Shown piece by piece: positions 1-64,000 of a stretch of DNA of 64,000 bases; position 1 is the first letter of the stretch, and each line of letters begins with the position of its first letter. The notes under the pieces were generated by a model. It was not told the origin of the DNA. It was given only the letters and a program-made list of their open reading frames with translations, and did no database searches. Source of the stretch: Candidatus Rokuibacteriota bacterium (GTDB lineage Bacteria; Methylomirabilota; Methylomirabilia; Rokubacteriales; CSP1-6); assembly GCA_003220535.1 (NCBI GenBank), contig QHSU01000057.1, positions 231,397-295,396 on the forward strand. Direction: 5' to 3'. A program made the position numbers and the translations under genes.

Positions 1-362
1 CCGAGCGCGTAGCCGTGCACCGCGGCGATCACCGGCTTCCAGTTGACGGTGTCGCCGAGCCCGTTTTCTCGCGATCGCCGTCCAGCCGGCCCGCCGAGCC
101 GCTTGAGCTCCTCGCGCGTGCGGAGCTGCCGCTGCTGCACGTCGGCCCCGGAGCAAAAGGCGCGGCCGGCCCCGCTGAGAATCGCGACCTTGAGCTCGGG
201 GTCGGCGTCGAACGCGAAGAGTGCGTCGTTGACGTCTTCGACCAGCTGGTCGTTGGCCGCGTTGAGCTTCTCCGGGCGGTTCAGGATGATATGGCACACC
301 GCGCCCTTCGTCTCGTACCGCACCGTTCCGAATTTCGGCGTGCCGTTGTCCCGTGTGGTCAT
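1..362 (-). CDS. enoyl-CoA hydratase/isomerase family protein (N-terminal part, runs off the window start)
   Basis: Minus-strand translation MTTRDNGTPKFGTVRYETKGAVCHIILNRPEKLNAANDQLVEDVNDALFAFDADPELKVAILSGAGRAFCSGAD... typical crotonase N-terminus; ATG at 362. Confidence 0.85.
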   Translation of the reverse strand, partial: MTTRDNGTPKFGTVRYETKGAVCHIILNRPEKLNAANDQLVEDVNDALFAFDADPELKVAILSGAGRAFCSGADVQQRQLRTREELKRLGGPAGRRSRENGLGDTVNWKPVIAAVHGYAL

Positions 363-452
363 CGGAAGCTCCCTGACTGCTTCTTCACGCTCGTCTCGGC
401 CAGCGGGGCAGCCCGGCGACGGCCCGCGGCTCGCACTGCCGCCGTCGCGAGC

Positions 453-1499
453 TCATTTGAACGCCGGCATCACTTGCTGCGTGAGGATCTGCAAGGTCCG
501 CGTCTCCTGCCCCTTCGGCAAGAGCCCACCCGGGTTCAACTCGGCCGCGACGCCGTTCAGACTGAGCTCTTCCCGGAGCTGCGTGAAACGGCCGACCAGG
601 CCCGGGCCGGTGCCGAAGGCGACCTTGGTGCTCAGGATCTCGGGGTACGTGAGGGTCGACAGGGTCTTGGCTTGAGCCACGCGTCGCTCGGCCGGGCCGG
701 TCCCGGCACGCCCGATCGGCGCGCGAGTCAGATCAGCCTGACGCTGGAAGTAGTACATGATGGTTTCCTCCGGCTCTTCCACGGCGGCCTTCTCGGTGGG
801 AGCGGCGTACACCGGGATCCGGAGGCACACGTCGCCGTCGCCGGCGTGGCCCGCTTCGCGCCACGCTTCGCGATAGCGTCGCACGTGTCCGGCCAGCTCG
901 GGGATGTTCATGCCCCGAAGCCCGACGAAAATCGGCAGGCCCATCCGGCCGACGTGCGGAAAGGTCTCCGGGGTCGTCGCGGCCATCCGGACCGGCGGAT
1001 GCGGCTGTTGATACGGGCGCGGGGTGACCGTGGTGTCGGCGAAGCGGTAGAACTTGCCTTCATAGCTGAAGGGCTCGCCCTTCCAGGCCGTCAGGATGAT
1101 CTCCAGGGCTTCGAAGAACCGCGCCTGGCTCTCTTGGTAGGGAACGCCGAGCGCGTCGTAGGCGCGCGGGCCTCCGCTTCGGCCCACGCCGAAATCGAAC
1201 CGTCCCTGGCTCAGGTGATCGAGCGTCGCGACCTCGCCGGCGACGCGGAGCGGGTGGTTCAACGGAAGGAGCTGTACCGCCGTGCCGACGCGCAGGCGCC
1301 GGGTCCGCGCCACGATCCAGCTCGCGACCAGAAGGGGCGCCGACAGCACCGAGCGGGTGGGGTTGACGAGCATTTCCGCCAGCCACACGACGTCGAGCCC
1401 CCAGCTCTCCGCTGCGTCGACGAGCTCGAACAGCTCGCGGAATGCGTCGCCCTGGCTACTCCCACGCCGTATCTGCTCGGTGAAAATTCCGAAGTCCAT
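453..1499 (-). CDS. LLM-class flavin-dependent oxidoreductase
   Basis: MDFGIFTEQIRRG...GLDVVWLAEMLVNPTRSVLSAPLLVASWIVARTRRLRVGTAVQLLPLNHPLRVAGEVATLDHLSQGRFDFGVGRSGG; ORF extends to 1673 but the MDFGIF start is preferred. Confidence 0.85.
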   Translation of the reverse strand: MDFGIFTEQIRRGSSQGDAFRELFELVDAAESWGLDVVWLAEMLVNPTRSVLSAPLLVASWIVARTRRLRVGTAVQLLPLNHPLRVAGEVATLDHLSQGRFDFGVGRSGGPRAYDALGVPYQESQARFFEALEIILTAWKGEPFSYEGKFYRFADTTVTPRPYQQPHPPVRMAATTPETFPHVGRMGLPIFVGLRGMNIPELAGHVRRYREAWREAGHAGDGDVCLRIPVYAAPTEKAAVEEPEETIMYYFQRQADLTRAPIGRAGTGPAERRVAQAKTLSTLTYPEILSTKVAFGTGPGLVGRFTQLREELSLNGVAAELNPGGLLPKGQETRTLQILTQQVMPAFK

Positions 1500-1613
1500 G
1501 AGGTCTCCCTTCCTGGCGCCCGCGGCCGTGACGACCCTCGCTCCCATCGCGCGGTCGGCCAGGGGCTTTCCGCCGTGACAGGGCCACCAGGTGACTCCTG
1601 CCCGGCCCACCGG

Positions 1614-1649
1614 GAGCGATACTGCTCCGGCGCCGACCGTGCCGTCAAG
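1614..1649 (-). promoter_or_regulatory. putative promoter of the LLM oxidoreductase gene (TTGACG ... CAGTAT)
   Basis: Minus strand CTTGACGGCACGGTCGGCGCCGGAGCAGTATCGCTC; same motif with same spacing upstream of the UbiD gene at 61271-61306. Confidence 0.5.
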
Positions 1650-1964
1650 GAGCCCGTGAGCACGAGCACTCATCGTTCTCGGGCCTCCGGCGAATTTCTG
1701 GAAATTGTTTGGGTTCTTCGGGGGAATTTCCTGACGACTTATAGGGGAGATTTCCTGACGACTTATAGGGGAGACCCCGAATTGAGCGCCACCGGCGCGT
1801 ACTCTACCGTAGCAGTGCTGTGAGGCAAACGGGGGCGATGAGTCCGTCGCAGGGCCGGTATCGCCCGGGGGGCTCGGCGATGATGACGACAGTGAGGTGG
1901 GCGGGTGCCGCGGCAGTCGCAGCGGCGGCGCTGGTGCTCGGGCCTGGGCGTCCTCTGGCCGCCC
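1645..1964 (+). repeat. long direct repeat, copy 1 (wza leader region plus signal peptide codons); partner at 57873-58165
   Basis: TCAAGG.GCCCGTGAGCACGAGCACTCATCGTTC...GCGAATTTCTGGAAATTG...TTTCCTGACGACTTAT.GGG...GGGGGCGATGAGTCCGT.GCAGGGCCGGT...GTGCTCGGGCCTGGGCGTCCTCTGGCCGCCC shared with the second copy. Confidence 0.95.
1735..1774 (+). repeat. 24-bp tandem duplication inside repeat copy 1 (TTTCCTGACGACTTATAGGGGAGA, two copies)
   Basis: Two adjacent TTTCCTGACGACTTATAGGGGAGA units in copy 1, single unit in copy 2 near 57954. Confidence 0.85.
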
Positions 1965-2005
1965 ACCAGCCCGAGACTCTCGCGAACAGCATCACGTTGG
2001 AGTAG
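1880..2005 (+). pseudogene. truncated Wza-like gene: signal peptide only
   Basis: MMTTVRWAGAAAVAAAALVLGPGRPLAA then HQPETLANSITLE*; matches the signal peptide of the intact Wza paralog at 58084. Confidence 0.75.
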
Positions 2006-2008
2006 GCG

Positions 2009-2039
2009 GTCGGGCTGGTCCGCTCGGCGGACCCAGACC
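2009..2039 (+). other. strong imperfect hairpin in the leader of the antiterminator gene
   Basis: GGTCGGGCTGGTCCGCTCGGCGGACCCAGACC: GGTCCGC/GCGGACC stem with outer GGTC/GACC pairing. Confidence 0.5.
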
Positions 2040-2119
2040 GCGAGGAACGACGTGCACCGCTCTGCGTGGTTCGGCCCCCGACCGGGAGGCGCGAAACCAA
2101 AAGGGGCGAAGCCCATCCG

Positions 2120-2698
2120 ATGAACGACGCGACGATGCTCCAGCCGATATCTCGGACGTACGACACGGCCATGATCCACGACGCTGCCGTGTGTGCGTCG
2201 CCGGCGTGGCACGCCCTGTGGACGCGGAGCCACTGCGAGCAGCTGGTCCACGACCAGCTGACAGCCAAGGGATTCGACCTGTTCCTGCCGATGATCGACC
2301 GGTGGTCACGGCGCGGCGGGCTTCGGCACCTCATCCGTATCCCGATGTTCCCGGGTTACGTCTTCCTCAACGGTGTGGTGGACAAGGCGAGCTACGTCGA
2401 AGTCGTGAAAGCGCGCGGGCTGGTGCGAGTGCTCGGCGAGCGCTGGAACCGACTCGCGACCGTCCCTGACGGGGAGCTCGAGGTGATCCGGCGGATCGTC
2501 GGTGCCCGAGTACCTGCCCTGCCGTACGCCTATTTGCGCGAGGGCCAGCGGGTGCGGATCACCCGCGGGCCGCTGGAAGACGTGGAAGGCATTCTCGTTC
2601 GCACCAAACCGAATCGGGGCCTGCTCGTGGTGTCGATCGACCTCCTGCAGCGCAGCGTGGCCGCGCACGTGGACTGCACCTGGGTCGTCGCGGCGTAG
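2120..2698 (+). CDS. UpxY/RfaH-like NusG-family transcription antiterminator
   Basis: WHALWTRSHCEQLVHDQLTAKGFDLFLPMIDRWSRR...MFPGYVFLN...GQRVRITRGPLEDVEGILVRTKPNRGLLVVSIDLLQRSVAAHVD (NGN plus KOW). Confidence 0.9.
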   Translation: MNDATMLQPISRTYDTAMIHDAAVCASPAWHALWTRSHCEQLVHDQLTAKGFDLFLPMIDRWSRRGGLRHLIRIPMFPGYVFLNGVVDKASYVEVVKARGLVRVLGERWNRLATVPDGELEVIRRIVGARVPALPYAYLREGQRVRITRGPLEDVEGILVRTKPNRGLLVVSIDLLQRSVAAHVDCTWVVAA

Positions 2699-2716
2699 GC
2701 CCCAGGGAGGAGAAGC

Positions 2717-3340
2717 ATGACGAGCATGAGGGCGCTGCCCGGATGGGCTGGCACCGCGGGGTTCGTTCTGTCGCTGATCCTCACCGGACTCGCGGCGGCG
2801 CAGGAACAGCCGAGGGCACCCTCCGGGGCCCTGGGGTCCGGGGCCGTGGCGATGGACGGCGCGTACAAGATCGGGCCCGACGACGTCCTCGACATCGCCG
2901 TGTGGAACAACGCGACCGTCAGCCGCGCCGTGCCGGTCCGCCCGGACGGTAAGATCTCGCTTCCGCTGCTCAATGACGTGCCGGTGGCCGGCCTCACCCC
3001 GATGCAGCTGCGGGACGTCCTGACCAAAAAGCTCGCCGAGTTCATGCCGTCGCCTGAAGTCTCCGTCATCGTACGAGAGGTCCGGAGCTTCAACATCTCC
3101 GTCGTCGGCGAGATCAGGAACCCGGGCCGCTACGAGCTCAAGGGCCGGACCACTGTGCTGGACGCTCTCGCCAGGGCCGGCCCGTTCAACGACTTCGCCT
3201 CGCGCGGGCGAATCTTCGTCCTCAGGCCCAACGGAGTGGCCGTGAAGCGAATTCCCTTCAACTACGGCAAGGTTATCGCGGCGGACGCGGAGCACGAGAA
3301 CTTCGTCCTCCAGCCCGGCGACATCGTCGTGGTGCCTTAG
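2717..3340 (+). CDS. polysaccharide export outer membrane protein (Wza family, SLBB)
   Basis: Signal peptide; YKIGPDDVLDIAVWNNATVSRAVPVRPDGKISLPLLNDVPVAGLTPMQLRDVLTKKL. Confidence 0.92.
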   Translation: MTSMRALPGWAGTAGFVLSLILTGLAAAQEQPRAPSGALGSGAVAMDGAYKIGPDDVLDIAVWNNATVSRAVPVRPDGKISLPLLNDVPVAGLTPMQLRDVLTKKLAEFMPSPEVSVIVREVRSFNISVVGEIRNPGRYELKGRTTVLDALARAGPFNDFASRGRIFVLRPNGVAVKRIPFNYGKVIAADAEHENFVLQPGDIVVVP

Positions 3341-3342
3341 GA

Positions 3343-4875
3343 ATGCTGCATCCGGTCGGTAAGGGCACGGTGCTCGAGCTGGGGCTCGAGATGTGGGGCC
3401 GCCGGCAGTGGCTCGCGCTCGGGGTCTTTGCGCTGACGCTCGCCGGCGCGGTCGGCATCGCGACGTTCCTGCCGAACATCTATCGGTCGACGGCCACCGT
3501 GCTCGTGCAGCGCCACCAGGTACCCGAGGCCTTCGTCAGATCTTCCGTCACCGGCGAGCTCGAGACCAGGCTCCAGACCATCAACCAGGAGATCCTGAGC
3601 CGCGCGAAGCTGGAGGGTCTGATCACTCGTCTCGCCCTATATCCGGATTTGAGGAAGCGGGCGCCGGTGGAGGCGGTCGTCGAGCAAATGCGACGCGACA
3701 TCCAGCTCGAGCTCAAAGGGGTTGAACAGCCGGTGGCCGGCCGGAGTGCCACCGTCTCGTTCAACCTCAGCTACCGCGGGCGCGATCCGGAGACCGTCGC
3801 GAAGGTCACCAATACGCTCGCGTTCTTGTACGTCGAGGAGAATTCGAAGGTCCGGGAGCAGCAGGCGTCCCAAACCGCGCAGTTCCTGGGAATCCAGCTC
3901 GCGGAAGCGAAGAAGCGGGTAGACGCGCAGGAAGCGCAGGTTCGCGACTTCAGGGCGCGCCATACCGGTGAGCTTCCCCAGCAGATGGGAGTGAACCTCG
4001 CCACGCTGGAGCGACTCCAGGCCCAGCTCCACTTGAACAGCGCGAACCAGCTGCGGGCGCGGGATCAGCGGATGAGGCAGCTGGCCGCGCCGGAGGGGGG
4101 CGACGCCGTGGGAGCCTTCGACACCCCGACCACCAAGCTGGCGAAGCTGAAACGACAGCTGCTGGACCTCCGTACGCGCTTCAGCGACAAGTATCCGGAC
4201 GTCGTGCGCGTGAAGGGAGAGATCGCCGCTCTCGAACGCGAGATCGCCGCATCGAAACCGGACGGGAACCCGGCCACCGACGCGGTCGCGCTCAACGAGC
4301 CGGACGCGGAGATCAAGGCGCTCAAGGCCGAGGAGCAGCGTCTCCGGCGCGACATCAGCGCCTATCAGCGACGTGTCGAGAACTCCCCTCAGCGCGAGCA
4401 GGAGTTCCAGGAGATGGCGCGGGGCTTCGAGACGGCGAAGGAGACCTACACCTCGCTCTTGAAGCGGTACGAGGACGCCCAGCTCGCGGAGAGTATGGAG
4501 CACAGCCGGCAGGGCGAGCAGTTCCGGATCCTGGATTCCGCCATTCCAGCCAAGCAGCCGCTGGCGCCGAACCGGATCCGGCTCATCCTCGTCGGCGTGC
4601 TGTTCTCCCTCGGGGCGGCGGCGGCAGCGGCGGTGCTGGCCGAGCGGCTCGACACCTCCTTCCATACGTTCGACGACCTCCGGTTGTTCGCCAAGGTGCC
4701 AGTGCTGGCGAGCATCCCGAACGTGGCGAGCGCCGCCGAGACGGCCCGGCTGGCCCGTCGGCGCTGGCTGGCGACGGCCTCGATCATGCTCGGGCTGGCG
4801 CTCGTCGTGCTGGCGGCCTATCAGGTTGCGCACGGAAACGAGCAGCTGGTCCGGATCCTGTCCCGGGGCGCCTGA
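3343..4875 (+). CDS. polysaccharide chain-length determinant (Wzz/GNVR family, long coiled coil)
   Basis: Two terminal TM segments, IYRSTATVLVQ, long coiled coil, GEQFRILDSAIPAKQPLAPNR. Confidence 0.9.
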   Translation: MLHPVGKGTVLELGLEMWGRRQWLALGVFALTLAGAVGIATFLPNIYRSTATVLVQRHQVPEAFVRSSVTGELETRLQTINQEILSRAKLEGLITRLALYPDLRKRAPVEAVVEQMRRDIQLELKGVEQPVAGRSATVSFNLSYRGRDPETVAKVTNTLAFLYVEENSKVREQQASQTAQFLGIQLAEAKKRVDAQEAQVRDFRARHTGELPQQMGVNLATLERLQAQLHLNSANQLRARDQRMRQLAAPEGGDAVGAFDTPTTKLAKLKRQLLDLRTRFSDKYPDVVRVKGEIAALEREIAASKPDGNPATDAVALNEPDAEIKALKAEEQRLRRDISAYQRRVENSPQREQEFQEMARGFETAKETYTSLLKRYEDAQLAESMEHSRQGEQFRILDSAIPAKQPLAPNRIRLILVGVLFSLGAAAAAAVLAERLDTSFHTFDDLRLFAKVPVLASIPNVASAAETARLARRRWLATASIMLGLALVVLAAYQVAHGNEQLVRILSRGA

Positions 4876-4895
4876 CCGGAGGAGGGTTTGAGCCG

Positions 4896-5873
4896 ATGTA
4901 CCTGACCTTTTACGGCTTCAAAGAAAGGCCGTTCAACGCGACGCCCGATCCGAGGTTTCTCTACCTCACGCCGGGACACCGCGAGGCCTTCGCCCAGCTC
5001 GTGTACAGCGTGCGAGGGAACCGCGGGTTCCTCGTGTTGACCGGCGAGGTCGGAACCGGCAAGACGACCCTCCTCCACGCGTTCCGCCAGCGACTCGACG
5101 GCACGGCCGCGGTTGCGCACGTCTTCAACTCGACGCTGCCGTTCGACGAGCTGCTCGAGTTCGTGCTCGAGGAGCTGGGCGTGCCCACCCCCGCGAGCTC
5201 ACCGGCGCAGCGACTGCTCGCCCTGCGGCGCTTCATGCTCGACCGTCGGCGCGCCGGCCAGAACACCGTGCTCATTCTCGACGAAGCGCAGAACCTCGAG
5301 ACGGCGACGCTCGAAAAGATCCGCTTGCTCTCCAACCTCGAGACGCCGACGGAGAAGCTCCTGCAGATCCTGCTGGTTGGCCAGCCGGAGCTGTGGACGA
5401 AGCTCGAGCGCCCGGAGCTTCGCCAGCTCCTGGAGCGGATCGAGCTCCGGTGCAGCCTTTCCCCGTTATCGCGCGATCAGATCCGCGACTATGTCAAGAT
5501 CCGGCTCCGTGTTGCGGGCAGCCGCGACCTCGAGCTCTTCAGCGACCGGGCGCAAGACCGGATTGCGGCCTACTCGCGGGGAATCCCGCGCCGCGTGAAC
5601 ATTCTGTGCGACCACTGCCTGGTCATTGGCTACGCCGACCAGCGGCGGCGGATCGACGTCGACATCGTCGACCAGGCCATCGAGTCGCTCCATGGCGCAG
5701 CCCGGCGTCCGGCGCGCCGGCCCGCTGCGCTGGCCTGGACAACTCGCGACACGCAGCGGCGCCACGGCGATCCCGGCGAACACCGCCGCGGCGGCCGCGC
5801 CCAGGAGCCAGCGTGCGAAACCGCGCATCTCCTCACGTTCGCGCGCCACGTGCGCGACCTGTTCCTGCGATGA
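4896..5873 (+). CDS. ExeA/GspA-like AAA ATPase of EPS loci
   Basis: MYLTFYGFKERPFNATPDPRFLYLTPGHREAFAQLVYSVRGNRGFLVLTGEVGTGKTTLL; VLILDEAQNL. Confidence 0.9.
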   Translation: MYLTFYGFKERPFNATPDPRFLYLTPGHREAFAQLVYSVRGNRGFLVLTGEVGTGKTTLLHAFRQRLDGTAAVAHVFNSTLPFDELLEFVLEELGVPTPASSPAQRLLALRRFMLDRRRAGQNTVLILDEAQNLETATLEKIRLLSNLETPTEKLLQILLVGQPELWTKLERPELRQLLERIELRCSLSPLSRDQIRDYVKIRLRVAGSRDLELFSDRAQDRIAAYSRGIPRRVNILCDHCLVIGYADQRRRIDVDIVDQAIESLHGAARRPARRPAALAWTTRDTQRRHGDPGEHRRGGRAQEPACETAHLLTFARHVRDLFLR

Positions 5874-6784
5874 GTAAATTCCATGAAGCGCTCGAGCGGG
5901 CCGACACGGAGGAGGCCCTCGGGACGACGGCGTCCGCGCCCCGCCGCACGGTCGACGTGTCCGCGTCGCCGGCACCCGAAGCACCGTCCGTTGAGGTGCC
6001 GCCGGCCGCGCCACCACACTTCCCGCGGCCGGTCTTCGAGGCACCGCCGAGGGCGACCAAGCGCGAGGTCGATCGCGCGGACCGCATCGAGGCGTGCCTC
6101 GTGAGCCTGCTCGATCCCAGGTCGTTCGAGGCCGAGCAGTACCGCGTGCTCCGCCATGTCGTGGAGACGCTGCGCAAGGGCGCCAACCTCCAGGTCCTGG
6201 CGGTCACAAGCCCCGGGGTCGGAGACGGCAAGACCACGATCGCCATCAACCTCGCGGGCGCGCTCGCGCAAGCCGTGGACGCTCGCGTCCTGCTAGTGGA
6301 CATCGACATTCGTCGGCCGGCGGTGGCGCGACAGCTGGGGCTCGCCGGCTCGAAACGCTCGCTCGTGACCACGCTCCTGGATGCGAGCTTCACGCTCGAG
6401 AACTCGGTGGAGCGCCTCGCCCACTTCAACCTCTCGGTGCTGCCGGCGGGCGAGCCCGCGGTCGCGCCCTACGAGGTGCTCAAATCTCCGCGGCTCGAGG
6501 CGCTGCTCGACGAAGCGCGGCAATGCTACGACTACATCGTCCTCGATACACCGCCGTTCCTTCCCGTCCCGGACTGCCGGGTCATCGCGAAGTGCGTCGA
6601 TGGGTTTCTCACCGTGGTCAAGGCGCATCGAACGCTGCGGGGTGAGCTGGCGCAGACCCTGGATCTGATGGACCCGGCGAAGGTCGTGGGCCTCGTGTTC
6701 AACGGCGACCATGCGCGCCGCTCCAGCTACTACGACGTGTACACGGCCCCGCCGCGCAGACGTCGCCTGTGGAGGAGCCCGTAA
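5870..6784 (+). CDS. CpsD/CapB-family BY-kinase / polysaccharide biosynthesis ATPase
   Basis: MSKFHEALERAD...FEAEQYRVLRHVVETLRKGANLQVLAVTSPGVGDGKTTIAINLAGALAQ; ATGA overlap with upstream ORF. Confidence 0.9.
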   Translation: MSKFHEALERADTEEALGTTASAPRRTVDVSASPAPEAPSVEVPPAAPPHFPRPVFEAPPRATKREVDRADRIEACLVSLLDPRSFEAEQYRVLRHVVETLRKGANLQVLAVTSPGVGDGKTTIAINLAGALAQAVDARVLLVDIDIRRPAVARQLGLAGSKRSLVTTLLDASFTLENSVERLAHFNLSVLPAGEPAVAPYEVLKSPRLEALLDEARQCYDYIVLDTPPFLPVPDCRVIAKCVDGFLTVVKAHRTLRGELAQTLDLMDPAKVVGLVFNGDHARRSSYYDVYTAPPRRRRLWRSP

Positions 6785-7737
6785 GGATCGTCGCCCTGGG
6801 CGGCGGCACCGGGCTGCCGGCCGTCCTCACAGGGTTGCGCCGGTACCTCCCGGCGAGCTCCAGCATCACCGCGATCGTGACTGCTGCGGACGACGGTGGG
6901 AGCTCAGGGGCCCTGCGAAAGGAATATGGCGTCCTCCCACCCGGAGACATCCGCAACTGCCTGATCGCGCTGGCCCGGGTGGCGCCGGAGGTAAGGGCCG
7001 CGCTCCAGTATCGGTTCGACGGAGGGGTCGCTCAGCACCCGGTGGGGAACCTTCTGCTGGCGGCGCTCGACATGGTCGCGACCGACGAGGTGACGGCGAT
7101 CCGGCTGGCGGCCGAACTGCTCGGCGTGGACGATCTCATCCTGCCATCGACCACGCAGCGCGTTCACCTGGTCGCCGACCTCATGGATGGACGCTCGGTG
7201 TCCGGCGAATCCGAGATCCCGCGGAGCGGCGCTCCGATCGAGCGCGTCCGGATCGATCCGCCCGAGGCGGCCGCGGCGCCTGGAGTGCTGGAGGCGCTGC
7301 ACGCTGCGGACGTGATGATCCTGGGTCCCGGGAGCCTCTACACGAGCCTCCTCGCCACCCTGGTCGTCCCGGGCGTGGTCGAGGCGGTGACACGCTCGCG
7401 AGCGGTCCGGATCTTCGTGTGCAACTCGATGACCGAGCCTGGCGAGACCGACGGATATGACGTCGCCGGGCATCTCCGGGCCCTGGCCGCTCATGGTCTG
7501 CCGTCGGAGGCGCTCGAGTACGTCATCGTCAACACGACTCCGATTCCGTCCAAGATTCTCGCCCGATACGCCGTCGAGGGCGCGAGGCCCGTGGACCCCG
7601 ACTTCGTGCTCCCCGGCGAGCCGCCGGCGATCGTCCGCGCCGATCTCCTCGAGCCCGGTCCGAAGGTCAGGCACGCCCCCGACAAGCTCGGGCCCATCCT
7701 GTGCGACCTGGCGGCCAGGCGCCTGGAGTGGGCGTAG
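6769..7737 (+). CDS. YvcK/CofD-like protein (gluconeogenesis factor family)
   Basis: [23 protein letters not shown]...[36 protein letters not shown]...[22 protein letters not shown]. Confidence 0.9.
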
Positions 7738-8882
7738 GACTGGAACCCGGCGGCAGAAGGCTCCCTGTGGAAGCGACGCTTCGCGGCGAGTCGTTCGCGC
7801 TGAGCCTCGTCGTCATCGTCGGCTTCCTGCTCGGGTTGCGCGTGCGACATGGCGTCTGGCACCGCCGCCGGGTCGGCGAGCGCGTGCTGATCTTCGGGAA
7901 GGGCTTCCTCGGGAGCCAGGTCATCGAGGCGATCGAGGGGCAAGAGCATCGGCGATACACGATCGTCGGCGTGGTCCATGACGCCGAGAACCTCGGTCGC
8001 GTCATCGAGACGACTCGGCCGGATCGCATCGTCGTCGCGCTCGACGAGCGACGGGGATGCCTGCCGCTCTGCCGGCTCGTCGAGTCGCTGGCGCGCGGGA
8101 TCGTGGTCGAGGATGTTGCCGAGACCTACGAGCGCTTGACCGGAAAGCTCGCCCTCGAGGCGCTCTCGCCCAGCAGCGTCATCTTCTCCCGAGACTTCCG
8201 GACGTCGAGGCTCCAGCACGCGCTCGCCCGTGCCTTCAGCCTCCTCGTGTCGATGATCGGATCGATCGCTCTCGCCCCCGTCCTCGGAGCGATCGCGCTC
8301 CTGATCAAGCTCGACACCCGCGGCCCCGTGTTCTTCATCCAGGAGCGCGTGGGGTTATCGGGGTGCGCTTTCAAACTGATCAAGTTCCGGACGATGCACC
8401 CGGTCAGCCGGCCGAAGTCCGAGTGGGAGCGGGACAACTACGATCGGATCACGCGCCTCGGGCGGTGGCTCAGGCGGTTCCGGCTCGACGAGCTGCCCCA
8501 ACTCATCAACGTCCTGCGGGGAGACATGAACCTCGTAGGGCCGCGGCCCCATCCGGTGACGAATCTCGAACTGATGATCTTGGCGGCCCGCAACCTGAAC
8601 GAGCTGACGGGCGACGCGATCCCCTACTACGCGCTTCGCTGCGCGGTCCGGCCGGGCATCACCGGCTGGGCGCAGATTCGCTATGGCTACGCGAACGACA
8701 TGGACGAAGAGACGGAGAAGATGCGCTACGACCTCTACTACATCAAGCACATGTCACTGTGGCTCGATCTCCGCATCCTCTTCGACACGGTGAAGGTCGT
8801 CATCCGAGGGTGCAGGTCCGTGACCGCCGCGGCCTGGCGGGGCGCACCCGCCGCACGGCCGTCGCCCGAGGTCAATCCATGA
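7701..8882 (+). CDS. priming sugar transferase (exopolysaccharide polyprenyl glycosylphosphotransferase), short N-terminus; start uncertain, GTG 7767 also plausible
   Basis: LIKLDTRGPVFFIQERVGLSGCAFKLIKFRTM...RRFRLDELPQLINVLRGDMNLVGPRP...RPGITGWAQIRYGYANDMDEETEKMRYDLYYIKHMSLWLDLRILFDTVKVV. Confidence 0.93.
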   Translation: MRPGGQAPGVGVGLEPGGRRLPVEATLRGESFALSLVVIVGFLLGLRVRHGVWHRRRVGERVLIFGKGFLGSQVIEAIEGQEHRRYTIVGVVHDAENLGRVIETTRPDRIVVALDERRGCLPLCRLVESLARGIVVEDVAETYERLTGKLALEALSPSSVIFSRDFRTSRLQHALARAFSLLVSMIGSIALAPVLGAIALLIKLDTRGPVFFIQERVGLSGCAFKLIKFRTMHPVSRPKSEWERDNYDRITRLGRWLRRFRLDELPQLINVLRGDMNLVGPRPHPVTNLELMILAARNLNELTGDAIPYYALRCAVRPGITGWAQIRYGYANDMDEETEKMRYDLYYIKHMSLWLDLRILFDTVKVVIRGCRSVTAAAWRGAPAARPSPEVNP

Positions 8883-9004
8883 GCGTATGTCAGGGGGCAG
8901 CGACTCTCTTGGATCACGCGACGACGCTGAGCCAGCGGCTCGTCGTCGACACGCGGAACGCCACGTGGGGCCTCACCGCGGCGGGCCGCGTGATCAGGTT
9001 GTAG
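8879..9004 (+). pseudogene. C-terminal remnant of a nucleotide-sugar dehydrogenase (UDP-HexNAc 6-dehydrogenase-like)
   Basis: MSVCQGAATLLDHATTLSQRLVVDTRNATWGLTAAGRVIRL*; VVDTRNAT(R)G is a typical C-terminal motif of that family. Confidence 0.55.
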
Positions 9005-9008
9005 GCCC

Positions 9009-9791
9009 ATGCAAGTGCATCAGGCGTCTCTCAGCACGGTGCTCAGATACCTGGAGACGGAAGGACAGCGTCCGCTCGAGGTCCACGAAAGGGACTTCCG
9101 AAAGCTTCTCCGGCTCGTCTCGCGCTTTCACCCGCTCGGGGCGGGCACTCGCCTCCTGGAGGTGGGAATCGGCACGGGATGGTTTCTCGTGCTGTGCGCG
9201 CGAAATGGGCTGGAGTGCGTCGGGCTGGACATCAGCCCGGAGCTGATCGACTTCGTGGGGAAGCGGGCGGCGCAGAGCAGCGTGCGCCTCGACCTCCGAC
9301 TGGGAAACATCGAGGAGACCGCTCTGGACCGCGGGGCCTTCGACGTCGTCGTCGCCGAGTCGGTCTTCGAGCACGTCGAGGACTGGCGGAGGGGTCTCGC
9401 GAATGTGGCGGCGTCGCTGCGCCCCGGTGGGGTGCTCATCTTCTGCTCGACGAACCGGTTCTCGCCCTGGTCCGGCGAGTTTCCGCAGCTGCCCCTCTAC
9501 GGCTGGCTTCCGAACCGGATCCGGTACTGGCTCCGTCGGACCCTGGAAGGCCCGGACGTGATGCGTCTTGGCATCGACTTCCACCAGTTCACGTATGGGA
9601 CTGTCCGGCAGGCGCTGCAAGAGACGGGATTCTCGCGCGTCTACGACATCGCCGACCTTCTGGACCCGGAGCGCCTGAACCAGCCGACCTGGTGGAAGGT
9701 CGCGCTGCTGCGTGCGATGCGTCGGTCACCCATCGTGAAGCGCATCATGCTGACCTTCTGGCCCGCAACCGAGCTGGTCGCCGTCAAATGA
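9009..9791 (+). CDS. class I SAM-dependent methyltransferase
   Basis: LLEVGIGTGWFLVLCARNGLECVGLDISPELIDF...FDVVVAESVFEHVEDWRRGLANVAASLRPGG. Confidence 0.88.
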   Translation: MQVHQASLSTVLRYLETEGQRPLEVHERDFRKLLRLVSRFHPLGAGTRLLEVGIGTGWFLVLCARNGLECVGLDISPELIDFVGKRAAQSSVRLDLRLGNIEETALDRGAFDVVVAESVFEHVEDWRRGLANVAASLRPGGVLIFCSTNRFSPWSGEFPQLPLYGWLPNRIRYWLRRTLEGPDVMRLGIDFHQFTYGTVRQALQETGFSRVYDIADLLDPERLNQPTWWKVALLRAMRRSPIVKRIMLTFWPATELVAVK

Positions 9792-11350
9792 AGTCCACCA
9801 ACACCGCTGGACCGGCGATGGATCGCCGCTCCGCCACACCCGTGCGCGAATTGCTGGGGCCGCGCCTCCGGGAGCTGATGCAGCACACCGCCATCTACGG
9901 CCTGGGGCCCGTCCTGGGCCAGGTCGCTGCGTTCCTGTTGCTTCCTCTGTACACAAATCTTCTGTCGCCCGCCGATTACGGCGCACTCGAGATCATCCTG
10001 CTCGTCGGCACCTTCCTGAACGTCTTCTTTGGCCTCCAGACCGTCACCCAGCTCCTCCGCTTCTATCACGCGTGCGAGCGCGAGCGCGATCGTCGCGAGG
10101 TGGTCTCCACGGCGATCGTCTTCACCGGCGTCGTGACCGCGGCCGCGATCCTCCCCGCCGACATGCTGCGTGACCGCATCTCGCTCGCTTTGTTCGGGAC
10201 CGACGCGCAGGCGCCGTTGCTCCGCCTCGCCTTCTGGTCCATGGTCTCTTCCAATGTCTTCGCCACTGCGCTCGGTTATCTCCAGGCGCGGAAGATGTCG
10301 CGGGCGTTCACGCTCCTCTCGGTAGCCCAGCTCGTGTGCATCCTGTCGTTGAACCTGTTCTTCGTCGCCTGGCTGGCCCGCGGCGTGGAAGGCATCTTGC
10401 TGAGCCAGTTCCTCGTGACCGGGACCTTCGCCATCGGGCTGGCCGCCTGGGTCCTCGGGCAGACCGGGCTCGCCGTCTCGCTCGCGAGGATGCGGACGTT
10501 CCTGGCCTTCGGAGTCCCGATGATCGGCTGGTCGCTCGCGGTGTTCGCCGTGAATGCGGCCGACCGGATGGTGTTGTCGCGGGTCGGCTCACTGACGGAT
10601 GTCGGAGTCTTCTCGCTGGCCAATCGATTCGGAACGGCGCTGCTCGTGTTCATCGTGACGCCGTTCTCGTGCTTCTGGGCGGCTGAACGGTTCGCGATCG
10701 CCAAACAGCCAGACGGGAAGGAAGTCCTCGCGCGCGTCTTCACGTACTTCTTCGTGCTGCTCTGCTTCGTGGGGCTCGCCGTCAGCGTCTGGAGCGACGA
10801 TCTCGTGCGCCTGATGGCCGCGGAGCGGTTCCGGGCCGCCGCGCGGATCTGTCCGGTGCTGGTCCTCGCCTACGTCCTGTGGGGCACCTTTGACTCGTTC
10901 ATGGCGGGGATCCTGATCGACGGGCGGACGAAGGAGGTCGGGGTCTTGACGGGGGTCGCCGCCGTGCTGCACATCGCCTTGTGCGTCGGGCTGGGCGGGG
11001 CATGGTTCGCCGTCGGGGTCGCGTGGGCGAAGGTCATCACGCTGGCGGCGCTCACGATTGGCGTCTACGTCATCGCCCAGCGACGATATCCGATCGCATA
11101 CGAGCTCGGGCGGGTCGCCAAGGTTCTGGCCGTCGCGCTCGCGCTCTTCTTGGCGAGCACCTTGCTCGGTGGGCTCCCGCCGCTGCTCGGCATCGCCGTC
11201 AACGCCGTGCCGGTCATCGCGTTCCCGATCGTACTGGCCGGCGTGGGCTTTCTCGAGCCCGCCGAAAAGCGATGGATGATCGCCTGTGGCAGGGCCCTCA
11301 TCGGGCGGCTGCAGATGGTCGCGAGTACAGCGGCCGGCGATTCGCGATGA
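9788..11350 (+). CDS. oligosaccharide flippase (Wzx family, polytopic membrane protein)
   Basis: LRELMQHTAIYGLGPVLGQVAAFLLLPLYTNLLSPADYGALEIILLVGTFLNVFFGLQTVTQLLRFYH; many TM helices. Confidence 0.9.
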   Translation: MKSTNTAGPAMDRRSATPVRELLGPRLRELMQHTAIYGLGPVLGQVAAFLLLPLYTNLLSPADYGALEIILLVGTFLNVFFGLQTVTQLLRFYHACERERDRREVVSTAIVFTGVVTAAAILPADMLRDRISLALFGTDAQAPLLRLAFWSMVSSNVFATALGYLQARKMSRAFTLLSVAQLVCILSLNLFFVAWLARGVEGILLSQFLVTGTFAIGLAAWVLGQTGLAVSLARMRTFLAFGVPMIGWSLAVFAVNAADRMVLSRVGSLTDVGVFSLANRFGTALLVFIVTPFSCFWAAERFAIAKQPDGKEVLARVFTYFFVLLCFVGLAVSVWSDDLVRLMAAERFRAAARICPVLVLAYVLWGTFDSFMAGILIDGRTKEVGVLTGVAAVLHIALCVGLGGAWFAVGVAWAKVITLAALTIGVYVIAQRRYPIAYELGRVAKVLAVALALFLASTLLGGLPPLLGIAVNAVPVIAFPIVLAGVGFLEPAEKRWMIACGRALIGRLQMVASTAAGDSR

Positions 11351-11373
11351 CCGTTCCAGGAGATCGCAGGAGT

Positions 11374-12987
11374 CTACCGACGCCCGGAGGTCGCCGGGAG
11401 AGCGTCGATATCCGCGCCGATGTCGCGGCCGTCGGTCCCAGCCTTCTTGTATGGGCTCGACGCGGCCAGGCGATAGTTGCCTCCAGCCAAATCCACGAAG
11501 CCAACCTTGTCCAGCGAGGCGGGGAAGGAATTATTGGGCGGATAGAGCGATGGCGTGGCCCCGACCATCACGTTCATCAGAAACACCGCGCCGGGGAAGT
11601 AGGTCCTCACGGCCGCCAGTCCCTCGCCGACGCCGCTCCCGAAGACCCCGTAGCTGCCTTTGGGGCTGAGATTATTACGATAGACGAATCCGGCGTGGGG
11701 CTTCCCCTCCGCGAAGAGGACGGGACCGTCCTGGAAAGCGGTGTTGTGGTCGATCACCACGTCTGTCGTCCCCGCCCGGTAATCCAGGATCTGGAAGAGC
11801 CGTCCGTGGCCACCCCACCCGGCCCCGCTGACGTCCTCGAACAGGTTGTCCCGGATGAGGACCCGCTTCATGGTTTGGCTCGGGTTGGGATCGTCGGTCC
11901 CCAGGATGCTGATCCCCGATCCGGCGTGGCGGACGATGTTGCGGATGAACGTCACGTCCTCGATCGTGGACCAGGGAGCGCGGCCGTACTGGTTGCGGAC
12001 CGTCAACTGCACCGCGAAGCCGGCTTGGTCGGCGAGCCAGATGTTCTCCAAAACATTGCCCTGCACCAGCACCCGCCGGGCGTTTTTCAGCTCGAGGAGG
12101 TTCTTGACGCTCCACTCCGCGCCGGCATAGCTCGGATCGCCCTTCCGCCACGAGAGCGGTTTGAAGAAGTGGTTGTCTCGGATGTCGATGTCGGAGGGCA
12201 CCAGGTCGCGGATCGCGGGATCGGCGCCACCGAACATGACGTTCTCGCCCGCAGCTTCCAGATGGTTGTTGACGATCTTGAAGGGACCGGGCCCGTTCCA
12301 GCCCATGATGGCCTGGGAGTCGGCGCCGGCCTCCTTGAAATCGGCCAGGTGGGAATCGACGACCGCGAGGGACTTGCCGTTCAGCGCGACGCCCCGCCGG
12401 CTGCCTCGGACCGGATCGCCGTGCAGGTAGCAGCGATCGACGATGATGTCGTGCGGCAGCATCGCGTCGCTGGTCTCCTTCCCCGACCCGAGCTCCATCA
12501 GGCTGTAGACGAAAGCGCCGGACTCTGGTCTGACCTCGATGCCGATGAACCGGAAATGATGAGCGCCCGGCGCCGCCTGGATCACGGCGCCGGCCCCAGT
12601 GCCCGCTACCAGCTTCGGCATCACCGTGGCGTGCGCCCGGGTTGCCCGCGTGCCGGAAGGGGGCAGGCCGGTGTCGGGTGCAGCAGTGCGCACCGTGATC
12701 CAGCCCGTTCCAGTCTTCTCGGGCAGCGTGAACGGGCCCCGAAACGTCGCCCCGGCCTCGAGGGTAATCACGTCCCCGGGCTGCGCAGCGTTGAGCGCGG
12801 TCTGGACGTTGCCGCCGGCGGCGACGGCGATCGTGCGGCCGGTCGGTCGCGCATCTCGCGTGTCCACCGCCGCGCGGGGACGCTCGGGTTGGGCGGCCCA
12901 GACCGGAGCGAAAAGCAGCCACAGCCCGGCTGTCGGCAGAACGCTACTGACGAGCGTGCGATGCGCGAGCCGTCGTCCGAGTCCCAT
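11374..12987 (-). CDS. secreted right-handed parallel beta-helix protein
   Basis: Signal peptide; NVQTALNAAQPGDVITLEAGATFRGPFTLPEKTGTGWITVRTAAPDTGLPPSGTR...; paralog of ORFs at 54239 and of remnants at 53758/56262. Confidence 0.85.
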   Translation of the reverse strand: MGLGRRLAHRTLVSSVLPTAGLWLLFAPVWAAQPERPRAAVDTRDARPTGRTIAVAAGGNVQTALNAAQPGDVITLEAGATFRGPFTLPEKTGTGWITVRTAAPDTGLPPSGTRATRAHATVMPKLVAGTGAGAVIQAAPGAHHFRFIGIEVRPESGAFVYSLMELGSGKETSDAMLPHDIIVDRCYLHGDPVRGSRRGVALNGKSLAVVDSHLADFKEAGADSQAIMGWNGPGPFKIVNNHLEAAGENVMFGGADPAIRDLVPSDIDIRDNHFFKPLSWRKGDPSYAGAEWSVKNLLELKNARRVLVQGNVLENIWLADQAGFAVQLTVRNQYGRAPWSTIEDVTFIRNIVRHAGSGISILGTDDPNPSQTMKRVLIRDNLFEDVSGAGWGGHGRLFQILDYRAGTTDVVIDHNTAFQDGPVLFAEGKPHAGFVYRNNLSPKGSYGVFGSGVGEGLAAVRTYFPGAVFLMNVMVGATPSLYPPNNSFPASLDKVGFVDLAGGNYRLAASSPYKKAGTDGRDIGADIDALPATSGRR

Positions 12988-13066
12988 GCTTCCGCAGCGT
13001 ATGCCGCACGCCTCGCCGAAATCAACTGCTGGCGGCCGTCCTGTCCGGGCAGCGTCGCCATCGCCC

Positions 13067-13084
13067 CGGCCTCGCGCGAGGCCG
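13067..13084. repeat. 18-bp perfect palindrome CGGCCTCGCGCGAGGCCG between divergent genes
   Basis: Read directly; lies between the beta-helix gene (-) and the polymerase gene (+). Confidence 0.8.
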
Positions 13085-13094
13085 TGCGCGGGTG

Positions 13095-14417
13095 ATGGGC
13101 TTGGGCACCGCGCCGGCCGTGCGGGACACGCCCCTGTGGGCGATGCCAGCGCCGACGGGAGGGCCGGCGGCCCGTCTACCGTTCTATGCCCTCATGTTCT
13201 TCACCTTTATCGTGCTCGTCGCGCCCCAGGGCGTGCTTCCTGCGCTGGCACCCCTTCACCTCGCCCTCGTCGCGGCGACCGTCGCGGCGGCGACACACGT
13301 GGCCGACCGGCTCCGCCAGGCCTCTCCGCTGACGGTCTCGGAACCGGAGATCCGACTGGCCTTGCTGCTCTTCGGCCTCGGGACGCTGTCGGTGCCCACG
13401 TCCTACTGGATCGAGGGTAGCGTGCAGACCCTGCTGGGGCTGTTCGGGAAGTCGCTGATCGTGTTCCTGCTCCTCGCGAACATCCTGGTCACGGCCGAAC
13501 GTCTCCGCGGGATGCTCTGGCTCCTGACGCTGGGCTCCATGATCCCCGCCGCTGCGGTCGTGAAAGACTACCTCTCGGGCGACCTCGTGGGCGCACGCGT
13601 CCAGGGATACCTGAGCGCCCTCACCTCCAACCCGAACGACGTCGCGCTGACTCTGAACATCGTCATCGCCCTCGCTGTCGGGCTCGCGCTCGCAAGCCGG
13701 AGACGAGGCCACCGCGTCGCGCTGGCCACGGCGATCGCGCTCGGCGTGGCGGGGGTCGTGGTGACTTTCTCCCGGGCCGGCTTCATCTTCCTGACAACCA
13801 CGCTGCTCCTCTATCTTGGACGGCTCAAGAAGGGCCGGAGCGGGATCGTTCTCCTGCTACTCCTCCTCCTCGTCCTGACGCTGAATGTCGACGGCTTCAT
13901 CGCCCGCCTCGGGACGATCGGCGACGTGCAGACCGACGGCTCGGCCCGGGAGCGCTGGGAGACTATGGGGAAGGCCTTCTACCTCATGGCGACCCACCCG
14001 CTGACCGGCGTCGGCGTCGGCCAAAGCATCATCGCTCTGAATGACATCGGCGGTGTCCGCTGGCGTCACATCCACAATGTCTACCTCGAGATCGCGGTCG
14101 ACCTCGGAATCCCCGCGCTCCTCGTGTACCTGCTGCTCCTCTACCGCGCGCTCCGCTCCGTCGCGGAGGCGAGGCGCGCCTGGAGCGCCCACGACGTCGA
14201 CCTCTACTACCTCGCGCAAGGGCTCGAGATCAGCCTGATCGGATTCGCCGTCGCGGCGATGTTCTATCCGGTCGCCTATCACTTCTTCTTCTATTACCTG
14301 GTCGGGTTGGCGGTCGCCGTCAAAGGGCTTGGCCGGCAGGAGATCCTCGCCCACGCGGGCCACCAGCGCGCAGCCGTCGATGGACGCGCGGCGGTCGGAG
14401 ATCGGGGGCATCGCTGA
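13095..14417 (+). CDS. O-antigen ligase/polymerase family membrane protein (Wzy-like)
   Basis: Polytopic; ATHPLTGVGVGQSIIALNDIGGVRWRHIHNVYLEIAVDLGIPALLVYLLLLYRAL. Confidence 0.88.
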   Translation: MGLGTAPAVRDTPLWAMPAPTGGPAARLPFYALMFFTFIVLVAPQGVLPALAPLHLALVAATVAAATHVADRLRQASPLTVSEPEIRLALLLFGLGTLSVPTSYWIEGSVQTLLGLFGKSLIVFLLLANILVTAERLRGMLWLLTLGSMIPAAAVVKDYLSGDLVGARVQGYLSALTSNPNDVALTLNIVIALAVGLALASRRRGHRVALATAIALGVAGVVVTFSRAGFIFLTTTLLLYLGRLKKGRSGIVLLLLLLLVLTLNVDGFIARLGTIGDVQTDGSARERWETMGKAFYLMATHPLTGVGVGQSIIALNDIGGVRWRHIHNVYLEIAVDLGIPALLVYLLLLYRALRSVAEARRAWSAHDVDLYYLAQGLEISLIGFAVAAMFYPVAYHFFFYYLVGLAVAVKGLGRQEILAHAGHQRAAVDGRAAVGDRGHR

Positions 14418-16294
14418 TGTGTGGCATTGCCGGGATCGTGGACGTGACCGGCCGGACGCCGGTGGACGCGGACTGCCTGCGCCGGATGAACGACCGGCTC
14501 TTTCATCGAGGGCCGGATGACGCGGGTTATCTGGTCGAGGGCCGCGTGGGTCTGGCGATGCGGCGGCTCTCCATCATCGATCTGGCCACGGGGCAACAGC
14601 CGATCCACAACGAAGACAAGACATTGTCCGTGGTCTTCAACGGCGAGATTTACAACTACCGGGAGCTCAGGGCCGAGCTCCATGCGAAGGGGCATCGGTT
14701 CTCGACGACCTCGGACACCGAGATCCTCGTGCACCTGTACGAGGAGCACCGCGAGGGATGCGTCGAACGACTTCGCGGCATGTTCGCCTTCGCCATCTGG
14801 GATCGGGAGCGGCAGGCGTTGTTCCTCGGCCGCGACCGGCTGGGTGTCAAACCTCTCTACTACGCGGAGACCCCGCAGGGATTCATCTTCGCGTCCGAGC
14901 TGAAGGCGATCGCGAGCCATCCGTGGATCCCGCGACGCGTGAGCCCGGCCGGATTGGTGGCCTATCTGCAGTACGGCTATGTCCCCGAGCCGCTCAGCAT
15001 CCTCGAGGACGTCAGGAAGCTCGCGCCCGGTCACACCCTGACGGTGAAGGACGGCCAGGTCGGCTCACCGCGCCGGTACTGGGAGTCCACGAGCCTCTTT
15101 CGGACCGCGACCGGTCCTTTCCGTGATGACGCTGAGGCGGCCGAGGCGCTGTGGGCGCGCCTCGAGAGCGCGGTCCACTCGCATCTCGTCAGCGATGTGC
15201 CGGTCGGCGCGTTCCTGAGCGGCGGCGTGGACTCGAGCGCGGTCGTCGCGATCATGGCGCGGGCAGCCGGCGCGCGCGTCAAGACCTTCTCGGTCGGGTT
15301 CCGCGAAGCAGGCTACAACGAGCTTCCCTACGCGCGCCGGGTGGCGGAGTGGCTCGGGACGGAGCACCACGAGCTGCTGGTGGAGCCGCAAGATCTCGAG
15401 GTGCTCGAGGAAGTGCTGGCCGCCGTGGACGAGCCGTTCGCCGACGCGTCGGCGATCCCCACCTACCTGGTGTCCAGGCTAGCCCGGCGGCACGTCAAGG
15501 TCGTGCTGTCGGGGGACGGTGGCGACGAGCTGTTCGCGGGCTATGACCGCTATGTCGTCGACCACCGGCGACGCCACCTGGGCCGCCTCGGCGACGCTGG
15601 GCTCGGCGGGGCGCTGCGCGTCCTCAGTGGGGCTCTTCCGGAAGGAGCGCCCGGGAAGAACTACCTCTACAACCTGTCGCTGCCCCGACTGGAGCGATAC
15701 CTCGACTCCATCTCACTGTTCCCGGGGCGCGCGATCGGAGATCTTCTCGAGCCGGCGGTGGTCCGTCATCGTGAATCGTGCTTCACGACCGCCCTGACCG
15801 CCGGGAACGGCTTGGACCCGCTCTCTCGGATCCAGGATCTCGACATCAACACCTACCTCCCCGGAGACATCCTGACCAAGGTCGATCGGATGAGCATGGC
15901 GAACTCCCTCGAGGCTCGTGTGCCGCTGCTCGACCATCCGCTGGTCGAGTTCGCCTGCCGTCTCCCGGCCCGCCTCCGCCTCCGATCCGGGCAGACGAAG
16001 CACCTCCTGAAATGCGCCCTGCGGGGGCGGGTGCCTGCCGAGGTCTTGACGCGGCCCAAGCACGGATTTGGCGTGCCGTTGGAGGTCTGGTTGACGCAAC
16101 GCCTCCCCGGGTTCTTCCAGGATCATCTCGGAGACGGCCGCCGGCTTGCCAGTGTCGGGGTCAGGCCCGCATCGGTTCGGAGGCTCATCGAAGCGTTGGC
16201 GCGGTGGCATCGGCCCGAGCACTGTTACCGGCTCTGGGCACTGGTAGTACTGGACCGGGCGCTTGGCCGGCTTGGTGAGATCGGCGCCGCATGA
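14417..16294 (+). CDS. asparagine synthase (glutamine-hydrolysing)-like amidotransferase 1
   Basis: MCGIAGIVDVTGRTPVDADCLRRMNDRLFHRGPDDAGY; FLSGGVDSSAVVAIMA; LSGDGGDELFAGYDRY. Confidence 0.95.
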   Translation: MCGIAGIVDVTGRTPVDADCLRRMNDRLFHRGPDDAGYLVEGRVGLAMRRLSIIDLATGQQPIHNEDKTLSVVFNGEIYNYRELRAELHAKGHRFSTTSDTEILVHLYEEHREGCVERLRGMFAFAIWDRERQALFLGRDRLGVKPLYYAETPQGFIFASELKAIASHPWIPRRVSPAGLVAYLQYGYVPEPLSILEDVRKLAPGHTLTVKDGQVGSPRRYWESTSLFRTATGPFRDDAEAAEALWARLESAVHSHLVSDVPVGAFLSGGVDSSAVVAIMARAAGARVKTFSVGFREAGYNELPYARRVAEWLGTEHHELLVEPQDLEVLEEVLAAVDEPFADASAIPTYLVSRLARRHVKVVLSGDGGDELFAGYDRYVVDHRRRHLGRLGDAGLGGALRVLSGALPEGAPGKNYLYNLSLPRLERYLDSISLFPGRAIGDLLEPAVVRHRESCFTTALTAGNGLDPLSRIQDLDINTYLPGDILTKVDRMSMANSLEARVPLLDHPLVEFACRLPARLRLRSGQTKHLLKCALRGRVPAEVLTRPKHGFGVPLEVWLTQRLPGFFQDHLGDGRRLASVGVRPASVRRLIEALARWHRPEHCYRLWALVVLDRALGRLGEIGAA

Positions 16295-17397
16295 TCATGA
16301 CACGTCCCGGAATTCTCCTCATCGGCGACTCGCTGAACGTCGGCGGAACCGAGGGCCAGTTCGTCGAGATCGCCTGCGGGCTGGATCGATCCAGATGGGA
16401 TGTTCACCTGACGTGTAACCGCGCCGTCGGGCCGCTTGGAACCAGGATCGCGGCGACCGGGCTGCGCGTCTGGAGCTGCGGGTCGGGGTCGTTCAAGTCC
16501 CCGCGCTTTGCCCTGGCCCTCTGGGGGCTCGCCCGCTATCTTCGTACTCACCGGATCCGGCTCGTTCACGCCTTCGATTTCTACAGCGACATCCTTGGCG
16601 TCATCGCCGCGCGCCTGGCGGGCGTTCCGACGGTCATCGCCAGTCAGCGCGAGCTCGGCGATCTGCGGACGCCACTGGAGCGTCGCTTCTATCGCCTGGC
16701 CATGCGTCTGGCCGACTACGTCGTGGTCAACGCCCAGGTAGTCGCCGAACGGCTCACGCGCGCGCGCGCCGTCGTCCCCCGGCGGATCGTGGTGATTCCG
16801 AACGGCGTGGACACGGTCCGATTCTCGCCCGCGCCGAGCCTACCCCGACGCCTGGCCGGGCATGTGACCGTGGGCACACTGGCGAACCTGCGTCCGGAAA
16901 AGGGACTCGAGCATCTCGTGCGGGCGATGGCGCTCGTTCGCGATCACAGCGCCGGGGAGCAGCTCGCGATCTGGGGCGATGGGCCGCTTCGCGCCGACGT
17001 CGAGCGGCTGATCGGTGAGGTCGGCCTGAGCGCGAGCGCCCGGCTCCGTGGCGCGACCATCGAGCCGGAGGCGGCGCTCAGGACGATGGACATCTTCGTG
17101 CTGCCCTCCCTCAGCGAGGCGTGCTCGAACGTGCTCCTGGAAGCGATGGCGAGCGGACTTCCCGTGGTGACGACGCGGGTGGGCGGCAACCCCGCATTGG
17201 TCGACGACGAGGTGACCGGGTTGCTGGTGCCGCCCGGCGACCCGGCCGCGCTGGCCAAGGCGATCATCCGGCTCGTGGAAGACCCGGTACTGGCCGAGCG
17301 CCTGGGCGCCGGCGCGCGCGAGGTGGCCTGCTCGCACTTCGGTCTCGACCGGATGCTGTCCCGAGTCCAGGCGCTCTACGACCGGGCGCTCGCGTAA
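16291..17397 (+). CDS. glycosyltransferase family 4 protein
   Basis: GDSLNVGGTEGQFVEIACGLDRSRWDVHL...IPNGVDTVRFSP...PSLSEACSNVLLEAMASGLPVVTTRVGGNPALVDDEVTGLLVPPGD. Confidence 0.93.
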   Translation: MIMTRPGILLIGDSLNVGGTEGQFVEIACGLDRSRWDVHLTCNRAVGPLGTRIAATGLRVWSCGSGSFKSPRFALALWGLARYLRTHRIRLVHAFDFYSDILGVIAARLAGVPTVIASQRELGDLRTPLERRFYRLAMRLADYVVVNAQVVAERLTRARAVVPRRIVVIPNGVDTVRFSPAPSLPRRLAGHVTVGTLANLRPEKGLEHLVRAMALVRDHSAGEQLAIWGDGPLRADVERLIGEVGLSASARLRGATIEPEAALRTMDIFVLPSLSEACSNVLLEAMASGLPVVTTRVGGNPALVDDEVTGLLVPPGDPAALAKAIIRLVEDPVLAERLGAGAREVACSHFGLDRMLSRVQALYDRALA

Positions 17398-17402
17398 AGC
17401 CC

Positions 17403-19280
17403 ATGTGTGGCATCGCCGGTAAATTCACCCTCGATGATCGGCCGATCGACGCCGGCCTGATCACGCGAATGGCCGAGCGCCTGTCGCACCGCGGGCCGGA
17501 CGACGCTGGGTATCACGTGTCCGGGCCGATCGGCCTGGCGAGCCGGCGCCTGTCGATCATCGATCTCGCCACCGGACGGCAGCCCATCTCCAATGAAGAC
17601 GGCACGGTATGGGTTGTCCTGAACGGCGAGATCTACAACTTCGTCGAATTGCGCGCCACGCTCGAGCGTCGGGGGCACTGCTTTCGGACACGGACCGACA
17701 CCGAGGTGATCGTGCACCTCTATGAAGACGAGGGCCCCGGGCTCCTCGAACACCTGCGCGGGATGTTCGCCTTCGCCCTCTGGGATGTCCGCCGGCGGCA
17801 GCTCTTGCTGGCCCGCGATCGGTTGGGGGAGAAGCCACTTTTCTACGCTCATCGCCCCGGACGCGCGCTCCTCTTCGCTTCGGAGCTGAAATCGCTGCTG
17901 GTGGATCCGGACCTCCGGCCGAGCATCAACCTGAGCGCCGTGGATCAATATCTGAGCCTCCTCTACATTCCGGCGCCGGCCTCGATCTTCAGCGAGGTCA
18001 AGAAGCTACCCGCCGGTCACTATCTGATCTGCAGCGAGCGGGGTCTCACGATCCACGAATACTGGGACGTGCCCCTCACGCCCGAGGGCGAGGAAGACCG
18101 GCTCGACGAGGAGGCGCTTCACGCCCAGCTGCGCGAGGCCGTCCGCATCCAGCTCCGGAGTGACGTGCCCCTGGGGGCCTTCCTGAGCGGCGGGATCGAC
18201 TCGACGACGGTCGTGGCCACCATGGCCGAGAACCTGGGACCCGAGATCATGACCTGCTCCGTGGGGTTCCCGGAGAAGGGCCACAACGAGCTCGCCTATG
18301 CGCAGACCGTGGCCACGTGCCTCGGCAGCCGTCATCGCTCGCGCGTCGTCGGTCCACCCTCTCGGGAGCTGATCGAACGGCTGTCCTGGCACTTCGACGA
18401 GCCGTTCGGCGACTCGTCCGCGGTGCCGACGTGGGAGGTGTCAAGCTTGGCGAGGGAGCGCGTGAAGGTCGCGCTGTCCGGCGACGGCGGCGACGAGCTG
18501 TTTGGCGGCTACCGTCGTCATGCGATGGAGAAGTGGGAGCACGCCCTCCGGCGCTGCGGGCAGGTCGCGTCTCGAGCGTTGTCCCAGGTCGCCGCGGCGC
18601 TGCCCGGCCGGTTCAGGGGGCGCAACGCGCTCACGCGCCTGGGCGGCCCGCCCGATCAAGCCTGCGCGGTGAAGTTCCAGTTCGGCAGCGATGCCCCGCA
18701 GTTGAAGGCGCGGATCTACGCGGCGGGATTCCGGGAGCAGATCGCCACGACCGATCCGCTCGCCCCGTTCAAACAGGCGTACGTACGCGCCGGGCAGGTC
18801 GACCCCCTCAACCGCATTCTCTACGTGGACCTCAAGATGTACCTCGCCGACGACATCCTCGTGAAGGTTGATCGGATGAGCATGGCCCATGGGCTCGAGG
18901 TACGGGCGCCGTTCCTGGACCACCGCCTCGTGGAGATGGTCGCGCGTCTGCCGGGCCGAACCAAAGTTCCGGGACCGGCCACGAAGCCACTGCTTCGCGC
19001 CGCCCTCGACGGCCGGGTCCCGCGCACCGCCTGGGATCGGCCGAAGCACGGGTTCACGGCGCCGATAGGCCAATGGCTGCGCGACGGGCTTCGGGACTGC
19101 GTCGAGGAGCGGCTCTTCTCGCGATCGAGCCTGGGACGCGATCTGTTCGACGGGAAGAGCCTGCGCCAGCTCTGGGAGGATCACCTCACCGGCCGCGGAG
19201 ATCACTCCCACGAGATCTGGATGCTGCTCATGCTCGAGACGTGGTACGGGCTGCACGCGCGCGACCGGGCGGCGGCATGA
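17403..19280 (+). CDS. asparagine synthase-like amidotransferase 2
   Basis: MCGIAGKFTLDDRPIDAGLITRMAERLSHRGPDDAGYHV; FLSGGIDSTTVVATMA; LSGDGGDELFGGYRRH. Confidence 0.95.
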   Translation: MCGIAGKFTLDDRPIDAGLITRMAERLSHRGPDDAGYHVSGPIGLASRRLSIIDLATGRQPISNEDGTVWVVLNGEIYNFVELRATLERRGHCFRTRTDTEVIVHLYEDEGPGLLEHLRGMFAFALWDVRRRQLLLARDRLGEKPLFYAHRPGRALLFASELKSLLVDPDLRPSINLSAVDQYLSLLYIPAPASIFSEVKKLPAGHYLICSERGLTIHEYWDVPLTPEGEEDRLDEEALHAQLREAVRIQLRSDVPLGAFLSGGIDSTTVVATMAENLGPEIMTCSVGFPEKGHNELAYAQTVATCLGSRHRSRVVGPPSRELIERLSWHFDEPFGDSSAVPTWEVSSLARERVKVALSGDGGDELFGGYRRHAMEKWEHALRRCGQVASRALSQVAAALPGRFRGRNALTRLGGPPDQACAVKFQFGSDAPQLKARIYAAGFREQIATTDPLAPFKQAYVRAGQVDPLNRILYVDLKMYLADDILVKVDRMSMAHGLEVRAPFLDHRLVEMVARLPGRTKVPGPATKPLLRAALDGRVPRTAWDRPKHGFTAPIGQWLRDGLRDCVEERLFSRSSLGRDLFDGKSLRQLWEDHLTGRGDHSHEIWMLLMLETWYGLHARDRAAA

Positions 19281-20341
19281 AACTCCGCATCGCCTTCATC
19301 GCGCCGACTCTGGGGATCCTGGGAGGCCAGGGCGTCCAGGCCGCCACGCTGGCCGGCGCGTTGCGAAAGGACGGCTGGGCGCTGGACTTCATTCCGATCA
19401 ACCCAAGCTTTCCCAGGGGGCTCCGGTGGCTCCGCCGAGTCCCCTATGCGCGGACACTGCTGAACGAGGCGCTCTACCTCATGCGACTCTCTGCTCTGCG
19501 CCGGGCCGACGTCGTGCACGTGTTCTCGGCGTCGTACTGGTCGTTCCTCCTCGCCCCGGCGCCCGCCATCCTGGTCGCGCGCTGCCTGGGCAAACGGATC
19601 GTGCTGAACTATCGGAGCGGCGAGGCCGACGACCATCTGGCGCGCTGGGGCGTGCTCGTGCACCCGCTATTGCGCGTCGTCGACGAAATCGTGGTTCCGT
19701 CCGAGTACCTCAGGACGATCTTCACGCGGCATGGCTATCGGGCCCGCGTGATCCCCAATGTCGTCGACCTCTCGCGCTTCCGCTATCGTGAGCGCGGCGC
19801 TCCCGAGCCCCGACTGGTCTCGACCCGGAATCTGGAGCCTTACTACCGGGTAGACAACACGCTCGAAGCCTTCGCGCTTCTCAGGGCCCGGTACCCCGAG
19901 GCGACACTGACGCTCGCGGGATTCGGCAGCGGTGAACGACAGCTACGCGGTCTCGCTGCCTCCCTCGGCATGGGCGGGATCAGGTTCGTGGGGCGGGTCG
20001 AGCCGACGGCAATGCCCGGCGTGCTCGACACGGCCGACATCTTCGTCAATTCCTCTGTCGTGGACAACCAGCCCGTTTCCGTCCTGGAAGCGTTCGCCTC
20101 CGGACTTCCGGTGGTGTCCACCGGCACCGGCGACATCGCCGCGATGGTCCGCGACGGAGAGACCGGCCTTATCGTCCCTCCGGACGATCCGACGGCAATC
20201 GTCAAGGCTGTGATCAGCCTGCTCGACGATCCGGAGCGCGCGGCGCGCATCGGCCGTCAGGCGGCGACCGAGGTCGAAAAATACACGTGGGCGCGCGTCA
20301 AGGCGCTCTGGGCGAGCGTGTACTGGGGGCTCGCCGCATGA
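19277..20341 (+). CDS. glycosyltransferase family 4 protein
   Basis: MKLRIAFIAPTLGILGGQGVQAATLAGALRKDGW...VIPNVVDLSRF...VNSSVVDNQPVSVLEAFASGLPVVSTGTGDIAAMVRDGETGLIVPPDD. Confidence 0.93.
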   Translation: MKLRIAFIAPTLGILGGQGVQAATLAGALRKDGWALDFIPINPSFPRGLRWLRRVPYARTLLNEALYLMRLSALRRADVVHVFSASYWSFLLAPAPAILVARCLGKRIVLNYRSGEADDHLARWGVLVHPLLRVVDEIVVPSEYLRTIFTRHGYRARVIPNVVDLSRFRYRERGAPEPRLVSTRNLEPYYRVDNTLEAFALLRARYPEATLTLAGFGSGERQLRGLAASLGMGGIRFVGRVEPTAMPGVLDTADIFVNSSVVDNQPVSVLEAFASGLPVVSTGTGDIAAMVRDGETGLIVPPDDPTAIVKAVISLLDDPERAARIGRQAATEVEKYTWARVKALWASVYWGLAA

Positions 20342-22434
20342 AGCTGCGCCGGCTGCTGAACATGACGGTCTCCGAGGTCGCTTGCCGCGGGCGGCAGGAG
20401 ACGGCGAAATGGTGGGATCGGCTCGAGATGACCGGGAGGACGGCCAGCGCGTCCGACGCGATCGCCGGGAAGTCGCTCGAGCACTGCTGCCGCGCCGCTC
20501 CCGCCCGGTTCTTCGAGGGCGTCGTGGACGAGGCTACACCGCGCCACATCGGTCAGCGCATGCGCGAGAGCTACGACGAGACCGTGGCGGTGGCCGACGC
20601 GGCTTGTCAGCTTCGCTTCGATCTTCTGGGCCACCGGGGCCTGACGTTCGGCGACCCGGTCGACTGGCACCTGGACCCGATCGCCGGGCGCCGCGCGCCG
20701 TGTGTGCACTGGAGCCGGCTCAACCCGCTCGACCCGGCGAGCGTGGGGGACAGCAAGGTCATCTGGGAGCTGAACCGCCACCAGTGGCTCGTTCGTCTCG
20801 GAGCGGCGTACCGGTTGACGGGAGACGAACGATACGCTGAGACCTTCGCCGCGAATGTCCGGGCGTGGATGCGGGCCAACCCGCCCGGAGTGGGGATCAA
20901 CTGGACGAGCAGCCTGGAAGCCGCCCTCCGACTCATCTCCTGGTGCTGGGCCCTGTTCCTCTTCCGGGGATCGAACGCGCTGTCGGAGGAACTTTTCGTC
21001 GAGATGCTCGGAAGCGTTCAGGTTCACGCGTCCCGCGTGGAGAAGTATCTCTCGTATTACTTCGCACCGAACACCCACCTCACCGGTGAGGCGCTCGGCC
21101 TGTTCTACGCCGGGACCGTGTTCCCCGAGCTACGCCCGGCTCGGCGCTGGCGCGCCTTGGGCGCGCGGATCTTGATCGAGCAGCTCGAACGGCAGGTGCT
21201 GCCAGACGGCGTCTACTTCGAGCAGTCGACCTGTTATCAGCGGTACACGGTCGAGACCTATCTCCATTTCATGATCCTGGCAGACCGCAACGGAGTGGCG
21301 ATCCCCCCCACGGTGAGAGAGCGCGTCCAGCGGCTGGTCGACGTGCTCGTCGCGCTCCGCAATCCGGACGGATCGATCCCATCGATCGGGGATGCCGACG
21401 GTGGATGGCTTCTTCCGCTCGCGACCCGGGCGCCGGATGATTTCCGAGGGATGTTCTCGACCGCCGCGGCCCTGTTCGGCCGCCAGGACTACGCGTGGGC
21501 AGCCCGGGGCCTGGCGCCGGAGACCGTGTGGTTGCTCGGAGCCGATGGTGTGAAGGCGTTCGATGGCCTGCGTCCCGCGCCGCCGGGCGCGCCCGCCTCC
21601 CGCCTTTTCGCTGACGGCGGCATCGTCGTGATGCGGAGCGGATGGGACGAGGGCGCTCACCAGCTCATCTTCGACGTGGGTCCTCTGGGCTGTCCGTTCA
21701 GCGCGGGGCACGGCCACGCCGATCTCCTCAGTATCCAGTGCTCCGTCTTCGGACAACCCTGTCTCGTCGATGCGGGAACCTATGGCTACGCCGCCGAGCC
21801 GAGATGGCGCGATTTCTTCCGTGGCACGACGGCCCACAGCACCGTCGTGGTGGACGGCCTCGGGCAGACGGTCCCCGCCGGGCCGTTCCAGTGGGACGCG
21901 CGCCCCCGAGCGCGGCTGCACCGCTGGCAATCCACCGAGGCCTTCGACTGCGCCGAGGCCTCTCACGATGCTTACAGCCGTCTCGCCGATCCCGTCGTCC
22001 ATCGGCGTCGCGTGGTCTTCGTCAAGCCAGGTTACTGGGCGGTCGTCGACCTCCTCGACGGGCGAGCCGAACACGCCGTCGAGCTCCGCTTCCAGTTCGC
22101 GCCGATCGAGGTGACGGTGGGTCCGGACCTGTGGGCTCGCGCTCGCGTGTCCGAAGGCCGCGGGCTTCTCATCAAACCGTTCGCCGCCGTGTCGCTCAAA
22201 GGCGAGGTTCACGAGGGGGACCTCGCCCCGATCCAGGGCTGGATCTCTCCGGTGTACGGCCGGCGGGGGCCGGCGCCGGCGTTGATCTACTCGACCGTGG
22301 CGCGCCTGCCGCTGTGCATCATGACGCTTCTCCTGCCCACGGAGCGCCTGTTCGCGGCCCCCCCGGCCGTCATACCGCTTCTGGGCGCCGCCACCGCTCT
22401 CCTTGGAATCGTTCCCTTCGAGGGGGCCGAGTGA
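20338..22434 (+). CDS. heparinase II/III family (alginate lyase-like) protein
   Basis: ANPPGVGINWTSSLEAALRLISWCWAL...YFAPNTHLTGEALGLFYAG...GHGHADLLSIQCSVFGQPCLVDAGTYGYA. Confidence 0.9.
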   Translation: MKLRRLLNMTVSEVACRGRQETAKWWDRLEMTGRTASASDAIAGKSLEHCCRAAPARFFEGVVDEATPRHIGQRMRESYDETVAVADAACQLRFDLLGHRGLTFGDPVDWHLDPIAGRRAPCVHWSRLNPLDPASVGDSKVIWELNRHQWLVRLGAAYRLTGDERYAETFAANVRAWMRANPPGVGINWTSSLEAALRLISWCWALFLFRGSNALSEELFVEMLGSVQVHASRVEKYLSYYFAPNTHLTGEALGLFYAGTVFPELRPARRWRALGARILIEQLERQVLPDGVYFEQSTCYQRYTVETYLHFMILADRNGVAIPPTVRERVQRLVDVLVALRNPDGSIPSIGDADGGWLLPLATRAPDDFRGMFSTAAALFGRQDYAWAARGLAPETVWLLGADGVKAFDGLRPAPPGAPASRLFADGGIVVMRSGWDEGAHQLIFDVGPLGCPFSAGHGHADLLSIQCSVFGQPCLVDAGTYGYAAEPRWRDFFRGTTAHSTVVVDGLGQTVPAGPFQWDARPRARLHRWQSTEAFDCAEASHDAYSRLADPVVHRRRVVFVKPGYWAVVDLLDGRAEHAVELRFQFAPIEVTVGPDLWARARVSEGRGLLIKPFAAVSLKGEVHEGDLAPIQGWISPVYGRRGPAPALIYSTVARLPLCIMTLLLPTERLFAAPPAVIPLLGAATALLGIVPFEGAE

Positions 22435-22452
22435 GGGCCGGCATCCTCGGGC

Positions 22453-23364
22453 ATGACCCGGCCAGCCCTCGCAACGCTAACTGAGCTCGCCATCCGGAAC
22501 GGCTTCGAGGCACCAAGGATGCGAACGGGGATCATCGGTGGACGGCTCGGATACCGGTTGCTTGGCTGGCTGGGCGAGCGGACGCGGCACAAGGATTGGT
22601 GCAGCGGCGCCAACTACCGAGACTGCAGCAAGCTCGAAGCCTTGTTCGGCCCTGGAATCTGGAGCCGGCTCCGCGGCAAGGTCGTCATCGACTTGGGATG
22701 TGGAATCGGCGCCGAGGCGATCGAGGCCGCGCAGCACGGGGCGAAGACGGTCATCGGCATCGACATCCGACCGAAGGTCCTGGAGGCCGCCCGCGCGGCC
22801 GCGGCCGCCGCGGGCGTCTCGGATCGCTGCGTCTTTTCGACCCACACGGACGAACGAGCTGACGTCATCCTGTCGATCGACGCGCTAGAGCACTATGACG
22901 ACCCCGAACAAGCCCTGGTCATGATGCGGCGACTCGTCGCCGACGATGGACTGGTCTTGATCGCGTTCGGACCACCCTGGTTCCATCCGCTCGGTGGCCA
23001 TCTGTTCTCGGTGTTCCCCTGGGCCCATCTCATCTTCACGGAGGCCGCGCTCATCCGGTGGCGGTCGGATTTCAAATCCGACGGAGCCACCCGGTTCTCC
23101 GAGGTCGAGGGCGGGCTCAACGGGATGACGGTGAGCCGCGCCCACCGGCTGATCGAGAAGAGCGTATTCACGATCGAAAGCTTCGAGCCGGTGCCGATCA
23201 AGCGCGTGCGGCGGATCGCGCGCTGGCTGCCCCGGGAATTCTTCACGTCGATTGTTCGCTGCGCGTTGATCCCGGCCGGAGCACGCCAGGCCGGCCGGGA
23301 GTTCGTCGGGTCGGCCGCACCGGGGCGGCGCGTGATCACCGCGGGCTCGATGCGTAACCGCTGA
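22453..23364 (+). CDS. class I SAM-dependent methyltransferase
   Basis: VVIDLGCGIGAEAIEAAQHGAKTVIGIDIRPKVLEAARAAAAAAG...ILSIDALEHYDDPEQALVMMRRLV. Confidence 0.88.
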   Translation: MTRPALATLTELAIRNGFEAPRMRTGIIGGRLGYRLLGWLGERTRHKDWCSGANYRDCSKLEALFGPGIWSRLRGKVVIDLGCGIGAEAIEAAQHGAKTVIGIDIRPKVLEAARAAAAAAGVSDRCVFSTHTDERADVILSIDALEHYDDPEQALVMMRRLVADDGLVLIAFGPPWFHPLGGHLFSVFPWAHLIFTEAALIRWRSDFKSDGATRFSEVEGGLNGMTVSRAHRLIEKSVFTIESFEPVPIKRVRRIARWLPREFFTSIVRCALIPAGARQAGREFVGSAAPGRRVITAGSMRNR

Positions 23365-23374
23365 GGATTCACCT

Positions 23375-25285
23375 ATGTGTGGCATCGTCGGCATTGTCAA
23401 CCTGGACCCCCGCGAGAGCGTGGACGAAGCGCTGCTCAAGCGCATGCGGGATGTGCTCCGTCATCGGGGGCCCGACGGCGAGGGCCTGTGGACGGAAGGA
23501 CCGGTGGGGCTCGGCCACCGGCGCCTCGCCATCGTCGACGTCGCGGGCGGTCAGCAGCCCATGCCCAACGAGGACGAGTCGTGCTGGATCGTCTACAACG
23601 GCGAGATCTACAACCACGCCGCCCTCCGTCCCGGCCTCGAGGCGCGTGGCCACCGGTACCGCACCCGAAGCGACACCGAGACGATCGTCCACCTCTACGA
23701 GGAGGAGCAGGAGCTCTGCGTCGAGCGTCTCCGGGGCATGTTCGCCTTTGCTCTGTGGGACCGCGCCCGCGAGCGACTGCTCCTCGCCCGCGATCGGCTG
23801 GGCATCAAGCCCCTCTACTACGCCGTCACTCCGCGAGAGCTACTCTTCGCGTCGGAGATCAAGGCGATCCTGGCGGCCGAGAGCATCCGCCCCAGGCTCA
23901 ACGAGACCATCCTGCCGGAGTTTCTGGCCACGCGTTTCGTCGCCGGCGAGGAGACCTTCTTCCGGGGAGTGCGGAAGCTCCTCCCGGGCAGGACGCTCAC
24001 GTGGTCGGCCAGCGACGGAGTCCGGACGCGCCGCTACTGGAAGCTGACCGTTGGGGAGGATGACTCCGGAGCCGGGCTCGAGGCCCGCGCCGGCGAGTTG
24101 CGCGCCCGCCTGGAGGCGGCGGTGCAGAGCCACCTGATGAGCGACGTGCCGCTCGGTCTGTTCCTTTCCGGTGGCCTCGACTCCAGCGGACTGGCCGCGC
24201 TCATGGCGCCGATGGTGAAGACGCCGATCCGCACCTTTGCCGTGGGGTTCGCCGAGCGCGAGGCCAACGAGCTCGCCTACGCCCGGCTCGCGGCACGCGC
24301 GGTGGGGGCCGAGCACCGCGAGGTGGTCGTGTCGCCCGGCGAGTTCTTCCAGGCGCTGCCCCGGATGATCTGGCACGAGGACGAGCCGATCGCCTGGCAC
24401 TCGAGCGTCCCGCTGTACTTCGTCTCCCGTCTCGCGCGCGAGCACGTCAAGGTCGTGCTCACCGGTGAAGGGGCCGACGAGCTCTTCCTCGGCTACAACC
24501 GCTACCGAGTGACGGCCTGGAACGACCGTCTCGGGGCCGTCTACGGCGCTGTCGTGCCTCGGGCGATCCGCGAGAAAATGAGCGTGCTCACGGGCCGGTT
24601 GCCCCGATCGGTGCGACGCTACGCCGGGCGGTCTTTCCTCGCGGTGCCTCCGGGGCCGCGAGCGCTCTTCTTCGACAACTTCGCCACGTTCACGGAGTGC
24701 CAGCAGCAGGAGCTGCTGGCCACCCCGGGACTCCTCGCCACTCGAGACCCGCACGGCGAAGGCCTTCGCGCCTACGAGGAGGCCGCCGGGGGCGCTCTCG
24801 ATCGGATGAGCCAGGCCGAGCTCCAGACGGGCCTGGTCGAGCTCTTGATGAAGCAGGACCAGATGAGCATGGCGGCTTCGCTCGAGAGCCGGGTGCCCTT
24901 CCTGGATCACGAGTTCGTGGAGCACGCCGCTGGCATCCCGGCGCAATTCAAGCTGCGCGGGTGGCGGACGAAGGCGGTCCTACGCGAGGCGCTCTCCGGC
25001 CGGGTGCCTCGACCGATCCTCACGCGGAGCAAGATGGGCTTCCCGGTCCCTGTCGGAAGGTGGCTCCGCGGGACCTTCTGGCCGCTCGTCGAGGAGTTCG
25101 TGCTCGGCCCGCGGGCTCTCGCACGCGGTCTGTTCCAGCCCGAGCCGCTCCGGCGGCTGGCGCACGAGCACAGACAGGGCGCCTGGCGTCACGGCGACCG
25201 GCTCTGGCTTCTCATCAACCTAGAGATCTGGCAGCGGATCTTCATCGACGGCGAGGATCCAGCCGACATCGGGAGCAGGGCATGA
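23375..25285 (+). CDS. asparagine synthase-like amidotransferase 3
   Basis: MCGIVGIVNLDPRESVDEALLKRMRDVLRHRGPDGEG; FLSGGLDSSGLAALMA; LTGEGADELFLGYNRY. Confidence 0.95.
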   Translation: MCGIVGIVNLDPRESVDEALLKRMRDVLRHRGPDGEGLWTEGPVGLGHRRLAIVDVAGGQQPMPNEDESCWIVYNGEIYNHAALRPGLEARGHRYRTRSDTETIVHLYEEEQELCVERLRGMFAFALWDRARERLLLARDRLGIKPLYYAVTPRELLFASEIKAILAAESIRPRLNETILPEFLATRFVAGEETFFRGVRKLLPGRTLTWSASDGVRTRRYWKLTVGEDDSGAGLEARAGELRARLEAAVQSHLMSDVPLGLFLSGGLDSSGLAALMAPMVKTPIRTFAVGFAEREANELAYARLAARAVGAEHREVVVSPGEFFQALPRMIWHEDEPIAWHSSVPLYFVSRLAREHVKVVLTGEGADELFLGYNRYRVTAWNDRLGAVYGAVVPRAIREKMSVLTGRLPRSVRRYAGRSFLAVPPGPRALFFDNFATFTECQQQELLATPGLLATRDPHGEGLRAYEEAAGGALDRMSQAELQTGLVELLMKQDQMSMAASLESRVPFLDHEFVEHAAGIPAQFKLRGWRTKAVLREALSGRVPRPILTRSKMGFPVPVGRWLRGTFWPLVEEFVLGPRALARGLFQPEPLRRLAHEHRQGAWRHGDRLWLLINLEIWQRIFIDGEDPADIGSRA

Positions 25286-26505
25286 GGCAGATGCGGATCC
25301 TCTGGCTGAAGGTGGGCGGCCTGTGGCCGCCGCATACCGGCGGGCGCCTGCGGACCTTGCACATCATCTCGGAGTTGGCGAAGACCCACCGCGTGACGGT
25401 GATGACCACACACGGTCCCGCCGACGATCCGGATGGGCTCTCCGCCCGGCTCGAGCACTGCGAGCGCGTCACGTCGTTCTGCCATGCGGCGCCCAAGCAC
25501 ACGAGCGCGGGCTTCGTCCGGGCGCTGGCCGGGTCGTGGCTCTCGCCGCTGCCGGTCGACCTCTGGAAATGGCAGGTCCCGGCCCTCCGCGAGGCCGCCG
25601 AGAGGATGGTTTCGGCCGGGCAGGTCGATCTGTGCGTGGGCGACTTCCTGTACACGACGCCGAACGTTCCGTTCGGGGGCCCGGTGCCGGTGGTCTTCTT
25701 CGACCACAACGTCGAGCACGTCATCTGGAAACGCCTGAGCCAGGTCGAGAGGCGTCCCTGGAGACGCGCGCTGCTCGAGATGGAGTGGCGCAAAGTTCGG
25801 CGGGCCGAGGCCCGGGCGTGCGCGCGCGCGCGCCTCACGATCGCGGTGTCGGAGATCGACCGCGCGCTGCTCGCCCAGCTCGCGCCCGGCGCCGCCATCT
25901 GCTCGATTCCGACAGGCGTGGACACGGCCCTCTTCGCCCCGAACGGCTCGCGGTCAGGGTCCGCGTCGCTCGTCTTCGTCGGGTCAATGGATTGGTACCC
26001 CAACGAGGACGGGATCCTGCACTTCATCGAGGCCACCCTCCCCGGCATCCGGCGGCGCGTCCCGGCGGCGTCGTTGACTGTGGTCGGCCGCGATCCGTCG
26101 CCCAGGCTGCGCAGCGCGGCGGCGGACGCCGGCGTACGGGTGACCGGTACTGTCGAGGACGTCCGACCATACCTGTCCGAGGCCGATGTGGTCGTCGTGC
26201 CGCTGCGAGTTGGTGGGGGCACGCGCCTCAAGATCTTCGAAGCGCTGGCCATGGGCAAGCCGGTGGTCGCGACGGGGGTCGGGGCCGAAGGCCTTCCGCT
26301 CGTGTCCGGGACGCATTACCTCCGACGCGATGAGCCCGACGAGTTCGCGTCCGCCGTCGCGTCGCTCCTCGAGGATCCCGATCGGCGCCGGGCGCTGGGC
26401 GGAGCCGGCCGCCGACTGGTCGAGGAGAAGTTCGCCTGGCCGCAGGTGGCTCGCGAGTTCGCGGCTCGGCTCGAGGCGGCCGTTGCCGCAGGAGGGGCGT
26501 CATGA
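25282..26505 (+). CDS. glycosyltransferase family 4 protein
   Basis: MRILWLKVGGLWPPHTGGRLRTLHIISELAKTHRVTVMT...VPLRVGGGTRLKIFEALAMGKPVVATGVGAEGL. Confidence 0.92.
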   Translation: MRQMRILWLKVGGLWPPHTGGRLRTLHIISELAKTHRVTVMTTHGPADDPDGLSARLEHCERVTSFCHAAPKHTSAGFVRALAGSWLSPLPVDLWKWQVPALREAAERMVSAGQVDLCVGDFLYTTPNVPFGGPVPVVFFDHNVEHVIWKRLSQVERRPWRRALLEMEWRKVRRAEARACARARLTIAVSEIDRALLAQLAPGAAICSIPTGVDTALFAPNGSRSGSASLVFVGSMDWYPNEDGILHFIEATLPGIRRRVPAASLTVVGRDPSPRLRSAAADAGVRVTGTVEDVRPYLSEADVVVVPLRVGGGTRLKIFEALAMGKPVVATGVGAEGLPLVSGTHYLRRDEPDEFASAVASLLEDPDRRRALGGAGRRLVEEKFAWPQVAREFAARLEAAVAAGGAS

Positions 26506-27761
26506 CGCTCACGGGGAGCGACGGACTCTTCGCGGTGATCACCCTGGGCTCGCTCACCCTGCTGGCGTACGCCTACGGCGGGTACCCCATCGTGCTGTGG
26601 CTCCTCAGCAAGGTCACGCGCGCCCGCCCCGGTCGAGCCGGAGAGCCGACCCAGTGGCCGAGTGTCAGCGTCATCGTCTCGGCCTATAACGAGGAGCAGG
26701 TCATCGCCGATCGCGTGCGAAACCTCCTCGAGCTCGACTACCCGACCGAGCACCTCGAGGTCGTGATCGGATCCGACGGATCCACGGACCGCACGGCGAC
26801 GATCGTCCATGGCTGCGGAGGCGAGGCGACGCGCTTCGTCGATTTCGCCGAGCGCCGGGGGAAAGCCAGCGTCGTGAACGACCTCGTGGCGCAGGCCCGG
26901 GGCGACGTCGTGGTCCTCACGGACGCGAACACCTTCTTCGATCCCGGCGCCGTGCGCGCGCTGGTCACGGCGCTGTGGCGCCATCCAACGGCCTGCGCGG
27001 TCGTCGGGTATCTCGATCTACGCTCGTCCTCGGCCGGCGGCAATCTCGACGGCACGTACTGGCGCTACGAGACATGGCTCAAGTCCCTCGAGTCGCACTT
27101 CGGCGCCGTGCTCGGGGCCAACGGGGCCATCTACGCCTTCCACCGTGCGCGGTATCGGCCGCTGCCGGCCTGTACCGTCTCCGTGGATGACTTTCTCATC
27201 CCGATGTTCATGCGCCTGCACGGCGGCGGCGAGATCTTCTTCGTGCCCGCGGCTCGCGCGTACGAGACCTCGCCGACGCAGGTGCGCCACGAGTTTCGTC
27301 GGCGCGTGCGCATCGGGGCCGGCGATCTTCAGGCGCTGCTGTGGACATGGCGGCTGCTGCTGCCCGGCAAGGGCATGGTGGCGTTCTCGTACTTCTCGCA
27401 CAAAGTGCTGAGGTGGCTCGGGCCGTGGCTCATGCTGGCCGGTTTCGCCGCCAACCTCTTTCTGCTCGGACGCCCCGTCTTCAGGTGGCTCTTTCTCGGT
27501 CAACTGGCGTTCTACGGTCTCGGCGCCCTCGCCCCAGTCGTCCGGACCGCGGCATCCGCAGCCCGGTATTTCGTCACCCTCAATGCGGGCCTGGGCCTGG
27601 GCTTCGTGCGTCTCGTCCTTGGCCTGCAGCGCCCGTTCTGGAGCACGGAGCCGAGGAGCGACGGGCCGATTCAGGCGAAGACATCGACCGGGCTCTCGGA
27701 GTCTCCGTCTGCCCCGGCCGCGCCCGGCTCCGCCACCGCAGCGCGGCGGAACGCTGCGTAG
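26502..27761 (+). CDS. membrane-associated glycosyltransferase family 2 protein
   Basis: WPSVSVIVSAYNEEQVIADRVRNLLELDYPTEHLEVVIGSDGSTDRT...VVLTDANTFFDPGAV; C-terminal TM helices. Confidence 0.92.
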   Translation: MTLTGSDGLFAVITLGSLTLLAYAYGGYPIVLWLLSKVTRARPGRAGEPTQWPSVSVIVSAYNEEQVIADRVRNLLELDYPTEHLEVVIGSDGSTDRTATIVHGCGGEATRFVDFAERRGKASVVNDLVAQARGDVVVLTDANTFFDPGAVRALVTALWRHPTACAVVGYLDLRSSSAGGNLDGTYWRYETWLKSLESHFGAVLGANGAIYAFHRARYRPLPACTVSVDDFLIPMFMRLHGGGEIFFVPAARAYETSPTQVRHEFRRRVRIGAGDLQALLWTWRLLLPGKGMVAFSYFSHKVLRWLGPWLMLAGFAANLFLLGRPVFRWLFLGQLAFYGLGALAPVVRTAASAARYFVTLNAGLGLGFVRLVLGLQRPFWSTEPRSDGPIQAKTSTGLSESPSAPAAPGSATAARRNAA

Positions 27762-27779
27762 CCGAATGGGAGATACGCG

Positions 27780-28910
27780 ATGAACACGACGGACTTGCTC
27801 ACAGCGTCGCGGACGAGCTCGCGGGCGGGGAGCGCGCGCGGTGATGGAGCGGCGCTCGCCTTGTCCAAACCCCTCGTGTCGGTGGTCGTCCCTGCATTCA
27901 ACGAGGCGGCCATCGTGGAGAAGAACCTGGCCGCCCTCTGCCAGTACATGGCATCGCTCGAGGACGAGTACCGCTGGGAGATCGTCGTCGTCAACGACGG
28001 AAGCAGTGACGGCACCGGCCGACTCGTCGAGGCCTTTGCCGGGACTCGGAGCAACATCACGGTCCTGCACCACCATGTGAATTTCGGGCTCGGCCAGGCG
28101 CTCAAATTCGCGTTCAAGCACTGCCGGGGAGAGTACATCGTCACGATGGATCTGGACCTGAGCTACTCGACTGACCACATCCGCCGACTGCTGACGAGGA
28201 TCAGGGAGACGAGGGCCAAGGTCGTGGTGGCATCCCCCTACATGAAGGGCGGTGACATCTCGAATGTCCCCTGGCTGCGACGGACGCTGAGCGTTTGGGC
28301 CAACCGGTTTCTGTCGGCGACGGCCAAGGGCACGCTGTCGACGCTGACGGGCATGGTCCGGGTCTATGACGCCCGATTCCTGAAGACCCTCGACCTGCGG
28401 GCCATGGGCATGGAGATCAACCCGGAGGTGATCTACAAGGCCATGATGCTGCGCGGCCGGATCGAGGAGATTCCTGCGCACCTGGATTGGCGGCTGCAAA
28501 ACGCCGCCGGCCCGAAGCGCAAATCGAGCATGCGGGTCCTCCGGCACACCATGTCCACGCTCTTCTCCGGCTTCCTCTTCAAGCCGTTCATGTTCTTCAT
28601 CATTCCCGGCCTCGGGCTGCTCCTCTTTTCCCTCTACGTCAATGCCTGGATGCTCGCCCACTTCTTCGCCGCCTACCAGAGGTTTCCCGAGTACGCGTGG
28701 TTCTTCGACCGGGCCTCGGCGGCGGTGGCCACTGCCTATCATCAGGCGCCCCACACCTTCTTCGTGGGTCTCATGAGCCTGACGCTCGCGATCCAGTTCA
28801 TCAGCCTGGGGATCTTGGCACTGCAGAGCAAGCGCTATTTCGAGGAGATCTTTCACCTCGGTACGACCATATACAAAACGAACCGTGACGACGGGAGAAC
28901 CAGACCATGA
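27780..28910 (+). CDS. glycosyltransferase family 2 protein (DPM-like)
   Basis: LVSVVVPAFNEAAIVEKNLAALCQYM...IVVVNDGSSDGTGRLVEAF...VTMDLDLSYSTDHI; C-terminal TM. Confidence 0.92.
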   Translation: MNTTDLLTASRTSSRAGSARGDGAALALSKPLVSVVVPAFNEAAIVEKNLAALCQYMASLEDEYRWEIVVVNDGSSDGTGRLVEAFAGTRSNITVLHHHVNFGLGQALKFAFKHCRGEYIVTMDLDLSYSTDHIRRLLTRIRETRAKVVVASPYMKGGDISNVPWLRRTLSVWANRFLSATAKGTLSTLTGMVRVYDARFLKTLDLRAMGMEINPEVIYKAMMLRGRIEEIPAHLDWRLQNAAGPKRKSSMRVLRHTMSTLFSGFLFKPFMFFIIPGLGLLLFSLYVNAWMLAHFFAAYQRFPEYAWFFDRASAAVATAYHQAPHTFFVGLMSLTLAIQFISLGILALQSKRYFEEIFHLGTTIYKTNRDDGRTRP

Positions 28911-30139
28911 CGAATGCCACGCTGTCGGAGACTACACGGCTCGCGCTGCCCTCGGACCAGGAGGCCTCGGGCCGAACGCTCGGAGACGAGGAGATCGCGC
29001 TGGCCGCCGAAGCGATCCGAAGCGGCACCCTGACCAGCACGAAGGGCACGTTCGTGAAGCGGCTCGAACGGCGATTCGCCGAGCTCCTGGGCGTCAGGCA
29101 TGCCTGGGCGTGCGCCTCGGGGACAGCGGCCGTCCACACGGCCGTCGCCGCGCTCGATCCGGAGCCCGGCGACGAGATCATCACCTCGCCGATCACGGAC
29201 ATGGGGGCGCTGGCGCCAATCCTCTACCAGGGCGCCATCCCCGTCTTTGCCGACGTCGATCCTCATACCCTCAACGTCACGGCCGCGACCATCGAGGCTC
29301 GCCTGAGCCCGCGCACGCGGGCGATCATGGTGACGCATCTGTTCGGGAATCCCTGCGACATGGACGCGATCCTGGCGCTCGCGCACGCGCGCGACATCGC
29401 CGTCATCGAGGACTGCGCGCAGGCGTTCGGGGCGCGGTACGACGGCCGCCCGGTGGGCACGCTCGGCGCCGTGGCGTCCTTCAGCCTGCAGCAGGGCAAG
29501 CACGTGACGACCGGCGAGGGCGGCCTGGTGGCGACGAACGACGACGCCCTCGCGCGCCGCATGGTGCTCTTCATCAACAAAGCGTGGGGTTACGGCGACC
29601 CGCAGCCGGACCACTACTTCCTGGCCCTGAACTACCGGATGAGCGAGTTGCACGGGGCGGTGGCCGTCGCCCAGCTGCCCAAGCTCGACGCAGTGGTGCA
29701 GAGCCGGATCACCACCGCGGCTCGCCTCACCGAGCGGCTACGCGGGCTTCGCGGCATCGTCACGCCGCGGATGAGCCCGCGGAGCGTCCACACCTACTGG
29801 AAGTATTGCCTTCAGGTCGACGGCGGTTGCGTGGCGGGCGGGGCGGTCGAGCTGGGCCGGCGGCTGAAGGAGCGAGGCATCGCCTCCTCGCCGCGCTACA
29901 TCCAGAAGCCGGCGTTCATGTGCGAGGTTTTCCAGAAACAGCGCACGTTCGGCACCAGCCGCTACCCCTTCACCCTGGCGCGGCCGGAGGCGGTCGACTA
30001 CGACCGCGCACGCTTCCCCGGGACCTTCGCCGGGCTCGAGGAGGTCCTGGTGCTGCCGTGGACCGAGCGCTACACCGACGAGCACGTTGACTACATCGCC
30101 GACTCCGTCCGTGAGGCGGTAGGACGGCTGACGAGGTGA
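28907..30139 (+). CDS. DegT/DnrJ/EryC1/StrS aminotransferase (WbpE-like)
   Basis: [22 protein letters not shown]...[39 protein letters not shown] (PLP lysine). Confidence 0.94.
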
Positions 30140-30147
30140 GAGCCCTG

Positions 30148-31191
30148 ATGGATCAAAAGGTCCGATTCGGCCTGGTGGGGGCGGGAGCCATCGCCCAGTC
30201 GTATGCCCAGGCGTTCCAGAACTGTGAGAGCGGCCGGGTTGTGGCCGTCGCCGACGTCCGCGAGGACGCGGCCCGAGCGCTGGCGGAAGGCCTCGGATGC
30301 CAGAGCTATGACTCGTATCAGACGATGGCCCGGAAGACGAAGCTCGACGCCGTCATCGTGTGCACGCCACCGGTGACCCACCCGGAGATCTGCGAGTATT
30401 TCCTGGGGCGTTTGACCCACGTCCTCTGCGAAAAGCCCTTCACCATCGACGTCAAGAGCGCACGCAGGCTGGTGGACATCGCCGCCAGGGTCGGCGTGAA
30501 GCTCACGATGGGGTCGAAGTTCCGGTATGTGGACGACGTGATCCGCGCCAAGAGCATCGTCATGTCGGGCATCCTCGGGGAGATCATCCTCTTCGACAAC
30601 GCCTTCACGGCCCGGGTCGACATGTCCTCGCGGTGGAACTCCGACGCCGCCATCAGTGGCGGCGGCGTGCTGATCGACAACGGATCGCATGCCGTCGATC
30701 TCATGCGCTACTTCCTGGGACCACTGGCCGACGTCCAGGTGGTGGAGGGTAAGCGAGTCCAGGCGTTGCCCGTCGAGGATACGGTCCGCATCTTCGTGCA
30801 CAGCGCCAGCGGCGTGATGGGCAGCATCGATCTGTCCTGGAGCCTCAACAAGGAACTGGACAGCTACCTCAACATCTACGGCTCGCGCGGCACGATCGCG
30901 ATCGGCTGGAAGGAATCGAGGTACCGGCAGTCGTCCAGCAGTGACTGGATCGTGTTCGGCAAGGGCTACGACAAGGTGCAGGCGTTCCGGAGCCAGATCA
31001 ACAATTTCGCGCGGGCGATCCTCGGCAAGGAGATGCTCCTGATCACCGCCGAGGACGCGCTGGCCTCGGTGGAGGCCATCGAAGCGGCCTACAACTCCCT
31101 CCGCCGGCTGCACTGGACAGCCGTTCGCCGTGGATTCCCGAGGGCCGCCAGGACGAACGGCCACCCAGCCCCCCTGGCGGCCGCGCGATGA
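30148..31191 (+). CDS. Gfo/Idh/MocA family oxidoreductase (WbpB-like)
   Basis: [22 protein letters not shown]...[20 protein letters not shown]...[22 protein letters not shown]. Confidence 0.92.
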
Positions 31192-31844
31192 GCGCTCGCA
31201 TCCACCCGACCGCAATCATCGAGGAGGGCGTGGAGATCGGCGCCGGCACGTCGGTATGGGACCACGTCCACATCCGGCACTCCACCCGGATCGGCGAGCA
31301 ATGCGTCGTCGGGGAGAAGACCTACATCGCCTACAACGTGCGCATCGGCGACCGAGTCAAGATCAATGCCTTCGTGTACGTGTGCACGGCGGTGACGATC
31401 GAGGACGGCGTCATGATCAGTGCCGGGACGATCTTCACCAACGATCGGTTTCCGCGGGCCACCACGCCGGACCTGAAGCAGCTGAGGCCGTCGGAGCCCG
31501 ACGAGCACACCCTGCCCACGCGGGTGCGAGCGGGCGCGACGATCGGAGCTGGCAGCGTCATCGGCAACGATCTCGTCATCGGCCGCTTTGCGATGGTCGG
31601 GATGGGCTCGCTCGTCACGAAGTCGGTCCCGGATTTCCATCTGGCCATCGGGAGCCCCGCGGCCTCCGTCGGCTGTGTTTGCCGCTGCGGGCACCTGCTC
31701 CGCCGCTTCGCCCCGCCAGGCGCCGCGTCGGTCGAGCAGATCGCCTGTGTCGCCTGCCGCCGCCGATACGGGGTCAAGGGCACTGTGGTCACGGAGCTCA
31801 CGGCCCCGGACGTCGACCGGGCGCTGGCGCTTCCCCGGGCCTGA
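31188..31844 (+). CDS. left-handed beta-helix N-acetyltransferase (WbpD/WlbB-like) with C-terminal Cys-rich segment
   Basis: [43 protein letters not shown]...; [12 protein letters not shown]...[11 protein letters not shown]. Confidence 0.9.
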
Positions 31845-31847
31845 ACC

Positions 31848-33239
31848 ATGCCGCACGGATCGCAACGATGGGGCATCGTGGGCGGCGGCTTCCTCGGGAT
31901 GACGCTCGCCCACCGGCTCGCCCAGCACGGCCAGGACGTCACCCTCTTCGAGGCGGCCCCGCAGCTGGGCGGCCTCGCGAGCGCCTGGAATCTCGGCGAC
32001 GTCGTGTGGGACCGCCACTATCACGTCACGCTGCTGTCCGACACTCATCTACGCGCGCTGCTGGCCGAGCTGGGCCTGGAGCAGGAGATGGCCTGGGTCG
32101 AGACCCGGACCGGGTTCTACACCGATGGCACTCTCTACTCCATGTCGAACACCCTCGAGTTCTTGCGCTTTCCTCCGCTGAGTCTGTTCAGCAAGCTGCG
32201 GCTCGGCGCGACCATCCTGTATGCCTCGCAGCTCAAGGATTGGAAGAAGCTGGAGAAGATTCCGGTGGCCGACTGGCTCAGGCGATGGTCGGGCCGCGCC
32301 ACCTTCGAGAAAATCTGGCTGCCGCTGCTCCGCGCCAAGCTGGGCGACAACTATCGAAAAGCCTCGGCCGCCTTCATCTGGGCCATCATCGCCAGAATGT
32401 ACGCCGCCCGCCGAACGGGACTGAAGAGGGAGATGTTCGGCTACGTGCCGGGAGGATACGCGCGAGTCCTCGAGCGCTTCGCCGACCGGCTGGCGGGCGA
32501 GTGCGTGCGTATCGAGCTGCGTCAGGCGGCGACGAAAATCGAGTCCACCGCGGACGGCGTGGCGATCGAGTTCGCCGGCGGTAGCCGGCAAACGTTCGAC
32601 CAGGTCGTGGTGACCCTGGCCGCGCCCCTCGCCACCCGGCTGTGTCCCGGACTCTCGAGCGACGAGCAGGCCCGGCTGCAAGGGATCCAATACCAGGGAG
32701 TCGTGTGTGCCTCGTTCTTGCTGAAGCGACCGCTCGCTGACTTTTACGTGACGAACATCACCGATCGCGGGGTCCCCTTCACGGCGGTCATCGAGATGTC
32801 GGCGCTCGTCGATCGTGCCCACTTCGGCGGTCGCGCCCTCGTGTACCTCCCGAAATACCTGAAGCCCGACGACCCGGCATTTTCGCACTCCGACCGGGAG
32901 GTGCAGGACATGTTCATGGACGGGCTGGCGCGCATGTATCCCAATTTCCGCTGCGCCGACGTCGAATGCTTTCGCGTCTCTCGTGTGAAGTACGTGCTCG
33001 CCATCTCCACGCTCGGCTACTCTGATCGTCTCCCGCCGATGACCACCTCGCTGCCGGGTCTGCACATCGTGAACTCCGCTCACATCGTCAACGGGACGCT
33101 CAACGTGAACGAGACCATCCAGCTTGCCGAAAAGGCCGCCGCCCGACTCCTGACCCTGCCCGGTAAGGTGGCCGCGGTCCCTGCCGAGGACGAATATGAC
33201 GACCAGAAAGCCCATCGCCAGCTTGTCGCTCGACCTTGA
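31848..33239 (+). CDS. NAD(P)/FAD-dependent oxidoreductase (protoporphyrinogen oxidase/amine oxidase fold)
   Basis: WGIVGGGFLGMTLAHRLAQHGQDVTLFEAAPQLGGLASAWNLGDVVWDRHYHV. Confidence 0.88.
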   Translation: MPHGSQRWGIVGGGFLGMTLAHRLAQHGQDVTLFEAAPQLGGLASAWNLGDVVWDRHYHVTLLSDTHLRALLAELGLEQEMAWVETRTGFYTDGTLYSMSNTLEFLRFPPLSLFSKLRLGATILYASQLKDWKKLEKIPVADWLRRWSGRATFEKIWLPLLRAKLGDNYRKASAAFIWAIIARMYAARRTGLKREMFGYVPGGYARVLERFADRLAGECVRIELRQAATKIESTADGVAIEFAGGSRQTFDQVVVTLAAPLATRLCPGLSSDEQARLQGIQYQGVVCASFLLKRPLADFYVTNITDRGVPFTAVIEMSALVDRAHFGGRALVYLPKYLKPDDPAFSHSDREVQDMFMDGLARMYPNFRCADVECFRVSRVKYVLAISTLGYSDRLPPMTTSLPGLHIVNSAHIVNGTLNVNETIQLAEKAAARLLTLPGKVAAVPAEDEYDDQKAHRQLVARP

Positions 33240-34212
33240 CAACAAGTGGTCGTACCTAAAAACGCACGGGGACCCGGGGTGGGAGCGGCTTCCGTCCTAC
33301 CTGGACCTCGTGGTGCCGCGGGTCCTCGACTTCCTCAAGGCGCGAAATCTCACCATCACGGTGTTCGTCGTCGGCCAGGACGCCGCGGTGGCCAAGAATC
33401 GGGAGCTCCTTCGCGCGATCGCGGCGGCGGGGCACGAGATCGGCAACCATTCCTTTCATCACGAGCCCTGGCTGCACCTTTATTCCGAAGCCAGGACCGA
33501 GACCGAGCTCGAGCGGGCCGAGGAGCACATCGAGCGGGCCACCGGGCGGCGCCCCCTCGGCTTTCGCGGACCTGGCTTCAGCCTCTCCGCGGCGAGCGTA
33601 CGCGTCCTGGCGCGGCGAGGCTACCGGTACGACGCCTCCACTCTTCCCACGTTTCTGGGGCCGCTGGCGAGGGCCTACTACTTCATGCGTACCCGGTTGA
33701 GCCCGGAGCAAAGAGAACAACGCAAAGTGCTCTACGGCACCTTCGCCGAGGGGTGGCAGCCCCTCCGGCCCTATCGCTGGCGGACGGATGCCGGCGAGAT
33801 CCTCGAGATCCCGGTGACGACCATGCCCATCTTCAAGGTTCCGATCCACGTCAGCTATCTCCTGTATCTGAGCGCGCTCGCTCCGAGCCTCGCCGTCCCC
33901 TACTTCAGCGCCGCTCTCAGCCTCTGCCGGTGGACGGCGACCCAACCGTCGCTGCTCTTGCACCCGCTGGATTTTCTCGGCTGCGATGATACGCCCGATC
34001 TTGCCTTCTTCCCGGCGATGAACCTTCCCCGTGAGAGGAAGCTCGAGCTCGTGGGCCGGGTCCTCGATGTCCTGTCCGCCCGCTTCGCCGTGTGCACCAT
34101 GGAGGCGCACGCCGAAGCGGCAGCGCGGACGCCACACCTTCCAGTGCGGGAGCCCCGCCTGACCCGGCCCGCCCAGACCCGGTGGGCCTCCTGGCGAGCC
34201 ACCACCAACTGA
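33196..34212 (+). CDS. polysaccharide deacetylase family protein
   Basis: SLSLDLDNKWSYLKTHGDPGWERLPSYLDLVVPRVLDFLKARNLTITVFVVGQDA...GHEIGNHSFHHEPW...GRRPLGFRGPGFS. Confidence 0.88.
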   Translation: MTTRKPIASLSLDLDNKWSYLKTHGDPGWERLPSYLDLVVPRVLDFLKARNLTITVFVVGQDAAVAKNRELLRAIAAAGHEIGNHSFHHEPWLHLYSEARTETELERAEEHIERATGRRPLGFRGPGFSLSAASVRVLARRGYRYDASTLPTFLGPLARAYYFMRTRLSPEQREQRKVLYGTFAEGWQPLRPYRWRTDAGEILEIPVTTMPIFKVPIHVSYLLYLSALAPSLAVPYFSAALSLCRWTATQPSLLLHPLDFLGCDDTPDLAFFPAMNLPRERKLELVGRVLDVLSARFAVCTMEAHAEAAARTPHLPVREPRLTRPAQTRWASWRATTN

Positions 34213-34224
34213 ACGAGGTGACCG

Positions 34225-34521
34225 ATGAAACCAGAGCTCGTGTCCCTGATCGTGAAGGCCGCCCGAGAGTTCGGCGAGCATAGTCGCGTGGCGCTTCCGG
34301 CAACCATCGACGACGACACGCCTCTGTTCGGCCGGGAGGGCTTTCTGGATTCCATGGCCCTGGTCTCGCTCGTCGTGGCCGTGGAACAGGCCATCGAAGA
34401 CGAGCTGGGTGTCAGCGTGAGCCTCGCCGACGAGCGAGCCCTGTCGCAGCGGACCAGCCCCTACCGCACCGTCGGGGCGCTGGCCGATTACGCCGACACG
34501 CTGGTCCGGGCCGCCGCCTGA
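34225..34521 (+). CDS. acyl/peptidyl carrier protein
   Basis: 98 aa, acidic, helical; phosphopantetheine site in LFGREGFLDSMALVSLVVAVEQAIEDELG. Confidence 0.85.
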   Translation: MKPELVSLIVKAAREFGEHSRVALPATIDDDTPLFGREGFLDSMALVSLVVAVEQAIEDELGVSVSLADERALSQRTSPYRTVGALADYADTLVRAAA

Positions 34522-34522
34522 G

Positions 34523-35221
34523 ATGGATACCCCGGTCACCCTGATCACCGGCACTCGCAAGGGGATCGGCCGATACCTGGCCGAGCACTACGTCCGTCTC
34601 GGCCACCGCGTGGTCGGCTGCAGTCGGGGCGACGCCGACTGGGCCGTGGATGGCTACGTGCACTATGTCGCCGATGTCTCCGACGAACGGACGGTGAAAA
34701 GGATCTTCACCGACGTGCGAAGGAAATACGGCCGGCTCGACCACTTGATCAACAATGCGGGCATCGCCTCGATGAACCATTCCTTGCTCACTCCGCTCTC
34801 CACCGTGAACGCTGTCCTCGATACCAACGTCGTCGGGACGTTCCTCTTTTGCCGCGAGGCGGCCAAGCTCATGAAGGTGGCCGGGTACGGCCGCATGGTC
34901 AATGTCACCACGGTGGCCGTACCGCTCAAGCTGGAGGGGGAGGCGATCTATGTCGCCTCCAAAGCCGCGGTCGTATCCCTGACCGAGGTCCTGGCCAGGG
35001 AGCTGGCGGGCTTCGGCATCACGGTGAACGCCGTGGGACCGGTGCCGGTGGAGACGGATCTGATCCGCTCCGTGCCGCGGGAGAAGATCGAGCGCCTCGT
35101 GTCCCGCCAGGCGATCGCGCGTCTGGGGACCGTCGAGGATGTGGCCAACGTGATCGATTTCTACCTGAAGAAGGAAAGCGCCTTCGTCACCGGTCAGACC
35201 CTGTTCCTCGGCGGCGTCTGA
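34523..35221 (+). CDS. SDR-family oxidoreductase (FabG-like)
   Basis: VTLITGTRKGIGRYLAEHYVRLGHRVVGCSR...LINNAGIA...YVASKAAVVSLTEVLARELAGFGITVNAVGPVPVETDLI. Confidence 0.93.
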   Translation: MDTPVTLITGTRKGIGRYLAEHYVRLGHRVVGCSRGDADWAVDGYVHYVADVSDERTVKRIFTDVRRKYGRLDHLINNAGIASMNHSLLTPLSTVNAVLDTNVVGTFLFCREAAKLMKVAGYGRMVNVTTVAVPLKLEGEAIYVASKAAVVSLTEVLARELAGFGITVNAVGPVPVETDLIRSVPREKIERLVSRQAIARLGTVEDVANVIDFYLKKESAFVTGQTLFLGGV

Positions 35222-36865
35222 ATGCGCGCGCTCCACCCAGCGCGTCCCGCCGTCGGCCCGGCAGTGCTGATCGCCCTCGGGAGCATCGCCATCGTGATCT
35301 TCGCGAGCCTCTTCGACGGATCGTTCGTCCAGAACGACACGGCGCAATACGTGAGCATGGCCGAGAACTTGATGGCGGGGCAGGGGTTGGCGACCAGCCT
35401 GGTCTGGACGGCGGAGCACCATCTGCTGGGCGGCCTGCCCGTCGCACAGACCAACATGCCTCCGGGCTATCCGATGCTCATCGCGCTCGTCAGCCAACTC
35501 GGCGTCGAGCCCCTGCGGGCGGCCCTGCTCGTCTCCGTGGCGTGCTTCAGCGTGATCCCTCTCGTCCTGTATCAGATCCTCAGGGCCGGCGGGCAGCCCG
35601 CGGTCCGGTGCCTCGCGATGAGCGGCGTCTGGCTCGTCCTTCCCGTCGTCTGGTTCAATGTCCTGGCCTGCCTCAGCGAGATGAGCTACACGCTGCTCAC
35701 CGTCCTGAGTCTGGCCTGCGTGACGCGGAGTGATCGTGACCCGGCGAACAGGCACGCATGGCTGTTCGCGGCCGGGACGCTCGCCGGGCTGTCCTTCATC
35801 GTGCGCTATGCCGGGATCGTCTTTATCGCGAGCCTGGGCGGGCTGTTCCTCCTTCGGGCGGCGCACCGACGAGAGGCGCGTTCGGTTTGGAACCTGCTCC
35901 TGGTGGCGAGCCCGTCGGCGGCGCTCGCCCTGATGCTCCTCGTCAGGAACTATTGGCTAGCCGGGAGGCTCGCGGGTGGCCTCCGCGGCGATGAGGGCAA
36001 CTCCACGTCGGCGGTGCTTCAGAGCGTGTACTGGTCGCTGAGTGAGGTGTCCGGATTTTCAAAGGCCGGACTCCTGCGTGGTGACCTGCCGGAGTGGGTG
36101 TTGGTCCTCTTCGTAGTGAGCACCCTCGGGTGTCTCACCCTCGGGTTGCGCCTGACCGTCAACTGGTCCGTGCTGCGGGCGCCGGGGCCCCAGTCGCACG
36201 CCTGGCTGGCGTTGGTCTACGTGGCGGGCACGCTCGGCGCGATCATGATCGCAGCGAAGGCTCACGCGTCGGGCGTGGTGTCGTCCCGCTACCTCGTGCC
36301 GCTGGTCCCGTTCGCTCTCCTGCTGGTCGCGTCCGGTCTGGACCTGATCCACTGTGACCCCCGGAGCCGACGCCAGAGGACAATGGCCGCGGCGCTTCGC
36401 TGGGGCGCGTTCGCCGTCTTCCTGGTCGGACAGGTCAACGTGGCGGGGTATCAACGAGGTGTCCTGCTCGAGCGCCCGTACCGCCAGATCGATAGCGCAT
36501 TGCAACAGCCGTTCGGCTCGGGAACGCTCCGCGATTTCTTGCGCCAACGGGTGGCCCAGGGCGCCCCCCTCCTGGGCAACGAGGCGCAGCTGACGGGAGC
36601 GGTGCTGGACAGGCCGGCGGTGGGGCTGCCCGGCCCCGGGTACACGCACACGATCTGGACTGAAGACGAAGCCCGGCGCGTGGTGGGGAAGTACCGGATC
36701 GCCTACGTGCTCTTCTTTCCCCATCTGTTCGACCTGTCCTCGCCCGACGCGGTCAACCAGACCTTCTTCAGGGACCTCAAGCAGGGGAGAGTCCCGCCGT
36801 GGCTTGAGCCGACCTTCTCCTCGGCCAGCGTTCGCCTGTACCGGGTGAACGCCTCCGGTGCATGA
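35222..36865 (+). CDS. GT-C fold membrane protein (ArnT/PMT-like glycosyltransferase family 39 type)
   Basis: Polytopic; FDGSFVQNDTAQYVSMAENLMAGQGLATSLVW...QTNMPPGYPMLIALVSQLGVEPLRAALLVS. Confidence 0.8.
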   Translation: MRALHPARPAVGPAVLIALGSIAIVIFASLFDGSFVQNDTAQYVSMAENLMAGQGLATSLVWTAEHHLLGGLPVAQTNMPPGYPMLIALVSQLGVEPLRAALLVSVACFSVIPLVLYQILRAGGQPAVRCLAMSGVWLVLPVVWFNVLACLSEMSYTLLTVLSLACVTRSDRDPANRHAWLFAAGTLAGLSFIVRYAGIVFIASLGGLFLLRAAHRREARSVWNLLLVASPSAALALMLLVRNYWLAGRLAGGLRGDEGNSTSAVLQSVYWSLSEVSGFSKAGLLRGDLPEWVLVLFVVSTLGCLTLGLRLTVNWSVLRAPGPQSHAWLALVYVAGTLGAIMIAAKAHASGVVSSRYLVPLVPFALLLVASGLDLIHCDPRSRRQRTMAAALRWGAFAVFLVGQVNVAGYQRGVLLERPYRQIDSALQQPFGSGTLRDFLRQRVAQGAPLLGNEAQLTGAVLDRPAVGLPGPGYTHTIWTEDEARRVVGKYRIAYVLFFPHLFDLSSPDAVNQTFFRDLKQGRVPPWLEPTFSSASVRLYRVNASGA

Positions 36866-38211
36866 TGCACATCGATTTCCTCCTCGACGTGTTCCGGCGG
36901 AACTCGGACAGAGACGCCGTGGTCTGGCGGGACCAGACATCCTCGTATGCTTGGCTGGCGGACGCGGTGGAGGCGTGGACCCGGTTCTTGCGAGACCGAG
37001 CGGTGGCGCCGGGCACGGTGGTGAGCCTGGAAGCCGATTTTTCTCCGACCTCGATCGCCCTTCTCCTCGCTCTGGTGAACCAGAGCTCCATCATCGTTCC
37101 CCTGACTCCCTCAATCGAGGCGAAGAAACCCGAGTTCCGCGAGATCGCCCAGGTCGAAGCCACGGTCTCCGTCGCTAACAACGATCGCGCGCACCTGGAA
37201 AACACCGGCGTCGAGGCGACGCACGAGCTCATCGCGGGTTTTCGGAGCGCGGGCCGTCCCGGGCTCGTCCTCTTCTCGTCCGGCTCCACCGGGACGAGCA
37301 AAGCGGCGGTCCACGACTTCATTCCGCTCCTGGAGAAGTTCAAGGTTCCCCGGCACTCGCTGCGCACGCTCACGTTTCTGCTCTTCGACCACATCGGGGG
37401 CGTGAACACGCTCCTCTACGTTCTCTCCAACGCGGGTTGTGTCGTGACGGTCCCGAACCGCTCGCCCGATCTGGTCTGCGCCGCCATCGAGAAGCACCGG
37501 GTGCAGCTCCTCCCCACGTCGCCCACCTTCATCAACCTGCTCCTGGCGAGTGAGGCGTATCAGCACCACGACCTCTCCAGCCTGGAGTTGGTGACGTACG
37601 GGACCGAGGTCATGCCCGAGAGCACCCTGGAGCGGTTCCACCGGCTGTTTCCCCGGGTGCGGCTGCAGCAGACGTACGGCCTCTCGGAAGTCGGGATCCT
37701 CCGGGCGCAGTCCAAGTCCGCCGACTCCCTCTGGGTCAAGGTGGGCGGGGATGGATTCGAGACGCGGATCGTCGATGGGATGCTCCAGATCCGAGCGCGG
37801 TCGGCGATGCTCGGCTATCTGAACGCCCCGAGCCCGTTCACCGCCGACGGGTGGCTACCGACGGGCGATGCCGTGGACGTGGACGGGGAGTACCTCCGCA
37901 TAAGAGGGCGCCAGTCCGAGCTCATCAACGTCGGGGGGGAAAAGGTCTATCCGGCGGAAGTGGAGAGCGTGCTGCAGACCATGGAGGGCGTGAAGGACGT
38001 CACCGTCAGTGGCGAGGCGAATCCCATCACCGGGCAGATGGTCACGGCGAAGATCAAGCTCTCGACCGCGGAAACACTCTCCGAGTTCAGGAAACGGATG
38101 CGGCTCTTCTGCGCGGACAAGCTTCCGGCTTTCAAGATCCCGCAGAAAGTCGCTCTCGTGAACGACGCGATGCACGGTGAACGGTTCAAGAAGATGCGGA
38201 GGGTGTCGTGA
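36862..38211 (+). CDS. class I adenylate-forming enzyme (acyl/amino acid-AMP ligase)
   Basis: GLVLFSSGSTGTSKAAVHDF; QQTYGLSEVGILR; GDAVDVDGEYLRIRGRQSELINVGGEKVYPAEVESVLQ. Confidence 0.92.
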   Translation: MMHIDFLLDVFRRNSDRDAVVWRDQTSSYAWLADAVEAWTRFLRDRAVAPGTVVSLEADFSPTSIALLLALVNQSSIIVPLTPSIEAKKPEFREIAQVEATVSVANNDRAHLENTGVEATHELIAGFRSAGRPGLVLFSSGSTGTSKAAVHDFIPLLEKFKVPRHSLRTLTFLLFDHIGGVNTLLYVLSNAGCVVTVPNRSPDLVCAAIEKHRVQLLPTSPTFINLLLASEAYQHHDLSSLELVTYGTEVMPESTLERFHRLFPRVRLQQTYGLSEVGILRAQSKSADSLWVKVGGDGFETRIVDGMLQIRARSAMLGYLNAPSPFTADGWLPTGDAVDVDGEYLRIRGRQSELINVGGEKVYPAEVESVLQTMEGVKDVTVSGEANPITGQMVTAKIKLSTAETLSEFRKRMRLFCADKLPAFKIPQKVALVNDAMHGERFKKMRRVS

Positions 38212-38900
38212 TCCGTGAGATCGATCCCGCCAACCGGGGGGACGTCGCGGCGATCAGCGGTCTGCACCTCAGGCTGCTCGGGCACGGGCCCATGGCGCGT
38301 CTGGGCGAGATGTTTCTGCGACGGTTCTGCTACGGCGTCCTCCTGCGCGACGACCTCATGCGGGCGGCGCTCTTCGAGGTGGACGGCCGCCAGGCGGGCT
38401 TCGTGGCCTACACGAGCGGCTCCATCACCTTTCACCGCGAGGCCGTCAGACGCCACTGGGCCTACGTGGCGTGGCTGATCGCCCTGTCCATGGTCCACGA
38501 TCCGCGGCTGGTGGCGCGCGTGCTCAAGGCCGTCCGGCTGATGTTCTCGCGGCGCGCCGAGCTCGACCTGGGCCGCGACCCACTGGGAGAAGTCCTCGCG
38601 ATCGGGGTGCTACCCGAATACCTGACCCCGCAGTTCGTGCGCCGGACCGGGGTCCGGATCGGGGACGAGCTCGTCGCGCACGCGGCCGCCTACTTGCGGC
38701 GGACGGGAGTCGACCGGATGCGGATGGTCGTCGAGGCCCACAACAAGCCGGCGCTGCTGTTCTACCACCGCCTGGGTGGGCGGTTCGAGCCGTACGAGCA
38801 CGCCGGCGAGCCGATGGTGCACGTGTGGTTCGACCTGCAAGGACCGGCCGACCGCGCGGCGGAGGCCGAGGCGTCGCTACCCTGTAACGCGGCGAGGTGA
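38208..38900 (+). CDS. GNAT-family N-acetyltransferase
   Basis: GDVAAISGLHLRLLGHGPMARLGEMFLRRFCYG...LAIGVLPEYLTPQFVRRTGVRIGDELVAHAAAYLRRTGVDRMRMVVEAHNKPALLFYHRLGGRFEPYE. Confidence 0.82.
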   Translation: MIREIDPANRGDVAAISGLHLRLLGHGPMARLGEMFLRRFCYGVLLRDDLMRAALFEVDGRQAGFVAYTSGSITFHREAVRRHWAYVAWLIALSMVHDPRLVARVLKAVRLMFSRRAELDLGRDPLGEVLAIGVLPEYLTPQFVRRTGVRIGDELVAHAAAYLRRTGVDRMRMVVEAHNKPALLFYHRLGGRFEPYEHAGEPMVHVWFDLQGPADRAAEAEASLPCNAAR

Positions 38901-39574
38901 GGCGGATGTCAAGTCAGGCGGCCAGCACGATCGAACACGGTCGATACTCCGACGTCGAGTATCTGCAATACCGGGCTCCGCGGTGGATCGAGGTCGCGCG
39001 GACTGTCGCCGGGCTTCTGACCTGGCCTGTGGTCTGGCCCCTCGCCATGCTCAGCCGGACCTCGGACATGCTCTTCCGCACCGTGTCCGAGCTCCTGAGC
39101 CTCGTTCCCTACGTCGTCGGTGTCGTTGTGAGAGCAGAGTTCTATCGCTTCGCCCTCGCGCACTGTGGCCGGAACGTCGTCATCGAGCTTGGTGCGGTCT
39201 TCATCTACCACGACATCTCGATCGGGGACAACGTGACGATCAACCGGTACAGCGTCATCCATCACTGCGACATCGGCAGCTACGCGCTCGTGGGTGAGCA
39301 CTCGGTGTTGCTGAGCGGCTCTCGGCAACACGACATCGACCGCACCGACATCCCCATGGCTCTGCAGCGAGGGCGCAAGAAGCGCATCGCGCTCGGCGAC
39401 GACTGCTGGATCGGCGCCCACGCGGTCGTGATGGAGGATGTGGGTCGCGGGGCCATCGTGGGCGCCGGCGCCATCGTCACGAAGCCGGTGGGGGAGCTCA
39501 TGATCGTGGCTGGCAATCCCGCTCGACCGATCCGCCGGCGCGGCGAGCCGGCGCCCGCCATCGATCCGCGTTGA
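38897..39574 (+). CDS. left-handed beta-helix acyltransferase
   Basis: CGRNVVIELGAVFIYHDISIGDNVTINRYSVIHHCDIGSYALVGEHSVLLSG...ALGDDCWIGAHAVVMEDVGRGAIVGAGAIVTKPVGELMIVAGNPARPIRRR. Confidence 0.92.
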   Translation: MRRMSSQAASTIEHGRYSDVEYLQYRAPRWIEVARTVAGLLTWPVVWPLAMLSRTSDMLFRTVSELLSLVPYVVGVVVRAEFYRFALAHCGRNVVIELGAVFIYHDISIGDNVTINRYSVIHHCDIGSYALVGEHSVLLSGSRQHDIDRTDIPMALQRGRKKRIALGDDCWIGAHAVVMEDVGRGAIVGAGAIVTKPVGELMIVAGNPARPIRRRGEPAPAIDPR

Positions 39575-39578
39575 GCCC

Positions 39579-40343
39579 GTGGCGATGAGTCACGTCCACG
39601 GTGACACATGCGAGCGAGCCCGCGAGCCCGGCGGACCGACCCGGCCCCCAATGGAGGACCACTGGGACGCGTACTGGAATCGACTGGAAGAGCACGTCAT
39701 CTTTCGTGTGGAGGCGGCCGATTACGTCGCCCGTCTGGAGGCCGCGATTGGCTTCGACACCAGCACGCGGGTGCTGGACTTCGGCTGCGGGTTCGGATTC
39801 GTCGCCGAGCTCCTCGCGCCGAGCGTCGCGACACTGTTCGCGTTCGACGCGTCGGATCACATGCGGCGTCGGGCGCGGCTCCGGCTCGCCGGCTACGCCA
39901 ACGCACGAGTTCTGGGCGCGCTCGCGGGGTGGCCGTCGGCGCTCCGGTTCGACCTCATCTTGGTCAACAGCGTCGTGCAGTACATGGCGCGAGAGGAGTT
40001 TCACCGATGGCTGGAGCAATGGCGCCCGATGCTCGCTCCCGGGGGACGCCTCGTGCTCTCGGACCTCGTCACCCACAACGTCGAGCCACTCCGCGAAGTA
40101 GTCGACATGCTGGCCCTGAGCGCTCGACGCGGGTGCCTGATGCGCGTCGTGCGGAAGGCGCTCGGAGAGCTTCGCCACTACGCCAGGACGCGGCGCGTCC
40201 GGCCACTTTTCCGGATCGCCTTCGGCGAGCTGCGTGAGCGAGCCGGCCAGCTGGGGCTGGCGGTAGACATCCTGCCAACGAACCTGACATACCGGAACAC
40301 GCGGGCCACCGCGATTCTCTCAATACCGGCGGCCGACCGTTGA
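39579..40343 (+). CDS. class I SAM-dependent methyltransferase
   Basis: VLDFGCGFGFVAELLAPSVATLFAFDASDHMRRRARLRL...EQWRPMLAPGGRLVLSDL. Confidence 0.87.
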   Translation: MAMSHVHGDTCERAREPGGPTRPPMEDHWDAYWNRLEEHVIFRVEAADYVARLEAAIGFDTSTRVLDFGCGFGFVAELLAPSVATLFAFDASDHMRRRARLRLAGYANARVLGALAGWPSALRFDLILVNSVVQYMAREEFHRWLEQWRPMLAPGGRLVLSDLVTHNVEPLREVVDMLALSARRGCLMRVVRKALGELRHYARTRRVRPLFRIAFGELRERAGQLGLAVDILPTNLTYRNTRATAILSIPAADR

Positions 40344-41209
40344 TGCGGACGTTCGCTTTCCGGCTACTGCCGGCGATGCTGCTGCTCCCGCTCTTCCTGG
40401 GATTGGCGGCTAGCTCGGAGCCGGCCGACTACGCCCGGGCGCCTGTCTTGTTCGTCCACGGCCACGGCCTGTCCTCCGCCGACTGGCGACCGCTGATCGA
40501 GTACCTGGCTGCGAACGGGTATGCGCGCGAATACTTGCACGGTGTGGACATCGTCCCGAACACGATGGCCAACGCGCAAGCCGCCACGTCGGTGATCGCG
40601 CCGGCGGTCGACTCGCTGCTCGCCAGGGCGAAGACCGCCGCCCAGAGGGCCGGGTACCGCGGTGAGGTGCCGCGCCGGCTCGACATCGTCTCGCACAGCA
40701 TGGGCGTGGTGAGCAGCCGGTGGTACGCGGCCAAGCTCCGTCCCGAGCGCGTCCGCACCTGGATCGGCCTGGCCGGAGCGAACCACGGCACGCAGGCGCT
40801 CTGCCCCTTCCAAGATGAGGCGTCCCGAGAAATGTGCCCCGCCTTCGCGAGCAATGCGCGGACGCACGCGCTGCAGGTGGCTCTCAATGGCACGGAGAGA
40901 GAGCGGGTCGACGAGACACCCTATGGTCTCGGACCCGACCGACCGGCCGTCCCGCGCATCCCTCCCGATGGCACGCGCAGCATCCTCTATCTCACTGTCC
41001 GAGTCGAGCCGGACGACTGGATCCAGCCCGAGCGCAGTGCGCTCCTGGATGGAGCCGGAGGCGTGCCGATCCGGGTGCCGGCCGGCGTACCGGTTCGGCA
41101 AACCAGCCCGGGTAACTTCCTCTTTCAGGAGCCGGTCGGGCACGATCCTCTGCTCCTGCATCCGGACCTGCTCCGTCTCGTTGCCGCCATGCTGGCCGCC
41201 CGCGACTGA
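40343..41209 (+). CDS. secreted alpha/beta-hydrolase (lipase/esterase-like)
   Basis: Signal peptide; APVLFVHGHGLSSADWRPLIEYLAANGY...LDIVSHSMGVVSSRWYA. Confidence 0.85.
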   Translation: MRTFAFRLLPAMLLLPLFLGLAASSEPADYARAPVLFVHGHGLSSADWRPLIEYLAANGYAREYLHGVDIVPNTMANAQAATSVIAPAVDSLLARAKTAAQRAGYRGEVPRRLDIVSHSMGVVSSRWYAAKLRPERVRTWIGLAGANHGTQALCPFQDEASREMCPAFASNARTHALQVALNGTERERVDETPYGLGPDRPAVPRIPPDGTRSILYLTVRVEPDDWIQPERSALLDGAGGVPIRVPAGVPVRQTSPGNFLFQEPVGHDPLLLHPDLLRLVAAMLAARD

Positions 41210-41404
41210 CGTCGGCGGGCGCGGTGAAGAGCAAAGCGAGTCTGTGCGGACCGGGCCAGCGGCGGCCGCACTGTTCGTAGTGGCGCACGGGTTACCGTCT
41301 CGAGCTTTCAGGGAGTTTCGCCATGCTTCATACGGGTCGGCCTGATTGCGTTCCCCCCCGATTCCAGGATCTCGTCGCAGGATGACCGTACCGAGGAGTC
41401 GGCG

Positions 41405-43864
41405 ATGAACAGCAAAACGAAACTGTCCGTGGCGACAATGGTCGTTGCGCTCGCCTGCGCTCTGACCGCCGGCGAGGTCGCCGCGCAGACGATCACCGTC
41501 GCGCCGGCGAGTCCCACCATCGCGGTGGGGCAGACCCAGCAGTTCACGGCGACGGGAGTGGGCACGGCTACGGCCATCGACATGGGCGCCTTTCACTCCT
41601 GCGCCCGGTTTCAGGACGGCACGGTGCGCTGCTGGGGGAACAACGTCTCGGGCCAGCTCGGGGACGGGACCCAGACCGATTCCTCGATGCCGGTGGCGGT
41701 CGTTGGGATCACCGGCGCTGCGGCGGTCACCGGCGGCGGCTTCCACACGTGTGCACGCTTTCCCGATGGCACGCTGCAATGCTGGGGACGGAACAACGCC
41801 GGCCAGCTCGGCGACCCGGCCACCCTGCGCGAGGCCGTCACCACCCCGGTGCGGGTCACCGGAATCACCACCGCCACTGCGGTGAGCGCCGGCGGGTTCC
41901 ACACGTGCGCGCTGCCGGGCGACGGCACGGTGCGCTGCTGGGGCCAGAACGACTACGGGCAGCTCGGGAACGGGACCAGCGATCCGGTTCCCGACAGCCC
42001 CTCGACCTTCAACCCCACGCCGGTGACGGTCAGCGGCATCACCACCGCGGTGGCGATCTCGGCTGGCGGTTGGTACACCTGCGCCCTGCTCCAGAACGGC
42101 ACGATTCGGTGCTGGGGGGACAACACCTACGGCCAGCTCGGCGACGGCGCCACCATTGCGCCGCCCACCGTCCGCATTGCGTCCACGCCCGTCACCGTCA
42201 GCGGGATCACGACCGCGGTCGCGATCGACGCGGGGATCTTCCACGTGTGCGCGCTCCTTCAGGACGGCAGCGCGCGCTGCTGGGGCCGCAACGGGGACGG
42301 CCGGCTCGGCAACGGGAGCACGGCGAATTCCTCCACGCCGACGGCAGTCCCGGGCGTCAATCCCGTCGCCCTCGGGGCTGGCGCCGAGCACGCGTGCGCC
42401 GTGCTCGGAGACGGCACGGTGCGCTGCTGGGGGGACAACAACTGGGGTCAGCTCGGCAACGGGTCCCCAGAAGGCACAACGTCCACGATCCCGGCGGCGC
42501 CGGCCACGGGGATCACCACCGCCATCGCCACCTCCGCCGGGGCCGAGCACAATTGCGTGCTCCTTCGGGACGGCACCGTGCGCTGTTGGGGGAACAACAA
42601 TTTCGGTCGGGTCGGGGTTGGGACCACTGCGGCCGGTACGCGACCCTGCCTGAACAGTCCCTCCTGTGCGTTCAGCCCGGTGGCGGTCGACGGGATCGGT
42701 GGGGTGGTGTGGACGAGCAGCGACACGACGGTCGCGACCATCGATGCGAACGGGTTGGCCACGGCGCGTGGCCCCGGATCCACCACGATCACGGCCGCGT
42801 CTGGCGGCCGCAGTGGGAGCACCGTCCTCACCGTCGCGACTCGCCCCACCCTCTCGGTGGTCCGCGAGGGCACGGGCGGCGGTACCGTGAGATCCGGTGA
42901 CGGGAGGATCGTGTGCGGGGCCACTTGCGCGGCCGACTACGCGAGCGGCAGCTCGGCGACCCTGACGGCAACCGCCGACCCCGGCTCCACCTTTGAGGGC
43001 TGGCGCGGCGGCGGCTGTGCTGGCACCGGTGCCTGCACCGTCACCCTCTCGGCCTCCACCACCGTCTTCGCCAGCTTCGGCGTCTTCCGCCCCGCCACCT
43101 TCACCCTGACGGTGACGGTCAACAACGCGGGCACCGGCAGCGGCACGGTGACCTCCAATGACGGCGGGATCAACAACTGCGGGACCAGTTGCTCGGCGTC
43201 CTACGATAGCGGCACGCCGGTGACCCTGACGGCGAGGCCGGCCACCGGATCCATCTTCACTGGCTGGAGCGGATGCGACGCGGTCTCTGGCACGACCTGC
43301 ACCGTGACCATGAACGCGGCGAGGTCGGTCACCGCCAGCTTCGCCCGGCAGCGCTTCACCCTCACGGTCGCGGTCAACAACGTGGGCACTGGCAGCGGCA
43401 CGGTGACCTCCAATGACGGTGGGATCAACAACTGCGGGGCCAGTTGCTCGGCCTCCTACGATAGCGGCACGCCCGTGACCCTGACGGCGAGGCCGGCCAC
43501 CGGATCCATCTTTACCGGCTGGAGCGGATGCGACACGGTCTCTGGTACGACCTGCACCGTGACCATGAACGCGGCGAGGTCAGTCACCGCCATCTTTGCC
43601 CCGCAGACGTTCACCCTCTCGGTGACCCGTCAGGGCAACGGCACCGTGACCTCCATCTCCCCTGACGGCAGGATCGACTGCGGGAGCGCTTGCTCGGCCT
43701 CCTACAACAGCGGCACCGTCGTGACCCTCAGGGCGACGCCGGGCTTGCTGTACGCCTTTGCAGGCTGGAGTGGCGGTGGCTGTTCTGGCACCGGCGACTG
43801 CGTCGTGACTCTGCGGGCGAATACGACAGTCACCGCCAGGTTCTCGTTCTTAGGGCTGTTCTAG
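41405..43864 (+). CDS. secreted RCC1-repeat beta-propeller protein with split Big_2 domain and four C-terminal InlB-B-like repeats
   Basis: Signal peptide; seven blades of type AGGFHTCALxxDGTVRCWGxNxxGQLGNG; Big_2 halves ITVAPASPTIAVGQTQQFTATG and VWTSSDTTVATIDANGLATARGPGSTTITAASGGRSGSTVLTV; four VxxxGxGTVTS...CxxxCSASYxSGTxVTLTAxPxxGSxFxGW repeats. Confidence 0.9.
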   Translation: MNSKTKLSVATMVVALACALTAGEVAAQTITVAPASPTIAVGQTQQFTATGVGTATAIDMGAFHSCARFQDGTVRCWGNNVSGQLGDGTQTDSSMPVAVVGITGAAAVTGGGFHTCARFPDGTLQCWGRNNAGQLGDPATLREAVTTPVRVTGITTATAVSAGGFHTCALPGDGTVRCWGQNDYGQLGNGTSDPVPDSPSTFNPTPVTVSGITTAVAISAGGWYTCALLQNGTIRCWGDNTYGQLGDGATIAPPTVRIASTPVTVSGITTAVAIDAGIFHVCALLQDGSARCWGRNGDGRLGNGSTANSSTPTAVPGVNPVALGAGAEHACAVLGDGTVRCWGDNNWGQLGNGSPEGTTSTIPAAPATGITTAIATSAGAEHNCVLLRDGTVRCWGNNNFGRVGVGTTAAGTRPCLNSPSCAFSPVAVDGIGGVVWTSSDTTVATIDANGLATARGPGSTTITAASGGRSGSTVLTVATRPTLSVVREGTGGGTVRSGDGRIVCGATCAADYASGSSATLTATADPGSTFEGWRGGGCAGTGACTVTLSASTTVFASFGVFRPATFTLTVTVNNAGTGSGTVTSNDGGINNCGTSCSASYDSGTPVTLTARPATGSIFTGWSGCDAVSGTTCTVTMNAARSVTASFARQRFTLTVAVNNVGTGSGTVTSNDGGINNCGASCSASYDSGTPVTLTARPATGSIFTGWSGCDTVSGTTCTVTMNAARSVTAIFAPQTFTLSVTRQGNGTVTSISPDGRIDCGSACSASYNSGTVVTLRATPGLLYAFAGWSGGGCSGTGDCVVTLRANTTVTARFSFLGLF
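43110..43615 (+). repeat. 255-bp (85-codon) tandem duplication encoding InlB-B-like repeats 2 and 3
   Basis: GGCAGCGGCACGGTGACCTCCAATGACGG.GGGATCAACAACTGCGGG.CCAGTTGCTCGG... occurs twice, 255 bp apart, with few differences. Confidence 0.9.
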
Positions 43865-44064
43865 GGACAGCGTACGCCTGTCTCTCGAGCACCCGGCGCC
43901 GCGGCCGGAGGCTGCCCTGACTTTCCGTGGTGGCGTGAGAGTTCGCCACATCCAGTGTTCAGCGTTTCTCCGTGGCTGATTCAGGGCTCGGCCTGATTGA
44001 TCTGTCACGCTCGAGACTCCAGGATGGTTCACGAAGAGCTGAACGTGGAGGGGAAAGGTTGGAG

Positions 44065-45936
44065 ATGAACAGAAAGGCGAAGCTCCTCGTTGTCTTGGCC
44101 GTCCTTGCGCTGGTCTGCGCCTTGGCCAAGGCCGAGGTGGCTGCGCAGGCCATCACCGTGTCTCCCGCCAATCCCACCATTTCCGTCGGTCAGAATCAGC
44201 AGTTCACGGCGACCGGAATCACCTCGGCCATCGCCGTCGACGCCGGGAGCTTCCACACTTGTGCGCTCCTTCAGGACGGTGCGCTGCGGTGCTGGGGGCT
44301 GAACGACTCGGGTCAGCTCGGCAACGGGACCACAACCAGCTCCTCGACGCCGGTGGCGGTCGCTGGAATCACGGGAGCCGCTGCCGTCACGGGCGGTGGC
44401 TATCACACCTGCGCGCGCTTTACGGACGGCACGCTGGAATGCTGGGGACGGAATGACGCCGGCCAGCTCGGCGACCCGGCCACTACGACAGACGTCTCCG
44501 GAATTCCGGTACGGGTCACCGGCATCACCACCGCGACCGCTGTCACGGCCGGTGGCTTCCACACCTGCGCGCTACTTCAGGACGGCACGGTGCGGTGCTG
44601 GGGGCAGAACACCTTCGGTCAGCTCGGCAACGGGACAATCCTCAATTCCTTCACGCCGGTGGCGGTCAGCGGAATCACCACCGCCGTGGCCGTCTCAGCC
44701 GGCGGTTGGCATACCTGCGCGCTCCTGCAGGACGGCACCGTACGCTGCTGGGGGCGGAATGAGGACGGGCAGCTCGGCAACGGGACGATCATTCCTTCTC
44801 TCACTCCGGTGGCGGTGAGCGGAATCACCACCGCTGTCGCCGTCGAAGCCGGGATCTTCGACACCTGCACACTCCTGCAGGACGGCACCGTGCGCTGTTG
44901 GGGACGGAACACTGAAGGCCAGCTCGGCAACGGGACCACCACCAGCTCCTCCGTCCCCGTAACGGTCAGCGGCATCACCCCCGCTGCCCTCGCACCCGGT
45001 GCCGAGCATAGCTGCGCGCTCTTCCGGGACGGCACGGTGCGCTGTTGGGGTGACAATAACTTCGGCCAGCTCGGCAACGGGACCGCGCCACGCACGATCT
45101 CCACTATCCCTTCGGCACCGGTCACCGGAATCGCCACCGCTACTGCCCTCGCATCGGGTGCCGTGCACAGTTGTGCGCTCCTTCCGGACGGCTCCGTGCG
45201 CTGCTGGGGGCAGAACAACTTCAGCCAGCTCGGAAACGGGACGACGACCGATGCGTTCACCCCCGTGGTTGTCACCGGCATCGGCGTGACGTGGACGAGC
45301 AGTGACACGACCGTCGCAGCAATCGATGGAGCCGGGTCGGCCACGGGCCGTGGCCCTGGATCCACCACAATCTCCGCCACCTCTGCCGGCCGGAGCGGGA
45401 GCACCACGCTCACGGTGGTGACTCGGCCCAGCCTCACGGTGGTCCGTGAGGGCACCGGGAACGGCACGGTGACCTCCAGTCCCGCGGGGATCGACTGCGG
45501 CACCACCTGCTCAGCCTCCTACGACAGTGGCACCGCGGTGACCCTCACGGCGACGCCCGCCAGCGGCTCGACCTTTGAGGGCTGGACGGGCGGCGGCTGC
45601 GCCGGGACCGGTCCCTGCACCGTGACCCTCACAGCCAGCACGACCGTCTTCGCCCGCCTCGCCGTCCCCCGCGTCAGCCTCACGGTGACCCGTGAGGGCA
45701 CCGGGAGCGGCACCGTAACCTCCAGTCCCGCGGGGATCGACTGCGGCGCCGTGTGCTCGGCCTCCTACGAGAGCGGCACCGTCGTGACCCTCACGGCGAC
45801 GCCCGCCACCGGCTCGACCTTTGAGGGCTGGACAGGCGGCGGCTGTGGCGGCACCGGTACCTGTACCGTCACCGTGACCGGAAACACCGCCGTCTCCGCC
45901 CGGTTTTCGGTCCTGGGGCTGAGAGGGTTGCTATAA
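44065..45936 (+). CDS. secreted RCC1-repeat protein, tandem paralog of 41405-43864 with two InlB-B-like repeats
   Basis: MNRKAKLLVVLAVLALVCALAKAEVAAQAITVSPANPTISVGQNQQFTATG...seven RCC1 blades...VTWTSSDTTVAAIDGAGSATGRGPGSTTISATSAGRSGSTTLTV. Confidence 0.9.
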   Translation: MNRKAKLLVVLAVLALVCALAKAEVAAQAITVSPANPTISVGQNQQFTATGITSAIAVDAGSFHTCALLQDGALRCWGLNDSGQLGNGTTTSSSTPVAVAGITGAAAVTGGGYHTCARFTDGTLECWGRNDAGQLGDPATTTDVSGIPVRVTGITTATAVTAGGFHTCALLQDGTVRCWGQNTFGQLGNGTILNSFTPVAVSGITTAVAVSAGGWHTCALLQDGTVRCWGRNEDGQLGNGTIIPSLTPVAVSGITTAVAVEAGIFDTCTLLQDGTVRCWGRNTEGQLGNGTTTSSSVPVTVSGITPAALAPGAEHSCALFRDGTVRCWGDNNFGQLGNGTAPRTISTIPSAPVTGIATATALASGAVHSCALLPDGSVRCWGQNNFSQLGNGTTTDAFTPVVVTGIGVTWTSSDTTVAAIDGAGSATGRGPGSTTISATSAGRSGSTTLTVVTRPSLTVVREGTGNGTVTSSPAGIDCGTTCSASYDSGTAVTLTATPASGSTFEGWTGGGCAGTGPCTVTLTASTTVFARLAVPRVSLTVTREGTGSGTVTSSPAGIDCGAVCSASYESGTVVTLTATPATGSTFEGWTGGGCGGTGTCTVTVTGNTAVSARFSVLGLRGLL

Positions 45937-47127
45937 ATGCTGTCGCAGTCTCTCGGGACGAGCAGCCAGCGTGACAAGAAGGTTCTGACCCTCTTCGGCA
46001 CCCGACCCGAGGTCATCAAGCTTGCCCCGGTCATCGAGCAGCTCGAGGCTCGGCGAGGTGCGATCCAAACCGTCAACGTGACCTCGGCGCAGCACACCGA
46101 TCTGCTCTATCCCTTCATCCGGATGTTCGGCATCCGGGTCGATCACGATCTGCACATCATGGAACCGCATCAGAGCCCCAACCAGGTGTGCGCGCGGCTG
46201 CTTACCCGGCTGGACAGCCTCCTGACCGAAGAACGACCGGACCTGATCCTCGTCCAGGGCGACACGACGACGGCCATGACGGGCGCACTCGGGGGATTCT
46301 ATCGCCGCATTCCGATCGGCCATGTCGAGGCCGGCTTGAGGTCGGGAAACGCCTACAGTCCCTATCCCGAGGAGATGAACCGGCGACTCATTACCCGTCT
46401 CGCCACTTACCATTTTTCGGCGACGCGTCGCAATCGCGCCACGCTTCTTTCCGAGGGCGTGCCTGAGGAGACCGTGTTCGTCACGGGCAACCCCGTCGTC
46501 GATGCCCTGCATGCCATCCTCGAACGCGCAGGAGTCTCGCCCGTTGTGGCGAGACTGCTCGGGGCGACGAGCGGCTTGAAGCGGATCGTCCTGACAACCC
46601 ATCGCCGCGAGAGCTTCGGCGAAGTGATGGCCGGAAACCTGAAAGTCCTCCGCAATTTCGTCGCGCGTCGCAACGATGTCGCCCTTCTCTTCCCCGTGCA
46701 CCCCAATCCGGACGTCCTCGTTCCGGCCACGGAAATTCTCTCCGGACACCCGCGGATTCACCTCGTTCCTGCGCTCGGGTACGAGGACTTCATCGTCCTC
46801 CTCTCGCGCGCCTGGCTGCTCGTCTCGGATTCGGGCGGTGTACAGGAAGAGGCGCCGACGCTGGGCAAGCCCGTGCTCATACTCCGGGAAAACACGGAGC
46901 GGCCGGAAGCGATCGAGGCGGGCGTCGCACGCCTCGTTGGGGGGGAGCCAGGGCATTTGGCTCTCATGCTCGAAGAGGCGTACGAGGACGGAAGCTGGAT
47001 TCACCACGTCGGCAAGGGCGAGAATCCCTTCGGCCAGGGAGACGCTGGGAAGCGGATCGCGCAGATCATCGTGCGCGTGCTGGCCGAGTTGCCGGTCCTG
47101 AGGCCGCTCGTGGCGGTTCCGGGGTGA
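45937..47127 (+). CDS. wecB: UDP-N-acetylglucosamine 2-epimerase (non-hydrolysing)
   Basis: KVLTLFGTRPEVIKLAPVIEQLE...ILVQGDTTTAMTGALGGFYRRIPIGHVEAGLRSGNAYSPYPEEMNRRLITRLATYHFSAT...VSDSGGVQEEAPTLGKPVLILRENTERPEA. Confidence 0.95.
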   Translation: MLSQSLGTSSQRDKKVLTLFGTRPEVIKLAPVIEQLEARRGAIQTVNVTSAQHTDLLYPFIRMFGIRVDHDLHIMEPHQSPNQVCARLLTRLDSLLTEERPDLILVQGDTTTAMTGALGGFYRRIPIGHVEAGLRSGNAYSPYPEEMNRRLITRLATYHFSATRRNRATLLSEGVPEETVFVTGNPVVDALHAILERAGVSPVVARLLGATSGLKRIVLTTHRRESFGEVMAGNLKVLRNFVARRNDVALLFPVHPNPDVLVPATEILSGHPRIHLVPALGYEDFIVLLSRAWLLVSDSGGVQEEAPTLGKPVLILRENTERPEAIEAGVARLVGGEPGHLALMLEEAYEDGSWIHHVGKGENPFGQGDAGKRIAQIIVRVLAELPVLRPLVAVPG

Positions 47128-48194
47128 GCGGAACATTGGTGAGCCGGCTCCGGACGTCCCCCGCGCTTGCCACGCCCGGGCGGGGGAAACGCTCCATGCG
47201 GGCGCTCGCGAAGGCGCTGCTCTGCGGGTGCTTCTACTACAGCGGCCTGACGGGCCTGATCGCGCGGTGGTTTCCCCGGCACCATCCCATCATCCTCTGC
47301 GCTCATCGAGTAGTTTCCGGGGAAGATCCATTCTTTCCGGGGATCCTTCAGGAGCGGTTTGCGGCCGAGCTCGCCTACCTGACCCGCCACCACCGGGTGC
47401 TGCCGCTGGGCGAGGTCGTCGAGGCCATTCTGAACGAGCGCCCCTTGCCGCCCGGCTCGGTCGCGATCACGTTCGATGACGGCTTTGCCGACAACTTCCA
47501 CCTGGCGTATCCGATCCTCCAGCGCTATGGAGTATCGGCGACGATCTTCATCGTCTTCGCGAGCGTGGAGACGGGATGCCTTCCGTGGCCCGAGCGAGTC
47601 GCATACCTGCTTCAGCACACTCAACGAACGAGGCTGGAAATCAGCCTGCCAGAGCCGAGAGTGTTCTCTCTGGCCAGTCAAGGGGAGAGGGTCGAGGCGC
47701 TCGCGACCCTCCAGACGCTGCTCAAGACGTGCGGAACCGTGGTCAGGCGCCGGGCTGTCGAGGAGCTCGAGGAGAGCCTCTCGGTCGAACGGGATCAGGG
47801 AATGATGCTCACCTGGGAGCAGTGCCAGCGCATGGCGCAAACCGGCATCGGCTTCGGTTCCCATACGCTCACCCATCCGATCCTCGCCCGAACCGAGACT
47901 GCCGAGGTGGAGCATGAGATCGCGACGTCCAAGGCTCTGATCGAGAGCCAGATCGGTCGGCGAGTGGACTATTTTACGTACCCGGACGACAACGTCTGCC
48001 GCGCGGCCCTCGATGCAGTAGAGGCCGCCGGCTTCGAGGCCGCGTTCGCGGGGGCCCGCCACGTCGGCCAGACGCCGGTGGATCGCTTCGCGATTGGTCG
48101 GACCCCCTGGGATCTCGGTCCGGTCAGCGTCTTTGCTGCCGAAGCGAGCGGTCTTCTCAACGGACTTCGCGACCTCCTCACGTTCCTTTGCTGA
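47124..48194 (+). CDS. polysaccharide deacetylase family protein
   Basis: VAITFDDGFADNFHLAYPILQRYGVSATIFIV...GIGFGSHTLTHPILARTETAEVEHEIATSKALIESQIGRRVDYFTYPDD. Confidence 0.92.
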   Translation: MSGTLVSRLRTSPALATPGRGKRSMRALAKALLCGCFYYSGLTGLIARWFPRHHPIILCAHRVVSGEDPFFPGILQERFAAELAYLTRHHRVLPLGEVVEAILNERPLPPGSVAITFDDGFADNFHLAYPILQRYGVSATIFIVFASVETGCLPWPERVAYLLQHTQRTRLEISLPEPRVFSLASQGERVEALATLQTLLKTCGTVVRRRAVEELEESLSVERDQGMMLTWEQCQRMAQTGIGFGSHTLTHPILARTETAEVEHEIATSKALIESQIGRRVDYFTYPDDNVCRAALDAVEAAGFEAAFAGARHVGQTPVDRFAIGRTPWDLGPVSVFAAEASGLLNGLRDLLTFLC

Positions 48195-48219
48195 ATCTCT
48201 CGTGCGGATCCCTCCGTTG

Positions 48220-49272
48220 ATGTGGCGGACACGAGCCTACCGCGTGGAGGATCTCGGGCCTCTGGCGGAATTCCTCGTCCCGCTGGGGGACGAGAGCTTC
48301 AGCTCTCGGCTTCGCGGCAAGGTGAGCGCCTACTATCGCTGGAAGTACGGGAACGGACCCGGCGAATCCGACCGCGTCCGTCTGGCGATCGGCGTCGATG
48401 GACTCATCGGCGTGGTGGCGATGCTGCCGCGACGGATCAAGCTGGGAGGGCAGGTTCTCACCGCGTTCGAGTTCGGCGACCTTTTGACGGGTCCCGGCTA
48501 TCGGCGTCAGGGAGTCTTTTCGACGTTAGGGCGGGAAGCGTGCGAGGCGTCAGCCGCGATGGGAGCCCTCAGCTACGTCAAGCCCAACGCCGACGCCGCC
48601 CCCGCGCTCTTGAAGCACCTCGGCTTCAGGCCCTTGCTCGAGCTCGAAACGCTGGCACGTCCCATCCGAGTTTCTCGCATCCTCGCCCAGCGCTTCGGAC
48701 GCTGGCCCTTCGGCGCCTGGGGTCGGCCACTCGACAAGCTCTTCGCCGTTCGCGCATCGAGCGGCCCACCTTTCCTGACTCGCGAGGCGATCTTCGGCGA
48801 GGAGTTCGACGGCCTCTGGGAGGCGGTAGCCGGCGACTACCCGGCCATCGTCGTCCGCGACCGGACGTATCTCGAGTGGCGGTACCGGCAGAATCCCACG
48901 GACTACACGGTCCTGGCCGCTCGCGACGGGAGCGGTCGGCTTCGAGGATATGCGGTCGGGCTCGTCGTGCAGTGGGGCGCACGGCGGATCGGTTACCTGG
49001 TGGACATCCTCGCCCGACGCGAGGATCGGGCCACCCAGGTAGCTTTGGCCAGGGGAATTCTTCGGTCGTGCTCAGATGAAGGGGCCCAGACCGTCCACAC
49101 GTGGATCGCGAAGGAGTCCGCCTCGGTACAATCCACGCTGCGATCCGCTCTCCGGTCGGTCGGGTTTTTCCATCGCGGCAGCGACTGGGTTCTCTGGCGG
49201 CCGAGCCTCGACGATCTCCCGAGCGATCAACGGGCCTGGTATCTCACCATGGCGGACTTCGACGGGATCTGA
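48220..49272 (+). CDS. GNAT-family N-acetyltransferase
   Basis: WRTRAYRVEDLGPLAEFLVPL...FGDLLTGPGYRRQGVFSTLGREACEASAAMGALSYVKPNADAAPALLKHLGFRPL. Confidence 0.82.
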   Translation: MWRTRAYRVEDLGPLAEFLVPLGDESFSSRLRGKVSAYYRWKYGNGPGESDRVRLAIGVDGLIGVVAMLPRRIKLGGQVLTAFEFGDLLTGPGYRRQGVFSTLGREACEASAAMGALSYVKPNADAAPALLKHLGFRPLLELETLARPIRVSRILAQRFGRWPFGAWGRPLDKLFAVRASSGPPFLTREAIFGEEFDGLWEAVAGDYPAIVVRDRTYLEWRYRQNPTDYTVLAARDGSGRLRGYAVGLVVQWGARRIGYLVDILARREDRATQVALARGILRSCSDEGAQTVHTWIAKESASVQSTLRSALRSVGFFHRGSDWVLWRPSLDDLPSDQRAWYLTMADFDGI

Positions 49273-50102
49273 TGATGCCCGTCCAGGCTCCGCCAGTGTC
49301 CTCCGACAAAGACCGCGTCACGGAACTCTTCCGCGTGATGCTGCCCTATTACCTCCACGAACGAGCCCACGACTGGCGGTTCCTGGCTCAGCAGCGTCGG
49401 GTGTGCGCCATGCTCAGCGGGCGTGCCGGCCGGGCTCTGGACATCGGATGCGGCTCGGGTCTCATGACCGAAGCGCTCGTCGAGCGGGGATGGGAGGTGT
49501 GGGGCCTGGACTTGCTCGAGTCGGCCGTGGCGTGGGCGAGCGCGGAGGCCGAGAAGGCTTCCTGGGGTGATCGAGCTCATTACGTCGTCGGGGACGCCGA
49601 GGCGCTGCCCTTCTCCACGGCGACCTTCGACACGGTGATCGCGATGGGAGTGCTGGAATATCTGCCCGATGTGCACCGATTCGTCTCCGAAGTGCGCCGC
49701 GTGCTGCGGCCGAGCGGGCTGCTCGTCGTCAGCGTTCCCTCGAGCATCGCGCCCTATCACCTCGCGCAGAGCGTGCTCGACCGGTTCGTGGGACCCCCCT
49801 ACCGCGGCATCCGTCGCCTCGTGACCGGATCGGTTCGGCGAAGCCAGATTCCCGATCACCCCCGGCATCCTCTCGCTCCCTGGCGACTCGACCGCGTCCT
49901 CGCTCGTGCGCGATTCCGAAAACAGGCGTGGGCATTTTCGCATTTCTGCTTCTATCCGCTCGACCGGTTCCTTCCGGGTCTCTCGCGTCGGATCGACCGC
50001 CGCTGCACAGTGCTGGAGGAGTCATCGCTCTTGGGGTGGCTGGGGACGCAGTACATCGTTGCGGCCGTGAGACGCGGCGAGCTCAGCCCCGAGGCGGGAT
50101 AG
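49272..50102 (+). CDS. class I SAM-dependent methyltransferase
   Basis: GRALDIGCGSGLMTEALVERGWEVWGLDLLESAVAWA...VIAMGVLEYLPDVHRFVSEVRRVLRPSGLLVVSVP. Confidence 0.9.
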   Translation: MMPVQAPPVSSDKDRVTELFRVMLPYYLHERAHDWRFLAQQRRVCAMLSGRAGRALDIGCGSGLMTEALVERGWEVWGLDLLESAVAWASAEAEKASWGDRAHYVVGDAEALPFSTATFDTVIAMGVLEYLPDVHRFVSEVRRVLRPSGLLVVSVPSSIAPYHLAQSVLDRFVGPPYRGIRRLVTGSVRRSQIPDHPRHPLAPWRLDRVLARARFRKQAWAFSHFCFYPLDRFLPGLSRRIDRRCTVLEESSLLGWLGTQYIVAAVRRGELSPEAG

Positions 50103-50119
50103 GGAGGAGGAGCGCACGC

Positions 50120-64000: not shown

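Follow-up and report, generated by a model that had tools for sequence, protein, structure and literature searches.

A seven-bladed RCC1-type propeller predicted to replace a loop of a single Big_2 domain in two tandem proteins of a soil bacterium

Seven-bladed propellers of the RCC1 type are represented by the solved structures of UVR8, the RLD of HERC2 and RCC1, all of them eukaryotic and none, among the matches listed, with its propeller inside an Ig domain. The insertion of one domain into another is a known kind of event; in the integrin beta hybrid domain, for example, one loop of an Ig-like fold holds a whole further domain, there the I-like domain and not a propeller. With respect to bacteria, BLIP-II is a secreted beta-lactamase inhibitor of the RCC1 group (PMC9218822), and in Vibrio cholerae the biofilm adhesins Bap1 and RbmC have an exported propeller by which they bind exopolysaccharide of the cell itself (PMC10102183). 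An Ig-type domain and C...CW RCC1 blades occur together in one protein at two loci from Gemmatimonadota (L068, L250) and one from Pseudomonas (L251), where, as read from the translations, the Ig-type domain is whole and precedes the propeller in a tandem rather than nested arrangement. A limited search of the open-licence literature found no description of an Ig domain that encloses an RCC1 propeller.

Two tandem paralogs of 819 and 623 aa are encoded at positions 41405-43864 (ORF of protein 1, ATG start) and 44065-45936 of the window, the whole stretch of 64,000 nucleotides analysed here, in a soil bacterium with a genome of 7.2 Mb. Both proteins share the domain order of a signal-peptide-like start, 24 residues that match the beginning of Big_2, seven blades of the RCC1 type, the remainder of Big_2 and InlB-type B-repeats, of which Pfam counts four at the C-terminal side of protein 1 and two at that of protein 2. 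In protein 1, with all features on the + strand, the signal-peptide-like N-terminus (residues 1-27, 41405..41485, read from the translation) ends in EVAA before Q28 and is followed by the N-half of the split Big_2 (residues 28-51, 41486..41557, profile positions 2-26), an inserted propeller of 380 aa (41558..42697; RCC1_2 1.4e-66 and RCC1 7.7e-51, seven stretches each) with both cysteines in all seven hairpins, the C-half (residues 432-477, 42698..42835, profile 34-79) and four divergent B-repeats (Flg_new_2) with cysteine pairs (42836..43861; PF18998, four stretches, E 1.7e-31). The ORF of protein 2 is open from a GTG at 43972 to 45936, and the ATG at 44065 is the more likely start because a signal-peptide-like stretch opens there (44065..44145, + strand, read from the translation). 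The N-half (residues 28-51, 44146..44217, +, profile 2-29, with predicted strands), a propeller of 355 aa (44218..45282, +, seven Pfam stretches and a structure match to UVR8), the C-half (residues 407-451, 45283..45417, +, profile 35-79, supported by its pLDDT response to deletion of the N-half) and two B-repeats (Flg_new_2; 45418..45933, +, PF18998, two stretches, E 4.2e-13) complete protein 2. The RCC1 repeats (PF13540, PF00415, PF25390) score 219 and 236 bits against a curated cut-off of 22 in seven stretches per protein, and the PF18998 repeats likewise exceed the cut-off in both. Pfam thus recovers the seven RCC1 units per protein and the insert of around 380 aa proposed by the first-pass annotation, and places Big_2, as it had read, in two separate stretches, the first strands directly after the signal peptide and the remainder past the propeller. 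Both proteins would be exported, and the Ran exchange activity of RCC1 itself is not expected of an exported bacterial protein.

The two stretches behave as parts of one domain. Searched with the Big_2 profile (PF02368) at E<=1, the complete 7.2 Mb genome gave five matches: the N-halves of protein 1 (profile 2-26, E 0.035) and protein 2 (profile 2-29, E 0.0145), their C-halves (profile 34-79, E 2.6e-7 and 1.7e-5, respectively) and an unrelated, sub-threshold fifth; at this threshold, the scan found no intact Big_2 elsewhere in the genome. Against all Pfam, the N-half of protein 1 alone has an E of 4.4e-4 (profile 2-25) and the C-half alone 1.3e-8 (profile 36-79), while joined they give 2.5e-12 as one stretch over positions 2-79 of 79. 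Unjoined, the Big_2 matches reach 29.2 and 27.5 bits, each split over two stretches that lie 380 and 355 aa apart. When the flanks are concatenated in their natural order, all seven relatives tested yield a single match of 42.8-52.5 bits over the whole profile, from position 2-4 to 74-79 of 79, which bears out the earlier proposal that the halves read together make one normal Big_2; a control with the flank order swapped gives two stretches. The only part missing from the paired halves is profile positions about 26-35. That so short an N-half resembles Big_2 merely by coincidence is ruled out by the joined-flank matches and the reciprocity of both junctions, and the split goes beyond chance because complementary halves recur in independent relatives. 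An assembly or annotation artefact is equally ruled out, as the identical split occurs in contigs of other genomes.

The survey of other RCC1/Big_2 proteins that had been suggested showed the same insertion point and blade count in 9/9 complete relatives, nearly all of them Candidatus Rokubacteria; in each, the N-half follows the start, and an insert of 355-380 aa with exactly seven blades separates it from the C-half. The phylum, surveyed in 95 genomes, yielded 10 N-junctions and 8 C-junctions, with both halves present in all seven copies that no contig end truncates. A contig scan of 40 RCC1 loci assigned seven to the nested family, six with both halves and one (L047) cut at the contig start; the detector search found the split arrangement in none of the other 33. 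Junction scans of other phyla used the C-junction profile at E<=1e-12 with at most 14-30 candidates scored per genome, a design that would overlook divergent copies and insertions of a different kind. By this measure one of 395 Gemmatimonadota genomes (G451) matched across the whole C-junction and 10 others mainly on the Big_2 side, no match appeared in 195 genomes of the phylum of G103 or in 396 of that of G101, and among 396 genomes of the phylum of G095 only G095 itself matched. Viral contigs (9 + 76 loci) gave no split Big_2 around RCC1 blades in the detector search. RCC1 matches occurred in 86 plasmid and 15 phage records, with an Ig-type region preceding the propeller in both plasmid loci inspected. 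Nesting as a common bacterial RCC1 trait is not supported by the 40-locus, phylum, viral and plasmid surveys.

The persistence of the halves also bears on whether the arrangement is a relic of a domain-shuffling accident that left no folded Ig domain. About ten profile positions are replaced by the insertion, so that some damage is conceivable; against such a relic, which we regard as barely credible, both halves are kept in all nine complete relatives, at a higher level of conservation than the propeller. Mean pairwise identity is 0.66 and 0.67 for the Ig halves versus 0.56 for the propeller and 0.58 for the first B-repeat, and pooled pN/pS, computed for the halves over 24 and 47 codons from non-independent pairs, is 0.41 and 0.45 versus 0.60 and 0.59.

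An AlphaFold model of mature protein 2, built on an alignment of 10 rows, all related, has a mean pLDDT of 92.0 and an N-half pLDDT of 87.6 with a pTM of only 0.68, and places strands in the N-half at mature residues 4-6, 11-13, 17-19 and 21-23. The modelled propeller matches UVR8 with Z 55 and an rmsd of 1.6-1.7 over about 356 residues at 28% identity, supporting a seven-bladed RCC1-like fold; the comparison (VIA-align) covered the propeller region 23-395, and the matches listed were filled by propellers. BLIP-II is matched in sequence (E 5e-14) and structure (Z 29), but its solved chain of about 273 residues aligns to the propeller only, with no Ig or B-repeat match. Compared with UVR8, HERC2 and RCC1, which share the seven blades, the nested proteins have blades with a cysteine pair and a propeller that would lie in a Big_2 loop. 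Bap1 and RbmC, a functional analogy for which no homology is claimed, have eight blades, a Velcro strand and beta-prism domains as opposed to seven blades here (PMC10102183).

Strands from both ends frequently close a propeller. The Velcro strand of Bap1 is an example (PMC10102183), and the N-half might similarly be an extra strand closing the propeller, with the C-half as a separate or degenerate domain. This is very improbable, since the N-half matches Big_2 and not RCC1, the insert already has seven blades with strands predicted in each, and deletion of the N-half from the model lowers the C-half pLDDT from 89.7 to 81.8 with the propeller (94.8 to 95.1) and the B-repeats (88.9 to 88.4) practically unchanged; shifts of at least 5 in 10-residue blocks are confined to the C-half (-17, -11 and -6). 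Together with the joined flanks and the nine relatives, the deletion model supports the first-pass annotation's reading of the propeller as a nested domain insertion in Big_2. The outcome named there as a refutation, flanking segments that fail to pair, did not emerge from this indirect evidence. We accordingly give a probability of roughly 0.88 to both halves forming one Ig fold in which the propeller replaces the B-C loop, as judged from sequence profiles and modelling.

The Ig fold might alternatively be assembled from different chains, with one molecule's N-half completing the C-half of another, possibly the paralog's, in strand-swapped dimers or chains. Paralogs with matching halves do lie in tandem here, as nested copies also do in G073 and G008, and sequence and single-chain prediction are equally compatible with pairing in cis and in trans. 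Tandem copies are, however, not universal, with nested genes single in G004, G081 and G095 within the stretches read, and the model of one chain alone gives confident predictions for both halves. In a closed propeller both ends are near each other, which favours pairing within one chain and makes the exchange between chains improbable.

Pairing within one chain would imply that strands A and B are synthesized first, then the whole seven-bladed propeller in place of the B-C loop, and then the remaining Ig strands, which would close the fold upon the two strands at the start of the exported protein. The Ig domain may thereby tie both propeller ends together like a clasp and also connect the propeller to the B-repeat tail. 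More speculative, and rather unlikely, is that the Ig domain is a purpose-made clasp, foldable only after the propeller and replacing a Velcro strand, that perhaps swaps strands between the paralogs and so links them into pairs or chains within a matrix of exopolysaccharide.

One disulfide per blade had been predicted from the C...CW pair and agrees with a count seeded with the hairpins of the nested family, the two cysteine columns masked: the two cysteines occur all-or-none in other RCC1 blades and such a disulfide therefore fits. The pair is present in other RCC1 proteins and not special to the nested ones.

The genomic context suggests a role connected to surface polysaccharides, as polysaccharide genes flank the nested genes here and in G004 and G008. 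This link is not universal, because G081 and G095 have a PLP-dependent decarboxylase as neighbour and not recognised polysaccharide genes. Upstream of the gene for protein 1 lies a class-2-lipase-like hydrolase (40340..41209, +, PF01674, E 1.9e-7), a possible functional partner; as a homologue also directly precedes the nested gene in G005 and G073, this neighbour is kept in three genomes. As a tentative working guess, the propeller might have its ligand on the cell surface or within the exopolysaccharide that the surrounding gene cluster makes.

A routine Pfam scan gives two partial Ig matches and the nesting stays hidden. The wider importance is limited for now; the proteins nevertheless appear to represent a natural case of a large toroidal domain within a small Ig fold, apparently without destruction of that fold. 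Kept across several species with constant insertion point and blade count, the nesting may serve as a test case for the origin and folding of nested domains and for grafting a propeller into a loop of an Ig scaffold.

The tandem genes encode proteins of 819 aa (protein 1, 41405-43864, plus strand) and 623 aa (protein 2, 44065-45936, plus strand, its frame open from a GTG at 43972), which share 69% identity in the whole-genome comparison. Both N-termini display a hydrophobic stretch followed by AAQ and, judged by eye from the translation, are putative signal peptides. Pfam recovered in each protein the seven RCC1/RCC1_2 stretches between Big_2 halves that a first-pass annotation had proposed, with an overall RCC1-like domain at 3.3e-79 and 7.6e-76 for the two proteins, Big_2 matched in two stretches apart from each other, and four divergent InlB B-repeats in protein 1 and two in protein 2.

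When the genome (7.18 Mb in 162 contigs; completeness 93.8, contamination 8.2) was scanned with Big_2, the N-halves were located at profile positions 2-26 and 2-29 and both C-halves at 34-79, the sole match besides these four halves being one below threshold. The propeller stands in place of profile positions ~26-35, presumably the B-C loop by conventional Ig lettering. Upon submission to Pfam of the joined flanks from seven of the nine complete nested proteins, together with three controls, a single Big_2 stretch of 42.8-52.5 bits ending at profile position 74-79 was obtained in 7/7, which supports the annotated reading of both halves as one normal Big_2 domain. Among the controls, the C-half by itself reached 35.1 bits (profile 36-79) and the N-half by itself 20.6 bits (2-25), while flanks joined in swapped order gave two Big_2 stretches.

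Structure prediction, suggested as a check of the nesting, was run on mature protein 2 (AlphaFold2, alignment of 10 rows; mean pLDDT 92.0, pTM 0.68). In the predicted model the insert forms seven blades of its own, nearly every one with four predicted strands, and is best matched by UVR8 (Foldseek E 3.8e-36; Z 55, rmsd 1.6-1.7 over about 356 residues), before HERC2 and RCC1, in Foldseek and VIA-align. Predicted short strands lie at 4-6, 11-13, 17-19 and 21-23 in the N-half and at 382-385, 391-393, 398-401, 405-413 and 416-425 in the C-half. Pairing of the halves was assessed independently of coordinates by re-predicting the same protein, with the same alignment, starting after the N-half. Confidence of the C-half dropped from 89.7 to 81.8, with the propeller at 94.8 and 95.1 and the B-repeats at 88.9 and 88.4 (approximate values from rounded block means); a change of at least 5 occurred in three of 57 ten-residue blocks, all within the C-half. 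This predicted loss in the C-half only fits one Ig domain built by both flanks, as annotated, and the nearly equal propeller confidence with and without the N-half argues, at the level of the model, against an N-half that closes the propeller.

Nor do the halves show any sign of being a relic in identity or pN/pS over eight aligned proteins (non-independent pairs; N-half of only 24 codons): mean pairwise identity was 0.66 for the N-half, 0.56 for the propeller, 0.67 for the C-half and 0.58 for the first B-repeat (21 pairs), and pooled pN/pS 0.41, 0.60, 0.45 and 0.59, respectively.

All nine complete nested proteins (the two window proteins and those of loci L048, L049, L050, L051, L052, L053 and L138) have seven blades, with inserts that measure 355-380 aa. 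The same arrangement occurs in genomes titled Candidatus Rokubacteria/Rokuibacteriota (L047, L048, L049, L051, L052, L053), in one titled Actinobacteria (L050) and in one from a Gemmatimonadota sample (L138). As the name of the sample series behind L050 resembles those of the Rokubacterial bins, and the L138 contig has only 4,346 bases, mis-binning possibly accounts for both; alternatively, they may reflect horizontal transfer. G081 and G095 share a PLP-dependent decarboxylase gene beside the nested one (L146:11305-12675, L147:3409-4788), and because of this common context the contig in the Actinobacteria-titled bin may be Rokubacterial.

Among 95 genomes of the phylum, the N-junction profile detected 10 copies and the C-junction profile 8 junction-spanning copies. 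Seven copies carry both junctions; the contig ends at each of the three N-only copies (G008 C301, second copies in G008 C61 and G073), at the sole C-only copy (G002) and at an additional N-half-only fragment in G032, which falls below the N-junction threshold. RCC1_2 was found at E<=1e-6 in 10/95 genomes, seven of which hold the nested family (G002 as a fragment only); the RCC1 proteins of G018 and G091 are without Cys pair and Big_2 half in the part read, and that of the tenth genome, G017, was left out of this sorting. The nested genes form tandem pairs in G000, G008 and G073. One G073 protein (L049:3903-5219) terminates directly past the Ig C-half, so the B-repeats are dispensable.

One disulfide per blade had equally been predicted. 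In the nine nested proteins, the second Cys is present in 62/63 blade hairpins, the exception being one L052 blade; the first was demanded by the search pattern. In other RCC1 proteins of the fetched loci, scored with masked Cys columns and W or F demanded past the second, 17 blades of non-nested proteins from cellular loci had both Cys, 3 neither and 0 one, and 260 viral blades had neither and 2 one (loosest threshold; blades within one protein non-independent). Such all-or-none counts fit the pattern expected of paired residues that form a putative disulfide. As the Cys pair is also found in tandem, non-nested RCC1 proteins, it marks a wider type. Separately, 16-20 blade motifs were counted in very long RCC1-repeat ORFs on two IMG/VR contigs (L176, L229), and in genome G103 (L140, L141; also L074, titled Deltaproteobacteria nzgw248), where the RCC1/Big_2 junction profile has 344-364 first-look candidates, RCC1 proteins are unusually expanded and include proteins of 13-14 C...CW-type blades.

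Insertion of one domain into another is in itself well known, and translations of the fetched loci show tandem arrangements of an Ig domain and an RCC1 propeller in other bacteria. In the Bacteroidota protein BamI, the Ig domain is reported to precede the propeller (PMC12578637). The first-pass annotation knew of no description of such nesting, and searches of the open-licence literature, which omits most subscription papers, yielded no account of an RCC1 propeller placed within an Ig loop.

The window genes sit in a surface-polysaccharide region with genes for glycosyltransferases, a sugar aminotransferase, UDP-GlcNAc 2-epimerase, UDP-glucose dehydrogenase, polysaccharide deacetylases and acetyltransferases. 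The nested genes of G008 keep similar company, with genes for an O-antigen ligase, a polysaccharide deacetylase and a glycosyltransferase, as do those of G004, with genes for a UDP-sugar dehydrogenase and an Asn synthase; in G081 and G095 the PLP decarboxylase gene is the neighbour, instead of recognizable polysaccharide genes. Immediately upstream of the nested gene in G000 (window 40340-41209), G005 and G073 there is a gene for a class-2-lipase-like hydrolase, a possible functional partner. The Bap1/RbmC propeller binds exopolysaccharide (PMC10102183); by analogy with it, not homology, we infer that the nested proteins would be exported ligand-binding proteins of the cell surface or matrix.
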